Under the pieces are notes generated by a model. The model was given only the letters and a program-made list of their open reading frames with translations. It made no database searches and was not told the DNA's origin. A stretch of DNA of 64,000 bases from Croceibacterium mercuriale. Its GTDB lineage: Bacteria; Pseudomonadota; Alphaproteobacteria; Sphingomonadales; Sphingomonadaceae. The stretch lies in assembly GCF_000802385.1 (NCBI RefSeq), contig NZ_JTDN01000002.1:1-64000 (forward strand), in the 5' to 3' direction. Each line of letters begins with the position of its first letter. The stretch's first letter is position 1. The position numbers and the translations under genes are program-made. Of the stretch, positions 1-64,000 are shown piece by piece.

Positions 1-504
1 TCAAACGTAATGGATACGAATGAACATGCTCAAGATCCCGATGCCCGTGGTGAGCACCAGAACCCGGCAACGACCTGGTTACTGCCAACCGGAGCCTTAA
101 AACCCCCGGCAGCAGGCGCCGTCGCCCACATGTCCCTTCATCAAAATCAACAATGTCAAAGAACCACCAAATACCTTGCAGCGAACAACCATCCTACCCG
201 ATCTTCACCGAGTGTCAGATTGTCCGTCCAAGTTGGCGACCAACTGTTCGGCGCCGGTCAAAACCGGCAGCGCCCCGTCGGTGAAACGGCATATATGGGG
301 CAGGTCCGGACCGGTCAACGGCCTTCTGCAATTTAATTGTAATGATGTGGCAAAATGCAGGAAAACTGCCATTTTGCGGCTGCCTGATCCTGCCGGGTCC
401 GGCCACCGGGCAGGCGATGATGTCGAGAATCGAGCCGTCTAGGTGATTCTTCGTGCTGCCCTTGCGCTTTCCACCTGCTCGACCGCTCCCCACATCCGGC
501 TGCA
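1..504. other. Gene-free, lower-GC left edge
   Basis: I find no convincing gene here. GC over the first 420 bases is about 56%, clearly below the rest of the window, and the short open frames on both strands lack a recognisable protein signature or a ribosome binding site. The stretch contains two back-to-back hairpins (350-377 and 389-414, listed separately). It may be the tail of a horizontally acquired segment or a large regulatory gap; the left neighbour is outside the window, so this cannot be decided here. Confidence 0.5.
350..414. repeat. Tandem pair of hairpins before the ABC exporter
   Basis: The first hairpin is GCAAAATGCAG (350-360), loop GAAAA, then CTGC-C-ATTTTGC (366-377), an 11-bp stem with one bulged C. 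The second is CCTGCC (389-394) with GGCAGG (409-414), plus an inner GGT/ACC pair separated by single mismatches. On the minus strand the first stem is followed by AT-rich sequence, so it could end a leftward transcript. No downstream T-run is present on the plus strand. Confidence 0.45.
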
Positions 505-2325
505 ATGAACCAGCCATCCCCCGAGACACGTCGCGCCGACCCGGCCGACTGGCGCACCGTGCGCCGCTTCCTGCCGTATCTCTGGCCCGCCGGCCGCCCC
601 GACCTGCGCTGGCGCATCATCGGGGCGGGTGTGTTCGTCATCATGGCCAAGGCGATCGTGCTCGCCCTGCCCTTCGCCTATGCCGGTGCAGTCGATGCGA
701 TGTCGGCCGACAGCGCCGAACCCGGCCTGTGGGTCGCCCTCGGCCTGGTGGTGGCTTACGCCGCCGGGCGCCTGGCCTCGATCGCCTTCGACAATATCCG
801 CAACGTGATCTTCGAACGTGTCGGCCAGGATGCCGTCCGGGACCTGACACAGGACGTATTCGCCCGGCTCCATGCCTTGTCCCTGCGCTTCCACCTGTCC
901 CGCCGGACAGGCGAAGTCACCAAGGTGGTCGAACGCGGGACCAAGTCCATCAACTCGATGGTCTTCTTCCTGCTGTTCAACATCGCGCCGACGATCGTGG
1001 AACTGCTGGTGGTCAGCGTGATCTTCTACACGAAGTTCGGCGTGGGCATGGTGGTCGCCACCGCGATCACCGTGGTCACCTATATCTGGCTGACCCGCAT
1101 CGTCACCGAATGGCGCACCACCCTGCGTGCCCGGATGAACGAGCTGGACGGGCTGGCGCTGTCGCGCGCGGTCGATTCGCTGCTGAACTACGAGACGGTG
1201 AAATATTTCGGCGCCGAGGATCGCGAGCGAGAGCGCTTCGGCTCGGCAACGCAGCAATATGCCGAGGCCGCGATAAAGAGCGAGAATTCGCTGGCGCTGC
1301 TCAACATCCTGCAGGCAGGCGTCACCAACCTGATGATGGCCGGCGCCATGGCATGGACGGTCTATGGCTGGAGCCGCGGCGCGCTGTCGGTCGGCGATCT
1401 GGTGCTGGTGAATACCTATCTGCTGCAGCTCTTCCGCCCGCTGGACGTACTGGGCTGGGTCTATCGCACGATCCGACAGGGGCTGATCGACATGGCGCAG
1501 ATGTTCCGCCTGATCGACACGCCGGTGGAGGTCGCCGACCTGCCCGGCGCCCCGGCCCTGCTGGTGCGGCGGCCGACCGTGGTGTTCGACAATGTCCGGT
1601 TCGGCTACGATCCGGACCGCGAGATCCTCCACGGCCTCAGCTTCGAGGTACCGGCAGGCGCGCAGGTGGCGATCGTCGGCCCGTCCGGTGCGGGCAAGTC
1701 CACCATCGGCCGCCTGCTGTTCCGCTTCTACGATCCGTCATCCGGCCGCATCCTGATCGACGGGCAGGATATCCGGCATGTCACGCAAGCCTCCCTGCGC
1801 CAGCGGATCGGCATCGTCCCGCAGGACAGCGTGCTGTTCAACGACACGATCGGCTACAACATCGCCTATGGCCGCAGCGGCGCCTCGGATGCGGAGGTCA
1901 TGGACGCGGCGCGGGGTGCGGCGATCGACCGGTTCATCGCCGGCTTGCCGCAGGGGCTCGACACCGAAGTGGGCGAGCGTGGCCTGAAGCTCTCCGGCGG
2001 GGAGAAGCAGCGCGTTGCGATCGCCCGCACCCTGCTGAAGGATCCGCCGATCCTGCTGCTGGACGAGGCGACGAGCGCGCTGGACACGCGCACGGAACAG
2101 GCGATCCTGGCCACCCTGCGCAATGTGTCGGCCGACCGGACCAGCATTGCCATCGCACACCGGCTGTCCACCATCGCTGATGCCGACATCATCAACGTGC
2201 TGCATGAAGGGCGGCTGGAGGAGCAGGGTACGCATGCGCAATTGCTGCGGCATGACGGCCTGTACGCCGATATGTGGCAACGTCAGGCGGCAGAGGCGAT
2301 CGAGCCGGTGCTGGCGGCGGAGTAG
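505..2325 (+). CDS. Atm1/HMT1-type ABC transporter, fused permease and ATPase
   Basis: A half-transporter of 606 residues: an N-terminal six-helix membrane domain (about 20-330) and a C-terminal ATPase. Walker A GPSGAGKS lies near residue 392, the signature LSGGE near 496, Walker B ILLLDEA near 516 and the switch histidine (AHRLST) near 551. The length and the membrane-domain motif NYETVKYFGAE match the Atm1/HMT1/ABCB7 group, which exports glutathione-linked sulfur or metal compounds across the inner membrane. It would work as a homodimer. The ATG at 505 gives the family's usual N-terminus, though no strong ribosome binding site precedes it. It is monocistronic and convergent with the nucleoside transporter. 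Confidence 0.88.
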   Translation: MNQPSPETRRADPADWRTVRRFLPYLWPAGRPDLRWRIIGAGVFVIMAKAIVLALPFAYAGAVDAMSADSAEPGLWVALGLVVAYAAGRLASIAFDNIRNVIFERVGQDAVRDLTQDVFARLHALSLRFHLSRRTGEVTKVVERGTKSINSMVFFLLFNIAPTIVELLVVSVIFYTKFGVGMVVATAITVVTYIWLTRIVTEWRTTLRARMNELDGLALSRAVDSLLNYETVKYFGAEDRERERFGSATQQYAEAAIKSENSLALLNILQAGVTNLMMAGAMAWTVYGWSRGALSVGDLVLVNTYLLQLFRPLDVLGWVYRTIRQGLIDMAQMFRLIDTPVEVADLPGAPALLVRRPTVVFDNVRFGYDPDREILHGLSFEVPAGAQVAIVGPSGAGKSTIGRLLFRFYDPSSGRILIDGQDIRHVTQASLRQRIGIVPQDSVLFNDTIGYNIAYGRSGASDAEVMDAARGAAIDRFIAGLPQGLDTEVGERGLKLSGGEKQRVAIARTLLKDPPILLLDEATSALDTRTEQAILATLRNVSADRTSIAIAHRLSTIADADIINVLHEGRLEEQGTHAQLLRHDGLYADMWQRQAAEAIEPVLAAE

Positions 2326-2355
2326 CGCCGCCGGGCGCCGCCCGCCATGCACAGG

Positions 2356-3657
2356 TCAGCTGATGAACAGCCCCGCAAGCGCCGCGCTCATCAGGTTGGC
2401 CAGCGATCCCGCCGCCAGCGCACGCAGCCCCATCCGGGCAATCAGCGGCCGCTGGTTGGGGGCCAGCCCGCCGGTCACCGCCATCTGGATCGCGATGGAG
2501 CTGAAATTGGCAAAGCCGCACAGGCTGAAGATGGCGATCGCCCGGCTGCGGTCGCTCAGCGCGCCCGGCGCCATGTCCTGCAGCGCGCTGAAGGCGATGA
2601 ATTCGTTCAGCACGATCTTGGTGCCGAACAGCCCGCCGGCGATCTGCGCCTCCTGCCAGGGGATGCCGAGCAGGAACATGACGGGCGCGAACAGCGTGCC
2701 CAGCAGGCTCTGGAAGGTCACGTCGGCATAGCCCAGCAGGCTGGCGGCCCACCCGACCAGTCCATTCAGCAGCGCGGTCAGCGCCACGAACGCCAGCACC
2801 ATGGCGCCCACCGCCACCGCCAGCTTCACGCCGGTCTGCGCGCCTTGTGCCGCGGCCTCGATGATGTTGGCGGCCTTGTGGTCCTCCACCCGCGCTGCCT
2901 TGACCTCGTGCGGGGTGTCGCCTTCGGTGATCGCCGCCGGTCCTTCGGCGCTGACGCGGCCGCGCGGCAGGACCACGTCCTGCACCAGATGCGCGGGCGT
3001 GCCTTCGTCCGGCATCATGATCTTGGCCATCAGGATGCCGCCGGGCGCGGCCATAACCGCGCCTGCCAGCAGGAACGGCAGATAGGCATCGCCCAGCAGG
3101 CCGGCATAGGCCGCCAGGATCGTGCCGGCGACGCCCGCCATGCCCACGCTCATCAGGGTGAACAGGCCGGACGGGGCCATGCCTGCCAGATAGGGGCGGA
3201 CCACCAGCGGGCTTTCCGACTGGCCGACGAAGATGTTGGCCGCCGCGGCCAGCGCCTCGACCTGGGTGATGCCGGTGACCCACCCGATCGCCCCGCCGAC
3301 CCAGCGCACCACCAGCTGCATGATCCCGATGTGGTAGAGGATGGAAACCAGTGCGGCGAAGAACACGATCACCGGCAGCGCGCCAAGGGCGAAGGTGTTG
3401 GCCAGCGGATTGTCCCGCCCGAACAGGAAGGCGGTGCCCTCTCCGGCATAGGCCAGCAGCCGCGATACCGCACCCGCCGCTCCGGCAATGGCGGCCCTGC
3501 CCCACGGCGTATACAGCACCAGGAACGCGATCACCGCCTGCAGCGCGAAGGCAGGTCCGACCACGCGCAGACGGATCGCCCGCCGGTTGGTGGACAGGAC
3601 CAGTGCGATCATCAGGATCACGACGATCCCGACAAGGTTGATCAGGATGGAAGGCAT
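2356..3657 (-). CDS. Concentrative nucleoside transporter (CNT/NupC family)
   Basis: A 433-residue polytopic inner-membrane protein that imports nucleosides by cation symport. Family landmarks are the GQSESPLVVRPYL segment (the CNT GQTEAPL motif), LNEFIAFSAL and LCGFANFSSIAI in the C-terminal half. I chose the ATG at 3657 because MPSILINLVGI begins directly with the first membrane helix; an upstream in-frame start at 3720 would add a charged tail absent from the family. It stands alone, convergent with the ABC exporter and divergent from the YhhQ-like gene. Confidence 0.88.
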   Translation of the reverse strand: MPSILINLVGIVVILMIALVLSTNRRAIRLRVVGPAFALQAVIAFLVLYTPWGRAAIAGAAGAVSRLLAYAGEGTAFLFGRDNPLANTFALGALPVIVFFAALVSILYHIGIMQLVVRWVGGAIGWVTGITQVEALAAAANIFVGQSESPLVVRPYLAGMAPSGLFTLMSVGMAGVAGTILAAYAGLLGDAYLPFLLAGAVMAAPGGILMAKIMMPDEGTPAHLVQDVVLPRGRVSAEGPAAITEGDTPHEVKAARVEDHKAANIIEAAAQGAQTGVKLAVAVGAMVLAFVALTALLNGLVGWAASLLGYADVTFQSLLGTLFAPVMFLLGIPWQEAQIAGGLFGTKIVLNEFIAFSALQDMAPGALSDRSRAIAIFSLCGFANFSSIAIQMAVTGGLAPNQRPLIARMGLRALAAGSLANLMSAALAGLFIS

Positions 3658-3756
3658 CGGCCCCGCTTCTGCTGCCTTGGAAAGCGCCCTCTTCCCCGAT
3701 CGGGCGGCGCGGGTCCACACTTTCCTTTTCAGGCGCGCTGACGGATAGGGACGGGG

Positions 3757-4407
3757 ATGAAGCCGATCGACACCATGCCGCCCGCATCGATTCCCCTGCC
3801 GCTGTTCGCCATGGCACTGCTCTACGGGGGCATGACCTGCATCGCTGGGGTGCTGGGTTCGAAACAGATCGCGCTTGGCCCGCTGGCGGTGGAGGCGGGC
3901 ATCCTGCCCTTCCTGTTGCTGGTCGCGATCTCGAGCGCGGTGACCCGGGTCTATGGCCGCGCGGCCGGCAGCCAGCTGGTGCGCTTCGGCTTCATCCCGC
4001 TCGCCACGGCCATCGCGCTGACCTGGGTCGTCATCCAGCTGCCCACCGACGCCGGCATGTACGAGCCTGCGAAGGAAGCCTTTCCCATCGTGCTGGGGCA
4101 GAGCGCCCGGCTGATGGTCGCCGGCATCATCGCCTATGGTGTATCGATGACGCTGAACGTGGTGCTGTTCGCCCGCCTGGCGGCGCGCACCGGCCGGTTC
4201 GGGCTGGTGGCGGGCGCGGTGGCCGCGGTGGTCAGCCAGGTCGTGGACACGCTGATCTTCATCACCGTCGCGTTCTATGGCGTGCGCCCGATCGGCGCGC
4301 TGATCGCCGGGCAGGCGCTGGCCAAGGTGGTGCTGTCGCTGGCGCTGGTGCCGCTGCTGATCGGCCTGTTCGTGACTCTCGCCCGCCGGTTCGACACGGC
4401 GCGCTGA
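3757..4407 (+). CDS. Queuosine precursor transporter (YhhQ/VUT family)
   Basis: A 216-residue membrane protein with about six helices, matching the VUT_1/YhhQ family, which takes up 7-cyano-7-deazaguanine for tRNA queuosine synthesis. The N-terminal VLGSKQIALGPLAVEAG segment and the later VVSQVVDTLIF segment are characteristic. The start could also be the ATG at 3775, six codons in. It is convergent with the permease at 4426, with a perfect 10-bp hairpin between them. No queuosine synthesis gene is nearby. Confidence 0.85.
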   Translation: MKPIDTMPPASIPLPLFAMALLYGGMTCIAGVLGSKQIALGPLAVEAGILPFLLLVAISSAVTRVYGRAAGSQLVRFGFIPLATAIALTWVVIQLPTDAGMYEPAKEAFPIVLGQSARLMVAGIIAYGVSMTLNVVLFARLAARTGRFGLVAGAVAAVVSQVVDTLIFITVAFYGVRPIGALIAGQALAKVVLSLALVPLLIGLFVTLARRFDTAR

Positions 4408-4410
4408 ACC

Positions 4411-4438
4411 GCGGGCGCGCCGGAGCTAGCGCGCCCGC
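4411..4438. terminator. Bidirectional hairpin terminator
   Basis: A perfect 10-bp inverted repeat GCGGGCGCGC (4411-4420) and GCGCGCCCGC (4429-4438), with an 8-nt loop, sits between two convergent genes and overlaps the last codons of the permease. There is no clear T-run, so it may act with Rho or as an mRNA stabiliser. Confidence 0.6.
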
Positions 4439-5673
4439 GCCAGCGTCACCGCCAGATCGGTCCGCGCCACGCGGGCCGCAGGGATCAGCGCCGCCAGCAG
4501 GGCGATGCCCAGCACCGCCGCCACGATCGCCAGCTCGCCGGGGTGCAGCACGGAGGCGCTGATGCCCACCTCGCGCAGCGTGTCGAACGATCCGATTGCC
4601 AGCGCCAGCACGCCATGGCCCACCGCCAGACCGACCGCGCAGCCGGCCACCGCGATCAGCAGCGCCTCGATCACGATCGTGCCGAACAGCTGCGCCCGGC
4701 TCGCCCCCATGACCCGCAGCAGCGCCAGTTCGCCTTCGCGCGCATTGGCCGCCTGCAGCAGCGCGACAAAGATCGACAGCCCGCCTGTTGCTGCCAGCAG
4801 CCAGGCGAAGATGCGCGCACCATCCACACCTGCCCCCAGCAGCCCGAGCAGCCGCGCTGTCTCGACCGCGGGCACCGCCGCCTGCAGATCGGTCTGGCGA
4901 TTGATGATGCCGGGCACGCTGACCGCACCGAAGGCGCTGCGGTACTTCACCAGAACCGCGGTGATCTCCGGCGCCATGCCGCTCTGGCCGCCATGGGCCT
5001 CGTGGCTCTCCTCGTCGGCATGATCCTCATGCGCGTCATGCGTGGCTTCTTCCTCATGCTGGATGCCGTGCGCGTCCCACACAGACGGCACATCCACCAG
5101 CACCAGCCGGTCGATCACCGTACCGGTCGGCTGCAGGATACCCACTGCCATGAAGGGCGCGTGCGCATGCTCGGTGCCGCCGGCTGACAGGCCGTGGCTG
5201 CCCACGAAGCGCTGTCCCAGGCCCATGCCCGTCGCTCGCGCAACCTCCGCCCCGATCACCGCCTCCTGATGATCGGCAAACATCCGCCCTTCCGCGATCC
5301 CGGCGCCGTACAGCTCGGCATAGGCGGGCTCCGTGCCGACGATCCGGAAACCCTGGAACTGGTCCCCCAGCGCCAGCGGTATCGCCTGCGCCACCGCCCG
5401 GTTGCCACGCAGCAAGGCCAGGCTTTCCAGCGGAATGTTCCCGGTTGGCGCATCCACCTGATACAGGCTCGACAGGATCAGCTGCAGCGGCGAACCCTTG
5501 GCACCGACCACCAGCTCGACCCCGGCGGCATCCCGTTCGAACCGGTTGCCGATCTGGCTGGAGAACAGCAGCAGGATCGCCAGCGTCGCCACGGCCAGCG
5601 CCAGCAGCAGGACGTTCAGCAGCGTGGTCAGCGCGCGATCGCGCAGATAGGCAACAGCCAGCCCGAACATCAC
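4426..5673 (-). CDS. FtsX/MacB-type ABC permease with His-rich loop
   Basis: A 415-residue permease with one N-terminal membrane helix, a large periplasmic domain and three C-terminal helices (the FtsX-like layout). Residues about 197-230 form a His/Asp/Glu-rich loop with seven histidines, a typical metal-binding or metal-sensing insert. It overlaps its ATPase gene by 4 bp (ATGA), so the two form one transporter. The divergent DUF3299 gene makes the locus resemble the Zur-regulated Zrg zinc uptake systems of Vibrio. The zinc role is inferred from the loop and the neighbours; the general call of LolE/MacB-like permease is firm. Confidence 0.82.
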   Translation of the reverse strand: MMFGLAVAYLRDRALTTLLNVLLLALAVATLAILLLFSSQIGNRFERDAAGVELVVGAKGSPLQLILSSLYQVDAPTGNIPLESLALLRGNRAVAQAIPLALGDQFQGFRIVGTEPAYAELYGAGIAEGRMFADHQEAVIGAEVARATGMGLGQRFVGSHGLSAGGTEHAHAPFMAVGILQPTGTVIDRLVLVDVPSVWDAHGIQHEEEATHDAHEDHADEESHEAHGGQSGMAPEITAVLVKYRSAFGAVSVPGIINRQTDLQAAVPAVETARLLGLLGAGVDGARIFAWLLAATGGLSIFVALLQAANAREGELALLRVMGASRAQLFGTIVIEALLIAVAGCAVGLAVGHGVLALAIGSFDTLREVGISASVLHPGELAIVAAVLGIALLAALIPAARVARTDLAVTLARAR

Positions 5674-6362
5674 GCCACCTCCTGCACGATCGGCGCCAGC
5701 ACCAGCGCATGGGGGATATGGGCCTTCAGCCGCGCGTCATGGGTGGCGATCAGCAGCGTGGAGCCATGCGCATCGGCGGTGCCGACCAGCAGGCGGGCGA
5801 TCCGCTCCGCATTGCCATCGTCCAGTGCGGATGTGGGCTCGTCCGCGATCAGCAGGTCCGGCCGGCCGACCAGCGCCCGGGCTACGGCGGCACGCTGCGC
5901 CTCCCCCTGGCTCAGGGCACGCGGACGCGCATGGGCCCGATGGCCCAGTCCCACCTCGTCCAGCAAGCGGCCGATCTCCGCATCGTCCCGCTCACGCCCG
6001 GCCAGCCGCTGCGCCAGCCGCAGATTGGCGGTGACGGATAACGCCTCCACCAGGCGCAGGGTCTGGAAGATGATGCCGATCCGCCGGCGGCGCAGATCGT
6101 CACGCACGCCGGGCAGGCCCGCCATCGTCTCGCCCGCAATCCGGATGGTGCCATGCTGCACCGTCAGCAGGCCGGCGATCAGGTTGATCAGCGTGGTCTT
6201 GCCGCTGCCGGACGGTCCCAGCAGCAGGCTGTGCTGGCCCCTGGTGGCAGCAAAGGAGAAATCATGCAGCACCGTGGCACTGCCGTAATCGTGCCGCAGG
6301 AACGCTATTTCCAGCACCGGTCCGGCAACTAGCGGGGCCTCGGCACCATCAGCCATGCGCAT
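5670..6362 (-). CDS. ABC transporter ATP-binding protein, partner of His-rich permease
   Basis: A 230-residue LolD/MacB-class ATPase. Walker A GPSGSGKT follows the N-terminal strand, the Q-loop is in IIFQTLRLVEAL, the signature reads LSQGE instead of LSGGQ, and Walker B is LLIADEPTSALD. It is translationally coupled to the downstream permease by an ATGA overlap. A second ATG six bases downstream (6356) is an equally possible start. The substrate is unknown; context suggests zinc or another divalent metal. Confidence 0.85.
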   Translation of the reverse strand: MRMADGAEAPLVAGPVLEIAFLRHDYGSATVLHDFSFAATRGQHSLLLGPSGSGKTTLINLIAGLLTVQHGTIRIAGETMAGLPGVRDDLRRRRIGIIFQTLRLVEALSVTANLRLAQRLAGRERDDAEIGRLLDEVGLGHRAHARPRALSQGEAQRAAVARALVGRPDLLIADEPTSALDDGNAERIARLLVGTADAHGSTLLIATHDARLKAHIPHALVLAPIVQEVA

Positions 6363-6426
6363 GGCCCGTCATAGCTGTGTCAGCGTCGATCATCTGTTTT
6401 CCCGTTCAGCGAACCGTCAGCACGAT

Positions 6427-6439
6427 GTGACATTATCAC
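6427..6439. promoter_or_regulatory. Candidate operator palindrome in the divergent metal-module promoter
   Basis: GTGA (6427-6430) and TCAC (6436-6439) form an inverted repeat around an AT-rich 5-bp core, inside the 196-bp region between the divergent ATPase and DUF3299 genes. The position fits a shared operator, and its AT-rich dyad shape would fit a Fur-family regulator such as Zur. I cannot score it against a real Zur matrix. Confidence 0.3.
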
Positions 6440-6558
6440 CACCATTGCAACGGTGCATCAGCCTGAGCCGGGCAGAAAGATTGACTTATTGTTGGCCACA
6501 AGGCAGTTTTGTAGTCGAAACAGGCTGCCATATGGCACAAACCAGCAGAGTTTTCATC

Positions 6559-7050
6559 ATGAGACTGTCTCTTGCCATCGGCTTTGTCGCCCTTGCCCTC
6601 GGTTCGGCCATCGCGCCGGCCCAGGCGCAGCGAAGCCCTGCCCTGCGCCCGTCCGAATCGGTGTGGCAGCCCGCGCGCACACCGCCCGGCGGCACATCAT
6701 GGGCGCTGCTGGAATCCACGGAGGAGGACCAGCGGACCTCCGGTGGGGTGATCTACAGCAAGCCGAAATTTCCGCAGTCCGTGCGCGCCCTCGGGGGTCG
6801 CCGGATCAAGGTTGCGGGCTACATGATGCCGCTGCAGAACAGCGCCAGGCAGACCCATTTCGTGCTGCTGGCCTATCCGCCCGACTGCCCGTTCCACCTG
6901 AACCCGGCACCCGACCAGTTCATCGAAGTGCGCACCGGCGGTCCGGTCGCGGTCAAGAACGGTGTCGCCACCTTCGAAGGCACGCTGGTCCTGACGGGGC
7001 AGGATGAAAGCGGCGTGTTCTACCAGATGACCAACGCACGGGAGGTCTGA
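6559..7050 (+). CDS. DUF3299 periplasmic protein, candidate zinc-handling factor
   Basis: About 163 residues with a clear signal peptide (MRLSLAIGFVALALGSA then APAQAQ). The mature part carries the DUF3299 pattern: a GGRRIKVAGYMMPL strand followed by HFVLLAYPPDCPFHLNPAPDQF. DUF3299 proteins are found next to FtsX-type permeases and metal uptake genes, as here. I chose the ATG at 6559 because it starts the signal peptide; an in-frame ATG at 6532 adds nine residues. It is followed after 2 bp by a second secreted protein, so the two are co-translated. The molecular function is not known. Confidence 0.75.
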   Translation: MRLSLAIGFVALALGSAIAPAQAQRSPALRPSESVWQPARTPPGGTSWALLESTEEDQRTSGGVIYSKPKFPQSVRALGGRRIKVAGYMMPLQNSARQTHFVLLAYPPDCPFHLNPAPDQFIEVRTGGPVAVKNGVATFEGTLVLTGQDESGVFYQMTNAREV

Positions 7051-7052
7051 CG

Positions 7053-7346
7053 ATGCGCGCAACCTTGTCCACCTTGGCCCTGTCTGCCCTGGCCCTGACC
7101 ACCGCCCTTGCTGGCCCGGCAGCCATCGCCTGCGACATGCATGGCTCGGCCGACAACTTCTTTCTCGCCTATATCGACTTCCGCGACATGACGGAGGCGG
7201 AGCAGCGCGCGGCGGAGCAGCGGGCGATCGACCAGTTCCATGCGCAGCAGCTGGAAACCGCCAAGGCGCGCTTCACACGCCGGTTCACGCCCGACCCGAT
7301 GCCGGAGCCGGATCGGTCCGCGGTGTCGAGCCCGCAGGCACTCTGA
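7053..7346 (+). CDS. Small secreted protein of the metal module
   Basis: A 97-residue protein with a signal peptide ending near GPAAIA, then a CDMHG motif and a charged helical segment rich in Glu, Gln and Ala. A GGAGG ribosome binding site lies inside the last codons of the preceding DUF3299 gene, so the two are translationally coupled. I do not recognise a family. The Cys-His start of the mature protein and its place in the operon would fit a periplasmic metal-binding role, but this is inference. Confidence 0.65.
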   Translation: MRATLSTLALSALALTTALAGPAAIACDMHGSADNFFLAYIDFRDMTEAEQRAAEQRAIDQFHAQQLETAKARFTRRFTPDPMPEPDRSAVSSPQAL

Positions 7347-7625
7347 TCCCGCTGGCAGGACGGCGGGCCAGCTTGGCCATACCCTCCTGCCCTTGCTCCC
7401 ACCCCATCCATTCGCTAGCCTTCCTGTCAGGTGCCGATCGCGGTCGGCAAGAACGATAAGGCGAATGACATAATGGCGGATACTTCTCCGCCGGCAGTGC
7501 AGCACGGGGGGTCGGCGCGGGCGGAGGCCGGGCCCCGGACGGGAGACAGGGGCAGCGGTCGTCACCGGCCTGCCGCTCATCTGCGCACCGCCGGATCTGA
7601 CAGCGAAATGGATGGAGGCGAGCTG

Positions 7626-8663
7626 ATGTCCGCCGCAGCGGAGCTGCCCCGTCAGGAGGGCGCGCGGCAGGCCTATGCCGCGATCGACCTCGGCACCAAC
7701 AATTGCCGTCTGCTGATCGCCCGGCCACAAGGCGAGAACTTCACCGTCATCGATGCCTTCAGCCGCGTGGTGCGGCTGGGCGAGGGTCTTGCCCAGAGTG
7801 GCCAGCTGAGCGAGGCCGCGATGGACCGTGCCGTCGCCGCGCTGCGCATCTGCGCCGAGAAGCTGCGCCGCCGCAACGTCCACCTCGCCCGCTCGGTCGC
7901 CACCGAAGCCTGTCGCCGAGCCACCAACGGCGCGGCCTTCATCGAGCGGGTCCGTCAGGAGACCGGCATCCTGCTCGACATCATCTCCGCCCAGGAAGAG
8001 GCGCGGCTGGCCGTGCTGGGGTGCCACATCCTGCTGGAAAGCGGGATCGGCCCCGCGGTGATCTTCGACATCGGTGGCGGATCGACCGAACTGGTCCTGA
8101 TCGAACCCGGCGCGCCGGTGCCGCGCATCGTCGACTGGCAGAGCGTGCCCTGGGGTGTCGTCTCGCTGACGGAGACCATGGGGGCGGAGCCGGATGGCAC
8201 GCCGGCGCTGCTGGAACGCTATGCGGCCATGCGCGGCATGGTGGCGGACAGCTTTGCCGATTTCGCGCAGCGCATCGCCGTCCATCGCACGCCCGACCTG
8301 CGCCTGCTGGGCACCAGCGGCACCGTGACCACGCTGGCCAGCCTGCATCTCGCCCTGCCGCAGTATGACCGGCGCGCCGTGGACGGGCTGGTCGTGCCCA
8401 GCGCCGCCATGCGCCAGATCACCACGCGGCTGTCGGGCATGAGCCCGGCCGAGCGGCGCACCCTGCCATGCATCGGCAGCGATCGGGCCGATCTGGTCGT
8501 GGCCGGTTGCGCCATCCTGGATGCCATTCTCGACATCTGGCCGGCGCCGCGACTGGGCGTGGCCGATCGCGGTATCCGCGAAGGCATCCTGCGATCCCTG
8601 ATGTCGGCCGATGTCGAAGGATCGATGGCGCAGGCGGCATTGCGCCGCATCGGGCGCAGGTGA
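7626..8663 (+). CDS. Ppx/GppA family phosphatase
   Basis: A 345-residue ASKHA-fold phosphatase that would hydrolyse exopolyphosphate and/or pppGpp in the cytoplasm. The phosphate-1 motif [16 protein letters not shown] lies near the N-terminus, and [12 protein letters not shown] and [11 protein letters not shown] follow. The ATG at 7626 is preceded by a good GGAGG site; the frame stays open upstream to 7431, but that extension looks non-coding. It is short, with no C-terminal HD domain, as is usual in alphaproteobacteria. rlmE follows after 7 bp. The gap 7347-7625 before it shows no gene. Confidence 0.87.
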
Positions 8664-8670
8664 GGACAAT

Positions 8671-9336
8671 ATGAGCAGATCCGGACAGGACGCGGACCGC
8701 CGCGTGAAGACCGCGCGCGGGCGCACGGCATCGTCGGTCCGCTGGCTGGAGCGCCAGCTGAACGACCCTTACGTCAAGCAGGCCAAGGCGGAAGGCTATC
8801 GCAGCCGCGCCGCCTACAAGCTGATCGAACTGGACGAGAAGTTCCCGCTGCTGAAAGGCGCCCGGCGCGTGGTCGACCTTGGCATCGCGCCCGGCGGCTG
8901 GAGCCAGGTGGTGCGCAAGGTCTCGCCCCGTGCGGCGATCGTCGGCATCGACCTGCTGGAGGTGGAGCCGATCGAGGGCGTCACCATCCTGCAGATGGAC
9001 TTCATGGCGGATGCGGCACCCGCCGCGCTGATGGCGGCGCTGGACGGACCGCCCGATCTGGTCCTGTCGGACATGGCGGCCAACACGGTTGGCCACCGCC
9101 AGACCGATCACCTGCGCACGATGGGCCTGGTAGAGACTGCTGCCGATTTCGCGATCAGCGTGCTGGCGCCGGACGGCGCCTTTGTCGCCAAGGTGCTGGC
9201 TGGCGGCACCGATGCGGAGCTGCTCACCTTGCTGAAGCGCCATTTCCGCACCGTCAAACATGCCAAGCCGCCCGCCAGCCGCAAGGGCAGCTCCGAATGG
9301 TATGTGATCGCGCAGGGATTCAAGGGGCAAGACTGA
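8671..9336 (+). CDS. rlmE: 23S rRNA (uridine2552-2'-O)-methyltransferase RlmE
   Basis: A 221-residue FtsJ/RrmJ-type enzyme that 2'-O-methylates U2552 of the ribosomal A loop using SAM. The SAM pocket is [12 protein letters not shown]. The catalytic K-D-K-E set is visible as K in AAYKLIE, D in LSDMAANT, K in FVAKVLAGG and E in SSEWYV. The ATG at 8671 has a GAGG site. It is co-transcribed with the upstream phosphatase and ends at a perfect hairpin terminator. Confidence 0.93.
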
Positions 9337-9344
9337 TACGAAAC

Positions 9345-9367
9345 GGCCCGCATCACTGATGCGGGCC
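9345..9367. terminator. Bidirectional terminator between rlmE and cytochrome c
   Basis: A perfect 10-bp stem, GGCCCGCATC (9345-9354) and GATGCGGGCC (9358-9367), with a 3-nt loop, sits between the convergent rlmE and cytochrome c genes. Confidence 0.7.
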
Positions 9368-9393
9368 GCCTGATCCTGACTTCATGCAACCGG

Positions 9394-10068
9394 TCAGTTG
9401 CGGCCGATATTGTCACTCCCGTCGTCCGACGGTTCCTCGGACGCCACCGCACCGGCAGCGGCGGGGCTGTCGGCAGGTGGCGCACCGGCATTGGCGTCGT
9501 CCGGCTGCGCATCCTCTGCCGGCGCCTCTTCCGTGGCTGCGGCAGGCGTGGGCAGCGGCGGCCCGCCGCCATTTTCGTACAGGTAGCGGATCACGTTGGC
9601 GCGATCTTCCGCCTTGGACAGGCCTGCGAAGCTCATCTTGGTGCCGCTGGCGAAGGCGCGCGGAGAGGCGAGCCATTCGTTCATCGCCTCGTAGGTCCAC
9701 TCGCCGCCATTGCCCGACAGATCGCTGGAATAGGCGAAGCCCGCCGCATGCTTGCCGATCGGCTTGCCCAGCACGGCCCACAGATTGGGGCCGATCTGGT
9801 TGGGGCCACCCTGCGCGATCGTGTGGCACGCGGTGCACTTGGCAAAGACCGCCTCGCCGGCTTCCGGCGTCGCCGTGGCCAGCAGAGTGGCCAGATCCGG
9901 CCCCTCTTCGCCGCCTTCCTCTTCCGCGCCTTCGATCACATAGCCCAGCTTCTCGGGGCGTTCAGGGTGGTCGGCCCGAAAATACAGGGCGCTGACAACC
10001 GACAGGCCCAGCGCCACGATCCCGGCAAACAAGACCCACCCAAAGATGGTATTCAGTCGATCAGTCAT
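9394..10068 (-). CDS. Membrane-anchored class I cytochrome c (CycM-like)
   Basis: About 224 residues: one N-terminal membrane helix (about 10-30), an acidic linker, a c-type heme site CTACH at residues 78-82, and the axial methionine in GTKMSFAGL. This is the layout of alphaproteobacterial CycM/cytochrome c552, which passes electrons from the bc1 complex to the aa3 oxidase. The C-terminal 60 residues are a low-complexity Ala/Pro/Glu/Asp tail. The ATG at 10068 follows AGGAC; a further in-frame ATG lies five codons upstream. Confidence 0.85.
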   Translation of the reverse strand: MTDRLNTIFGWVLFAGIVALGLSVVSALYFRADHPERPEKLGYVIEGAEEEGGEEGPDLATLLATATPEAGEAVFAKCTACHTIAQGGPNQIGPNLWAVLGKPIGKHAAGFAYSSDLSGNGGEWTYEAMNEWLASPRAFASGTKMSFAGLSKAEDRANVIRYLYENGGGPPLPTPAAATEEAPAEDAQPDDANAGAPPADSPAAAGAVASEEPSDDGSDNIGRN

Positions 10069-10207
10069 CCGGTCCTGGCCCAAACAGTTTCATGCCGGTC
10101 TAATTACCCGGCGCCGCCCACGCAAGACCGGTACGGCATATGGGGTCATTTGCCTCATCCGCCTTTGCACTTGTCCGGCGCAGCACCTGCCATTAGCGCG
10201 CCGATCC

Positions 10208-11116
10208 ATGGAAAGTTTCGCCGCCCCGGCACTCGCCCTTGTCGATCAGATGACCCGCGCCGCCGCCGGGGAGCCCGGCCGCGCCATCGCCTTCCAGGGC
10301 GCACCCGGCGCCAATTCGCACAAGGCGGCGATCGAATGGGATCCCGGCTGCCTGCCGCTGCCCTGCTTCTCGTTCGAGGATGCGCTGGAGGCGGTCTCCA
10401 GCGGGCGTGCGGCCAGCGCCATCATCCCGATCGAGAACAGCCAGCACGGGCGGGTGGCCGATATCCACTTCCTGCTGCCGGGCAGCGGCCTCGCCATCGT
10501 GGCCGAACACTTCATGGTGGTGCACCATGCCTTGCTCGCCACCGGCCCCGGCCCCTTCACCGCCGCCTACAGCCACCCGCAGGCGCTGGGCCAGACGCGC
10601 CGCTACCTGCGGGATCGCGGCATCGTGCCGCTGAGCCATGCCGATACGGCGGGTGCCGCAGCCTTCGTCGCCGAACAGCGCGATCCCGCGATCGCCGCAG
10701 TCGCGCCGGCGCTCGCGGCGGACCTGTACGGCCTGCAGGTGATTGCCGACCGGATTGAGGATGCGTCCGACAACATGACCCGCTTCGTCGTGCTGGCGGC
10801 CGAACAGCCCGACCCGGCGACGCTGACGCCCGATGCACTGGCCGGCGCCACCGCCATGACAACCTTCGTGTTCCAGGTCCGCAACGTGCCCGCCGCGCTG
10901 TACAAGGCGCTGGGCGCGTTCGCCACCAACGGGGTCAACATCACCAAGCTGGAAAGCTACCAGGAAGGCGCCAGCTTTTCCGCCACCATGTTCTTTGCCG
11001 ACATCATCGGTGCCCCGGGCGACCCGGCGGTGGACCGTGCGCTGGAGGAGCTCGCCTTCCATGCGCGGGAACTGCGCATCCTGGGCAGTTACCGCCAGGC
11101 GCGCGTGCGCGGCTGA
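10208..11116 (+). CDS. pheA: Prephenate dehydratase
   Basis: A 302-residue monofunctional prephenate dehydratase that makes phenylpyruvate in phenylalanine synthesis. The catalytic domain (about 20-200) shows FQGAPGANSHKAA, IPIENSQHGRV and DNMTRFVVL, the last containing the catalytic Thr-Arg-Phe. A C-terminal ACT domain (about 215-290) should bind phenylalanine. It has LESYQ where many enzymes have ESRP, a variant common in alphaproteobacteria. There is no chorismate mutase domain. The two GNAT genes that follow within 3 bp may share its transcript. Confidence 0.9.
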   Translation: MESFAAPALALVDQMTRAAAGEPGRAIAFQGAPGANSHKAAIEWDPGCLPLPCFSFEDALEAVSSGRAASAIIPIENSQHGRVADIHFLLPGSGLAIVAEHFMVVHHALLATGPGPFTAAYSHPQALGQTRRYLRDRGIVPLSHADTAGAAAFVAEQRDPAIAAVAPALAADLYGLQVIADRIEDASDNMTRFVVLAAEQPDPATLTPDALAGATAMTTFVFQVRNVPAALYKALGAFATNGVNITKLESYQEGASFSATMFFADIIGAPGDPAVDRALEELAFHARELRILGSYRQARVRG

Positions 11117-11119
11117 GCG

Positions 11120-11605
11120 GTGCAGCCCGCCTCCCTCCCCACCTATCGCATCGTGCCCGATGATCTGACGGGCGAGCCGGTCACCACCCTGCTGCGGTTC
11201 CACCTGGACGAGATGCATCGCTGGTCCCCATCCGGGTCGGTCCACGCCATGCCTGTCGAGCGGCTGCGCCACCCCGATGTCGCCTTCTACAGCGCGTGGG
11301 ATGGCGAGGCGCTCGCCGCCGTGGGCGCACTGCGGCAACTGGATGCTGCCCGTGGCGAGCTGAAGTCGATGCGCGCCAACCCGGCGTGGCGCGGACGCGG
11401 CGCCGGGCAGGCACTCCTGCTGCACCTAGTGGCCGAGGCACGCGGACGCGGCCTCACCTGGCTGGGGCTGGAGACCGGCCGCACCGAACCGTTCCATCCG
11501 GCGGTGGCGCTATACCGCAAGCACGGCTTCGTCTCGTGCCCGCCGTTCGCCGGCTATGTTGCCGACGAGTTCTCCCAATGCCTGGAACTGGTGCTGCCCG
11601 CATGA
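11120..11605 (+). CDS. GNAT family N-acetyltransferase
   Basis: A 161-residue GNAT fold. The acetyl-CoA pyrophosphate loop is visible in ANPAWRGRGAGQALL, and the C-terminal LETGRTEPFHPAVALYRKHGF is the usual motif B/alpha-4 region. It starts with GTG, 3 bp after pheA stops, and overlaps the next GNAT by 4 bp (ATGA). The substrate cannot be told from sequence; the closest general type is the YsnE/PhnO-like small-molecule acetyltransferases. Confidence 0.75.
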   Translation: MQPASLPTYRIVPDDLTGEPVTTLLRFHLDEMHRWSPSGSVHAMPVERLRHPDVAFYSAWDGEALAAVGALRQLDAARGELKSMRANPAWRGRGAGQALLLHLVAEARGRGLTWLGLETGRTEPFHPAVALYRKHGFVSCPPFAGYVADEFSQCLELVLPA

Positions 11606-12126
11606 CAGATCTCCGCCGCGCCATCCCCGCCGACGCCGCCGCGCTGGCGGCCTTTGCCGGCAAGGCCTTCGATGCCGCCTTTGCGCATCTCTACCCCCCG
11701 GCCGATCTCGCGCAGTTTCATGCCGAGAGCCGCTCCGTCGGCAAGTATGCCGCCGCCCTCGCCGACCCCGACACGCGTGTCGCGCTGGTGGAGGATGGGG
11801 GCGAGATCCTCGCTTATGCGCTGATCATCATGGGCGGCCACTTCCCCGATCGCCCGGCACCGCAACCGCAGCGGCCCGTGCTGCTGAGCCAGCTCTACTG
11901 CGCCGGGCACACGACCAGCCAAGGCCTGGGCGCCCGTCTGCTCGACTGGAGCGTAAGCGAGGCGGAAGGCTGGGGTGCCGATGCCATCCAGCTGTCGGTC
12001 TATAGCGGCAATCACGGCGCGCAGGCCTTCTACCGCCGGCACGGCTTCACGCATGTCGGCGACACCCACTTCTGGGTCGGCCAGACCTGCGACGACGAGT
12101 TCCTGTACGAGCGGGCGCTGGGCTAG
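11602..12126 (+). CDS. GNAT family N-acetyltransferase (second copy)
   Basis: A 174-residue GNAT enzyme, distinct from its neighbour. The LSQLYCAGHTTSQGLGARLLDW stretch corresponds to the beta-4 strand and CoA loop, with a divergent QGLGARL in place of Q/RxxGxG/A. QLSVYSGNHGAQAFYRRHGF is the classical C-terminal motif. Its ATG lies within the stop of the preceding GNAT, so the two are translationally coupled. The substrate is unknown. Confidence 0.75.
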   Translation: MTDLRRAIPADAAALAAFAGKAFDAAFAHLYPPADLAQFHAESRSVGKYAAALADPDTRVALVEDGGEILAYALIIMGGHFPDRPAPQPQRPVLLSQLYCAGHTTSQGLGARLLDWSVSEAEGWGADAIQLSVYSGNHGAQAFYRRHGFTHVGDTHFWVGQTCDDEFLYERALG

Positions 12127-12159
12127 ACGGTTGGGTGCGTTTGGGTGGAATGCGGACAT

Positions 12160-12531
12160 CTACTCGGTGCAGTTGATCGGCGAGCAGTATACCTCGAAGG
12201 AGAGGTTGTAGAGGTCCAATGACGCGACGTCAGGCCCGAAAGCATAGCCTTCTAGAAGATGTAGCCTGCCCTCGTTCATGAAGAGAACAAACCCAAATCC
12301 ATGTTCTACACCCGCCACATGGGCATGTGTTGAGTGCCCGAGAACGTCCGGCGCATCGACCGGTGGAACATCACTCGGCACGGCTATGTCGGTGAAGAAA
12401 CCGTGCTCGGTATCGACCCGCTTCGTAACGGTGGCGCGAGTAAGTTGACGCCTAAGCCCCGGTGCCAGCGTTGGAGTTTCTGCGAAGATGGTTCCAAGCA
12501 CGGCCGTCTCGAGTTCGGTGAAGCTGCTCAT
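12160..12531 (-). CDS. Hypothetical protein in a low-GC patch
   Basis: A 123-residue soluble protein with no signal peptide or membrane helix. It starts MSSFTELETAVLGTIF and ends in a strand-rich segment with FGFVLFMNEGRLHLLEGY. The gene has about 56% GC, well below its neighbours, which suggests recent transfer. I do not recognise the family. The length, strand-rich C-terminus and isolated low-GC setting are reminiscent of stand-alone immunity-type or orphan accessory proteins, but no toxin is next to it. Confidence 0.55.
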   Translation of the reverse strand: MSSFTELETAVLGTIFAETPTLAPGLRRQLTRATVTKRVDTEHGFFTDIAVPSDVPPVDAPDVLGHSTHAHVAGVEHGFGFVLFMNEGRLHLLEGYAFGPDVASLDLYNLSFEVYCSPINCTE

Positions 12532-12641
12532 CGCGAGGATCGTAGCAGGAATTCGTGACGTCTGCTTCTGGGGCGGAAGCCGCCACCATTCCGCCCATAA
12601 CCATTTTCCTACATCCGCCCCGCGCGCCTACGCCCTCGCGC

Positions 12642-13154
12642 ATGAGCAACCGCCGCAACTCGACCAAACGCCCCCGCCACAAGCCATGGGCGCCTTATCT
12701 CAAGCTGCCCGCCTTCCTGCCTGTGCCGCTGCGCACCCGCAAGGATGGCTGGACGCCGGCGCGGCAGGCCCGTTTCATCGCGCTGCTGGCGGAAACCGCC
12801 TGTGTGCGGAAGGCCGCACAGCTGCTCGGCCTCACCCGCGAGTCGGCCTATCGCCTGCGCAAGCATCCCGGTGCCGGCTCCTTCAGGGCCGCATGGGACA
12901 CCGCGGTGCGGGGAAAACAGCAGCCCCGCTGGAAGTTCACACCGGCGGAGGCACACCAGCTGGCGCTCGCCGGGCCGTTCCACATCGCGCTGCATCGCGG
13001 CCGGGCACGCACCATCTGGCGAAAACCGGATGATTCCAGGCTGTTGAGCGCGGTGCACCGGCTCGACCGCGTGCTCGGCGCGGGCCTGCCCGGCTGGCTG
13101 GATGACCCGTTCGCCTGGCTCGACGTGCGGCGACAAATCCGCCGTTCGGTGTAA
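12642..13154 (+). CDS. Helix-turn-helix domain hypothetical protein
   Basis: A 170-residue basic protein. Residues about 45-75 (ETACVRKAAQLLGLTRESAY) form a helix-turn-helix resembling homeodomain-like or terminase-small-subunit HTHs, preceded by a Lys/Arg-rich N-terminus. The C-terminal half shows no known fold. The ATG at 12642 gives a natural start, though no strong ribosome binding site is visible. Such short HTH proteins recur in sphingomonads; the function is unknown, with DNA binding likely. Confidence 0.6.
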   Translation: MSNRRNSTKRPRHKPWAPYLKLPAFLPVPLRTRKDGWTPARQARFIALLAETACVRKAAQLLGLTRESAYRLRKHPGAGSFRAAWDTAVRGKQQPRWKFTPAEAHQLALAGPFHIALHRGRARTIWRKPDDSRLLSAVHRLDRVLGAGLPGWLDDPFAWLDVRRQIRRSV

Positions 13155-13186
13155 CCCCCTTGCGCATCCGCAGCCGTGCCGTGCGA

Positions 13187-14941
13187 TTACTTCCCGCTTT
13201 CGGTGATGATCAGGTCCATCGCTCCGGCGGCGCGGATGTCGCCCGCTTCCAGCTGCAATTGCAGCCGCTTGCGGTCCATCTTGCGATAGGACGCCTCCGC
13301 CTGGTCGATCTCCTCGTTGCCCAGGCCCAGCTTGGCCAGTGCCAGGCGCGCCATGATGATGGCGGAGCCGAGCACCTCGCGCACCACCGCCGCCGTGGGG
13401 TGACCATGCAGGCGGATCACGCTGCGCCGGTCGAATGCGCGGACATAGATCGCGGCCTGCGGGAAGGCGTCATGCACCGCATCGATCAGGTCGGGCGTGG
13501 CCTGGTCGTCGTCGATGCAGAACAGGATCAGCTGCACCTCCTCGGCTCCGGCCTGCCGCAGCAGATCCAGCCGGGTGCCGTCCCCGAAATAGACGGTGGC
13601 GCCGAATTCCTTGGCGACGTCGATGATCTCCACATCGGTGTCGATCAGCGTGACCGTCACCCCGCCCGCCAGCAGGGTCTGCGCCACCGTCTGGCCGAAC
13701 CGGCCATAGCCGACGACCAGCGCACCGGCCGCTGCCTGCCCGCCGGGGCCATCCCGCTCGTCCAGGGCCTTGGGCTCCTCGGCGAAGCGGCGCATGACCT
13801 GCATCAGGAACGGGGTCGTCGCCATGGACAGCGTCACGATCGCGCCGAACAGGCTGGCCGCTTCCGGCGTGATCAGCAGCGCGCTGGTCGCCTGCGCGAA
13901 CAGCACGAAGCCGAACTCGCCGCCCTGGCTCAGCAGCAGGCCCAATCCCACCGCGGCACGCCAGGTCATGCGGAAGCCCAGGCCCAGTACCGTGATGACC
14001 CCGGCCTTCACCGCGACCAGACCGACGGCCATGCCGACCACGAACAACGGCCGTTCGGCGATGGCGCCAAGGTCCAGCATCATGCCGACGGAGATGAAGA
14101 ACAGGCCCAGCAGGATGGAGCGGAACGGCTCCACGCTGTTCTCCAGCTCGTGGCGATAGGGCGTGTCGGCCAGCATGACGCCCGCGATGAAGGCGCCCAG
14201 TGCGGTGGACAGGCCCAGTGCCTCCATTACGGCCGCGCTGGCCACCACCGTGAACAGCCCGGCGACGACGAACATCTCGCGCTCGCCCAAGCCGGCGATC
14301 AGGCGGAACATGGGGCGGATCAGAAACCGCCCGGCCAGGATCAGGCCGACGATTGCCGCCAGCGTCATCAGGATCAGCTGCCAGCCTGGCGGGCCGCCCT
14401 GGTCTGCCGGATTGCGGCTCAGCGCCGCGACGATCGTGATCAGCGGGATGATCGACAGGTCCTGAAACAGCAGCACGGCGAAGGCCCGCTCCCCGCTGGG
14501 GGTGCGCAGCCGCCCGGAGCTTTGCAGCATGGGCAACACCTGCGCGGTGGAGCTGAGGCCCAGCGGCAGGCCCAGCGCCAGCGCGGCTGGCCACGAGATG
14601 CCGGTGACCAGCCCGATCAGCAGCGCCAGTGCCAGCCCGCAGACCAGCACCTGCAGCAGGCCCAGACCGAAGATCTCGTTCCGCATCCGCCACAGCCGGC
14701 CGGGGTTCAGTTCCAGCCCGACGATGAACAGCAGCATGACGATGCCCAGTTCGGCGAAGCTGTTGATCGCCTCCGCCTCGCCCGCCCAGCCCAGCACCTG
14801 CGGCCCGACCGCGACGCCGGCGATCAGGTAGCCCAGCGTGGCACCCAGCCCGGCCCTGCGGAACAGCAGCACGAAGCCGAGGGCGAAGCCCAGCAGGATC
14901 AGCCCTTCGCGCAGCATCATGCCGCCGCCATGCGCTTCCAT
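13187..14941 (-). CDS. CPA2 cation:proton antiporter with TrkA-N domain (KefB/KefC-like)
   Basis: About 584 residues: 12-13 membrane helices (about 8-385), then a Rossmann NAD-binding TrkA-N domain (VVGYGRFGQTVAQTL, with LIDTD after the next strand). The layout is that of glutathione-gated or ligand-gated K+/H+ antiporters. I chose the ATG at 14941, giving MEAHGGGMMLREG; ATGs a few codons in are alternatives, and a longer upstream frame looks spurious. No KefF/KefG accessory gene is adjacent. It is divergent from ispG. Confidence 0.86.
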   Translation of the reverse strand: MEAHGGGMMLREGLILLGFALGFVLLFRRAGLGATLGYLIAGVAVGPQVLGWAGEAEAINSFAELGIVMLLFIVGLELNPGRLWRMRNEIFGLGLLQVLVCGLALALLIGLVTGISWPAALALGLPLGLSSTAQVLPMLQSSGRLRTPSGERAFAVLLFQDLSIIPLITIVAALSRNPADQGGPPGWQLILMTLAAIVGLILAGRFLIRPMFRLIAGLGEREMFVVAGLFTVVASAAVMEALGLSTALGAFIAGVMLADTPYRHELENSVEPFRSILLGLFFISVGMMLDLGAIAERPLFVVGMAVGLVAVKAGVITVLGLGFRMTWRAAVGLGLLLSQGGEFGFVLFAQATSALLITPEAASLFGAIVTLSMATTPFLMQVMRRFAEEPKALDERDGPGGQAAAGALVVGYGRFGQTVAQTLLAGGVTVTLIDTDVEIIDVAKEFGATVYFGDGTRLDLLRQAGAEEVQLILFCIDDDQATPDLIDAVHDAFPQAAIYVRAFDRRSVIRLHGHPTAAVVREVLGSAIIMARLALAKLGLGNEEIDQAEASYRKMDRKRLQLQLEAGDIRAAGAMDLIITESGK

Positions 14942-15036
14942 TGTCTGTTCCCCGCGTCCCTTGATGTCCCACGGGCCGTTTTGCCGATGAATGAACATAA
15001 GGCAATGCGGCAGAGCCCACGCATGGCGCGAATGCC

Positions 15037-15065
15037 TTGGACCCGTCATCCACAATGCCTATAGA
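15037..15065 (+). promoter_or_regulatory. Candidate sigma-70 promoter of ispG
   Basis: TTGGAC (15037-15042) and TATAGA (15060-15065) are separated by exactly 17 bp. The predicted transcription start falls at about 15072, next to the ispG ATG at 15073, so the transcript would be leaderless or nearly so. Confidence 0.45.
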
Positions 15066-15072
15066 GGTTCCC

Positions 15073-16299
15073 ATGTCCTCCGTACGACCCTGGCGCGATA
15101 TCGAGCGCCGCAAGAGCCGGCAGATCATGGTCGGCCGCGTGCCCGTGGGCGGCGACGCCCCGATCAGCGTCCAGACCATGACCAACACGCCCACCACCGA
15201 TGTGGCCGCCACGATCGACCAGATCCGTCGCTGCGAGGAGGCCGGGGCGGATATCGTCCGTGTGTCGTGCCCCGACACCGATTCCGCCCGCGCCTTCCGC
15301 GAGATCGTGCGCGGATCCAACGTGCCGCTCGTCGCCGACATCCACTTCCACTACAAGCGGGCGCTGGAAGCGGCGGATGCGGGCGCGGCCTGCCTGCGGA
15401 TCAACCCCGGCAATATCGGCGGTGCGGAGCGGGTGGGCGAGGTCGTCCGCGCGGCCAAGGCCAATGGCTGCTCCATCCGCATCGGCGTCAATGCCGGATC
15501 GCTGGAACGGCACCTGCTGGAGAAGTACGCGGAGCCCTGCCCGGAGGCGCTGGTGGAATCCGCGCTGGACCATATCAAGCTGCTGCAGGACCACGACTTC
15601 CACGAATACAAGGTGGCGGTGAAGGCGTCGGACGTGTTCCTGGCGGTCGCCGCCTACATGGCGCTGGCCGACGCGGTCGACTGCCCGTTGCACCTGGGCA
15701 TCACCGAAGCCGGTGGCCTGATCGGCGGCACGGTGAAGAGCTCGGTCGGCATGGGCAACCTGCTGTGGGCCGGGATCGGCGACACGATCCGCGTCAGCCT
15801 CTCGGCCGAGCCTGAGCAGGAAGTGCGCGTCGGGTTCGAGATGCTGAAGACGCTGGGCCTGCGCACCCGCGGCGTGCGCGTCGTCAGCTGCCCGTCCTGC
15901 GCACGGCAGGGCTTCGACGTGATCCGCACCGTCACCGCGCTGGAGGAACGGCTGTCGCACATCAAGACGCCGCTCAGCCTGTCCGTGCTGGGCTGCGTCG
16001 TAAACGGACCGGGCGAGGCGCGGGAGACCGATATCGGCATCACCGGCGGTGGCGCGGGCAAGCACATGGTCTACCTGTCCGGCCTCACCAGCCACACGGT
16101 CGACAGCGATGCCATGCTGGACCACATCGTGCAGCTGGTGGAGAACAAGGCGGCCGAGATCGAGGCCGAGGCAAGCGATGCCGGCCAGTCGTCGAACGTC
16201 CCGGCCGAGGTGCTGCCCGGCGGTGCGATGCCGGGTGCCTCTCTGACCGCGGACGCGGTCGCCGACGCGCTGGCCACGCCGCGCGAGGCGGCGGAGTAG
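15073..16299 (+). CDS. ispG: 4-hydroxy-3-methylbut-2-enyl diphosphate synthase (flavodoxin)
   Basis: A 408-residue GcpE/IspG enzyme that reduces MEcPP to HMBPP in the MEP isoprenoid pathway with a [4Fe-4S] cluster. Cluster cysteines are in [13 protein letters not shown] and [11 protein letters not shown]. The N-terminal TIM-barrel part (about 15-270) shows VQTMTNTPT and [10 protein letters not shown]. The C-terminal 45 residues form an Ala/Glu-rich extension outside the catalytic core. The start at 15073 is supported by AGAGG at 15063-15067, which overlaps the predicted -10 box. Confidence 0.95.
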
Positions 16300-16310
16300 C
16301 GCCGGCGGCC

Positions 16311-17228
16311 TTGCTACACGTCGTTCATCATGTCGACTACATGGCCCCTGCGCCGACGCGGGGGACGTTCCGGTTCGACAAATACAAGGCGGTGATGGTC
16401 GCCCTGCGCGAATCCGGTCATCCGATCACCGAACACGCGCCCCAGCCCATGCCCCGCGCCTGGCTGGAGGCAGTGCATGATCCGGCCTATGTGGCGGAGG
16501 TGTTTGCCGCTGCCGTGCCGGCGATCAAGGAACGGCGCATCGGCTTCCCGGTAACGCCCCACATCGCCAGCCGTGGTGCGCATACCAGCGGCGGTACCTG
16601 GCTGGCGGCGCAGCTCGCCCGGCGGCACGGCTATGCCGCGAACAGCGCCGCTGGCAGCCATCATGCGCTGCACGACACGGGTGCCGGCTATTGCGTGTTC
16701 AACGATCTGGCCGTCACCGCCAACCGCCTGCTGGCCGAAGGCGACGCACAGCGCGTACTGATCGTCGATCTCGACGTGCACCAGGGGGACGGCACCGCCA
16801 GCCTCATGGCGGGCCGCGACGACGTGTTCACCCTTTCGTTCCATGCCGAGAAGAACTTCCCCGCCCGCAAGGCCCGCTCGACGCTGGACGTGCCCCTGCC
16901 TGACGGGGTGGAGGACGCAGCCTATCTCGCCACTCTGGCGCAGGTGCTGCCCGCGGTGCTGGACGAGTTCGCGCCGGACATCGTGCTCTACCAGGCCGGC
17001 GTCGATCCCCATCGGGACGACCGGCTGGGTCGACTGGCTCTCAGCGATGAAGGCCTGCAGGCGCGCGATCGCTATGTGCTAGCGCAGGCGCGGGGGCGCG
17101 GCCTGCCGGTCGCCAGCGCACTGGGCGGTGGCTACGGTCCGGATCCGATGGTGATCGGCCAGCGCCACGCCCGCACCATGCTGGCGATGGCGCAGGAGAA
17201 TGCGCGCTATCCTGCCTTGGCCATGTAG
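16311..17228 (+). CDS. Histone deacetylase family amidohydrolase
   Basis: A 305-residue Zn-dependent deacetylase-fold enzyme (AcuC/HDAC family), likely acting on acetylated polyamines or other small amides. Zinc and catalytic residues are seen in GSHHALHDTGAGYCVFND, LIVDLDVHQGDGT and YQAGVDPHRDDRLG. I used a TTG start at 16311 because it restores the usual LHVVHH N-terminus; the first ATG (16341) would remove ten residues of it. It is 11 bp after ispG and probably co-transcribed. Its 3' end overlaps the convergent lipoprotein gene by 22 bp. Confidence 0.85.
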   Translation: MLHVVHHVDYMAPAPTRGTFRFDKYKAVMVALRESGHPITEHAPQPMPRAWLEAVHDPAYVAEVFAAAVPAIKERRIGFPVTPHIASRGAHTSGGTWLAAQLARRHGYAANSAAGSHHALHDTGAGYCVFNDLAVTANRLLAEGDAQRVLIVDLDVHQGDGTASLMAGRDDVFTLSFHAEKNFPARKARSTLDVPLPDGVEDAAYLATLAQVLPAVLDEFAPDIVLYQAGVDPHRDDRLGRLALSDEGLQARDRYVLAQARGRGLPVASALGGGYGPDPMVIGQRHARTMLAMAQENARYPALAM

Positions 17229-17716
17229 ATGTCGATGTAGTCGGTCAGACCGTCGCACCACTCGAACTCGCGCAGGCGCCAGTAGGGGCGGTTCTGCGTC
17301 ACCGCAAAATGCCACAGCTTGTCCGCGCTGCATTGCCGGCCGGCGTCGGGCGTGTCGGTGATGCGAATGGTGCCGTTCAGGACGAAATAGTCGGCCCCGA
17401 TCTCCTCTACCGTGCCCGACACCGACATGCGCCCAGGCCCGTCGGGCTGGTCCTGCGCCGCGTCCAGCCGGATCGTCCCGTTCTCCTCCACCACGCGCAC
17501 CACGCCGCGTGTGTCCCAGCCGATCCATTGCAGCGTGGCGCCATCGGCCGCCAGCAACCGGTCGGCGGCCGCGCGATCAAGGATGCGGGTCGGCATGAGC
17601 GGCGCCTGGGGCGCCATTGCCTCTGCCGGCAATTGCGCCGATGCCGCTGGTGGCAATGCCGCAGTGCTGCATGCGCCAAGAGGCAGCAGGAACAGCATGT
17701 TCGTCCATCTCATCAT
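17207..17716 (-). CDS. Hypothetical lipoprotein
   Basis: A 169-residue protein with a short signal peptide and lipobox LPLGAC near residue 15, so probably a lipid-anchored envelope protein. The mature part holds a predicted strand-rich domain ending in CDGLTDYIDIYMAKAG, with two further cysteines (QCSADK and EWCDG). I do not recognise a named family. It is convergent with and overlaps the deacetylase gene. Confidence 0.68.
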   Translation of the reverse strand: MMRWTNMLFLLPLGACSTAALPPAASAQLPAEAMAPQAPLMPTRILDRAAADRLLAADGATLQWIGWDTRGVVRVVEENGTIRLDAAQDQPDGPGRMSVSGTVEEIGADYFVLNGTIRITDTPDAGRQCSADKLWHFAVTQNRPYWRLREFEWCDGLTDYIDIYMAKAG

Positions 17717-17817
17717 CGACTCTCCTCTCCCGCCTCCAACGCATATCGCGGCGGAATGCCTCCCGTCCGGGACGCCCTGTTCACCCCGCGGCTAGACTCC
17801 GGCTGCTATCGCAGGGC

Positions 17818-18447
17818 ATGGTCGCACATGTGGATCGACGGGGACTACTGACCGGGGCGCTGGCCGCCGCCGCCGCCGGCGTGGCAGCGTTGCCGGCGCG
17901 TGTCTTCGCGCAGGCGAGCAGCGCCAGCCCGCGCGATATCGCCATCCTGGATATTGCTCGGCGGGAGGTGGAGCGTGCCGGCGCCGTGCTGTGGCGGCGC
18001 GACATCGCCGGCATCGCGGATTTTGCGGTCCATTCCGCCGTGCCGCGTTTTCACTTCGCCAATCTGGAGAATGGCACGGTACGGTCGTTCCGCGTCTGCC
18101 ACGGCACCGGCTCAGACCCGGAGCACGACGGCTACCTCAACTATTATTCGGATATCGAAGGGTCCAACTGCACCAGCCGCGGTGCCTATGTGACCTGGGA
18201 GTGGTACAAGGGCCGTTATGGCACCTCCATCCGCCTCGGCGGGCTGGACCCCACCAACCTCAATGCCCTGCCCCGGGCCATCGTGATGCACCCGGCGCAA
18301 TATGCCACGGCCGATCACGTCGCCAGCTATGGCCGGATGGGTCGGTCGAATGGCTGCTTCGCCATGGACCCGAACGATTTCAATGAAGCACTGTGGAACC
18401 TGTCGGGCGGCCGCCTGCTCTTCGCGGACAGCCTCGGCATCAGCTGA
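17818..18447 (+). CDS. Murein L,D-transpeptidase catalytic domain protein (YkuD_2-like), secreted
   Basis: A 209-residue protein with an N-terminal DRRGLLTG motif and an Ala-rich hydrophobic stretch, resembling a Tat-type signal peptide. The mature domain matches the YkuD_2 family: HPAQYATADHVASYGRMGRS then NGCFAMDP, with the presumed catalytic cysteine in SNGCFA. It would cross-link or tether peptidoglycan in the periplasm. The ATG at 17818 is the first in frame with the signal. It is convergent with a second L,D-transpeptidase gene across a 12-bp hairpin. Confidence 0.8.
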   Translation: MVAHVDRRGLLTGALAAAAAGVAALPARVFAQASSASPRDIAILDIARREVERAGAVLWRRDIAGIADFAVHSAVPRFHFANLENGTVRSFRVCHGTGSDPEHDGYLNYYSDIEGSNCTSRGAYVTWEWYKGRYGTSIRLGGLDPTNLNALPRAIVMHPAQYATADHVASYGRMGRSNGCFAMDPNDFNEALWNLSGGRLLFADSLGIS

Positions 18448-18503
18448 GGCGCTCCGGAAGATAGGCGATATTACCTAGGCTCGCCTTTCGACAGCTTCGG
18501 GAC

Positions 18504-18535
18504 GGGCGGATGTCGTGCATGGACGACATCCGCCC
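18504..18535. terminator. Bidirectional hairpin between two L,D-transpeptidase genes
   Basis: A perfect 12-bp stem, GGGCGGATGTCG (18504-18515) with CGACATCCGCCC (18524-18535) and an 8-nt loop, between convergent genes. No T-run follows. Confidence 0.65.
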
Positions 18536-18543
18536 CGCCTGCC

Positions 18544-19950
18544 TCAGGTCGTCTGCAGGTCATCCTCGATCACGATCAATTCCTCGTCCGTGACCCGGTC
18601 CCGCTGCTGCACGCGCGGCGCCTTCAGCGCGGCCAGCACCGGGGCGTCACGACCGTAGATGTCGTTGAAGGTCCTGAGCTCGCCATCAATGTCGCGGGCC
18701 ATGGTGAAGTAGGTGATGTAGACCGGCATGGAGCGGCTGACCGGAACACGGGTATATTCGCCCGACCGCGCGATCTCCACCGCTTCCTCCTTGCTGGCGC
18801 CCTGTCCCAGGATGGCGATGGTCATCGCCAGTTCCAGCGCCCGCTCCGTCCGGATGCAGCCATGGCTCAGCGCACGCTGCTCGTTGTTGAACAGGTTGCG
18901 GTTGGGCGTATCGTGCAGGAAGATGGCGTGCGGATTAGGCATGTCCAGCTTCATCATGCCCAGTGAATTGCCCGGCCCGGGTTGCTGCACCACCGTGATG
19001 AAGCCGTTGTCCGCCCGGGTGCCGCGATAGCCGTTGGCACGCGCCCAGCCGGGATTGCCAATCACCCGGTTGCCCAGCCCTTCACCGCGCACGATGGATT
19101 GCGGCACCGTCCAGGTCGGGTTGAAGATCACGCCTTCCACCGTTTCGGCCAGCTGCGGCGTAGCGGTACGGCCAGGCTTGCCCACGATCGTGCGATAGGA
19201 CCGGATGATGCGGTTGTTCACCGTCATGCGCAGCTGGAACTCGGGCACGTTGGTCAGCAGGTACTGGCTGCCCAGGTCACGCGCCAGCCACCGCCAGCGG
19301 TCCATGTTGGCGCGGATCAGGTTACGCCGCGAGGTAGAGGCGCGCGGCGTCTCGGCCAGCGCATCCTTCAGCGCCTGATAGTCGGGATGCGTGGGAGCGA
19401 GCCCCTGCAGTGCTCCGGCAATGTCCCCGCTCGCCAGCGCCTGCTGCATCACCTGCCCGGTCGGCAGCAGGTCAGGGTCGGGATCGACCACGAACCATTG
19501 ACGGCGCGCGTCCATCGGCGTGCGGCCGTCGCGCATATCCTCGACCAACCAGGTGAACGCCCGGCTCGCCTGCGCATCCAGCGCTGCACCTTCACCGGCG
19601 GCGATGGCGCTGCGCAAGGCTTCCGCCTGGTAGTCGGCCGGGTCCAGCCCCTCGGCACCGATCCCCTCGATCGCCTCCAGCAGCTTGCCCGCGGCGCTCG
19701 CGTTCCACTGCATGACCGCTGCATATTGCGGCGTCGGCGGCAGGGTCAGCGGCTGCACCACGCTGCCGTTGGTCGGCAAGGGAATGACGGTGGCATCGTT
19801 CCGGGCGTTGCGGGGCGGGGTCGTCTGCGACGTCGCCGCAGGGGGCAGCAGCGACTCCGGCGCGCGCTCCTGCGCGAAGACCGGCGCCACCAGCGCGAGC
19901 GCCAGTGCCGAACCCATCGCGGGGCGGAAGACCTTGGATGAAACGCGCAT
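18544..19950 (-). CDS. L,D-transpeptidase (YcbB/LdtD-like)
   Basis: About 468 residues with a signal peptide ([20 protein letters not shown] then VAPVFAQ), a helical scaffold domain and a C-terminal YkuD catalytic domain. The active site is [10 protein letters not shown], with a preceding HDTPNRNLF substrate loop, matching the large YcbB/LdtD class that makes 3-3 peptidoglycan cross-links. I chose the ATG at 19950, preceded by AAGG; a TTG seven codons upstream is possible. It is divergent from acnA. Confidence 0.86.
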
Positions 19951-20274
19951 TGCCTTGTCCCTGTTCGTCAAATCGGAGAAAACCCTACATCAGTTCGCTT
20001 GCTGGCATGTGAATCCCGTGCCGGCAGCGGCCATTTATCGTCATCATCGCAGATCCCGCTCCATGTGGCGAGCCGCGCGTTGTTGCAACCGCGTTGCACT
20101 ATCGCCGGGAATCGGTATTTTGGGTGCGACATATCGGAAGAACTGGCGTCCACCCGCGCCAGTTCCGCGTGGCGGCGCTTGACCTTGCGCCTGCGAACGC
20201 GCAACTGCCAGCCGGAAACGGCTGGCCCATTTCGCGTGCCGCCGCAACGGAACAGCGAAAGGGACCAATCCGCC
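19951..20274. other. Divergent regulatory gap with two acnA-leader hairpins
   Basis: No gene is seen in these 324 bases. On the acnA side are two perfect inverted repeats: GAACTGGCG (20140-20148) with CGCCAGTTC (20157-20165), and GCCAGCCG (20207-20214), loop GAAA, CGGCTGGC (20219-20226). The second is a GNRA tetraloop hairpin ending 48 nt before the acnA start, so both could lie in a structured 5' leader. Confidence 0.5.
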
Positions 20275-22947
<2,673 letters not shown>

Positions 22948-22971
22948 GCCTTACCGGACCTGAGAAAGAGA

Positions 22972-23001
22972 GGGCGGCCCTGGCGACGGGGCCGCCCTTT
23001 T
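22972..23001 (+). terminator. Rho-independent terminator after acnA
   Basis: GGGCGGCCC (22972-22980) and GGGCCGCCC (22989-22997) form a perfect 9-bp stem with an 8-nt loop, followed directly by TTTT. It may also serve the convergent ruvB transcript. Confidence 0.82.
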
Positions 23002-24030
23002 CTATTCCGCCTCGTCGAACAGCCCGCCCTGCGGTCCGCTGGGTGGCGAGAGGCCGAGATGCTTCCACCCGCCATCGTTCAGGCACCGCCCGCGCGCGGT
23101 GCGGGCGACGAGGCCGAGCTGGATCAGGAACGGCTCCACCACCTCCTCGATCGTGTCGCGCGGTTCGGCCAGGCCGGCGGCGAGCGTCTCCACCCCCACC
23201 GGCCCGCCCTTGTAGATACCGGCGATCATCTGGAGGTAGCGGCGGTCCATCGCATCGAGGCCGAGGCTGTCGACCTCCAGCCGGGTCAGCGCCTCGTCCG
23301 CCAGGGTCCGCGTCACCACGTCGCGGCCCGCCACATGGGCGAAGTCGCGCACGCGGCGCAGCAGACGGCCGGCGACGCGCGGCGTGCCGCGGCTGCGGCG
23401 GGCGATCTCCCGCGCGCCGTCCGGGTCGATGACGAGGCCGAGCAGGCCGGCGGCGCGGCTGACCACCCGGGTCAGTTCGCCTTCGGTATAGAACACCAGT
23501 CGCAGCGGGATGCCGAAGCGGTCGCGCAAGGGGGTGGTCAGCAGCCCCTGCCGCGTGGTGGCGCCGATCAGGGTAAAGGGCGGCAGGTCGATGCGCACGC
23601 TGCGCGCCGAGGGCCCTTCGCCGATGATCAGGTCGAGCGCGCGATCCTCCATAGCCGGATAGAGCACCTCCTCGACCACAGGATTCAGGCGGTGGATCTC
23701 GTCGATGAACAGCACGTCATGCGGTTCGAGATTGGTCAGCAGCGCCGCCAGGTCGCCCGCCTTGGCGATCACCGGGCCGCTGGTGGCGCGGAAGCCCACG
23801 CCCAGTTCCTTGGCCACGATCTGCGCCAGCGTGGTCTTGCCCAGACCCGGCGGGCCGAAGAACAGGACATGGTCCATCGCTTCCCCCCGCCCCTTCGCCG
23901 ATTCGATGAAGACGCGCAGGTTCTCCCGCGCGGCTTCCTGCCCGGTGAAGTCGCGCAGGCTCTTGGGCCGCAGCGCAGCGTCGACATCCTCCGGCTGACG
24001 GGCGGGCGACAGTTCGGGATTGGTGCTCAT
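23002..24030 (-). CDS. ruvB: Holliday junction branch migration helicase RuvB
   Basis: A 342-residue AAA+ motor that drives branch migration with RuvA. Walker A is [13 protein letters not shown], Walker [11 protein letters not shown], sensor 1 LIGATTRQG and the arginine finger region [11 protein letters not shown]. The C-terminal winged helix (about 260-330) ends in a short acidic tail. It lies 13 bp downstream of ruvA. ruvC is not in the window, so the usual ruvC-ruvA-ruvB order is broken here by the aroC side. Confidence 0.97.
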
Positions 24031-24043
24031 GATCCTGCTCCGC

Positions 24044-24646
24044 TCATCCTGCCGCCAGCTTCAGCGCCACGCGGACCAGCGTGTTGAGGTCGGCGTCCTC
24101 GCCCAGCTCCTCCTGCGCGCGGGCCACGGCGCCGGCCGCGACCGCTGGCTTGAAGCCGAGGTTCTGCAGCGCGCTGACCGCATCGCCGCTGAGGCTGCCC
24201 GGCGTGGCCGCCGCCATCGCCGCGACGCCGCCGCCACCGGGCATGGCGCCGGCCTTGTCCTTCAGTTCGTTGACGATGCGCGCCGCCAGCTTCGGCCCCA
24301 CGCCCTGGGCCCGCGACACGCTGGCCGCATCACCAGCGGCGCAGGCATCGCGCAGCTCGGCCGGCGCGAGGGCGGAGAGGATCGCCAGCGCGACCTTCGA
24401 CCCCACGCCCTGCACATGGGTCAGCAGACGGAACCAGTCCCGTTCCTCCCCCTTGGCGAAGCCGAGCAGGCGCAGGTCGGTTTCCGACACCTGCAGGTCG
24501 GTATGCACGGTACACGCCTCCCCCACATGGCCCAGCGCGGACAGGGTGCGGCTGGAGCAATGGACCATGTAGCCGACCCCGCCGACATCGATGATCGCCC
24601 AGTCGAGCCCGGTCTCCAGCAGCCGGCCGGAAAGGCGGGCGATCAT
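24044..24646 (-). CDS. ruvA: Holliday junction DNA-binding protein RuvA
   Basis: A 200-residue three-domain protein: an N-terminal OB-fold ([13 protein letters not shown]), paired helix-hairpin-helix motifs ([17 protein letters not shown] and [14 protein letters not shown]) and a C-terminal domain III that contacts RuvB. It forms the tetramer that holds the junction. Its ATG overlaps, as ATGA, the stop of a small open frame built of heptad repeats (24643-24900), so translation of the two could be coupled. Confidence 0.95.
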
Positions 24647-24900
24647 CGCCCGCCCCCCGCCGGGGGGGTGACACAGGTTGCACTGTAGACCGCCCGGAAC
24701 GCGCCACCTTGCCGGGGGCGGCCGGCACCATGGCGCGGGAAGGCGTCACGGTGGCGGCCGCAGGTGTCGCCCGGGCGCGGGCTGGTGTCGCGATGGCGAA
24801 CCGATGTGTCGCCTTGCCGGTGCGCGATGTCGCGACAGGCGACGCGAGTGTCGCGGTGAGCGCCGGCAGTGTCACGGTGGGAAGCGGGGGAAAGCTGCAT
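24643..24900 (-). CDS. Putative small protein of HRDT-type heptad repeats upstream of ruvA
   Basis: An 85-codon frame starting at the ATG at 24900, six bases after AGGTGG, and ending in a TGA that overlaps the ruvA ATG. Residues about 8-55 are seven or eight seven-residue repeats with consensus H-R-D-T-x-x-x ([49 protein letters not shown]). They are encoded by the 21-bp DNA repeat array. The coupling geometry argues for translation; the fact that a 21-bp repeat is open in every frame argues against it. No family recognised. Confidence 0.35.
24724..24891. repeat. Degenerate 21-bp tandem repeat array (about 8 units)
   Basis: The core GTGTCGC (plus strand), or GTCAC/GTCGC, recurs at exactly 21-bp intervals: 24745, 24766, 24787, 24808, 24829, 24850 and 24871, with a weaker unit at 24724. 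The other positions of the unit vary freely. The array fills most of the 346-bp gap between the divergent ruvA and aroC genes. There are no separate spacers, so it is not a CRISPR. Confidence 0.85.
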
Positions 24901-24992
24901 GGCGCCCACCTGCCAGATCGGCGGCGAGTAGGAAAGTTTCGCCATGTTGCCGGCCATGGACAGATGCCGTCATTCTGGCGATAGCGCGTGCC

Positions 24993-26060
24993 ATGAGCTG
25001 GAACACATTCGGGCGGGTCTTGCGGTTCACCACCTGGGGCGAGAGCCACGGGCCGGCGCTGGGCGCGGTGGTCGACGGGTGCCCGCCGGGGCTGCGCCTG
25101 AGCGAAGCGGACATCCAGCCCTTCCTAGATGCACGCAAGCCCGGCACCAGCCGCTTCACCACGCAGCGGCGCGAGGCAGACGAGGTGCGGATCCTGTCCG
25201 GCACGTTCGAGGGGCAGACCACCGGCACGCCGATCAGCCTGATGATCGAGAACACCGACCAGCGGTCCAAGGATTATGGCGAGGTCGCCAAGGCATACCG
25301 CCCCGGCCATGCCGATTATGCCTATGACGCGAAGTACGGCCTGCGCGATTATCGCGGCGGCGGGCGGTCCAGCGCGCGGGAGACCGCGGCGCGGGTGGCG
25401 GCGGGCGCCGTGGCGCGGCTGGTGATCCCGGAAGTGACAATCACGGCCTGGGTCAGCGCGATCGGCGGCGATGCGGTCGATCCGGCGAACTTCGATGCGG
25501 CGGAGATCGGCCGCAACCCGTTCTTCTGCCCCGACCCTGTCGCCGCCGCGCGCTGGGAGGGATTGGTGGATGCGGCCCGCAAGGACGGGTCGAGCCTGGG
25601 CGCGCTGGTCGAATGCGTGGCCACCGGCGTGCCGGCGGGCTGGGGCGCGCCGCTTTATGCCAAGCTGGATGCGGATCTGGCGGCGGGGATGATGGGGATC
25701 AATGCGGTCAAGGGCGTGGAGATCGGCGAAGGCATGGCCGCCGCTGCGCTGCGGGGCGAGGACAATGCCGATCCGATGCGGCCCGGGGTTGATGGTGTCG
25801 AGTTCACCGCCAATCATGCGGGCGGCATCGCCGGCGGGATCGCCACGGGGCAGCCGGTGGTGGTGCGCGTCGCGTTCAAGCCGACCAGTTCGATCCTGAT
25901 CCCGCAGGACACGATCACGCGCGACGGTGAGGCGACGCAGCTGGCCACCAAGGGGCGGCATGATCCGTGCGTCGGCATCCGCGGGGTGCCGGTGGTGGAG
26001 GCGATGATGGCGCTGGTGCTCGCCGACCACAAGTTGCTACACCGCGCACAGATGGGGTGA
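24993..26060 (+). CDS. aroC: Chorismate synthase
   Basis: A 355-residue FMN-dependent enzyme that converts EPSP to chorismate, the last shikimate step. Signature segments are [11 protein letters not shown] near the N-terminus, [29 protein letters not shown] in the middle (FMN and EPSP binding), and [14 protein letters not shown] near the C-terminus. The ATG at 24993 gives the standard MSWNTFG start. It is divergent from ruvA across the 21-bp repeat array. Confidence 0.96.
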
Positions 26061-26082
26061 AGCAGGGGGCAGGCGCGAGTCG

Positions 26083-26733
26083 ATGGAAGCAAGCGCCGCG
26101 CAGATGCCCTGGGACAAGATCATCGGCGCCGCCGCGAGCAGCGCGCTGGGCGTCATTTCGCTCGTCATCCTGATTGCCGGCGGCGTGGCGGTGCTGCTGT
26201 TCCGCAATGCCGGTGAACGGACGCGGCTGCTGGTGTTCGGCATGCTGGTGTTCGGACTGGCCGGGGTGGTGGCGGCGGTGCTGCTGCAACGCGAGACGAC
26301 CGTCGTACCGGTGCCGGACGACACGGCCGGCCCGCAACAGTCCGGGCCGGTCACCCCTGTCCCGCGCCCGGACGACGCCGACGTGCCGGACGCGCAGCGG
26401 ACAGACGATCCGCCAGCCGAACCCGACCCGCCGGAGCCGGCACGGCTGGTCGCGACCGTGCCGCAGATCGACGGCCTGTGGCGTGATCCCGACGGTTTTA
26501 CCTACCGCATCATGCAGGACGGGACGGATGTGGCCATCGAAGGTTATGCCGCCGGGCAGCTTATCGCGCAGGGCGAAGGCACGATCGCCGGTCAGCAGCT
26601 GCAATACAGCTTCCGCAACCAGGCCAACGGATCGAGCGGCGATTGCTCCGGCCGGATCGCCCCGGGCGAACGCTCCATCTCGGGCAGCTGCGACAGCACG
26701 ATGGGAACGATGTTCTTCGCCGTCGCGCGCTAG
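26083..26733 (+). CDS. Hypothetical membrane protein with periplasmic domain
   Basis: A 216-residue protein with two closely spaced N-terminal membrane helices (about 15-40 and 48-68), a Pro/Asp-rich linker (about 75-125) and a C-terminal strand-rich domain with two cysteines (SSGDCSGRI and SGSCDSTMG) that could pair. The linker makes the C-terminal domain look extracytoplasmic, but topology is not certain. No family recognised. It starts 22 bp after aroC and may be read through from it. Confidence 0.62.
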   Translation: MEASAAQMPWDKIIGAAASSALGVISLVILIAGGVAVLLFRNAGERTRLLVFGMLVFGLAGVVAAVLLQRETTVVPVPDDTAGPQQSGPVTPVPRPDDADVPDAQRTDDPPAEPDPPEPARLVATVPQIDGLWRDPDGFTYRIMQDGTDVAIEGYAAGQLIAQGEGTIAGQQLQYSFRNQANGSSGDCSGRIAPGERSISGSCDSTMGTMFFAVAR

Positions 26734-26792
26734 GGCCCCTTCCCTAGATCACCTCCACTGCTCTACAGCGCGCGGAGACGGGGGAAGATAGA

Positions 26793-28037
26793 ATGCACAT
26801 GAATGCCGCTGAAGCATTCCTGCTGGCCATGCTGGTGATCTATGCGCTGCCATGGCTGGTCTGGCGGCTGGGGCGGACCGATGGCTGGGCACCGCTGGTG
26901 GTGGTGCAGATCGTCGGCGGCATCCTGCTGGGGCCGGGCGTGCTGGGCGTGGCCTGGCCGGCGGCTTACGCCACGATCTTCACCCCTGCCACGATCACTT
27001 CCCTGAACGGCGTTGCGATGTGGGCGGTGATGATGTTCGTGTGGGTCGCCGGCATCGAGCTGGACATCGTGGAGGCCTGGCGCCGACGGACGGAAACGGG
27101 CGTCACCGCGGGCCTCGCGCTGGCCGTGCCGCTGCTGGCGGGCAGCGGGGCGGCGCTGCTGCTGCTGCAGGCGCCCGGCTGGCGCGGGCCGGCGGGGGCG
27201 GACTGGCAGGTGGTGCTGGGCATCGGCATGGCGTGCGCCGTCACCGCGTTGCCGATCCTGGTGCTGTTCCTGGAACGGCTGGACATCCTGCGCGCGCCGC
27301 TGGGCCAGCGCGTACTGCGCTATGCCAGCCTGGACGACGTAGCGATCTGGGGCGTGCTGGCGCTGATCCTGCTGGATTGGGAGCGGGTGGGCCGGCAGGG
27401 CGCGTTCCTGATCGGGTTCGTGCCCGCTGCGCTGGCGGTACGCTGGCTGATGGCACGGGTCAGCGCGGCGGATCGCTGGGCACTCAGCCTGATCTGGCTG
27501 GCCGCCTGCGGCTTTGCCGGCGACTGGGCGGGCCTGCACTTCATGGTCGGTGCCTTCCTGTCGGGCATGGTGCTGGATGCCCGGCTGTTCGACCAGGCGG
27601 CGATGGACCGGTTCCGCGGCTTCGTGCTGCTGGCGCTGATGCCGGTGTTCTTCCTGTCCACCGGCCTGCGCACCGAATGGGGCATGGGCGGATGGACGGT
27701 GTTTGCGGCGGCCGGCCTGCTGCTGGTGGCGTCGGTCGGCGGCAAGCTGGCGGGCGTGGGGCTGGCCGGGCGGCTGCTCGGCTGGCCGAAGGGCGAAGGG
27801 CTGACGATCGGCTGGCTGCTGCAGACCAAGGCGCTGATCATGATCATCTTCGCCAACATCCTGCTGGACCGGCAGATCATCACCGCCGACACCTTCACCG
27901 CGCTGCTGCTGATGGCGCTGGGCAGCACGATGCTGACCATGCCCATGGTGCGGAGCCGGATCGCGGAGATGCGGTCCCATGCGAAAACCAGCCCCGCCCT
28001 GCCAGAGGACGGGACCGGTTCCCGCGACCCCGTCTAG
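26793..28037 (+). CDS. Cation:proton antiporter (CPA2-type membrane domain only)
   Basis: A 414-residue protein with about 12 membrane helices and no TrkA domain. Features of Na+/H+ exchanger-fold antiporters are GGILLGPGVLG in the first helices, ASLDDVAIWGVLAL (the paired-Asp helix) and FMVGAFLSGMVL. It would exchange Na+ or K+ for protons at the inner membrane. The start MHMNAAEAF is the first ATG after a GGGGGAAG-like site. A hairpin follows at 28045-28070. Confidence 0.83.
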   Translation: MHMNAAEAFLLAMLVIYALPWLVWRLGRTDGWAPLVVVQIVGGILLGPGVLGVAWPAAYATIFTPATITSLNGVAMWAVMMFVWVAGIELDIVEAWRRRTETGVTAGLALAVPLLAGSGAALLLLQAPGWRGPAGADWQVVLGIGMACAVTALPILVLFLERLDILRAPLGQRVLRYASLDDVAIWGVLALILLDWERVGRQGAFLIGFVPAALAVRWLMARVSAADRWALSLIWLAACGFAGDWAGLHFMVGAFLSGMVLDARLFDQAAMDRFRGFVLLALMPVFFLSTGLRTEWGMGGWTVFAAAGLLLVASVGGKLAGVGLAGRLLGWPKGEGLTIGWLLQTKALIMIIFANILLDRQIITADTFTALLLMALGSTMLTMPMVRSRIAEMRSHAKTSPALPEDGTGSRDPV

Positions 28038-28044
28038 GGCCTCG

Positions 28045-28070
28045 CCCCCTCCCCGTTACGGGGCAGGGGG
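28045..28070. terminator. Hairpin between antiporter and katG
   Basis: CCCCCTCCCCG (28045-28055) pairs with CGGGGCAGGGGG (28059-28070) around a TTA loop, an 11-bp stem with a single bulged C, between convergent genes. Confidence 0.6.
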
Positions 28071-28091
28071 AAGTCAGGTATCGGCATCAGA

Positions 28092-30341
<2,250 letters not shown>

Positions 30342-30346
30342 CTATG

Positions 30347-30370
30347 CGCCAAACGTGTCACCGCCAAACG
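30347..30370. repeat. Direct repeat in the katG promoter region
   Basis: CGCCAAACG occurs at 30347-30355 and again at 30362-30370, 15 bp apart, 36-59 bp upstream of the katG start. Next to it GTTCG (30371-30375) and CGAAC (30379-30383) form a short inverted repeat. The spacing fits a regulator binding one face of the helix over about 1.5 turns. Confidence 0.4.
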
Positions 30371-30470
30371 GTTCGTTCCGAACAGATTGAACGAGGAAAG
30401 CGATGACAGGTAAAGGCGCGCCGCAGCCGAAGCCACGACGCGCCCTGCCCTGCGACCATCCGCCCTGCGA

Positions 30471-32069
30471 TCAGGCGGCTTCGAAGGCCTGCGCGATCTC
30501 TTCCACCGCCTCGTTGCGGATCAGGTAGTCGAAGGCGGACAGCGCCGCCTTGCTGCCTTCGCCCATGGCGATGATGATCTGCTTGTACGGCACCGTGGTG
30601 CAGTCGCCCGCCGCGAACACGCCGGGCAGGTTGGTGGCGGCATGGCCGTCGATCACGATCTCGCCGTGCTTCGACAGTTCCAGCCCGCAATCCTTCAGCC
30701 ATTCGGTGTTGGGCACCAGGCCGATCTGCACGAACACGCCTTCCAGCGCGACATGCTGTTCGGCGCCGGTGGCGCGGTCCTTGTAGCGCAGCCCGTCCAC
30801 CCGGGCGCCGTCGCCGGTCACCTCCGTGGTCTGGGCGTTCACCAGGATATCGACGTTGCGCATGGAGCGCAGCTTGTCGACCAGCACCTGGTCCGCCCGC
30901 AGCTTCGTGTCGAATTCCACCAGCGTGACGTGGCCGACGATGTTGGCGAGGTCGATTGCCGCCTCCACGCCGGAATTGCCGCCGCCGATCACCGCCACGC
31001 GCTTGCCCTTGAACAGCGGGCCGTCGCAGTGCGGGCAATAGGCCACGCCCTTGTTGCGGTACTCCTGCTCGCCCGGCACGCCAAGATTGCGCCAGCGTGC
31101 GCCGGTGGACAGGATGATGGATCGCGCCTTCAGCGATGCACCGTTGTCGAACACCACCTCGTGCATGCCGCCGGGCCGGTCGGCCGGGATCAGCCTGGTC
31201 GCGGTCTGCAGGTTCATGATGTCCACCGGATATTCGCGGACATGCGCCTCCAGCTGGGCGGCCAGCTTGGGCCCTTCGGTGTAGGAGGTGGAGATGAAGT
31301 TCTCGATCCCCAGCGTGTCCAGCACCTGCCCGCCGAAGCGTTCGGCCGCCACGCCGGTGGCGAAGCCCTTGCGCGCGGTATAGACCGCGGCCGCCGCACC
31401 GGCGGGGCCTCCGCCGACCACCAGCACCTCGAACGGGGTCTTGTCGGCCAGCCTGGCGGCGGCGCGCGCGCCGGCATTGCCGTCCAGCTTGGCGAGGATC
31501 TCCTCCACGCTCATCTTCCCGCTGGCGAACATCTCGCCATTCAGGAAGGTGGCGGGCACGGCCATCACGCCGCGCTCGTCCACCTCAGCCTGGAACGAGC
31601 CGCCTTCCACCAGGGTGGCGGTGATGTGCGGGTTGTACAGCGCCATCAGCGTCAGTGCCTGCACCACGTCCGGGCAGTTGTGGCAGCTGAGGCTGAAGTA
31701 CATCTCGAAGGCGTATTCACCCTCCAGCGCGGCGATCTGCTGCAGCACCTCGTCCGACACCTTGGGCGGGTGGCCGCCGGCCCACAGCAGCGCCAGCACG
31801 AGCGAAGTGAATTCATGCCCCATCGGCAGGCCGGCGAAGCGGACCCACTTGGCGGCATCGCCCGCGCGACGGATGATGAAGGAAGGCCGACGCGCATCGT
31901 CGCCATCGAAGCTGGCGGTCACGAGGTCGGACAGGGCCGCGATCTCGGTCAGCAAGGCGCGCGTGTCGGCGCTGCGCTTGCCGTCGTCCAGCGAGGCGAC
32001 GAGCTCGATCGGCTCGCGCAGATTGCCCAGATATTGCCGCAGCTGCTGCGTCATGGTGGCGTCGAGCAT
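30471..32069 (-). CDS. ahpF: Alkyl hydroperoxide reductase subunit F
   Basis: A 532-residue NADH-dependent flavoprotein disulfide reductase that recycles AhpC. The N-terminal tandem thioredoxin-fold region (about 1-200) has the CHNC centre in [13 protein letters not shown]. The FAD domain starts at [16 protein letters not shown], the redox disulfide is CPHCDGPLF, and the NADH-binding loop is [16 protein letters not shown]. The ATG at 32069 follows AGGAG. It lies downstream of ahpC, separated by a large hairpin. Confidence 0.96.
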
Positions 32070-32109
32070 GGGGAAACTCCTGTGCGGGGGTGAGTACTGC
32101 AGACGCGAA

Positions 32110-32159
32110 GGCCCGGGGCATCCTGCTCGGAAGGGGGAGAGAGCAGGAGACCCCGGGCC
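32110..32159 (-). terminator. Large stem-loop between ahpC and ahpF
   Basis: The outer stem is GGCCCGGGG (32110-32118) with CCCCGGGCC (32151-32159); the inner stem is TCCTGCTC (32121-32128) with GAGCAGGA (32141-32148). A 2x2 internal loop separates them and a 12-nt loop caps the structure. With no T-run it more likely acts as a partial terminator or mRNA stabiliser that keeps ahpC above ahpF. Confidence 0.7.
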
Positions 32160-32203
32160 ACGCGACCCGATGCTAGGCTCGGGGTTTATCGGTCGGTGTC
32201 AGG

Positions 32204-32770
32204 TCAGAGCTTGCCGACCAGATCCAGCGAGGGGGCCAGCGTATCTTCGCCTTCTTCCCACGCGGCCGGGCAGACCTGACCCGGATTGTTGCGGACATAC
32301 TGCGCGGCGCGAATCTTGCGGACCAGTTCGTTCGCGTTGCGGCCCACGCCTTCCGAGGTGATCTCCATGATCTGGATCACGCCATCGGGATCGATCACGA
32401 AGGTCGCGCGATCAGCCAAGCCGCTTTCCTCGCGCAGCACGCCGAAGTTCTTGGACAGCGTGTGCAGCTGGTCGCCCAGGAAGGCATACTTGATCTTGCC
32501 GATCTTCTCGGACGTGTCGTGCCAGGCCTTGTGCGCGAAGTGGGTGTCGGTCGACACGCCGAACACTTCCACGCCCAGCTTCTGCAGCTGCGGGTAATGC
32601 TCGTTCAGGTCTTCCAGTTCGGTCGGGCACACGAAGGTGAAATCGGCCGGGTAGAAGAAGAAGATCGCCCACTTGTTGGCGATGTCGGCATCCGTCACGT
32701 CGAAGAACTCGCGGCCTTCCTGATAGGCGGTCGCCTTGAACGGCTTGATGGTGCTGCCGATGATACCCAT
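32204..32770 (-). CDS. ahpC: Alkyl hydroperoxide reductase subunit C (peroxiredoxin)
   Basis: A 188-residue typical 2-Cys peroxiredoxin that reduces H2O2 and organic peroxides. The peroxidatic Cys is in FTFVCPTE and the resolving Cys in GQVCPAAW. The C-terminal tail is full length. It is the first gene of ahpC-ahpF. The ATG at 32770 has GGAG about 11 nt upstream. A symmetrical OxyR-like site lies 25-61 bp upstream. Confidence 0.97.
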   Translation of the reverse strand: MGIIGSTIKPFKATAYQEGREFFDVTDADIANKWAIFFFYPADFTFVCPTELEDLNEHYPQLQKLGVEVFGVSTDTHFAHKAWHDTSEKIGKIKYAFLGDQLHTLSKNFGVLREESGLADRATFVIDPDGVIQIMEITSEGVGRNANELVRKIRAAQYVRNNPGQVCPAAWEEGEDTLAPSLDLVGKL

Positions 32771-32794
32771 GGGTTGCGATGCTCCGATGTTGTT

Positions 32795-32831
32795 GGTGAC
32801 TGTGTCTATCCAGGAGATAGTGCGCTGCACC
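32795..32831. promoter_or_regulatory. OxyR-like operator upstream of ahpC
   Basis: GGTG-N7-CTAT-N7-ATAG-N7-CACC, with CTAT at 32806-32809 and ATAG at 32817-32820. The inner half-sites match the OxyR pattern ATAG-N7-CTAT-N7-ATAG-N7-CTAT exactly in sequence and spacing. The outer ones are degenerate but complementary to each other. It lies just upstream of ahpC, a classical OxyR target. Confidence 0.6.
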
Positions 32832-32949
32832 ATCCTTCGCCAATGCAACAATCCGATCGGTCTGATCGATTGCGGCAATGGGTGGCGGAGGCGCGACGGA
32901 TGTTGCCAGCCCGGTCTGGCTGGCGCCGCACTCGCCCGCCTGGCACGCT

Positions 32950-33516
32950 TCACCGCGAGCGGCGCAGCACCAGGTAGAGTGCGCCATCACCGCCATGCCG
33001 GCGATGCGCGGCGCGGATCGCCACCACATCGCTGGCGTGCGGCCCGGCAGCGAGCCAGTCGAGCACCTTGGCACGGATCGCGCCGCGCCGGGTGCCGCGA
33101 TCGGCCGCCTCGACCGGACGCGGGCGACCGGTGACCAGCAGCACCAGCCGTGCCCCCATCACCCGCGCCTGCCCCAGACCCAGGTGCAGCCGGTCATAGG
33201 CCTGATCCAGCGTGTGGCCGTGCAGGTCGATGGTGAAGTCGGGCGCGATCGCAGCCTTGGCCAGACGCCGCTCCCAGCTGGAATCAAGCCCTACCTGCTG
33301 GGCCAGAGGGGGTACGCGGCCCTTGTCCGGCTGCGGCGGGGCGGGGATGACGCGCGCCGCGGGTTTGCGGGCGGCCTTGGCCGGTACCGGCGGCGGCGCG
33401 GCGGCCGGGGCGGGCTCCGGCGGCAGGGCACGGCCGGGCAACGGCGTCACGCTGCGCGCCAGCCGGCTCCAGAGTGCCTGCTCGTCGGCGGAAAGACCGC
33501 GCGGCGGGCGGGGCAT
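32950..33516 (-). CDS. Smr domain protein
   Basis: A 188-residue protein with a Pro/Ala-rich N-terminal half and a C-terminal Smr (small MutS-related) domain (about 95-185). The DLHGHT motif and the later segment around GRPRPVEAADRGTRRGAI are typical, although the usual TGKG core is replaced by TGRP. Smr domains are nicking endonucleases or RNA-binding modules. It is probably co-transcribed with the Tim44-like gene 32 bp upstream. Confidence 0.8.
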   Translation of the reverse strand: MPRPPRGLSADEQALWSRLARSVTPLPGRALPPEPAPAAAPPPVPAKAARKPAARVIPAPPQPDKGRVPPLAQQVGLDSSWERRLAKAAIAPDFTIDLHGHTLDQAYDRLHLGLGQARVMGARLVLLVTGRPRPVEAADRGTRRGAIRAKVLDWLAAGPHASDVVAIRAAHRRHGGDGALYLVLRRSR

Positions 33517-33548
33517 GGGTGTCGGTGCGCGTGAACGGACGGAGCGGA

Positions 33549-34214
33549 TCAGCCCTCGTCCGTCTCGTCCAGCAGCCAGTCGGGATCGGCGGAGGACACA
33601 TCGCGGCTGAAGGTCCAGATGTCGCGCGCCTCGATCGCGTCGACCAGCGAGCCGGCGATGACATGACCATCCCGGTCGCGCGTCACAGCGGCGACGTCGG
33701 CCACGAACAGGACCGCGATGCGGGCGATGCGGCCATCCAGGCTGGCGCCTTCGATCTGCACGTTCTCGATCCGGACCAGCCGGTTCTCCAGCGTCTCGCC
33801 CGCAGCCTCCCGCGCGTCGATCGCAGCGGCGAAGCTGGCGTAGACGTCATCGTCGCACAGGCTGCGCAGTTCCTCGCGATCGCCGCGCCAGAACGCCTCC
33901 AGCACCATGCGGTAGGCGCCCCGCGCACCGCCAAGGAACTGCGCCATGTCGAACCGGCGGTCGGCCGCGGCGATCTGCCGCAGCGCGCCTTCGATGGCGG
34001 GCGACACCCCGGGGATCTCGCGCTGCACCTCGCCCGGGCGGCGGGCCATATCGGGCTGCGACGGTGCGGGCACCGCGCGCGGGGCGGTGCCTTCGGGCCG
34101 TTCGAAACGGGTCGGCACCGGCTCCTCCTCATGCTCGGCCCGGCGGCCCAGCACGGAATACAGCCGCAGCCCCAGAAAGGCTGCGATCATGGCGAGGATG
34201 ACGATCTCGATCAC
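33549..34214 (-). CDS. Tim44-like domain membrane protein
   Basis: About 221 residues with a single N-terminal helix (VIEIVILAMIAAFLGLRLYS), a charged Pro-rich linker and a C-terminal Tim44-like domain (about 85-215). Bacterial Tim44-like proteins (TimA) sit in the inner membrane, often beside SecB. I used a GTG start at 34214, with GGGA before it, because the frame upstream lacks similarity and the helix starts at once. It is divergent from secB. Confidence 0.82.
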   Translation of the reverse strand: MIEIVILAMIAAFLGLRLYSVLGRRAEHEEEPVPTRFERPEGTAPRAVPAPSQPDMARRPGEVQREIPGVSPAIEGALRQIAAADRRFDMAQFLGGARGAYRMVLEAFWRGDREELRSLCDDDVYASFAAAIDAREAAGETLENRLVRIENVQIEGASLDGRIARIAVLFVADVAAVTRDRDGHVIAGSLVDAIEARDIWTFSRDVSSADPDWLLDETDEG

Positions 34215-34424
34215 GTGTTTGTCCCGCTGCGGACCGGCACGGGCATGCGTGTCGTCCTGAGTTACCTGCTGTCCTGCCAAAAATAGGCACACAACACAAA
34301 TCCGCAACGCGCAAGGCGGCACAACGGCCCCGGTGGCAGACGGGATGGCGCCCGTTGCAGCGATCGAGGGGCGATGCTACGCGCCGGCGCCTGTTTCATC
34401 TTAGCGACCGAAAGCATTTTCATC

Positions 34425-34967
34425 ATGGCCGACCAAGGCGACGTCCTCACCAACCTCGACAACATCATGGGCGGCAACGGCGCCAGTGGCGCCAACGGCC
34501 ATGATGACGGGCCGATCGCCGGGCTGGTGACGCAGTATGTCAAGGACCTGTCGGTCGAGAACCCGCGCGCGCCCGAAAGCTTCCAGTGGACGGAGCAGCC
34601 GCAGCTGGACGTGCAGTTCAACATCGCCGCGCGCCAGATCAGCGACGAGTTCACCGAAGTCGAACTGAAGATCACCACCTCCGCCAAGAGCAGCCAGGGC
34701 ACCGCCTACATGGTGGAGCTGGCCTATTGCGGGCTGGTGGGCATGCGCAACATGAGCGACGACCAGCGCCACGCCTTTTCGTATGCCGAGGCACCGCGCA
34801 TCCTGTTCCCCTTCGCCCGCCGCGTGATTGCCGATGCGGTGCGCGATGCCGGTTTCCAGCCGCTGCTGCTGGACCCGATCGACTTCCAGGGCCTGTACCT
34901 GCAGCAATTGCAGCAGCAGCGTCTGCAGGCCGAGCAGCTGGCGGGCGAGCCGGCGGGCGAGGCCTGA
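34425..34967 (+). CDS. secB: Protein-export chaperone SecB
   Basis: A 180-residue cytoplasmic chaperone that keeps preproteins unfolded and hands them to SecA. Family segments are QLDVQFNIAARQISDEFTEV, YMVELAYCGLVGM, and LFPFARRVIADAVRDAGFQPLLLDPIDF. An N-terminal extension of about 25 residues is Gly/Asn-rich and the C-terminus is Gln-rich, both common in sphingomonads. murJ follows 58 bp downstream. Confidence 0.95.
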   Translation: MADQGDVLTNLDNIMGGNGASGANGHDDGPIAGLVTQYVKDLSVENPRAPESFQWTEQPQLDVQFNIAARQISDEFTEVELKITTSAKSSQGTAYMVELAYCGLVGMRNMSDDQRHAFSYAEAPRILFPFARRVIADAVRDAGFQPLLLDPIDFQGLYLQQLQQQRLQAEQLAGEPAGEA

Positions 34968-34991
34968 TCGCCTGAACGGCAGGGCCGGCGC

Positions 34992-35029
34992 ATGAGCCCA
35001 GTCTTTCCATGAGCCCGGTCTTTTCATGA
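34992..35029 (+). promoter_or_regulatory. Two chained mini-ORFs leading into murJ
   Basis: A 17-bp repeat places ATG codons at 34992, 35009 and 35026. The first opens MSPVFP and stops at TGA 35010-35012, overlapping the second ATG as ATGA. The second opens MSPVFS and stops at TGA 35027-35029, overlapping the murJ ATG as ATGA. Only the first ATG has a plausible ribosome binding site (AGGG at 34981-34984). Termination-reinitiation into murJ is the simplest reading. Confidence 0.55.
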
Positions 35030-36630
35030 GCCTGGTCAGGAATGTCGGTACGATCGGCGGGCTGACCGCGGTCAGCCGGGTGTTCGGCTTCATCCGCGAC
35101 ATGCTGGTGGCCCGCGTGCTGGGCGCGGGGCTGGCGGCAGATGCCTGGCAGCTGGCCTTCACCCTGCCCAACACCTTCCGCCGGCTGTTTGCCGAAGGCG
35201 CGTTCTCCGTAGCCTTCGTCCCGATGTACACCCGCCGGCTGCATGGCACCGAGGACGGCGCCAGCGGCGAGGAGGCGGCCGACCGCTTCGCGGGTGACGT
35301 GCTGTCCGTGTTCGTGTGGGTGCTGCTGGGCTTTTCCGCGCTGGCGATGCTGGCCATGCCGGGGATCGTCTGGCTGCTGGCGCGCGAGTATCAGGCGGTG
35401 CCCGGCAAGTTCGAGCTGGCGGTGACGCTGTCGCGGGTCACCTTCCCCTATCTGCTGCTGGTCAGCCTGGTGGCGATGCTGTCCGGCCTGCTGAACGCGC
35501 GCAGCCGCTTCGCGCCGGGCGCCTTCGTGCCGGTGCTGCTGAACCTGGTGCTGATCGCGGGCGTGGTCACCGGCTATTTCTGGCGGCAGCGGACCGGCAG
35601 CGACGTGTCGGTGGCCTGGGCCCTGGCGTGCGCACTGGCGGCGGCGGGCGTGGCGCAGCTGGCCTACATGGCGTGGGCCACGCGCCGGGCCGGCGTGCGG
35701 CTGCGGGTGACGCGCCCCCGCTTCACGCCCGACGTGCGGCGGCTGGGCATGCTGATCCTGCCGGCCACCTTCGGCGCGGGGATCTACCAGATCAGCCAGC
35801 TGGTCGACACGTTCTTCGCCACGAGCCTGCCGCAGGGATCGCTCACGCTGCTGAAGCTGGCGGACCGGCTGAACCAGATGCCGCTGGGCATCTTCGGCAT
35901 CGCGCTGGGCACCGCGATCCTGCCGATGCTGGCGCGCCATATCCAGGGCGGGGACATGCGCGAGGCGCAGCGGCTGCAGGCCAATGCGGTGGAGGTGGCG
36001 ACGCTGCTGACGCTACCCGCCGCCGCCGCGCTCGCGATCTGCGCGCCGGCCTTCGTCACCGCGTTCTTCGTGGGTGGCAAGATGACGCTGGCGAGCGGCG
36101 CGATCATGGCGGACATCGTGGTAGCTCTGGTCTGCGGCCTGCCCGCCTATGTGCTGGTGAAGGTGTTCCAGCCCGCCTTCTTCAGCCGGGAGGATACGCG
36201 CACTCCGGTGTGGAGCGCGGCCGCCACGCTGGCGGTGAACATCGCGCTGAACTTCTACGTGGTGCCGCGATACGGCATCGTGGGGCTGGCGGCGGCCACC
36301 GCCTTCACCGCGACGCTGAACGTGGCGGTGCTGTATGCGGTGCTGCAGCTGCGCGGCTGGTTCCGCTTCACCGCCCGGCTGGGCTCGCGCATCGCGCGGC
36401 AATTGCTGGCGACCGGGGTGATGAGTGCGGTGCTCTGGCTGCTGATGCCGTTGCTGGCCCCTTATTTCGGTGGAACGGTGGTGGAACGGGTGCTGTCGCT
36501 GGCGGTGCTGGTCGGCGCCGGTGTGGTGGTGTTCTTCGGCGTGGCGTATGCGGCCGGCGCGATCGACCGCGACCTGCTGGGGCAGCTGCGACGGCGGCGT
36601 CCCGCGAAACCGGTCGATCTTGCCGAGTGA
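35026..36630 (+). CDS. murJ: Lipid II flippase MurJ
   Basis: A 534-residue MATE-like inner-membrane protein with about 14 helices that flips lipid II for peptidoglycan synthesis. Family landmarks are TAVSRVFGFIRDMLVARVLGAG, NTFRRLFAEGAFSVAFVP and LADRLNQMPLGIFGIALGTAILP. It has no ribosome binding site of its own; two mini-ORFs overlap its start. trpS follows 19 bp after the stop, so secB-murJ-trpS probably form one transcript. Confidence 0.95.
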   Translation: MSLVRNVGTIGGLTAVSRVFGFIRDMLVARVLGAGLAADAWQLAFTLPNTFRRLFAEGAFSVAFVPMYTRRLHGTEDGASGEEAADRFAGDVLSVFVWVLLGFSALAMLAMPGIVWLLAREYQAVPGKFELAVTLSRVTFPYLLLVSLVAMLSGLLNARSRFAPGAFVPVLLNLVLIAGVVTGYFWRQRTGSDVSVAWALACALAAAGVAQLAYMAWATRRAGVRLRVTRPRFTPDVRRLGMLILPATFGAGIYQISQLVDTFFATSLPQGSLTLLKLADRLNQMPLGIFGIALGTAILPMLARHIQGGDMREAQRLQANAVEVATLLTLPAAAALAICAPAFVTAFFVGGKMTLASGAIMADIVVALVCGLPAYVLVKVFQPAFFSREDTRTPVWSAAATLAVNIALNFYVVPRYGIVGLAAATAFTATLNVAVLYAVLQLRGWFRFTARLGSRIARQLLATGVMSAVLWLLMPLLAPYFGGTVVERVLSLAVLVGAGVVVFFGVAYAAGAIDRDLLGQLRRRRPAKPVDLAE

Positions 36631-36649
36631 TGTGCTAGGGGCCGTGCCC

Positions 36650-37663
36650 ATGCGTATCGTCTCCGGCATCCAGCCCACCGGGCAGCTTCATCTCGGCAAT
36701 TATCTCGGCGCCATCCGCAACTGGGTGCGCATGCAGGACGAGCTGCCGGACGGGGCGGAATGCCTGTTCTTCCTGGCGGACATGCACGCCATCTCCATGC
36801 CGCACGACCCCGCCGCGCTGCGCGCGGGCACGCTGGAGCTGGCGGCGGCGCTGGTGGCCTGCGGGATCGATCCGGCGCGTTCCATCCTGTTCAACCAGGC
36901 GCAGGTGCCCCAGCATGCGGAGCTGCAGTGGCTGCTCAACGGCACCGCCCGGATGGGCTGGCTGAGCCGCATGACGCAGTTCAAGGACAAGTCCGGCAAG
37001 AACCGCGAGGGCGCCAGCGTGGCGCTGTTCACCTATCCCGTGCTGCAGGCCGCCGACGTGCTGCTGTACCAGGCGACGCATGTGCCGGTGGGCGAGGACC
37101 AGAAGCAGCATCTGGAGCTGGCGCGCGACATCGCGCAGAAGTTCAACAACGACTTCGCGACGGAGGACCAGCCGGTCTTCACCCTGCCGGACCCGATCAT
37201 CCCGCCCGCAGCGGCACGGATCATGAGCCTGCGCGACGGAACCGCCAAGATGAGCAAGTCCGATCCGTCGGACCTGAGCCGGATCAACCTGACCGATTCG
37301 GCGGACGAGATCATGAAGAAGGTCAAGAAGGCCAAGACCGATCCCGAGCCGCTGCCTGGCGAGCCGGCAGGTCTGGCCGGCCGGCCGGAGGCGCTGAACC
37401 TGCTGACCATCCATGCCGCGCTGACGGATCAGACCGTCGACCAGGTGCTGGCCGAGCATGCGGGCCAGGGTTTCGGCGCGTTCAAGCCGAAGCTGGGCGA
37501 GCTGCTGGTGGAGGTGCTGGCGCCGATTACCGTCCGGTTCACGCAGCTGCTGGACGATCGCACGGCGCTGGCGCAGGTGCTGGCCGACGGTGCCGCCCGT
37601 GCCCGCGAACTGGCGAAGCCCACGCTGGAGCAGGCCTACAGCGCGCTGGGGATGGTGCGCTGA
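36650..37663 (+). CDS. trpS: Tryptophan--tRNA ligase
   Basis: A 337-residue class Ic aminoacyl-tRNA synthetase. The HIGH-type motif is GQLHLGNYLGAI and the KMSKS loop is TAKMSKSDPSD. The start at 36650 yields the standard MRIVSGIQPTG. It follows murJ closely with an AGGGG site. Confidence 0.97.
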   Translation: MRIVSGIQPTGQLHLGNYLGAIRNWVRMQDELPDGAECLFFLADMHAISMPHDPAALRAGTLELAAALVACGIDPARSILFNQAQVPQHAELQWLLNGTARMGWLSRMTQFKDKSGKNREGASVALFTYPVLQAADVLLYQATHVPVGEDQKQHLELARDIAQKFNNDFATEDQPVFTLPDPIIPPAAARIMSLRDGTAKMSKSDPSDLSRINLTDSADEIMKKVKKAKTDPEPLPGEPAGLAGRPEALNLLTIHAALTDQTVDQVLAEHAGQGFGAFKPKLGELLVEVLAPITVRFTQLLDDRTALAQVLADGAARARELAKPTLEQAYSALGMVR

Positions 37664-37858
37664 ACGCTCGGGCGATCAGCTCCCGTCAATAAACTTTTCG
37701 TTACTCCGCAACCACTTAGACGGCAAACGCGTTCAATCAGCGTTCACAGCGTCGCGCCTATAGCCCGGCCTATCGTATAAAGACTGGGCAGCATTATATA
37801 CAGGCGGGTCGCTGATCGGGCCTGACCGTTCCGGCCCAGCATCGCTGGAGAAGACTGC

Positions 37859-38572
37859 ATGTCGTTCCTGTCCAAGTATTCCCGCACTGCCAAGCTGGCC
37901 ACCGTGCCGCTGCTGCTGCTGGGTGTCGCCGCCTGTGCCAGCCCGTTCCGCGCAGATGTATCCCGCTTCCAGGCGCAGTTGCCGGCCCCGCAGGGCCAGA
38001 CCTTCGCCGTCGTGCCCGAAGACCCGCAGCTGGCCAACAGCCTGGAATTCGCCACCTATTCCAACTGGGTGGCGCAGGAGATGCAGCAGCTTGGTTATGC
38101 CCCGGCGCCCAGCGCCGACAGCGCCACGCTGCTGGTCCGCTTCGATTATGGCGTCGACAACGGGCGGGAACGCATCCGCACCACGCCGGGTCTGGGCCCG
38201 TGGGGTGCCTGGGGCGGCGGCTTCGGTGGCTATGGCGGGTATGGCCGCTTCAGCCGCTTCGGTGGCGGCCCATGGGGCTATGGCTGGAACCCGGGCTTCT
38301 TCGGCGGTGGCTGGGGTGGCGGCTGGGGCGGCGGTCCCGATGTCCGCAGCTACACTGTCTTCACCAGCGGCATCGACGTGAAGATCGACCGCGTGGCCGA
38401 TGGCCAGCGCCTGTTCGAGGGCAAGGCCCAGGCCGTGTCGACCAGCAACCGCCTGCAATATCTGGTCCCCAACTTGGTAGAGGCGATGTTCACCGACTTC
38501 CCCGGCAATTCGGGCGAGACGCTGCGCATCTCCATCGCGCCGGAAAACCAGCCGGTGCAGCGTTCGCGCTGA
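37859..38572 (+). CDS. DUF4136 lipoprotein with Gly-rich insert
   Basis: A 237-residue outer-envelope lipoprotein: signal peptide with lipobox LLGVAAC near residue 26, then a DUF4136 domain. Residues about 120-160 form a Gly/Trp/Phe/Tyr-rich low-complexity insert that splits the domain, and the C-terminal part resumes with IDVKIDRVADGQRLFEGKA. The function is unknown. The 195-bp upstream gap is AT-richer, with TATAAA-like stretches (for example 37776-37781), but I cannot define a clear promoter. A GNRA-loop terminator follows. Confidence 0.82.
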   Translation: MSFLSKYSRTAKLATVPLLLLGVAACASPFRADVSRFQAQLPAPQGQTFAVVPEDPQLANSLEFATYSNWVAQEMQQLGYAPAPSADSATLLVRFDYGVDNGRERIRTTPGLGPWGAWGGGFGGYGGYGRFSRFGGGPWGYGWNPGFFGGGWGGGWGGGPDVRSYTVFTSGIDVKIDRVADGQRLFEGKAQAVSTSNRLQYLVPNLVEAMFTDFPGNSGETLRISIAPENQPVQRSR

Positions 38573-38597
38573 GCCCAGGTTTCGAGCGAGATGAGAC

Positions 38598-38627
38598 AGA
38601 CGGCGGTCCAGCGATGGGCCGCCGTCT
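38598..38627. terminator. Bidirectional terminator with GCGA tetraloop
   Basis: AGACGGCGGTCCA (38598-38610), GCGA loop, TGGGCCGCCGTCT (38615-38627): a 13-bp stem with one G-T pair, between the DUF4136 gene and the convergent flavoprotein gene. Confidence 0.72.
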
Positions 38628-38631
38628 TGCG

Positions 38632-39822
38632 TTACAGTGCCTGCGCCGCCGCCCAGCCGCTGGCCCAGGCCCACTGGAAATTGTAGCCGCCCAGCCAGCC
38701 GGTGACATCCACCGCCTCCCCGATGAAGTGCAGGCCCGGCAGATGGCGCGCCGCCATGGTCTGCCCGGACAGGCCGGTGGTGGCGACACCGCCCGCGGTC
38801 ACCTCCGCCTTGGCATAGCCTTCGCTGCCATTGGGCGTGAAGCGCCAGCCCGCCAGCCGATCCTCCGCCGCGGCCAACTTCGCATCGGCCATGCCGACCA
38901 GCTCGCCGCCAAGTCCGAGTCGCTCCGCCAGCGCCTCCGCCAGCCGTTCGGGCAGGTGCCGCGCCAGCAGGCGCGGCAGGGTCTGGCGCGGCATGTCGCG
39001 CTTGGCCTGTCGCAGCCAGCCGGTGCCAGCCTCCGGCAGGAAGTCGATCACCACCGGCTGGCCACGCCGCCAGTAGGACGACACCTGCAGGATCGCCGGG
39101 CCGGACAGGCCACGATGGGTGAACAGGGCCGCCTCCCGGAAGCTGGCCTTGCCGGCCGTTGCAGCGACCGGCGCGGCGATGCCGGACAATTGCCGGAACA
39201 TCAGCTCCTCCCCCGGCAGGGTCAGCGGCACCAGCGCGGGGCGCGGCTCCACCACCTTCAGCCCGAACCGGCGCGCCAGATCATAGGCGAAGCCGGTCGC
39301 ACCCAGCTTGGGGATCGACGGCCCGCCGGTCGCGACCACCAGCGCCGGCGCCTGCCAGTGCTGCCCGCCGGCGGTGACGCGGAACATGCCGTCGGCATGG
39401 ATGACGTCGGTGATCGCCTGCCCGCATTGCACATCGACCTGGCCCCCGTGCGCCCCGGCAGCGGCACATTCGTCCAGCAGCAGGTCCACGATCTGCCGGG
39501 CGGAGCCGTCGCAGAACAGCTGCCCCAGCGTCTTCTCGTGCCAGGTGATGCCATGGCGATCGACCAGGGCGACAAAATCGGCGGCGGTGTAGCGCGCCAG
39601 CGCGGAGCGGGCGAAATGCGGGTTGGCCGAAAGGAAGCGATCGGGCGCGGTGGCGATGTTGGTGAAGTTGCAGCGGCCCCCGCCGGAAATCAGGATCTTG
39701 TTGCCCGGCCGCTCCGCATGGTCGAGCACCAGCACCCGCCGTCCGCGCTGCCCCGCCACGCCGGCGCACATCAGCCCTGCGGCGCCGGCGCCCAGGACGA
39801 TGGCATCATGGGAAGACGGCAT
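38632..39822 (-). CDS. NAD(P)/FAD-dependent oxidoreductase (HI0933/YhiN/BaiN family)
   Basis: A 396-residue flavoprotein. The FAD-binding motif is IVLGAGAAGLMCAGVAG, followed by GNKILISGGGRCNFTN, the hallmark of the HI0933 family, and VATGGPSIPKLGATG. The C-terminus VDVTGWLGGYNFQWAWASG is typical. The substrate is unknown for most members. It is the last gene of a minus-strand set, 9 bp downstream of dut. Confidence 0.87.
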   Translation of the reverse strand: MPSSHDAIVLGAGAAGLMCAGVAGQRGRRVLVLDHAERPGNKILISGGGRCNFTNIATAPDRFLSANPHFARSALARYTAADFVALVDRHGITWHEKTLGQLFCDGSARQIVDLLLDECAAAGAHGGQVDVQCGQAITDVIHADGMFRVTAGGQHWQAPALVVATGGPSIPKLGATGFAYDLARRFGLKVVEPRPALVPLTLPGEELMFRQLSGIAAPVAATAGKASFREAALFTHRGLSGPAILQVSSYWRRGQPVVIDFLPEAGTGWLRQAKRDMPRQTLPRLLARHLPERLAEALAERLGLGGELVGMADAKLAAAEDRLAGWRFTPNGSEGYAKAEVTAGGVATTGLSGQTMAARHLPGLHFIGEAVDVTGWLGGYNFQWAWASGWAAAQAL

Positions 39823-39831
39823 GATCAGCTG

Positions 39832-40290
39832 TCAGAGACGGGCATGGCCGCCGGTCGAGCCGAAGCCGCCGGCGCCGCGCTCCGTCGTATCCAGCGCCTC
39901 GACCTCGTCCCACGCGGCCTGCACCACCGGTGCCAGCACCAGCTGCGCCACGCGGTCGCCGCGTGCGATGGCGAAGGGTTCGCTGCCGTGATTGATCAGG
40001 ATCACCTTCAGCTCGCCGCGATAGTCGCTGTCGATGGTGCCAGGGGTGTTGGGCACGCTGATGCCATGCTTCAGCGCCAGGCCGGAGCGGGGACGGACCT
40101 GGATCTCGAAGCCCGGCGGGATCGCCAGCGCGAGGCCGGTGGCGACCGCATGGCGGGCACCAGGGGCAAGGGTCACGTCCTCGGCCGCCAGCACGTCCAT
40201 CCCGGCGGCACCGGCGGTGGCATAGGCCGGCAGCGCCAGGCCGGCACCGTGCGGCAGGCGCAGGATCCGGACCGAAACCGGGTCAGTCAT
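39832..40290 (-). CDS. dut: dUTP diphosphatase
   Basis: A 152-residue trimeric dUTPase that hydrolyses dUTP to dUMP. All five motifs are visible: [45 protein letters not shown] and [10 protein letters not shown]. Its ATG at 40290 overlaps the end of coaBC by 8 bp, so the pair is coupled; an ATG two codons upstream is the alternative start. Confidence 0.95.
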
Positions 40291-41521
40291 TGCCATGATT
40301 CTGCAAGGCCTGTGCCATGCGCGCGACGAGGCGGCGAGCGACCTCCTCCTTGGGCAGATGCGGCCAGCTTTCGGCACCATCGGTGGTGACGAGGTGGATC
40401 TGGTTGGCGGTGCCGCCCATCACGTCGCCCGAAACATCATTTGCGACGATCCAGTCGGCGCCCTTGCGCACCAGCTTCTCCGCCGCGCTGGCGCGCGGAT
40501 CGCCGGTTTCGGCCGCAAAGCCGACCAGCAGGCGGGGGCGCTGCGGATGGCGGCCGAGATCGGCCAGGATGTCGGCGTTCGGGGCTAGGCGGATGCCCTC
40601 GTCCGTCAGCGCGCTCTTCGGCAGTTTCCTTCCGGCGGCAGCGACCGGACGCCAGTCCGCGACGGCAGCGACCATCACCGCCACATCCGCCGGCAACGCC
40701 GCAATCACCGCGGCCTGCATCTCGGCCGCGCTCTCCACGTCGATCCGGTCCACGCCCACCGGGGTCGGCAGCGCAACCGGGCCGGACACCAGCGTCACGC
40801 GCGCGCCGGCCTCGGCCGCAGCGGCGGCGATGGCGAAGCCCTGCCGCCCGCTGGACCGGTTGGCGATGTAGCGCACCGGGTCGATCGCCTCATGCGTCGG
40901 CCCCGCGGTGACCAGCAGGTGGCGGCCATGCAGCGGGCGCGGACTGGCGGGTGCGAAGTCGGGCTGGCCGGCGAGCGGGTCGGGCAGCAGGCGCGCGATC
41001 TCCGCCGCGATCTGCTCGGGTTCGGGCAGGCGGCCGGGGCCGTACTCGCCGCAGGCCATCGGCCCTTCGTCCGGATCCATCACCATCACGCCATCGGCCC
41101 GCAAGGTGGCGAGGTTACGTTGCGTGGCGGGGTGCTGCCACATGCGCACGTTCATGGCCGGCACCGCCAGCACCGGCGTGTCGGTCGCCAGCAGCAGCGT
41201 GGTGGCAAGATCGCCGGCGATGCCACCGGCCATCTTGGCCAGCAGGTCCGCCGTGGCGGGGCACACCACCACCAGGTCGGCCGCGCGGCTGAGCTGGATA
41301 TGGCCGATCTCCGCCTCCTCGCCCGCATCCCACAGTGACGTGTGGACGCGGTTGCCCGACAGGGTGGCCAGCGTCATGGGGGTGACGAACTCGGCCCCGG
41401 CATCGGTCAGCACGCAGGTGACGGCCACGTCGCGCCGCGCCAGCTGCCGCACCAGCTCGCAGGATTTATACGCCGCGATCCCGCCGCCGACGATCAGGAG
41501 GACGCGGCGCTGCACGCTCAT
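40283..41521 (-). CDS. coaBC: Bifunctional phosphopantothenoylcysteine decarboxylase/synthetase
   Basis: A 412-residue CoA-pathway enzyme. The N-terminal CoaC flavin domain (about 1-190) has [19 protein letters not shown] and the clamp loop [11 protein letters not shown]. The C-terminal CoaB domain has [29 protein letters not shown] and KLPKS. Its ATG overlaps the preceding membrane protein stop by 4 bp. This places it inside the ubiE-ubiB-coaBC-dut run. Confidence 0.95.
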
Positions 41522-42678
41522 GCGCCGATCAGCGTGCCGTGGCGCGTAGGCCGATGGCCGAGCGCCGCCTGCACCCAGTCCGCCAGTGCGCGTGGCGCCA
41601 GCGCCAGGCCGATGAAATAGCCGGGCAGCATCAACAGCACCCAGTAGAATGTGTTGGAACGGGCAAACAGGGCGACGGCGATGCTCATGCCACCGAACCA
41701 CAGCAGCGCGAACAGCCCGGTGCGGCCGCCGATCCCCGCCCAGCCGACCAGTGCCAGCAGCGCGATCGGCCCGGCGAGCCAGGCAGGGCCGTTCTTCAGC
41801 GGGGTGACATCGGCGAAGCTGCCCCAGACCAGTGGCAGGCCCTGCATCTCCGTCCAGCCGGGCGAGCGTGGATCGTTCGGCAGCTGCGCGCCATGCACGG
41901 CGGAGGCGTGCAGCGCGATGGCGGCGACGCACACTGCCAGCAACAGCAGCACGGCGCGGAATTCCCCCCAGCGTCGGCCGGCGAGCGCCATGACGGCCCA
42001 GACCAGCACGAAGGGCAGCGCCAGTTCGCGCACCAGCACCGCGAGCAGCACCGCGATCCAGGCCGGCCACCAGCGATTGGGCCGGTACAGCGCGAAGCCG
42101 AGGGAAAGCAGCAGGCCCGCGACCACGTCATGCTTCAGGCCGATCATGGGCAGCGTCGCCTGCCAGCCGGCGGCCACGGTCAGCGCCATCGCCGCCAGCC
42201 GTTCCGGCGCGGCGGCGAGGCGGCGCAGTTGCGCCGCCCAGGCCAGCGCCGTGGCGGCCAGCAGGCCGAGGCCCAGCCACTTCCAGCCAGTCGTTCCCAG
42301 CAGCAGGGAGGACCAGGCGAGCGTGGGCATGCGCACGGTGACGAAGGGGCGCGTGGGGTAATGGTTGTTGCGCTGCTCATCCAGCGCGACCGTGTGGTAG
42401 GCCTCGCCTTTGGCGACCCGGTCGTTGATGCGCTGGTACAGGGCCAGATCGCCCTTGCGGCCGGCGGCGCGTTTCTTGACGATCTCCGCCGCGCGCGCCT
42501 GCTTCACCTCGTCGAACCGCTGCGTGCCGACACCGCTCCACACCAGCGCCAGTGCCAGCAGGACCAGCCCGATCAGCGCCGGACCGGGGCGCAGGGCACG
42601 GAAGGGGCGGCCGAGCGCCTCCACCCGGCCGAGGGGGGTGAGCGGCCGGACGCGCGGCCCGATGACGGTACCCAGCAT
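41518..42678 (-). CDS. Polytopic membrane protein of unknown function
   Basis: A 386-residue protein with about 8-9 membrane helices and a long first extracytoplasmic loop (about 55-110) containing NNHYPTRPFVTVRMP. The layout is reminiscent of GT-C-type glycosyltransferases but I see no catalytic Asp motif typical of them. It is locked into the operon: its ATG shares a base with the ubiB stop and its stop overlaps the coaBC start. Function unknown. Confidence 0.7.
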   Translation of the reverse strand: MLGTVIGPRVRPLTPLGRVEALGRPFRALRPGPALIGLVLLALALVWSGVGTQRFDEVKQARAAEIVKKRAAGRKGDLALYQRINDRVAKGEAYHTVALDEQRNNHYPTRPFVTVRMPTLAWSSLLLGTTGWKWLGLGLLAATALAWAAQLRRLAAAPERLAAMALTVAAGWQATLPMIGLKHDVVAGLLLSLGFALYRPNRWWPAWIAVLLAVLVRELALPFVLVWAVMALAGRRWGEFRAVLLLLAVCVAAIALHASAVHGAQLPNDPRSPGWTEMQGLPLVWGSFADVTPLKNGPAWLAGPIALLALVGWAGIGGRTGLFALLWFGGMSIAVALFARSNTFYWVLLMLPGYFIGLALAPRALADWVQAALGHRPTRHGTLIGA

Positions 42679-44237
42679 CAGCCGATCCAGCCCAGCAGGG
42701 TGCCCGCCCAGACCAGCACACCGCCCGTGGCGGCCGCGAGGAGGTAGCCGGGCCAGAACCGGCCCTTGCCCTGCCCGCGCCGTTCCCAGATCAGGTCGAC
42801 CTTGGCCAGCGGCGGCGGATCGGGCGCGCCGCCCTTCGGCGGGTAGCGTTCCTCCATGCGGCGGATCAGGCCGGGCAGGCGCAGCAGCGTGTCGGCATCG
42901 GTGCGCAGGCGATCGGCCAGCGCCGCCTCCGGCCCCAGCTCGTCACGAATCCAGCTGCGCACGAAGGGCGCGGCCACGTCCCACATGTTGATGCCGGGAT
43001 CGAGCTGGGTGGCGATGCCTTCGACCATCACCATGGTCTTCTGCAGCAGCAGCAGATGCGGCTGGGTCTGCATGTCGAAGTCGCGGGTGATGGCGAACAG
43101 CCCGTCCAGCATCTGGCCGACGCTGAGTTCGCTGACCGGCTTGCCGCGCATCGGCTCGCCCACGGCGCGCAGCGCGGTGGCGAACTCCTCCACCGAGTGG
43201 TGGGCGGGGACATATTGCGCCTCGAAATGGATCTCCGCCACGCGCCGGTAATTGCCGGTGGTGAGGCCATAGAGGATCTCTGCCAGCCATTGCCGGGCGC
43301 GCTTGTCGATCCGGCCCATGATGCCGAAATCGATCGCCACGATGCCGCCATCGGCGCGCACGAACAGGTTGCCCTGGTGCATGTCGGCGTGGAAGAACCC
43401 GCCGCTGATCGCCTGCGTCAGGAATGCGAGCACCAGCCGGCGGGCAAGGTCCGGCATGTCGTGGCCGGCGGCGCGCAGGGCGGCGATGTCGGCGATCTTG
43501 ATGCCGTCGATCCATTCGACCGTCATCACCCGGCCATTGGTCCGGTCCCACTCGATCGTGGGTACGTTGTAACCGGCGAACCCGCGCATCGCCTCCGCCA
43601 GTTCGCTGGCGCTGGCGGCTTCGCGGCGCAGGTCGAGCTCGCGATTGGTCCAGCGCTTGAAATTGGCGATGGTCAGGCGCGGGCGCAGGCGGCCGGCTTC
43701 CCCGCCCAGCGCCTCCAGATGGGCGGCGGCCCATTCATACGTGTCGATGTCCCGCGCCAGCCGCTCCCGCACGCCGGGGCGCAGGACCTTGATCGCCACG
43801 GTCCGGCCATCCAGCGTGACGCCCTTGTGCACCTGCGCGATGGAGGCGGCGCCGACCGGGACCGGATCGACGGAGGCGAACAGCCGGTCGAGCGGCGCCT
43901 CGAAGCTCGATTCGATCGCTGCCCGGATACCGTCGAACGGCACGGGCGGCAGGTTGTCCTGCAGGCTGAGCAGATTGTTCGCCGCCTCGTCGCCCACGAT
44001 GTCCGGCCGGGTGGCGAGCGACTGGCCCAGCTTGATCGCCGCCGGGCCGATCGCGCGGAAGGCGGCGGCGTAGTCGGGCGCGGCCTGCTGGCGCGTGCCC
44101 AGCCGGGCGATGCGCACCAGCCGGCGCACCGGCGCAGGCGTGTTGGGATTGCGCTCGATCCCGCGCAGTGCGCCATGGCGGGCGAGCGTGCGGCCCCAGC
44201 CCAGCAGGCGCAGGATATGCGTGGCAGGTGCGGTCAT
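42678..44237 (-). CDS. ubiB: Ubiquinone biosynthesis protein UbiB (ABC1/ADCK atypical kinase)
   Basis: A 519-residue kinase-like protein needed for ubiquinone synthesis. The KxGQ motif is AAIKLGQSLATRPD; the ATP-binding Lys is in VAIKVLRPG and the catalytic loop region in FFHADMHQGNLFVRADGG followed by AIDFGIMG (DFG). One or two C-terminal membrane helices (about 495-515) anchor it. It lies 10 bp downstream of ubiE. Confidence 0.93.
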   Translation of the reverse strand: MTAPATHILRLLGWGRTLARHGALRGIERNPNTPAPVRRLVRIARLGTRQQAAPDYAAAFRAIGPAAIKLGQSLATRPDIVGDEAANNLLSLQDNLPPVPFDGIRAAIESSFEAPLDRLFASVDPVPVGAASIAQVHKGVTLDGRTVAIKVLRPGVRERLARDIDTYEWAAAHLEALGGEAGRLRPRLTIANFKRWTNRELDLRREAASASELAEAMRGFAGYNVPTIEWDRTNGRVMTVEWIDGIKIADIAALRAAGHDMPDLARRLVLAFLTQAISGGFFHADMHQGNLFVRADGGIVAIDFGIMGRIDKRARQWLAEILYGLTTGNYRRVAEIHFEAQYVPAHHSVEEFATALRAVGEPMRGKPVSELSVGQMLDGLFAITRDFDMQTQPHLLLLQKTMVMVEGIATQLDPGINMWDVAAPFVRSWIRDELGPEAALADRLRTDADTLLRLPGLIRRMEERYPPKGGAPDPPPLAKVDLIWERRGQGKGRFWPGYLLAAATGGVLVWAGTLLGWIG

Positions 44238-44247
44238 GCGAAGTTGA

Positions 44248-44994
44248 TCAGGCCTTCCAGCCGGAATGGATCGCCACGGCGCCGCCCAGGATCGGCTCCA
44301 CCTTGGTGCGCACGAAGCCGGCCTTGCGGATCATGGCTTCAAATTCCGGCATGGAAGGGAAGCGGCGGATCGATTCGACCAGGTAGCGGTAGCTTTCCGC
44401 ATCGCCGGCGATCGCCTGCCCGATGCGCGGCACCAGCTGGTGCGAATACAGGTCGTAGGCTTCCTTGAAGCCGGGCCAGGTGGTGGTGGAAAATTCCAGG
44501 CAGAAGAACCGTCCGCCATAGCGCAGCACCCGGTACGCCTCGTCCAGCCCGGCCTGCACGTCCGTCACGTTGCGGATGCCGAACGCGATGGTGTAGGCGT
44601 CGAACACCTTGTCGGGGTAGGTCAGCTGCGATGCGTCCTGCCGCGACCAGACCAGCGTGTCGATCCCGCGTTCCACCGCGCGCTCGATCCCGACATCCAG
44701 CATGTCCTGGTTGATGTCCGCCACCGTGACCGAGCCGCCGCCGGCGGCCAGGCGGAAGGCGATGTCGCCGGTGCCGCCCGCCATGTCCAGGATCGCCTCG
44801 CCGCTGCGCGGTTTCACCCGGCGCACGAAACGGTCCTTCCACAGCCGGTGCATGCCCACGCTCATGGCGTCGTTCATCACGTCGTATTTGGCGGCCACGT
44901 TGCTGAACACGGCGCCGACGCGCCGGGTCTTCTCCTCCGGCGCGACATCCTGATAGCCGAAGGAAACCTGTTCTGCCGAAGTATTGTCGATCAT
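44248..44994 (-). CDS. ubiE: Ubiquinone/menaquinone C-methyltransferase UbiE
   Basis: A 248-residue SAM-dependent methyltransferase of quinone synthesis. Motif I is LDMAGGTGDIAFRLA; YTIAFGIRNVTD and LEFSTTTWPGF are family markers. The ATG at 44994 has a GAGGAC site and lies inside the stop of the upstream EamA transporter gene (ATGA overlap). The open frame extends much further upstream but that part is antisense to mutM and the transporter frame. Confidence 0.94.
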   Translation of the reverse strand: MIDNTSAEQVSFGYQDVAPEEKTRRVGAVFSNVAAKYDVMNDAMSVGMHRLWKDRFVRRVKPRSGEAILDMAGGTGDIAFRLAAGGGSVTVADINQDMLDVGIERAVERGIDTLVWSRQDASQLTYPDKVFDAYTIAFGIRNVTDVQAGLDEAYRVLRYGGRFFCLEFSTTTWPGFKEAYDLYSHQLVPRIGQAIAGDAESYRYLVESIRRFPSMPEFEAMIRKAGFVRTKVEPILGGAVAIHSGWKA

Positions 44995-45947
44995 GCCCTG
45001 TCCTCTAGCGGCGCCGCGCCCCCGGCGCCAGCGGCGGATTGACGCGAGCCGAGCGCCGACAGGGCAATGCCCGCCACGATCGCGGCCATGCCGGCGAAGT
45101 GGTAGGAGTGCAGCTCCTCCCCCAGCAGCCCCGCCGACAGGAAGGCGCCGAACAGCGGCATCAGCGTCAGCGTCTGCGTCGCGCGCGCGGCCCCCACCAC
45201 ACCGGCTGCCCAGTTGTAGATCAGGTAGGACACGAGCGAGGGCAGGATCCCCACATACAGGAACGCGGCCACCACCCCGCCCGACCAGGTGACGGCCAGC
45301 CCGCGCACCGCCTCCCACGCGGCGAGTGGCGCCATGGTGACGACACCGATCAGGAAGGTCACGGCGACCAGGCTGGTGCCGGCCACCGCCGGCTTGAACC
45401 GCAGCAGCAGGGTGTAGAACGACCAGACCAGCGCCGATCCCAGCAGCAGCAGGTCCGCCCGGCCCAGCGCCAGCCGCATGGCGGCGGCCAGGTCGCCCTT
45501 GAACACGATCATGCCGACGCCGACGATGGAGGCGGCGATGCCCGCCAGCCGCAGCAGCGTGGTGCGGGTTCCGAACAGCACCCGATCCAGCACCGTCACC
45601 AGCGCCGGCGTCATCGCCTGCAGCAGCAGCGCGTTGGTGGCGGTGGAATATTGCAGACCGGTATAGAGCAGCGCGTTGAACGCGCCGATGCCCAGCAGGC
45701 CCAGCAGCAGCACGACCGGCCAGCTGGCCAGCAGCGCGCCCCGGTCCCGCCGCAGCTCCTTCCATGCGAACGGCAAGATGATGGCCGAAGCGATCACCCA
45801 GCGGCCCAGCGCCAGGGTAAAGGGCGGGATGTCCAGCCGGAACGCCCGCGCGACGATGGAATTGCCCGCCCACAGCACCATGACCAGCCCCAGCAGGGCG
45901 AAGGCTTGCCACTGGCGGCGGGCGGCGGGCGATGCGGCGGCGGGCAT
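44991..45947 (-). CDS. EamA/DMT family transporter
   Basis: A 318-residue protein with ten membrane helices in two EamA repeats (about 15-140 and 160-295), the drug/metabolite exporter fold. The first repeat shows VMVLWAGNSIVAR and ALGRWVIAS; the second ends MPLFGAFLSAGLLGE. The substrate is unknown. It is the first gene of the minus-strand run (ATGA overlap to ubiE) and diverges from mutM by 64 bp. Confidence 0.85.
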   Translation of the reverse strand: MPAAASPAARRQWQAFALLGLVMVLWAGNSIVARAFRLDIPPFTLALGRWVIASAIILPFAWKELRRDRGALLASWPVVLLLGLLGIGAFNALLYTGLQYSTATNALLLQAMTPALVTVLDRVLFGTRTTLLRLAGIAASIVGVGMIVFKGDLAAAMRLALGRADLLLLGSALVWSFYTLLLRFKPAVAGTSLVAVTFLIGVVTMAPLAAWEAVRGLAVTWSGGVVAAFLYVGILPSLVSYLIYNWAAGVVGAARATQTLTLMPLFGAFLSAGLLGEELHSYHFAGMAAIVAGIALSALGSRQSAAGAGGAAPLEDRA

Positions 45948-46011
45948 GATGCGCGCCGTAGCGCCTGCGGCGCGGCTTGGCGACAGGCGGGGCGGCGCCT
46001 ATCTGCAGGTC

Positions 46012-46827
46012 ATGCCGGAACTGCCAGAAGTCGAGACCACGATGCGGGGACTGTCCCGCGTGCTGGAAGGCGCCCGGCTGGAACGGGTGGAGCCGCGCCG
46101 CCCGGACATGCGCTTCCCGTTCCCGCCCGACCTGGTGCAGGCGCTGACCGGCGCGACGGTCACCGGGCTGGGACGGCGGGCCAAATACGGGCTGATCCAC
46201 ACGGACCGGGATCGCACGATGATCTTCCACCTGGGGATGAGCGGGCGCTGGCGGATCGATCCCGATGAGGTCGGCAAGCATGACCATCTGCTCCTGGCCA
46301 CCGGCGATCACCTGCTGGCGCTGTGCGATCCGCGCCGGTTCGGCTTCGTGTCGCTGGCCGATACGCCCTTGCTGGCGGACTATCCCGCCTTTGCCGCGAT
46401 GGGGCCGGAACCGCTCGGCCCCGAACTGACCGCAGCGCACCTGCATGCGGCGTTTGCCGGCCGCAAGCAGGCGATCAAGCTGCTGCTGCTGGATCAGCGC
46501 ATCGTCGCGGGGCTGGGCAACATCTATGTGTGCGAGGCGCTGCACCGGGCGCGGATCGATCCGCGCAAGGCCGCAGGCGCCGTGTCGCGGGCGGCGCTGG
46601 TGCGGCTGGTGCCGGCGATCCGCGCGGTGCTGGAGCTGGCCATCGAACAGGGCGGATCATCGCTGCGCGACTATGCCCATCCCGATGGCCAGCTGGGCTA
46701 CTTCGCCAGTTCGTTCACCGTCTATGATCGGGAGGGCGAACCATGCCTGCGGGATGACGGCGCCACCATCACCCGCATCGCGCAAGGCGGGCGCAGCACC
46801 TGGTTCTGTTCCCGCTGCCAGCGCTAG
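46012..46827 (+). CDS. mutM: Formamidopyrimidine-DNA glycosylase with altered zinc finger
   Basis: A 271-residue 8-oxoG glycosylase/AP lyase. The N-terminal PELPEVET carries the catalytic Pro and Glu; the helix-two-turn-helix has LLDQRIVAGLGNIYVCE. The C-terminal zinc finger normally has two CxxC pairs. Here the second pair is intact (C266, C269) but the first reads C245-L-R-D248, so one ligand is Asp instead of Cys. Its stop overlaps the convergent symporter stop (CTAG). Confidence 0.93.
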   Translation: MPELPEVETTMRGLSRVLEGARLERVEPRRPDMRFPFPPDLVQALTGATVTGLGRRAKYGLIHTDRDRTMIFHLGMSGRWRIDPDEVGKHDHLLLATGDHLLALCDPRRFGFVSLADTPLLADYPAFAAMGPEPLGPELTAAHLHAAFAGRKQAIKLLLLDQRIVAGLGNIYVCEALHRARIDPRKAAGAVSRAALVRLVPAIRAVLELAIEQGGSSLRDYAHPDGQLGYFASSFTVYDREGEPCLRDDGATITRIAQGGRSTWFCSRCQR

Positions 46828-48140
46828 GCCGGCACCACGTCCTTCTCCGACAGGGTGGAGATCACCTGCGCGGCGACCAGGTCGCCCACCACGTTCAACG
46901 CCGTGCGGCACATGTCCAGGAAGCGGTCGACGCCCAGGATCAGGCCGATGCCTTCGGGCGGCACGCCGACGCTGGCCAGGATCAGCGCGACCACCGGCAG
47001 CGATCCGCCGGGCACGCCGGCCGTGCCGATGCCGGCCAGGATCGCCACCAGCATCACGAACAGCTGGTCGCCCAGGTTCAGGTCCACGCCGAAGAACTGC
47101 GCCAGGAACAGCACCGTGACGCCTTCGAACATGGCGGTGCCGTTCTGGTTGGCGGTGGCGCCGATGGTCAGCACGAAGCGGGCGACGCGCGGCGGCAGCT
47201 TCAGCTCGGTATCCGCGATCCGGAGCGCGGTGGGCAGCGTGGCGTTGGAGCTGGCAGTGGAAAAGGCCATGATGCTGGCCTCCCGCGTCTCCCGGAAGAA
47301 GGCGACGGGGCTCTTCCTGGCGACGAATTTCAGGATGGCGGAGAACACGCCGAACATCTGCAGGCCGAGCGCCAGCACTACCACCGCGACATAGGCCGCC
47401 AGCTTGAACAGCAGGTCCCAGCCGAACTGGGCGGACAGATTGAACATGAAGCAGAAGATCGCGATCGGCGCCAACTGGATGACGATGCCGATCAGCCGCA
47501 TGGCAATCTCGAACAGGCCCTCGATTCCGTCCTTCAGCGATGCGGTGCGGCGGGTCTGCACCAGCAGCATGCCGATGCCGAACACCAGTGCGAAGAACAT
47601 CACGGCCAGGATGTCGTTGTCCGCCATGGCGGCGATGATGTTGCTGGGGACGATGGCGATCAGCTGGGCGATGCCCGGCTGCGTTTCGGAACTGGCGGCG
47701 ACGATGCTGGCCGCGCCCTGCCCGCCCTGCGCCAGCAGCTCGCGCGCGGCGACCGGGTCCACGCCGTCACCCGGGCGCAGCACGTTGACCAGCAGCAGCG
47801 CCAAGGCCACGGAGATGGAGGAGACAATGATCGTATAGACCAGCGTCCGCAGGCCGATCTTCTTCAGCGCGCGGATCTCGCCCATCTCGGCCACGCCGAT
47901 CACCAGCGCGCTGAACAGCAGTGGTATCACCAGCATGAACAGCAGCCGCAGGAACACCTGTCCGATCGGGCCGGTGACATAGGTCACCACGTTCTCGATC
48001 CAGGCGGCGCCCGGCGTCAGCGTGTACGCCGCCAGCCCCGCCGCCAGCCCCAGGACGAAGCCGAGCAGGATGCGCCATTGCAGCTTCCCGTGGCCGATCG
48101 GGGCGGCTTCGGCCGCGATCTGTTCGGCGTCGGTGCTCAT
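46824..48140 (-). CDS. Dicarboxylate/amino acid:cation symporter (DAACS family)
   Basis: A 438-residue GltP/DctA-type importer with eight membrane helices and two re-entrant hairpins. Substrate-site elements are STASSNATLPTAL (HP1), GATANQNGTAMFEG (TM7, with NQNGT for the usual NMDGT) and GVPGGSLPVV (HP2). It overlaps dapE by 4 bp and is the last gene of the GST-dapE-symporter run. The specific substrate (glutamate, aspartate or C4-dicarboxylate) cannot be told. Confidence 0.9.
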   Translation of the reverse strand: MSTDAEQIAAEAAPIGHGKLQWRILLGFVLGLAAGLAAYTLTPGAAWIENVVTYVTGPIGQVFLRLLFMLVIPLLFSALVIGVAEMGEIRALKKIGLRTLVYTIIVSSISVALALLLVNVLRPGDGVDPVAARELLAQGGQGAASIVAASSETQPGIAQLIAIVPSNIIAAMADNDILAVMFFALVFGIGMLLVQTRRTASLKDGIEGLFEIAMRLIGIVIQLAPIAIFCFMFNLSAQFGWDLLFKLAAYVAVVVLALGLQMFGVFSAILKFVARKSPVAFFRETREASIMAFSTASSNATLPTALRIADTELKLPPRVARFVLTIGATANQNGTAMFEGVTVLFLAQFFGVDLNLGDQLFVMLVAILAGIGTAGVPGGSLPVVALILASVGVPPEGIGLILGVDRFLDMCRTALNVVGDLVAAQVISTLSEKDVVPA

Positions 48141-49270
48141 GCTGCAACTCCAGGTTCGAGGGCTGCCGCGGCGACGCGGCGGTAGATGTTGGTCAGCGCA
48201 TGCAGGTCGTCCAGCGCGACCGCTTCGTCCCGCTTGTGCATGGTGGCGTTGTTCAGGCCCAGCTCGATCACCGGGCACAGCGCGGTCAGGAACCGGGCAT
48301 CGGATGTGCCGCCGCTGGTGGAGGCTTCCGGCACCAGCCCGACTTCCGCCTGCACGGCATCGGCCACCAGTTGCGAGAAGGCGCCGGGCGCGGTCAGGAA
48401 CGGTTCGCCGGAGATGACGGCGCGGGCCGTGCCGCCATGTCGCGCGGCGATGGCGGCAACGCGGTCGGCCAGCGCCTGCCCGGTATGCAAATCGTTGAAG
48501 CGGATGGAGATGCGCGCGCTTGCCCGGCCCGGGATCACGTTGGTCGCCGGATTGCCGATGGCGATCTCCGTGATCTCCAGGTTGGACGGCTGGAACCAGT
48601 CGGTCCCGCCGTCCAGCACCAGCGCGTCCAGTTCGGCCAGCAGGGCGACCAGCCGGGGTGCGGGATTGTCCGCCAGATGGGGATAGGCAACATGCCCTTC
48701 CCGCCCGGCGACCTCCAGCCAGAGATTGACCGATCCGCGCCGGCCGATCTTCATCGTGTCGCCCAGGCGATGGACGCTGGTGGGTTCGCCGACCAGGCAC
48801 AGGTCCGGGCGGATCGCACGTTCGCTCATCCAGGCGATCAGGGCGCGGGTGCCATGAATGGCCTCGCCCTCCTCGTCCCCCGTGATGATCAGGCTGATGG
48901 TGCCGGCGTCTGCCGGGATGCTGGCGCAGGCGGCAACGAAGCAGGCAATCGCACCCTTCATGTCCACCGCGCCGCGGCCATACAGCAGCGGTCCGCGCAC
49001 TTCCGGCACGAAGGCATCACCGGACCAGCCCTCGCCCGCAGGCACCACGTCGAGATGACCGGCAAAGGCGAAGTGCCGGCTTCCGGGCGGACCCGGGCGA
49101 ATGGCGAGGCAGTTCTCCACCGCGTTACCGGCGATGAAGCGATGACAGGTGAAGCCCAGCGGCACGAGCATGGATTCCAGTGCGTCGAACACCGGCCCGC
49201 GCGCCGGCGTCACGCTGGCGCAGGCAAGCAGGCGGGCGGCAAGCTCCGGGGCGGCAGGCAGGGTGGTCAA
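48137..49270 (-). CDS. dapE: Succinyl-diaminopimelate desuccinylase
   Basis: A 377-residue di-zinc M20 hydrolase of the succinylase lysine/DAP pathway. Metal and catalytic residues are in GHLDVVPAGEGW, GAVDMKGAIACF and ITGDEEGEAIHGT, with SGGTSDARFL and NNATMHKRDE toward the C-terminus. I used a TTG start at 49270 because GAGGTGG precedes it and it overlaps the GST stop as TTGA; no ATG is near. It is followed by the symporter (ATGA). Confidence 0.92.
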   Translation of the reverse strand: MTTLPAAPELAARLLACASVTPARGPVFDALESMLVPLGFTCHRFIAGNAVENCLAIRPGPPGSRHFAFAGHLDVVPAGEGWSGDAFVPEVRGPLLYGRGAVDMKGAIACFVAACASIPADAGTISLIITGDEEGEAIHGTRALIAWMSERAIRPDLCLVGEPTSVHRLGDTMKIGRRGSVNLWLEVAGREGHVAYPHLADNPAPRLVALLAELDALVLDGGTDWFQPSNLEITEIAIGNPATNVIPGRASARISIRFNDLHTGQALADRVAAIAARHGGTARAVISGEPFLTAPGAFSQLVADAVQAEVGLVPEASTSGGTSDARFLTALCPVIELGLNNATMHKRDEAVALDDLHALTNIYRRVAAAALEPGVAA

Positions 49271-49926
49271 GCCACCTCGAACTGTTCGATGACCCATTCC
49301 TCCGCCTCGGCCGCGGCGATCCATTCCTGCATCCAGGCATGATCCCACACCGCCTGCATGTACGCCTGCGCAAAGCCGGGCACGCCGATGCCGTAGGTGA
49401 TGAAGCGGCTGATCACCGGCGCGTAGAAGATGTCCGCCGCGCTGAACGATCCGAACAGGAACGGTCCGCCGGCGCCGAAGCGCGCACGTGCCTCCGCCCA
49501 CAGGCCCAGGATGCGCACGATGTTCTCCCGTGCCTCGTCCGTCAGGGTCAGGCCGGTGATGCGGCGGCGGATGTTCATCGGGCACAGCCGGCGCAGCGGC
49601 AGATATCCGCTGTGCATTTCGGCGACCATCGCCCGCGCCATGCCGCGGGCCGCGGGATCCTTGGGCCAGAACCGTTCGCGCCCGACCTTGTCGCTGAGAT
49701 ATTCCAGGATGGCGAGCGAGTCCCATACGACCACGTCATCGTCCCACAGGACAGGCACCTTGCCGGCGGAGGGCTGGAACTCGCCATCCAGGCGCTTGGT
49801 CGCCTGCCAGTCGTCGCCGTCGATATGAACGGTCAGCTCCTCGAACGGCAGGCCAGCCTGGCGCGCGGCCAGCCAGCCGCGCAGCGACCAGCTGGAATAA
49901 TTCCTGTTGCCGATGATCAGCTTCAC
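49267..49926 (-). CDS. Glutathione S-transferase family protein
   Basis: A 219-residue GST: N-terminal thioredoxin fold with NRNYSSWSLRGWLAARQAG and the GKVPVLWDD cis-proline loop plus DSLAILEYL (glutathione contact Ser), then a helical C-terminal domain. It starts at GTG 49926 with a GGAGG site. It is the first gene of the GST-dapE-symporter operon. The substrate is unknown. Confidence 0.87.
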   Translation of the reverse strand: MKLIIGNRNYSSWSLRGWLAARQAGLPFEELTVHIDGDDWQATKRLDGEFQPSAGKVPVLWDDDVVVWDSLAILEYLSDKVGRERFWPKDPAARGMARAMVAEMHSGYLPLRRLCPMNIRRRITGLTLTDEARENIVRILGLWAEARARFGAGGPFLFGSFSAADIFYAPVISRFITYGIGVPGFAQAYMQAVWDHAWMQEWIAAAEAEEWVIEQFEVA

Positions 49927-50129
49927 GCAGGCCTCCGCTGCAATTCGCGCCCCCGCGCAACCTGTGCGCACCCGCCCGGGTCAGCCCGGTCGGTGCCACA
50001 CCTCCTAATCACCCGCATCGCCGCTTGTCGAGGTGGAACAGTTACCCGAAGCACGGCATTATCGAACGGATGTTGCAGCGCGGCGCGTTTCTGGTCGTGC
50101 GCTAACACCCTCTTTACCGCACCGGAGGT

Positions 50130-50225
50130 ATGGACGTGGCGGGTGGGCCAGCGGGGGCTTTATGGATATTGCGGTATCTGCGCAGGGCGATGCGCCATCG
50201 GCCGACACGGGCAAGGCAGGCATAG
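50130..50225 (+). other. Short upstream ORF overlapping the EAL/GGDEF gene start
   Basis: An ATG at 50130 follows directly on GGAGGT and opens 31 codons ending at TAG 50223-50225, in a different frame from the EAL-CBS-GGDEF gene that starts at 50162. It is either an upstream ORF that tunes translation of that gene or a chance ribosome binding site. The rest of the gap (49927-50129) shows no gene. Confidence 0.3.
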
Positions 50226-51952
50226 CATTCCGGCCCGTTGCCGGCATGGGCACCCTGGCCGTCCATGGCTTCGCAGCGCGGCCACCCGCGCCGGGCCTGC
50301 CTGTCGGCGCGTGGCTGCAGCAGGCGATCGACCGGTTCGTGGCGGCAGGGCTGGCGCCCGGCACCCGGCTGTTCTGCCCGCTCGATCCCCGCAGCCTGGA
50401 TGATGCCACCGTGCCCGCCCGGCTGGCAGCGCTGGCCGTGCGGCACGGCCTGCCTGCCGGCGACCTGGTGCTGGAGCTGTCGGGTGCGCAGCAGAAGCTG
50501 TCCCCGGCACTGGTCCATCGGCTGGCGGAGTGCAACCTGCGGGTGGCGCTGGCCGGCTTCGGCTGCGGCTGCGGGGAGATGGAGTGCCTGTCGGGCGCCA
50601 GCCCTGATTACCTGACGCTGGATCCGCATTTCACCACCGGCATCGCCGGCAACACGCGGGCGCAGGCGGTCGTCGCCAAGCTGATCGGGCTCGGTCATGC
50701 GCTGGGTGTGCCGGCCATCGCCACCGGAGTGACGACGGAAGCGGATTTCCGGATGCTGCGCGAACTGGGCTGCAACATGGCGGAAGGTGATCTGATCGGC
50801 GGCGCCGCTGCCATGCCGGGGGCGACCGGCTCTGTCACCCTGGCCAAGCGGCTGGGACGCGGAGCCGCCATACCGCCGCGGATCGCCGACCTGATGATGG
50901 CCGTGGAGCCGCTGTCAGCCCACGACACGCTGACCGATGTCGTGGGCCGGTTCCGCCAGGGTGTGCAGCTGGGCCTGCTGCCGGTGGTCGACGAGGCCGG
51001 CCGGGTGCTGGGTGCGGTGTTCGAGCGCGACCTGCGCACATACCTGTTCAGCGATTTCGGCGCCGCGCTGATCGAGAACCGCGGCTTGCGGCGCAGCGTG
51101 GCGGACCTGATCCGGCCGTGCCCGGTGGCGGAAGCGACCGCCGCGATCGAGGCGATCGTGGAAAGCTACATGGTCGCCCCCGACGCACGCGGGCTGGTGC
51201 TGACACAGGACGGGCGACTGGCCGGCATGATGAGCAGCCACAACGTCCTGCAACTGACCAGCGAGCGCGCGGTGGCCGATGCGCGCGACCGCAACCCGCT
51301 GACCGCGCTGCCGGGCAACGCCTCCATCCGCCGGTATCTGTCCCGCTCCGGCGTGGGCACGCCGCACACGGTGATCTTCTTCGACTTCGACAATTTCAAG
51401 GCGTTCAACGACGCTTACGGCTTTGCCGAGGGCGACCGGGTCATCCTGCATTTCGCCGATGTGCTGAAGGCCGCAGGCCGCGATCATGGCGGCTTCGTCA
51501 GCCATGTGGGCGGCGACGATTTCTTTGCCTGCTTTCCGCTGGAAGAGGCAGCCGCCGACCTGGTCACGCGCCGGCTGCTGCACGCCTTCCGCCTGCGGGC
51601 GGAGGCGCATTACAGCCCCGAGCACCGCATCGCGGGCGGGTTCCGCGGCAAGGACCGGTATGGCGAGCAGCGCTTCTTCCCGCTGATCCGCGCGGCCGCG
51701 GTGCTGCTGCACCTGCCGGCGGAGCGGCCCGAAGTCGACCCGGACGCGATCGTGGCCGCGCTGGCCCACGGCAAGAGCGCTGCCAAGGCCAGTGTGGAAG
51801 GACTGCACCGGATCAGTCTGGAGATGCTGCTGGGTGGCCAACGGACCCAGGGCGCCGAATGGCCGACGACCGGCCGGCAGGGTCCACGGTCCGGCTTCGT
51901 GGCGGAACCGCGGGCGCCCTACTTCGCGCCAGCCGCGGCGCGCGCGCACTGA
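50162..51952 (+). CDS. Degenerate EAL-CBS-CBS-GGDEF protein
   Basis: A 596-residue soluble protein with an EAL-like domain (about 18-235), two CBS motifs (about 250-293 and 320-363) and a GGDEF domain (about 385-540). The EAL motif is lost (HGFAARP at its place), and ATGVTTEADF replaces the catalytic EGVE. The GGDEF signature reads GGDDF (450-454). The protein is thus more likely a c-di-GMP or nucleotide receptor than an enzyme. The ATG at 50162 precedes the EAL fold directly. Confidence 0.82.
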   Translation: MDIAVSAQGDAPSADTGKAGIAFRPVAGMGTLAVHGFAARPPAPGLPVGAWLQQAIDRFVAAGLAPGTRLFCPLDPRSLDDATVPARLAALAVRHGLPAGDLVLELSGAQQKLSPALVHRLAECNLRVALAGFGCGCGEMECLSGASPDYLTLDPHFTTGIAGNTRAQAVVAKLIGLGHALGVPAIATGVTTEADFRMLRELGCNMAEGDLIGGAAAMPGATGSVTLAKRLGRGAAIPPRIADLMMAVEPLSAHDTLTDVVGRFRQGVQLGLLPVVDEAGRVLGAVFERDLRTYLFSDFGAALIENRGLRRSVADLIRPCPVAEATAAIEAIVESYMVAPDARGLVLTQDGRLAGMMSSHNVLQLTSERAVADARDRNPLTALPGNASIRRYLSRSGVGTPHTVIFFDFDNFKAFNDAYGFAEGDRVILHFADVLKAAGRDHGGFVSHVGGDDFFACFPLEEAAADLVTRRLLHAFRLRAEAHYSPEHRIAGGFRGKDRYGEQRFFPLIRAAAVLLHLPAERPEVDPDAIVAALAHGKSAAKASVEGLHRISLEMLLGGQRTQGAEWPTTGRQGPRSGFVAEPRAPYFAPAAARAH

Positions 51953-51962
51953 ACCCGGCGGT

Positions 51963-52622
51963 TCAGCGCTGCATGGCGTCCGCCAGGATGGCGGCGCGCA
52001 GTTCGGCGATGCCCATGCCCTTTTCCGCGCTGGTGACGTGCAGCTGCGGGTAGGCAGCCGAATGCTTGCGCGCCTCCGCCGCGACTGCCGCGCGGGTCGC
52101 CTCCAGCTCGCTGGCCTTGACCTTGTCCGCCTTGGTCAGCACCAGCCGGTAACCGACAGCGGCCTCGTCCAGCATCTTCATCATTTCCAGATCGGGCGGC
52201 TTCACGCCGTGGCGGCTGTCGATCAGCACCATCGTGCGGCGCAGCACGGTGCGACCCATCAGGAAGGTGCGGACCAGCTCCTTCCAGCGTTCCACCACCT
52301 TCACCGGGGCCTTGGCAAAGCCGTAGCCGGGCATGTCCACCAGCCGCAGCTGCACCGGATCGCCGACTTCGAAGAAGTTCAGCTCCTGCGTGCGGCCCGG
52401 CGTGACGGAGGCGCGCGCGATCGACTTGCGGCCGGTGACCGCATTGATCAGGCTGCTCTTGCCCACATTGGACCGCCCGCCGAACGCCACTTCGGGGAAG
52501 TCCGGCTCCGGCAGGAATTGCAGCTGCGGGGCCGAGAGCAGGAAGTCCACCTTCCCGGCAAACAGGCGGCGCGCCTGCTCGACCAGTTCGGGCGGCAGTT
52601 CAGGGGGGACCAGCTGTTCCAT
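51963..52622 (-). CDS. engB: Ribosome biogenesis GTPase EngB (YsxC)
   Basis: A 219-residue TrmE-Era-EngA-EngB-Septin GTPase involved in 50S assembly. G1 is FGGRSNVGKSSLINA, the G2 threonine is in TPGRTQELNFF, G3 is DMPGYGFAK and G4 is TKADKV. It overlaps the last base of yidC and ends the rpmH-rnpA-yidD-yidC-engB run. Confidence 0.95.
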   Translation of the reverse strand: MEQLVPPELPPELVEQARRLFAGKVDFLLSAPQLQFLPEPDFPEVAFGGRSNVGKSSLINAVTGRKSIARASVTPGRTQELNFFEVGDPVQLRLVDMPGYGFAKAPVKVVERWKELVRTFLMGRTVLRRTMVLIDSRHGVKPPDLEMMKMLDEAAVGYRLVLTKADKVKASELEATRAAVAAEARKHSAAYPQLHVTSAEKGMGIAELRAAILADAMQR

Positions 52623-54370
52623 CAGGAGCCCTTCTTCGCCTCGGCCGCCAGCGCCTTCTCCGCGCGATCACGCGCCATCGCCTCCTTCAGCTGCGGGTTG
52701 CGGGCGTAGAGGTAGCGCTGCTGCGCCAGGGTCAGGATGTTGCTGGTGATCCAGTAGATCAGCAGGCCGGCGGCGAATGGCGCCATCACGAACATCAGCA
52801 CCCATGGCATGATCATGAAGATCTGCTGCTGCGTTGGATCCATCGCCTGCGGGTTCAGCTTGAACTGCAGCCACATGGTGATGCCGAGCAGCACCGCGAG
52901 CACGCCGATCGCAAGGAAGCTGGGCGGATCGAACGGCAGCAGGCCGAAGCCGTTCAGGATGGTCGCCGGATCGGGTGCGGACAGATCGCGGATCCACAGC
53001 ACGAACGGCTTGTGGCGCATCTCGATCGCGATCAGCAGCACCTTGTACAGCGCAAAGAAGATCGGGATCTGCAGGAAGATGGGCAGGCAGCCGGCCAGCG
53101 GGTTGACCCCTTCGGCCCGGTACAGCTTGCCGATTTCCTGCTGCAGCTGCGCGCGGTCATCCTTGTAGCGTTCCTGCAGCGCCTTCATCTTGGGCTGCAC
53201 GGCGCGCATCTGCGCCATGCTGGCAAACTGCTTCTGCGCCACCGGGAACATCAGCCCGCGGATGATCACGGTCAGCAGGATGATGGCCACGCCGAAATTG
53301 CCGGTCGCGTCGAACAGGGTCCGCAGCAGCCAGAAGATCGGCTTCATGAACCAGCGGAACCAGCCCCAGTCGATCGCCAGGCCGAAATTGGTGATGCCGC
53401 CATCCTCGTAATGATCCAGCACCTCGCTTTCCTTGGCACCGGCGAACAGCCGTGTGGTGCGGCTGGCCTGCTGCCCGGGGGTCAGCGTGACAGGATCGTA
53501 GATCAGGTCTGCGCGGTAATCGGCATTGCCCAGCGACCGGAATGTCCCGGTGACGCGCGCGCCATCCTGCGGGATCAGGGTCGACAGCCAGTAGATGTCG
53601 GTGAACCCGATCCAGCCGGTGGTGCCTGCCGGATCCGCCGTGCCGGCCTCGTCCACATCGTCATAGTTCCAGGAGAAATCGACGGAGCCGTTGAACAGGC
53701 CGATCGGACCCGAATGCACGTTCCAGGTGCTGGCACTGGCGGTACGGCTGGTGCGGTTGATGAAGGCATAGGGCCGCACGGCCACCGGGCCGGCGCCGGC
53801 ATTGCCGATCGTCTGGCGCACGGTCAGCATGTAGAATTCATCGATGTCGAAGCGGATCGTGAAGACCTGTCCCTGCCCGTTGTTCCAGGTCAGCGTGACA
53901 GGGCGGCCGGGCGCGAGCGGCCCGCCACTCGCCTGCCACACCGTATTGGCGGAAGGCACCGCGACGCCTTCGCCGACCCAGCCGAACTGTGCGAATTGCT
54001 GCGTCGGTGTCCCGCCGGGCGCGAACAGGCGCACCGGGCCGCTGTCGCGCTCCACCGTATCGCGGTGGGTCTTGAGCGTGATGTCGTCGATCCGAGCGCC
54101 GACCGGGTTGATGGACCCGGCCACCTCGGGCGCATCGATCCGCACGCGATCGGCACTGGCGACGGCGGTCTGGACGTCCTGCACCCGCATCTCGCCGGTG
54201 GTCGGCTCAGGCACGCCCGCGTTGACGGCGGCGCGCTGGACCGGCGTGTCGGCGGTCGGGGTGACCGGAGCGGGCGCATCGGGATAGATCCGGCCCATCG
54301 CGAAATCGAAGCCGAGCAGCAGCACAAGGCTCAGCAGGACGGCGATGATCAGGTTACGCTGGTTGTCCAA
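52622..54370 (-). CDS. yidC: Membrane protein insertase YidC
   Basis: A 582-residue insertase: N-terminal helix ([20 protein letters not shown]), a periplasmic beta-sandwich domain (about 90-330) and a C-terminal five-helix core with the conserved Arg groove. Markers are [21 protein letters not shown] and [12 protein letters not shown]. It starts with TTG at 54370. The frameshifted yidD frame runs 22 bp into its start. Confidence 0.95.
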
Positions 54371-54645
54371 GACGTTGAATCGCTTTCACTTATGGTGGTG
54401 GCGATCGGGCCCTTGCAGTGCCTCAGGGCACCGGATCGTGGCCGTGACCCCCCCAAGGGATGGCAGCGCATTAGCCGCTTGGCCGCCAGCCATCCACCCT
54501 TGATCGCGCCGTGGCGTCCCAGCGCCTCGATTGCATACTGGCTGCACGATGGCTGGAAACGACAGGTGGGCGGCAGGATCGCCGACGGGCCGAGCTGCCA
54601 GCCGCGCGCCAGCAGGATCAGCAGCCGGGCCGGCAGGCCGCTCAC
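54349..54645 (-). pseudogene. yidD: yidD with +1 frameshift in a G7 run
   Basis: Membrane protein insertion efficiency factor. It starts GTG at 54645 (GTGA overlap with the rnpA stop) and carries [16 protein letters not shown] and [10 protein letters not shown] as in the family. The usual ending GGHGHDPVP is lost: with the seven G (plus-strand C7 at 54448-54454) the frame reads GGSRPRSG and runs to 54349, 98 codons. Removing one G restores GGHGHDPVP and a stop at 54423, giving a normal 73-residue YidD. It is either a real mutation, a phase-variable tract or a sequencing error. Confidence 0.85.
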
Positions 54646-54998
54646 CGGCGCGGCTTCGTGCGCGATTTGCGGGGCGGATCACCCTTGCCGGCAGTCGCCC
54701 GGTCGAGGGCGATGGCGAGTTCGACGCCCAGCTGGGCAAAGTCCCGCTCCACCCCGCCGTCGCGACCGATCAGCACATGATCATGGTCGGCGAGGCCCGC
54801 ATCGGGCAACGCCGCGCGCAGCAATTCGCGGAAGCGGCGCTTCATGCGGTTGCGCACCACCGCATTGCCGATCTTCTTGGTGACGGTGATACCATAGCGG
54901 ATGCCCTGCCCGCCATTCGGACGGCTGAGCAGCACGAAACCGGGGCGCGCAACACGCAGGCCCCGGTTGGCGGCGACAAAATCCGCGCGCCGCGTCAA
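54642..54998 (-). CDS. rnpA: Ribonuclease P protein component
   Basis: A 118-residue basic protein that binds the RNase P RNA. The RNR motif is [17 protein letters not shown], preceded by [11 protein letters not shown] used a TTG start at 54998, giving [13 protein letters not shown]; no ATG or GTG lies nearby in frame. The C-terminus is Lys/Arg-rich. It sits 41 bp after rpmH and overlaps yidD (GTGA). Confidence 0.92.
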
Positions 54999-55039
54999 TA
55001 CGCTGATGGAGCGGGGCTGCGCGCCCCGCCCGTCCCCGT

Positions 55040-55174
55040 TCAGGCGCAGAGCACCTTGCGGCCGCGACGGCGACGCGCGGCCAGGATCTTGCGACCGCCC
55101 GGGGTCGCCTTGCGCGCGAAGAAGCCATGACGGCGCGCACGCACAAGGTTGCTCGGCTGGAAAGTGCGCTTCAT
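55040..55174 (-). CDS. rpmH: 50S ribosomal protein L34
   Basis: A 44-residue protein, [18 protein letters not shown] at the N-terminus and [10 protein letters not shown] at the C-terminus, the normal L34 length and composition. It opens the rpmH-rnpA-yidD-yidC-engB cluster, with a candidate promoter at 55189-55216. Confidence 0.97.
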
Positions 55175-55188
55175 CTCGAATAACCCCG

Positions 55189-55216
55189 ATCTTGCAAAAC
55201 AGCAGGCGGCCGCCAA
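55189..55216 (-). promoter_or_regulatory. Candidate sigma-70 promoter of rpmH
   Basis: On the minus strand, TTGGCG (55216-55211) and CAAGAT (55194-55189) are separated by 16 bp, 15 nt upstream of the rpmH ATG. The -10 box is imperfect. Confidence 0.4.
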
Positions 55217-55246
55217 TCGATATGGCAGCCGGACAGGCGCGGGCGG

Positions 55247-55915
55247 TTACGCAAAGGCCGTGCGGGAGTCAAGCACCGGGGGCTGGTCGGGTGTCGCCAG
55301 ATGCAGCACATGGCCGGCCAGCCGCTCCACCTCCGCCGCCGCATGGCTGATCAGCAGTATGGGCACCGGCAGGGTATCGCGGATGCGTTCGATCAGATCC
55401 AGCAACGCCGCCACACGCGCACCGTCCAGCGATGCGGTCGGCTCGTCCAGCAGCAGGAAGCGTGGACCCGACAGCAAGGCCCGGCCGATCGCTACCCGGC
55501 GCACCTCCCCGCCGGACAGGGTGGCCGGCCGGCGGTCCAGCAGATGCCCGATGCCCAGCAGTTCCACGACCTCGCCCTGCCCGATCCAGCCATCGTCTGC
55601 GCGCGCCAGCCGCGCGCCATAGGCAAGATTGCCGGCAACGCTCAGATGCGGGAACAGCCGGGCATCCTGGAAGACATAGCCGGCGCGGCGCCGATTCGGC
55701 GGCAGGTCGATGCCGGCCGCGCTGTCGAACAGGACCTGCCCGTCGACCACGATCCGCCCGGCGGCCGGGCGCCGCAGCCCCGCGATGCAGTTGGCGATCG
55801 TCGTCTTGCCCGTGCCCGATGCCCCCGTGATGGCGCAGAGGGCAGCATCGGACTGCAGCCGGATGCCGGCCCCGAGCGCACCCAACGGGTGGCGGAGCGT
55901 GACTTCAAAATGCAT
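55247..55915 (-). CDS. modC: Molybdate ABC transporter ATP-binding protein, short form
   Basis: A 222-residue ABC ATPase with Walker A ITGASGTGKTTIANCI, signature LSGGEVRRVAIGRAL and Walker B FLLLDEPTASLD. The N-terminal half (FEVTLRHPLGALG) is ModC-like. It ends after the ATPase domain, so the C-terminal TOBE/MOP domain that binds molybdate in full-length ModC (about 350 residues) is absent. It overlaps modB by 11 bp. Confidence 0.82.
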   Translation of the reverse strand: MHFEVTLRHPLGALGAGIRLQSDAALCAITGASGTGKTTIANCIAGLRRPAAGRIVVDGQVLFDSAAGIDLPPNRRRAGYVFQDARLFPHLSVAGNLAYGARLARADDGWIGQGEVVELLGIGHLLDRRPATLSGGEVRRVAIGRALLSGPRFLLLDEPTASLDGARVAALLDLIERIRDTLPVPILLISHAAAEVERLAGHVLHLATPDQPPVLDSRTAFA

Positions 55916-56600
55916 GGGCCTGCCCGTTGCCGCCGCGTCGTACCAGCCATTCGGACGCGACCAGCGCCCCCACCGACAGGATGATGGAGATGGTCGCCAG
56001 CCGCGCCACGGCGCCATCGCCGCCGGGCAGTTGCAGCCCGGAATAGATCGCCAGCGGCAGGGTGCGAGTCTCGCCCGCGATGTTGCTGGCAAAGGTGATG
56101 GTGGCGCCAAACTCCCCCAGGCTGCGCGCGAACCCCAGCATCGTGCCTGCCGCAATCCCCGGCGCGCTGAGCGGCAGGGTAATCGTGAGCAGCGCCCGCA
56201 ACCGGGAGGCGCCTAGCGTGCGCGCTGCCTCCACCAGCCGGCGATCCACCCCCTCGATCGACAGGCGCATGGCCCGCACCATCAGCGGCAGCGCCATGAT
56301 CGCGGCGGCCAGCGCCGCGCCAGTCCAGCGGAACACCAGCGTGATACCGAAGGCGGCCTCCAGCCAGTTGCCGATCGGGCCGGCGCGACCGAACAGCAGC
56401 AGCAGCAGCCAGCCGGTCACCACCGGGGGCAGGACCAGCGGCAGATGGACCAGCGCGTCCAGCAGCACCCGGCCGGGGAAGCGCCGGCGGGCGAGCAGCC
56501 AGGCGAGCAGCCAGGCGACCGGCAGCGTCAGCACCACCGCGGTCAGGCTGACGCGCAGCGACAGTCCGATCACCGTCCATTCGGCAGCCGTGAGCCCCAA
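55905..56600 (-). CDS. modB: Molybdate ABC transporter permease
   Basis: A 231-residue permease with about six helices. The EAA loop is VEAARTLGASRLRALLTITLP and GFARSLGEFGATITFASNI is typical of ModB. I used a TTG start at 56600, one base after the modA stop and preceded by GGGTAGG; the longer upstream frame is antisense-like. It lies between modA and modC. Confidence 0.88.
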   Translation of the reverse strand: MGLTAAEWTVIGLSLRVSLTAVVLTLPVAWLLAWLLARRRFPGRVLLDALVHLPLVLPPVVTGWLLLLLFGRAGPIGNWLEAAFGITLVFRWTGAALAAAIMALPLMVRAMRLSIEGVDRRLVEAARTLGASRLRALLTITLPLSAPGIAAGTMLGFARSLGEFGATITFASNIAGETRTLPLAIYSGLQLPGGDGAVARLATISIILSVGALVASEWLVRRGGNGQAHAF

Positions 56601-56601
56601 C

Positions 56602-57393
56602 CTACCCGCCCGCCGGGCCCAAGCCGCGCGCCGCCAGGATGCGCTGCCCCTCCGCGGAGGCCAGGAAGTCGAGAAAGGCGGCGGCATCAGGGTTCGTGGC
56701 GGTGTTCGGCACCGCCGCGGGATAGCGGATCGGCGGATGGTCGGCGGGCGCGAAGCGGTGGATCACCCTGACAGCCGGAGAGGTGCGCGCATCGCTGGCA
56801 TAGATGATGCCCAGCGGCACCTCGCCCCGTTCGACCAGCGCCAGCGCGGCCCGGACGTTCTCCGCCGGAACGATGCGCGGGGCGACCCGGGCCCACCATC
56901 CCGTCGCCTGCAATGCCGCCCTGGCATAGCGGCCGGCCGGCACCGCGTCCGGATCGGCCAGTGCCAGCCGGCCATCACGCAGCGCGACAATCGCGGTGGC
57001 GGCGCTGCCAGGCCGGGCCACCAGCACCAGTTCGCCGGTGGCGATTATGCGCCGGCTGCCGGCACGCAGCAGGCCGCGCGTTGCCAGGTAATCCATCCAT
57101 TGCTCGTCCGCGGAGATGAACAGGTCGGCCGGGGCGCCTGCCTCCACCTGCCGCGCCAGCGCGCCCGAGCCGGCGAAGGACAGGCGAGGTGACGGGTGCC
57201 CGGCGGCGGCCCATGCTTGGCCCGCGTCGGTCAGCGCCTCCTGCAGACTGGCGGCGGCCAAGACCACCGGACCTTCGGCACCGTCCCGTTCTGCCGATAG
57301 CGAGCACGCTGTCAGCAGCAGGCAGAAGGTGGCCAGCACCAGGGTCGCGAGCGCATGTGCGGCGCCCGTCAGGCGCGAGGTCGGGTGGATCAC
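56602..57393 (-). CDS. modA: Molybdate ABC transporter substrate-binding lipoprotein
   Basis: About 263 residues with a lipobox LLLTAC near residue 30, so a lipid-anchored periplasmic binding protein. Oxyanion-binding motifs are AAASLQEALTDAG, FAGSGALARQVEAGAPADLFISAD and LALADPDAVPAGRYA. I used a GTG start at 57393. The gene begins 41 bp after the histidine kinase stop, so it may be partly read from the kinase promoter. Confidence 0.88.
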   Translation of the reverse strand: MIHPTSRLTGAAHALATLVLATFCLLLTACSLSAERDGAEGPVVLAAASLQEALTDAGQAWAAAGHPSPRLSFAGSGALARQVEAGAPADLFISADEQWMDYLATRGLLRAGSRRIIATGELVLVARPGSAATAIVALRDGRLALADPDAVPAGRYARAALQATGWWARVAPRIVPAENVRAALALVERGEVPLGIIYASDARTSPAVRVIHRFAPADHPPIRYPAAVPNTATNPDAAAFLDFLASAEGQRILAARGLGPAGG

Positions 57394-57434
57394 GGACAAG
57401 GCTCTATCTGCCGGGATCTGGCAGGTCCAGCCGC

Positions 57435-59201
57435 TCAGCTGTCCCGGCGTGCCTGGGGCCGCATGGCCGCCGCACGGGCGCGCATCTCGAACTCTTTCGG
57501 CTGCCGGACCGGGATGGTCAGCATGCAGCGCACGCCCTCCGGATCGAAGGTCAGCTTGACCGGGTTCTTCAGCTCGGCGGCGACGATGCGCTCGATCAGG
57601 TCGGAGCCAAAGCCGCGCTTGCGCTGCTGCGCCACAGGCGGGCCGCCGCTTTCCTGCCAGTCGATGCGGATCAGCGAATCGGAGATCAGCCGCCAGTGCA
57701 GCGTCACCTTGCCGCCGGCCCGGCTGAGCGCGCCATACTTGGCGGCGTTGGTCGCCAGTTCGTGCGTGGCAAGACCCAGCGACAGCGCCTCGTTCGGTGC
57801 CAGTGCGACATCCGGGCCCGCCAGGTCGATCTCGTGATCGCTGGCATCGGCATAGGGCAGCAGCTCCGCCTCCATCACCGCGCGCACCGGGGTGGTGCCC
57901 CATTCGGATTGCGTCAGCAGGTCATGCGTGGCGGACAGCGCCCGGATCCGGCCATCCAGCCCGTCGGCGAATTCGTCGAGCTGCGTCGCGCGGCGACGGG
58001 TCAGCGCGATGATCGACAGGACGTTGGCCAGGGTGTTCTTGACCCGGTGGTTCAGCTCGCGCGTCAGCGACATGCGGATGGAGGACTGCTCCTCGAACCA
58101 TTGCAGGCGCTTCTCGTCCTGCAGCGCCTGCTTCGTCAGCAGCCGCACCAGCTGCACCAGCATGGTGGCGATCACCAGGCCGAAGATGATGATGGCCATG
58201 GACAGCCCAGACAGGCCACGCTCCTTCGCGGTGCTGACCTGCAGCACCCACGAATTGTTGGCGATCGACATCAGCTCGGTCACCTGGTCCCCGCCATCAT
58301 CATCCGGGCCGCTTTCGGCCATCAGGCGGTCGGGGGTAGCCGTCCCGTCATACAGCCGCACGCTGGTGACGCTGCCATCCTCCAGCTCCATCGCGCTTTC
58401 CAGGAAGTCGTCGGCATTGAACGGGCTGTAGATGAAACCGCGCAGGCGGCGACCGCCAACCGTTCCTTCGAACACCGGCATGTAGATCAGGAAGCCGGGC
58501 GCGATGGAGCCGGACTGTTCCTGCCGCAGCACAACCTTGTCGCTGGCGGTCGGGCGGGCCGTTCGCTCCGCCTCCAGCATGGCAGCGCGCCGGATCGGAT
58601 CGGAATACATGTCGAAGCCCAGTGCCCGGCGATTGCGTTCGGTATCGGGCTGCAGGAAGGTCACCGGAATGGCGAACACCTGATCATGGGCCAGTCGGGG
58701 CGTGATGTCGGTGACGCCCGGCGCCTGCGATGCCAGCACCTCCCGGAAGGCCGGCAGCTCGGCACGCTGCACCACCTGGGCCCAGCCGATCCCTTCCGCG
58801 CCGCGATAATCCGCATCCAGGCGCAACTCGCTGACGAAGCGGCGGAACCGCTGGGCCGAGGCGGCATCTTCCATGCTGGCCATCAGGGCCGCGCCGGCGC
58901 GAAGATAGGCGCTGCTGGCATTGGCCCGGCGTTCAAGGGCCGCGGCAATGGAGCCGGCCCTGACGCGCAGCTGCGCGGCCTCGCGGCCCTGCTCGCCCTT
59001 CTGGACCGAGACAACCGCGACGATGGTGATGGCGCCGATCAGCAGGAAGATGGCAAGCGGCACGGCCCGGGGGAAGCGGATCAGCCAGCGTCGCGCGGCC
59101 TGCCGGCGCGCGTCGGACGACAGGAGCGGCCCTCGCGCCCCGTTACCGGGGCCGAGCCGCTGCTGCAGGTACGCGATGGTGCTGTTCCACAAACCGATCA
59201 T
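57435..59201 (-). CDS. CHASE-domain HWE/HisKA_2 sensor histidine kinase (general stress response)
   Basis: A 588-residue membrane kinase: helix 1 (about 45-66), a periplasmic CHASE domain (about 85-300), helix 2 (about 329-352), then a HisKA_2 dimerisation domain with RELNHRVKNTLANVLS (phospho-acceptor His385) and an HWE-type ATPase domain (HELATNAAKYGALS, GFGSDLIERIV). PhyK-like kinases of this class phosphorylate PhyR. It is divergent from nepR-ecfG. The ATG at 59201 starts MIGLWNSTIAYLQQ; an upstream start at 59252 is less likely. Confidence 0.87.
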   Translation of the reverse strand: MIGLWNSTIAYLQQRLGPGNGARGPLLSSDARRQAARRWLIRFPRAVPLAIFLLIGAITIVAVVSVQKGEQGREAAQLRVRAGSIAAALERRANASSAYLRAGAALMASMEDAASAQRFRRFVSELRLDADYRGAEGIGWAQVVQRAELPAFREVLASQAPGVTDITPRLAHDQVFAIPVTFLQPDTERNRRALGFDMYSDPIRRAAMLEAERTARPTASDKVVLRQEQSGSIAPGFLIYMPVFEGTVGGRRLRGFIYSPFNADDFLESAMELEDGSVTSVRLYDGTATPDRLMAESGPDDDGGDQVTELMSIANNSWVLQVSTAKERGLSGLSMAIIIFGLVIATMLVQLVRLLTKQALQDEKRLQWFEEQSSIRMSLTRELNHRVKNTLANVLSIIALTRRRATQLDEFADGLDGRIRALSATHDLLTQSEWGTTPVRAVMEAELLPYADASDHEIDLAGPDVALAPNEALSLGLATHELATNAAKYGALSRAGGKVTLHWRLISDSLIRIDWQESGGPPVAQQRKRGFGSDLIERIVAAELKNPVKLTFDPEGVRCMLTIPVRQPKEFEMRARAAAMRPQARRDS

Positions 59202-59312
59202 CGCACCGCGTTGGCAATCCTTGCAAGCCGCCTGTTCATGCGCAGGAGGCACGTCATGTTCGGGACGTCGCGCGGCACGGCACGCGGCCGTCCATCACCC
59301 CCGGCGCATATG

Positions 59313-59337
59313 GGAACCGGATCGATGCCATTCCGTT
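59313..59337 (+). promoter_or_regulatory. EcfG-type promoter of nepR-ecfG
   Basis: GGAAC (59313-59317) and CGTT (59334-59337) are separated by exactly 16 bp, the EcfG consensus of alphaproteobacteria. It faces nepR, 123 bp upstream of its start, so the operon is likely autoregulated. Confidence 0.7.
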
Positions 59338-59459
59338 CCACACCGTCAGCGGAAAGTTTGTTCCGCCGATTGCGCTTGCGCATGTCCGTCAGGTGGCGGA
59401 GGTGACAGGCACATGGGGCATTGGGGTTGATCCTTTGGTGGGGCGGGTGAATATCAAGC

Positions 59460-59660
59460 ATGGTTGGCGCTGAGAAGAAAGACTCGCTGATGGCGGGCCG
59501 TACCGCGACGCACGCGGTGACACGCATGGGCTCTAACGATGGCGGGAGCGGTCCGGAATGGGCCACCGGCCTGAAGCGCCTGTATGATCAGGTGGTGGAC
59601 GAACCGATCCCCGACAGCTTCATGGACCTGCTCTCCAAGCTCGATGACACGAGCCGATGA
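59460..59660 (+). CDS. nepR: Anti-sigma factor NepR
   Basis: A 66-residue protein whose C-terminal half, LKRLYDQVVDEPIPDSFMDL, is the NepR core that binds EcfG and, under stress, phosphorylated PhyR. The start is uncertain: ATGs at 59460, 59490 and 59526 are all in frame. It overlaps ecfG by 4 bp (ATGA), which keeps anti-sigma and sigma in step. Confidence 0.88.
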   Translation: MVGAEKKDSLMAGRTATHAVTRMGSNDGGSGPEWATGLKRLYDQVVDEPIPDSFMDLLSKLDDTSR

Positions 59661-60286
59661 GCGCGCAGGAACGACCGGCTGCGCCGCAACGCAGCGCCGA
59701 GGACAAGAGCGCCTTCAAGCGCGAGCTGACGGGCGTGGTGCCGCATCTGCGCGCCTTTGCCCGCGGCCTGTGCGGACGGCCCGACATGGCCGACGATCTG
59801 GTGCAGGAAACATTGCTGAAGGCCTGGGCGGCGCAGGACCGGTTCGAGCCCGGCACCTCGATGCGCGCCTGGACCTTCGTCATCCTGCGCAACGCCTATC
59901 TGACCGACATGCGCCGCAACCGGTTTCGCGGCGAGTATGACGAGACTGCGGCAGAGCGCATCCTGACCGCGCCGGCCGGGCAGGAGGAGCCGATCCACCT
60001 GTCCGACATGCACCGTGCGCTGCTGACCCTGCCGCCGGAGCGGCGCGAGGCGCTGCTGCTGGTAGGCGCCGGGGGCTTCTCCTACGAGGAAGCCGCGTCG
60101 ATCTGCGGTTGTGCGGTAGGCACCATCAAGAGCCGGGTTGGCCGCGCGCGTGCCGCGCTGACCGCCATGATCGAGGACGGGGCAATTCCCGACCGGTCGG
60201 TGAACGATCCCACCGCCCATCGCGCGATCCTGGAAGAACTGGACGAAGTCGCCGCCGGTCGCGGCCACGCCGTTCCCACCAAGTAG
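59657..60286 (+). CDS. ecfG: General stress response sigma factor EcfG
   Basis: A 209-residue ECF15 sigma factor. Region 2 has ADDLVQETLLKAWAA and region 4 has LPPERREALLLVGAGGFSYEEAA followed by ICGCAVGTIKSRVGRAR. The last 35 residues form an acidic tail beyond region 4. Translation is coupled to nepR. PhyR, the third partner, is not in the window. Confidence 0.93.
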   Translation: MSAQERPAAPQRSAEDKSAFKRELTGVVPHLRAFARGLCGRPDMADDLVQETLLKAWAAQDRFEPGTSMRAWTFVILRNAYLTDMRRNRFRGEYDETAAERILTAPAGQEEPIHLSDMHRALLTLPPERREALLLVGAGGFSYEEAASICGCAVGTIKSRVGRARAALTAMIEDGAIPDRSVNDPTAHRAILEELDEVAAGRGHAVPTK

Positions 60287-60306
60287 CCGCAGGCACGGAG
60301 GGTGGC

Positions 60307-61485
60307 ATGATCGGCACCGATCCGCTGCTGCCCGAGCCGCCGGACACGACGCGCGTGACCGGTGAGGACGGCACCGGCACCCGGATGACCTTTGCCGCGC
60401 AGGAATTGCGGCTGATCTCCGCGCTGGTGGTGCTGCTGGCGACCGGGCTGTTCCTGGCACTGCCTTTCGTCCTTTCGATCGGCTCGGTGGTGTTCCTGCC
60501 GCTGGTCACCGCCATCATGCTGACCATCGTGCTGTCGCCGGTGGCGGACCGGCTGGCGCTGTTCGGCCTGCCCAATCCGCTGGCGAGCTTTGCCGCACTG
60601 CTGCTGTTCTTCGCCGTGGTCGCCACGGCGCTGACCGCGGTACTGCGCCCGGCTGTTTCCCTGTTCGAGACCGCGCCTGCAATGGTGGAGCGGGTGGGTG
60701 AGCATTTTCGCCATTTCCAGGGCAATCTGGCGTGGGTCTCCCAGCTGAACGACCGGATAGCGCGGATCATCGGCGAGGCCGAGGGCCAGCAGGTGGTGCT
60801 GGCCGGCCCCTCCATGCTGGAAGAACTCGCCTTCGCGACGCCATCCGTGCTGCTGGAGGTGCTGCTGACCTTCCTGATGGCGTTCTTCATGATCGAGGCG
60901 CGCGTGCGCCTGCGCCGTCGTCTGCTGCTGGACCGGCAGCATTTCGGCGCCAGCCTGAAGGCAGCGCGGGTGATGCGCGATGTGCAGGACCGGGTCGCGG
61001 CCTACATCCTGACCGTCTCGATCATCAATCTGGGCGTGGGCGTGGTGGTGGCGCTGGGTGCCTGGATCCTGGGGCTGGGCGCGCCGGTGATGTGGGGCGG
61101 GCTGGCGACGCTGCTGAACTTCATCCCCTATATCGGCCCGCTGGCGATGACCGCGCTGCTGGCGTTGTTCGGCCTGGGCACGGCGGAGGTGCCCCTGATG
61201 GGGATGATCCCGGCCGCCGCCTATCTGGGGCTGCATGCGGTTGAAGCGAATGTGGTTACGCCGGCGATCCTGGGCGCGCGCTTCACCATGAACCCGGTGA
61301 TGATCCTGCTGGCGCTCAGCTACTTCACCTGGATCTGGGGTGTGCCCGGTTCGCTGCTGTCCGTCCCCATCCTGCTGGCGCTGACCGCCCTGTTCGACCA
61401 TCTGGGCCGCCCCAACATCGTCGGCTTCCTGTTCGGGGAGCCGCTGTTCTCCACCGAGGTGCTGCCGGCGGACGAAGGCGTCTAG
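60307..61485 (+). CDS. AI-2E family transporter
   Basis: A 392-residue membrane protein with about eight helices. The family signature LLNFIPYIGPLAMTALLALF is present, with LHAVEANVVTPAILGARFTMNP after it. Members include TqsA and Na+(Li+)/H+ antiporter-like proteins, so an autoinducer role should not be assumed. The ATG at 60307 follows GGAGGG. It lies 20 bp after ecfG and may belong to the stress-response transcript. Confidence 0.85.
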   Translation: MIGTDPLLPEPPDTTRVTGEDGTGTRMTFAAQELRLISALVVLLATGLFLALPFVLSIGSVVFLPLVTAIMLTIVLSPVADRLALFGLPNPLASFAALLLFFAVVATALTAVLRPAVSLFETAPAMVERVGEHFRHFQGNLAWVSQLNDRIARIIGEAEGQQVVLAGPSMLEELAFATPSVLLEVLLTFLMAFFMIEARVRLRRRLLLDRQHFGASLKAARVMRDVQDRVAAYILTVSIINLGVGVVVALGAWILGLGAPVMWGGLATLLNFIPYIGPLAMTALLALFGLGTAEVPLMGMIPAAAYLGLHAVEANVVTPAILGARFTMNPVMILLALSYFTWIWGVPGSLLSVPILLALTALFDHLGRPNIVGFLFGEPLFSTEVLPADEGV

Positions 61486-62777
61486 CGGTCCCGGTCCGTC
61501 CGGTCGACAAAGGCGGTGACGGCCACGTCCATGGTGACGTTGCCCACCGTGCGGATCAGGTCGGGCACCATCTCTACCGCCACCAGCAGCGCCAGCGGCT
61601 CCACCGGCACGCCCATCGCGATCGCGATCGGGCCGATCGCGGTGACGAAGCTGACCGCACCGGGCAGGCTGACCGAACCGATGGTGGTGAGCAGGGCCAC
61701 GGCAAAGCCGACGCACAGCATCAGCGGCGTCAGTTCCACCCCCGCCAGCTGCGCCACATAGATCGCCACCGCCAGGTTCATCGCCGGCCCGGTGGCGCGG
61801 AACAGGGCAACCGCCAGCGGCAGAACGAAGTCGCCGCTGGTTTCGCGCAGGCCCAGGTCGCGGCACGATCCCAGCATGGCGGGGAGGCTGGCGAGCGAGC
61901 TCTGCGTCGACAGCGCCACCGTCTGCGCCGGGATCATCGCGCGGGCGAAACGGCCCAGCGGGATGCGCCCGCCCGCCACCGCCAGCAGGTACCCGGCCAG
62001 CATGACGATCAGGCCCATGGAGGATACCACCACGATGTAGTGCGCCACCGCCGCCAGCGCGCCGCCGCCGCTGCGCAGGCCCACGCCGATCGCCAGCGCC
62101 AGCACGCCGACCGGCGCCAGCCACAGCACCCAGCCGATGATCACCAGCATGGCATCGCCCAGCCCCGCGAACAGGTCGATCAGCGGAGTTCGCCGGGCGG
62201 CCGGCAGACGCGTGATGGCAAAGGCCAGCGCCACGAAGAACACGATCAGCGGCAGCATGGCGGTATCCGCCGCCGCCGCGACGACGTTGGGGGTGACGAG
62301 CGAGGTAAAGAAGTCGCCGATGCTCGGCACTTCCTGCGGCTGGGTCACGCCCCCCGCCAGCAGCGCGCCGCCGGCCGAGGCCGGGATCGGAAACGCCTGC
62401 AGCAGCATCGGCGTCAGCAACGCCGCCATCAGCGTGCCGCCCGCCAGCACGCCCCAGAACGCCAGCAGCGTGCGCCGCGCGATCGGGCCGACCCGGGCCG
62501 TGGCGACCATGCCGGTGATGCCGGTCACCAGCAGGCCGGCGACCAGCGGGATGATGGTCATCTGCAAGGCGCTGAGCCACAGGCTGCCGATCGGGCCCGC
62601 AAAGGCCTGCAACGGCCCGGCTGCCGCACTGTCCGCCAGCACCCAGCCGAGCGCCCAGCCGCCGATCAGCGCGGCAAAGGTCCATCCTGCCGGGAGGCGC
62701 AGGGTGGGCCCGGCCACGGAACTGGCGGCGTCGGGGTGGGTCGCGGGCGGGGTCTCGCGGGCATCTTCGGCGGGCAT
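61482..62777 (-). CDS. Dicarboxylate/amino acid:cation symporter (second DAACS)
   Basis: A 431-residue DAACS importer, clearly different from the copy at 46824. It shows GSLWLSALQMTIIPLVAGLL near the N-terminus, ALSTQSSLASLPAML (HP1), RATGPAMNLAVAIYVAQL (TM7) and SVSLPGAVSFV (HP2). The ATG at 62777 is preceded by AGGATGTGGGA; longer upstream frames look non-coding. Its stop overlaps the AI-2E gene end by 4 bp. It is divergent from glmM. Confidence 0.88.
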   Translation of the reverse strand: MPAEDARETPPATHPDAASSVAGPTLRLPAGWTFAALIGGWALGWVLADSAAAGPLQAFAGPIGSLWLSALQMTIIPLVAGLLVTGITGMVATARVGPIARRTLLAFWGVLAGGTLMAALLTPMLLQAFPIPASAGGALLAGGVTQPQEVPSIGDFFTSLVTPNVVAAAADTAMLPLIVFFVALAFAITRLPAARRTPLIDLFAGLGDAMLVIIGWVLWLAPVGVLALAIGVGLRSGGGALAAVAHYIVVVSSMGLIVMLAGYLLAVAGGRIPLGRFARAMIPAQTVALSTQSSLASLPAMLGSCRDLGLRETSGDFVLPLAVALFRATGPAMNLAVAIYVAQLAGVELTPLMLCVGFAVALLTTIGSVSLPGAVSFVTAIGPIAIAMGVPVEPLALLVAVEMVPDLIRTVGNVTMDVAVTAFVDRTDRDR

Positions 62778-62861
62778 TCCCACATCCTGTAGGCGTGACA
62801 ATGGCGCGCGCAAGCGCCATGGCGGTGGATGGCAGACAACCCCTTTTTGGCATGGCAGGGC

Positions 62862-64000
62862 ATGGAACGCGCATATTTCGGCACAGACGGTATCCGTGGG
62901 CGGGCGAACGGGCAATTACTGAACGCCGCCACCGCGATGAAGGTGGGGCAGGCCGCCGGCCGCCACTTCCTGCGCGGCAGCCACCGACACCGGGTGGTGA
63001 TCGGCAAGGATACCCGCCTGTCCGGCTACATGATGGAGACCGCGCTGGCCGCGGGCTTCACCAGCGTAGGCATGGACGTGATCATGACCGGCCCGCTGCC
63101 GACCCCGGCCGTGGCGCTGCTGGCGCGGGAAATGCGCGCCGATCTGGGCGTGATGATCTCCGCCAGCCACAACCCGTTTGCGGATAACGGCATCAAGCTG
63201 TTCGGGCCGGACGGCTTCAAGCTGTCCGATGCGGACGAAGCCGCGATCGAGGCCGCCATGGGCCAGGAACAGCCGCTGGCGACGGGCGACGCGATCGGCC
63301 GTGCCCGCCGGATCGAGGATGCGCGCGGCCGCTACATCCACGCGATCAAGCAGTCGCTGCCATCCGACGTTCGGCTGGACGGGCTGAAGATCGTGGTCGA
63401 TTGCGCACATGGCGCGGCCTACACCGTCGCACCCGAGGCGTTCTGGGAACTGGGTGCGGACGTGGTGGCAATGGGCGTCGCGCCCAACGGCCTCAACATC
63501 AATGACGGCGTCGGCTCCACCAGCCTGGACGCGATCCGCCAGCGGGTGATCGCCGAGCGGGCCGATATCGGCATCGCGCTGGACGGCGATGCCGACCGGC
63601 TGATCGTGATCGACGAGCGCGGCGTGGCGGTGGATGGTGACCAGATCATGGCGCTGATCGGCCTGCGCCTGCAGCAGGCCGGCAGCCTGCGCGGCGGCGG
63701 CGTCGTGGCCACGGTGATGAGCAACCTGGGTCTGGAACGGCTGCTGGCGCAGCACGATCTGGAGCTGATCCGCACCAAGGTGGGCGACCGCCACGTGCTG
63801 GAGGCGATGCGCAGCGGTGGCTACAATGTCGGTGGGGAGCAGTCCGGCCACATGATCCTGACCGACCATGCCACCACGGGCGATGGCTGCATTGCCGCGC
63901 TGCAGGTGCTGGGTGCGCTGGTCCAGACCGGGCAGAAGGCCAGCCGTCTGCTGCATCTGTTCGATCCCGTGCCGCAGCTGTTGAAGAACGTGACCTATGC
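62862..64000 (+). CDS. glmM: Phosphoglucosamine mutase (3' end beyond window)
   Basis: The first 379 codons of an enzyme normally about 445 residues long, which converts GlcN-6-P to GlcN-1-P for peptidoglycan and LPS precursors. It starts [17 protein letters not shown]; the phosphoserine loop is [16 protein letters not shown], the metal loop [13 protein letters not shown] and the sugar loop [10 protein letters not shown]. The start has AGGG upstream. The frame is open to the end of the window. Confidence 0.96.

Follow-up and report, generated by a model that had tools for sequence, protein, structure and literature searches.

Chained six-codon reading frames, probably copied from the gene's own start, precede murJ in Croceibacterium mercuriale

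In Croceibacterium mercuriale, which we take to be the current name of Porphyrobacter mercurialis, the essential gene murJ is preceded by two copies of a 17-nt unit, each opening a six-codon reading frame that ends in an ATGA overlapping the next start. The locus raises the question of where such a chain comes from, and whether it regulates murJ or is tolerated there. It lies in the window, by which we mean the whole stretch of 64,000 nucleotides analysed, the start of contig 2 of a genome of 3,482,341 bp in 10 contigs. The chain is real; its reading as a regulatory relay is unproven.

The secB-murJ junction

The array occupies part of the 58 nt that separate the secB stop from the murJ start (Table 1). 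Copy 1 is ATGAGCCCAGTCTTTCC (34992-35008), copy 2 is ATGAGCCCGGTCTTTTC (35009-35025), and murJ opens with ATGAGCCTGGTCAGG (from 35026), with ATGs at 34992, 35009 and 35026. The first frame reads ATG AGC CCA GTC TTT CCA TGA and the second ATG AGC CCG GTC TTT TCA TGA. Both TGA codons share 4 nt with the following ATG (ATGA at 35009-35012 and 35026-35029), the second frame opening within the ATGA that closes the first and closing within the ATGA that opens murJ. An earlier note on this DNA had given the ATG positions, the two translations and the 4-bp overlaps, and every coordinate proved correct. The two copies are identical at 15 of 17 positions; between copy 2 and the murJ start, 11 of 17 positions agree overall and 11 of the first 12.

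Tandem Repeats Finder gave the array (17-bp unit, 2.8 copies) a score of 73, which ranks second highest among the 73 repeat rows of the 64-kb window. The top-scoring tandem repeat of the window, at 24730-24813, reaches 99; it has two copies of about 42 bp and a sub-period of 21 bp. The pattern ATGA-N13-ATGA-N13-ATGA occurs a single time in the genome, at murJ, and a genome-wide search with a 24-nt pattern and at most 3 mismatches found the unit confined to this locus, bar weak unrelated matches. The murJ starts were assigned by conservation: the MurJ N-terminus, MSLVRNVGTIGG, is conserved in relatives from residue 1, and 5' of 35026 the murJ frame has no start codon before the in-frame TGA at 34993-34995.

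Upstream of the ATG at 34992 the predicted pairing with the 16S tail amounts to -6.2 kcal/mol, whereas the ATGs at 35009 and 35026 have -1.9 and -2.9 kcal/mol; shuffled upstream sequences average -4.7 kcal/mol. By this prediction a credible, though modest, ribosome-binding site is present only at the first ATG, and the claim of the earlier note that no other ATG has a plausible one holds. The sequence GGCAGGGCC is probably the ancestral binding site of murJ, now serving mini-ORF 1.

Table 1. Features of the secB-murJ junction, in window coordinates
Feature	Coordinates	Strand	Evidence and remarks
secB, protein-export chaperone	34425..34967	+	Open reading frame; NF004392 and TIGR00809 above cut-off; stop codon at 34965-34967
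Shine-Dalgarno-like GGCAGGGCC	34978..34986	+	Predicted pairing -6.2 kcal/mol; counterpart adjoins murJ in C. ferulae and G001
Mini-ORF 1, MSPVFP and stop	34992..35012	+	Repeat copy 1 at 34992-35008; not in the two closest relatives
Mini-ORF 2, MSPVFS and stop	35009..35029	+	Repeat copy 2 at 35009-35025; not in the two closest relatives
murJ, lipid II flippase	35026..36630	+	TIGR01695, 379 bits against a cut-off of 235.55; N-terminus conserved

Origin of the 34 nucleotides and recurrence at murJ

The two closest relatives found, C. ferulae (L005) and genome G001 (L006), whose MurJ proteins are 94% and 88% identical to that of the window, align to it with one clean 34-nt gap placed exactly at the two copies, and their predicted binding sites (-7.9 and -6.3 kcal/mol, respectively) lie directly before murJ. 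Because these relatives are without exactly 34 nt and have an equivalent binding site next to the gene, the 34 nt are most simply explained as two 17-nt units recently added by tandem duplication of the murJ start, the window representing the derived state. The source of the copies is likely to be the first 17 nt of murJ; as the copies diverge from the gene at positions 13-17, their descent rests on the first 12 nt together with the exact 34-nt gap. With the binding site staying upstream of the first copy, the murJ ATG would have come to lie 34 nt further from it. Since 17 equals 2 modulo 3 and murJ begins with ATG AGC, the copies close on the next start at the -4 spacing, as NTGA. Microhomology-driven slippage was rejected as the cause of the length of 17 nt: in copy-free junctions, 4-nt matches at this spacing are not enriched (2 seen vs 5.6 expected). 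Within the same genus, the MurJ of genome G004 (L015) is only 53% identical to that of the window, vs 80-94% in other members, while for hisA and lepA the identity is 82% and 95%; for this reason its murJ may have been exchanged.

In more than 200 secB-murJ junctions, drawn from the family and the order, each murJ start was compared with the stretch lying d nt 5' of it. A distinct peak appeared at d = 17, where 5 junctions had at least 9 of 12 matches, vs 0-2 at any other spacing. Clear or probable 17-nt copies of the murJ start were found in the window genome (two) and, across four further genera, in G022 (L024), in G019 (L033, weaker), in Altericroceibacterium spongiae (L100) and in G402 (L173), the congener A. 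indicum (L098) being without the copy of A. spongiae. The slippage-type duplication that the earlier note had offered as an alternative is thus borne out by the 34 nt missing from the closest relatives, by the single copies in other genera and by the absence of one of them from a congener. The number of units at murJ is 0, 1 or 2 in different species; of C. mercuriale itself the analysis covered one strain. A relay conserved among relatives, on the other hand, is contradicted by those in which the repeat is absent and murJ has a normal binding site, which the earlier note had named as a refutation.

In another genus, G145 (L481/L493; L481 at G145:C1:1421729-1421766) has its own two-step 17-nt ATGA chain before murJ, encoding MNVPRL and MKRRPS, each followed by a stop. 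Its units resemble the murJ start weakly, and with 61 nt its secB-murJ gap exceeds that of the congener G006 by exactly 34 nt. Furthermore, unrelated six-codon frames, also 17 nt long, precede murJ in a group of Novosphingobium species (L069, L083, L093, L111). Dereplicated by identity of the last 35 nt, 35 junctions have an ATG mini-ORF closing on murJ, and 11 of these frames have a length of 17 (Poisson p about 2e-4). As some of the 11 share ancestry, we estimate about 8-9 separate occurrences, a number of independent origins obtained by this tree-free dereplication. Where an ATGA stands at -17, the gap is longer (median 47 vs 30 nt, p 2e-4), and the mini-peptide sequences differ between lineages. 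In a check for C-terminal proline in the mini-peptides, CC before the ATG was mildly commoner with mini-ORFs (7/35 vs 13/108). Before murJ, four species of one genus (L195, L196, L197 and L198) have in common a 35-nt frame whose similar peptides end in a proline, e.g. MTGPVAGTGRAP followed by a stop, possibly a longer conserved leader ORF.

Neutral upstream starts would be distributed evenly among the three frames. In 125 dereplicated junctions, 34 upstream ATGs lie in frame 2, with 3 in frame 0 and 10 in frame 1, vs about 15 per frame in dinucleotide shuffles. Frame 2, which is closed by murJ's own ATGA, was expected to hold 15.1 +/- 3.5, and this excess implies that removal of bad frames alone is insufficient as an explanation. 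In the same set, a mini-ORF opening with ATG, GTG or TTG closes on the murJ TGA at 47 junctions vs 23.4 +/- 3.6 expected, and in the extended junction set the ATGs number 7, 13 and 46. At murJ junctions with a murJ-closing mini-ORF the predicted binding sites of murJ are weaker (p 0.003), although an ATG within the scored stretch itself lowers the score. The control genes hisA, lepA, gshA and proB, which have few upstream ATGs, are biased in the same direction at lower strength (11 in the coupling frame vs 5 and 6), and the idea of a phenomenon specific to murJ was rejected as unsupported. Mini-ORFs were present in 33 of 143 murJ junctions and in 9 of 67 control junctions (Fisher p 0.14). NTGA starts of the window genome show a mild frame bias (22, 21 and 33), as surveyed in 800 kb with a home-made gene caller based on a simple codon model. 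The hisA gene of the same genome (L289) follows a single 17-nt mini-ORF (ATGTTAACCGCGACGCC, G000:C1:283111-283128) that closes on its ATGATC start.

Passage of ribosomes to murJ

We consider it probable that the murJ start was duplicated twice and that ribosomes now arrive at murJ after terminating and reinitiating twice, the insertion being tolerated and not necessarily a regulator. In the C. mercuriale lineage, the tandem duplications of the first 17 nt of murJ would have left the original binding site before the first copy and the murJ ATG without a good site of its own, each copy forming a six-codon frame with its TGA inside the next ATGA. Ribosomes would load at 34992, read six codons, terminate on the ATGA, reinitiate at 35009 and repeat the step to reinitiate at 35026. 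The two back-to-back NTGA junctions would thereby help a murJ start that would otherwise be poorly used 34 nt further from the binding site. Expression would remain adequate for an essential gene, and for that reason the insertion would be tolerated. That the mini-ORFs are translated, that they act as a relay and that the insertion is nearly neutral we infer, whereas the sequence, the 34-nt insertion, the binding-site scores, the family-wide frame preference and the recurrence are observed.

By prediction the locus has the features of coupled ORFs, a binding site at the upstream ORF and no good one at the downstream start, and stop and start overlap as NTGA at 35009-35012 and 35026-35029. The -4 nt NTGA/ATGA junction is the commonest spacing of neighbouring genes in prokaryotes (PMC12548453, PMC6728339, PMC10666635). 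Coupling requires an overlap or a very short gap and is nearly abolished by about 20 nt, while 15 nt of the upstream gene can suffice (PMC10666635). Nevertheless, six codons are very short, which counts against the relay, given that one synthetic study obtained a boost only with 8-10 codons or more and a strong internal binding site (PMC13255528). Of the relay suggested by the earlier note, the termination-reinitiation part fits the binding site at the first ATG, the -4 nt NTGA at both junctions and the family-wide frame preference; signal-responsive control of murJ is unsupported.

That the chained mini-ORFs have been kept by selection for tuning murJ output, e.g. by a stepwise lowering with each reinitiation or by a tie to the status of termination or initiation factors, appears unlikely. 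Such selection would agree with the coupling-frame ATGs above the neutral expectation, with the separate occurrences of 17-nt frames and their length peak at murJ, with the two-step chain in a second genus and with the weaker binding sites beside mini-ORFs; however, the closest relatives manage without a chain, the mini-peptides are not conserved between lineages, the frequency of mini-ORFs at murJ is not clearly above that of the controls, and neither an RNA structure nor an Rfam family was found in the gap. It is quite unlikely that ribosomes enter directly at 35026 with no Shine-Dalgarno site, or come from secB, leaving the mini-ORFs untranslated and the repeats inert. Bacteria can use starts lacking such a site, and weak predicted pairing is common among secB-murJ junctions, but the best predicted site of this junction lies before 34992 and not before 35026, and an inert insertion should show no coupling-frame preference across the family. 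Moreover, the secB stop is 58 nt away, a distance well beyond the roughly 20-nt gaps that nearly abolish coupling (PMC10666635). We regard an assembly or sequencing error as very improbable: the analysis covered a single assembly of the species, from short Illumina reads, but this Porphyrobacter mercurialis Coronado draft was built from 300-base reads at an estimated 280x coverage (PMC4653769), the copies are identical neither to one another nor to murJ, which speaks against a simple mis-duplicated stretch, and similar copies occur in independently sequenced genera.

Further candidates for the secB-murJ gap were tried and rejected. An RNA structure or riboswitch was dismissed on folding no better than that of shuffles and on the lack of an Rfam match, and a simple sigma-70 and terminator scan found neither a promoter nor a terminator of its own. 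An attenuator or sensory leader peptide was rejected as well, since the peptides vary between lineages and the gap shows shuffle-level folding, no Rfam family and no terminator-like site.

The nearest natural precedent for serial reinitiation into murJ appears to be the mycobacterial MIRUs, inserted repeats with a small ORF that lie at start codons and are coupled to the gene at -4 nt (PMC12548453). The likeness lies in an ORF-bearing repeat at a start codon, in the -4 nt coupling and in expression that is probably left nearly intact. In contrast, MIRUs are longer, dispersed at many start codons and apparently mobile, whereas the murJ unit measures 17 nt, comes from the gene's own start and is not dispersed. 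Termination-reinitiation at NTGA overlaps (PMC6728339, PMC10666635) uses the same -4 nt ATGA junction but joins full genes, while here two six-codon frames stand in series before one gene. In the iraD leader of E. coli, with its coupled short upstream ORF of 27 codons (PMC5574718), and in synthetic bicistronic or short-ORF leaders (PMC10367133, PMC13255528), a short frame near or overlapping the gene start likewise delivers ribosomes; these are single longer ORFs that have a regulator of their own or, where engineered, an internal binding site, with neither self-duplication nor a chain. In a statistical study, the enrichment of A at the fourth site (NTGA) is presented as a trap for misframed initiation (PMC5850271). 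This offers a reason for frame-2 upstream starts to be harmless, as the gene's own NTGA would stop them in the right position and may allow reinitiation; the passages concerned describe no duplicated starts or chains. Our partial literature search found no description of start-codon self-duplication giving chained six-codon frames, which is weak evidence of novelty, and no paper on translational coupling of murJ.

The locus suggests how an essential gene can absorb insertions of 2 modulo 3 at an NTGA start: the inserted frame would terminate at the gene's own start codon, and ribosomes would continue by reinitiation. Short upstream ORFs and bicistronic-like leaders could arise in nature by this simple evolutionary route. 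Furthermore, natural single- and double-step chains with empty-site relatives would make the cost of successive reinitiations directly measurable.

Chains before other genes

Two-unit 17-nt ATGA chains number about 75 in 397 genomes of the family, in a search that was complete at 17 nt and sampled at 14-20 nt. Among 30 readable two-unit chains, the murJ chain included, 13 lead to the start of a gene whose protein belongs to a recognised family, the baseline for this test being 7.9% of ATGA sites outside sense coding in the window genome. Chains that look like own-start duplications precede an Hda-like gene (L412; 17-nt chain, copies identical at 17 of 17 positions), a histidine phosphatase (L414; three mini-ORFs) and ccmE (L435; 17-nt chain), and less clearly a relative of phosphogluconate dehydratase after a 17-nt chain (L431). 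Chains spaced by 14 nt also occur before long ORFs (L469, L473), from which it follows that 17 is not the sole workable length. In raw counts of ATGA triples, the coupling spacings (14 in 9 spacing pairs) are not above most other spacing pairs, and the argument therefore rests on position at gene starts. The reversed pattern AGTA is an unfair control for ATGA and was left unused.

We hold it doubtful that in Sphingomonadaceae own-start duplication, often of a 17-nt, six-codon unit, is a recurrent and selected route to ATGA-chained ribosome relays, with murJ as a hot spot and copy number setting expression. If this were true, selected own-start duplication would be a micro-scale, home-grown counterpart of the mycobacterial MIRUs.

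A 14-nt ATGA array in which MTWPK and a stop are repeated (L475; G187:C57, around 51704-51763) has no long ORF downstream, so such arrays arise away from gene starts too. In two genomes of one genus (L476, L477), near-identical 17-nt units, ATGAGCGGGCGAGATAA or ATGAGCGGGCCAGAAA[TG], are chained before a short membrane-like protein beginning MSGLAILIP.
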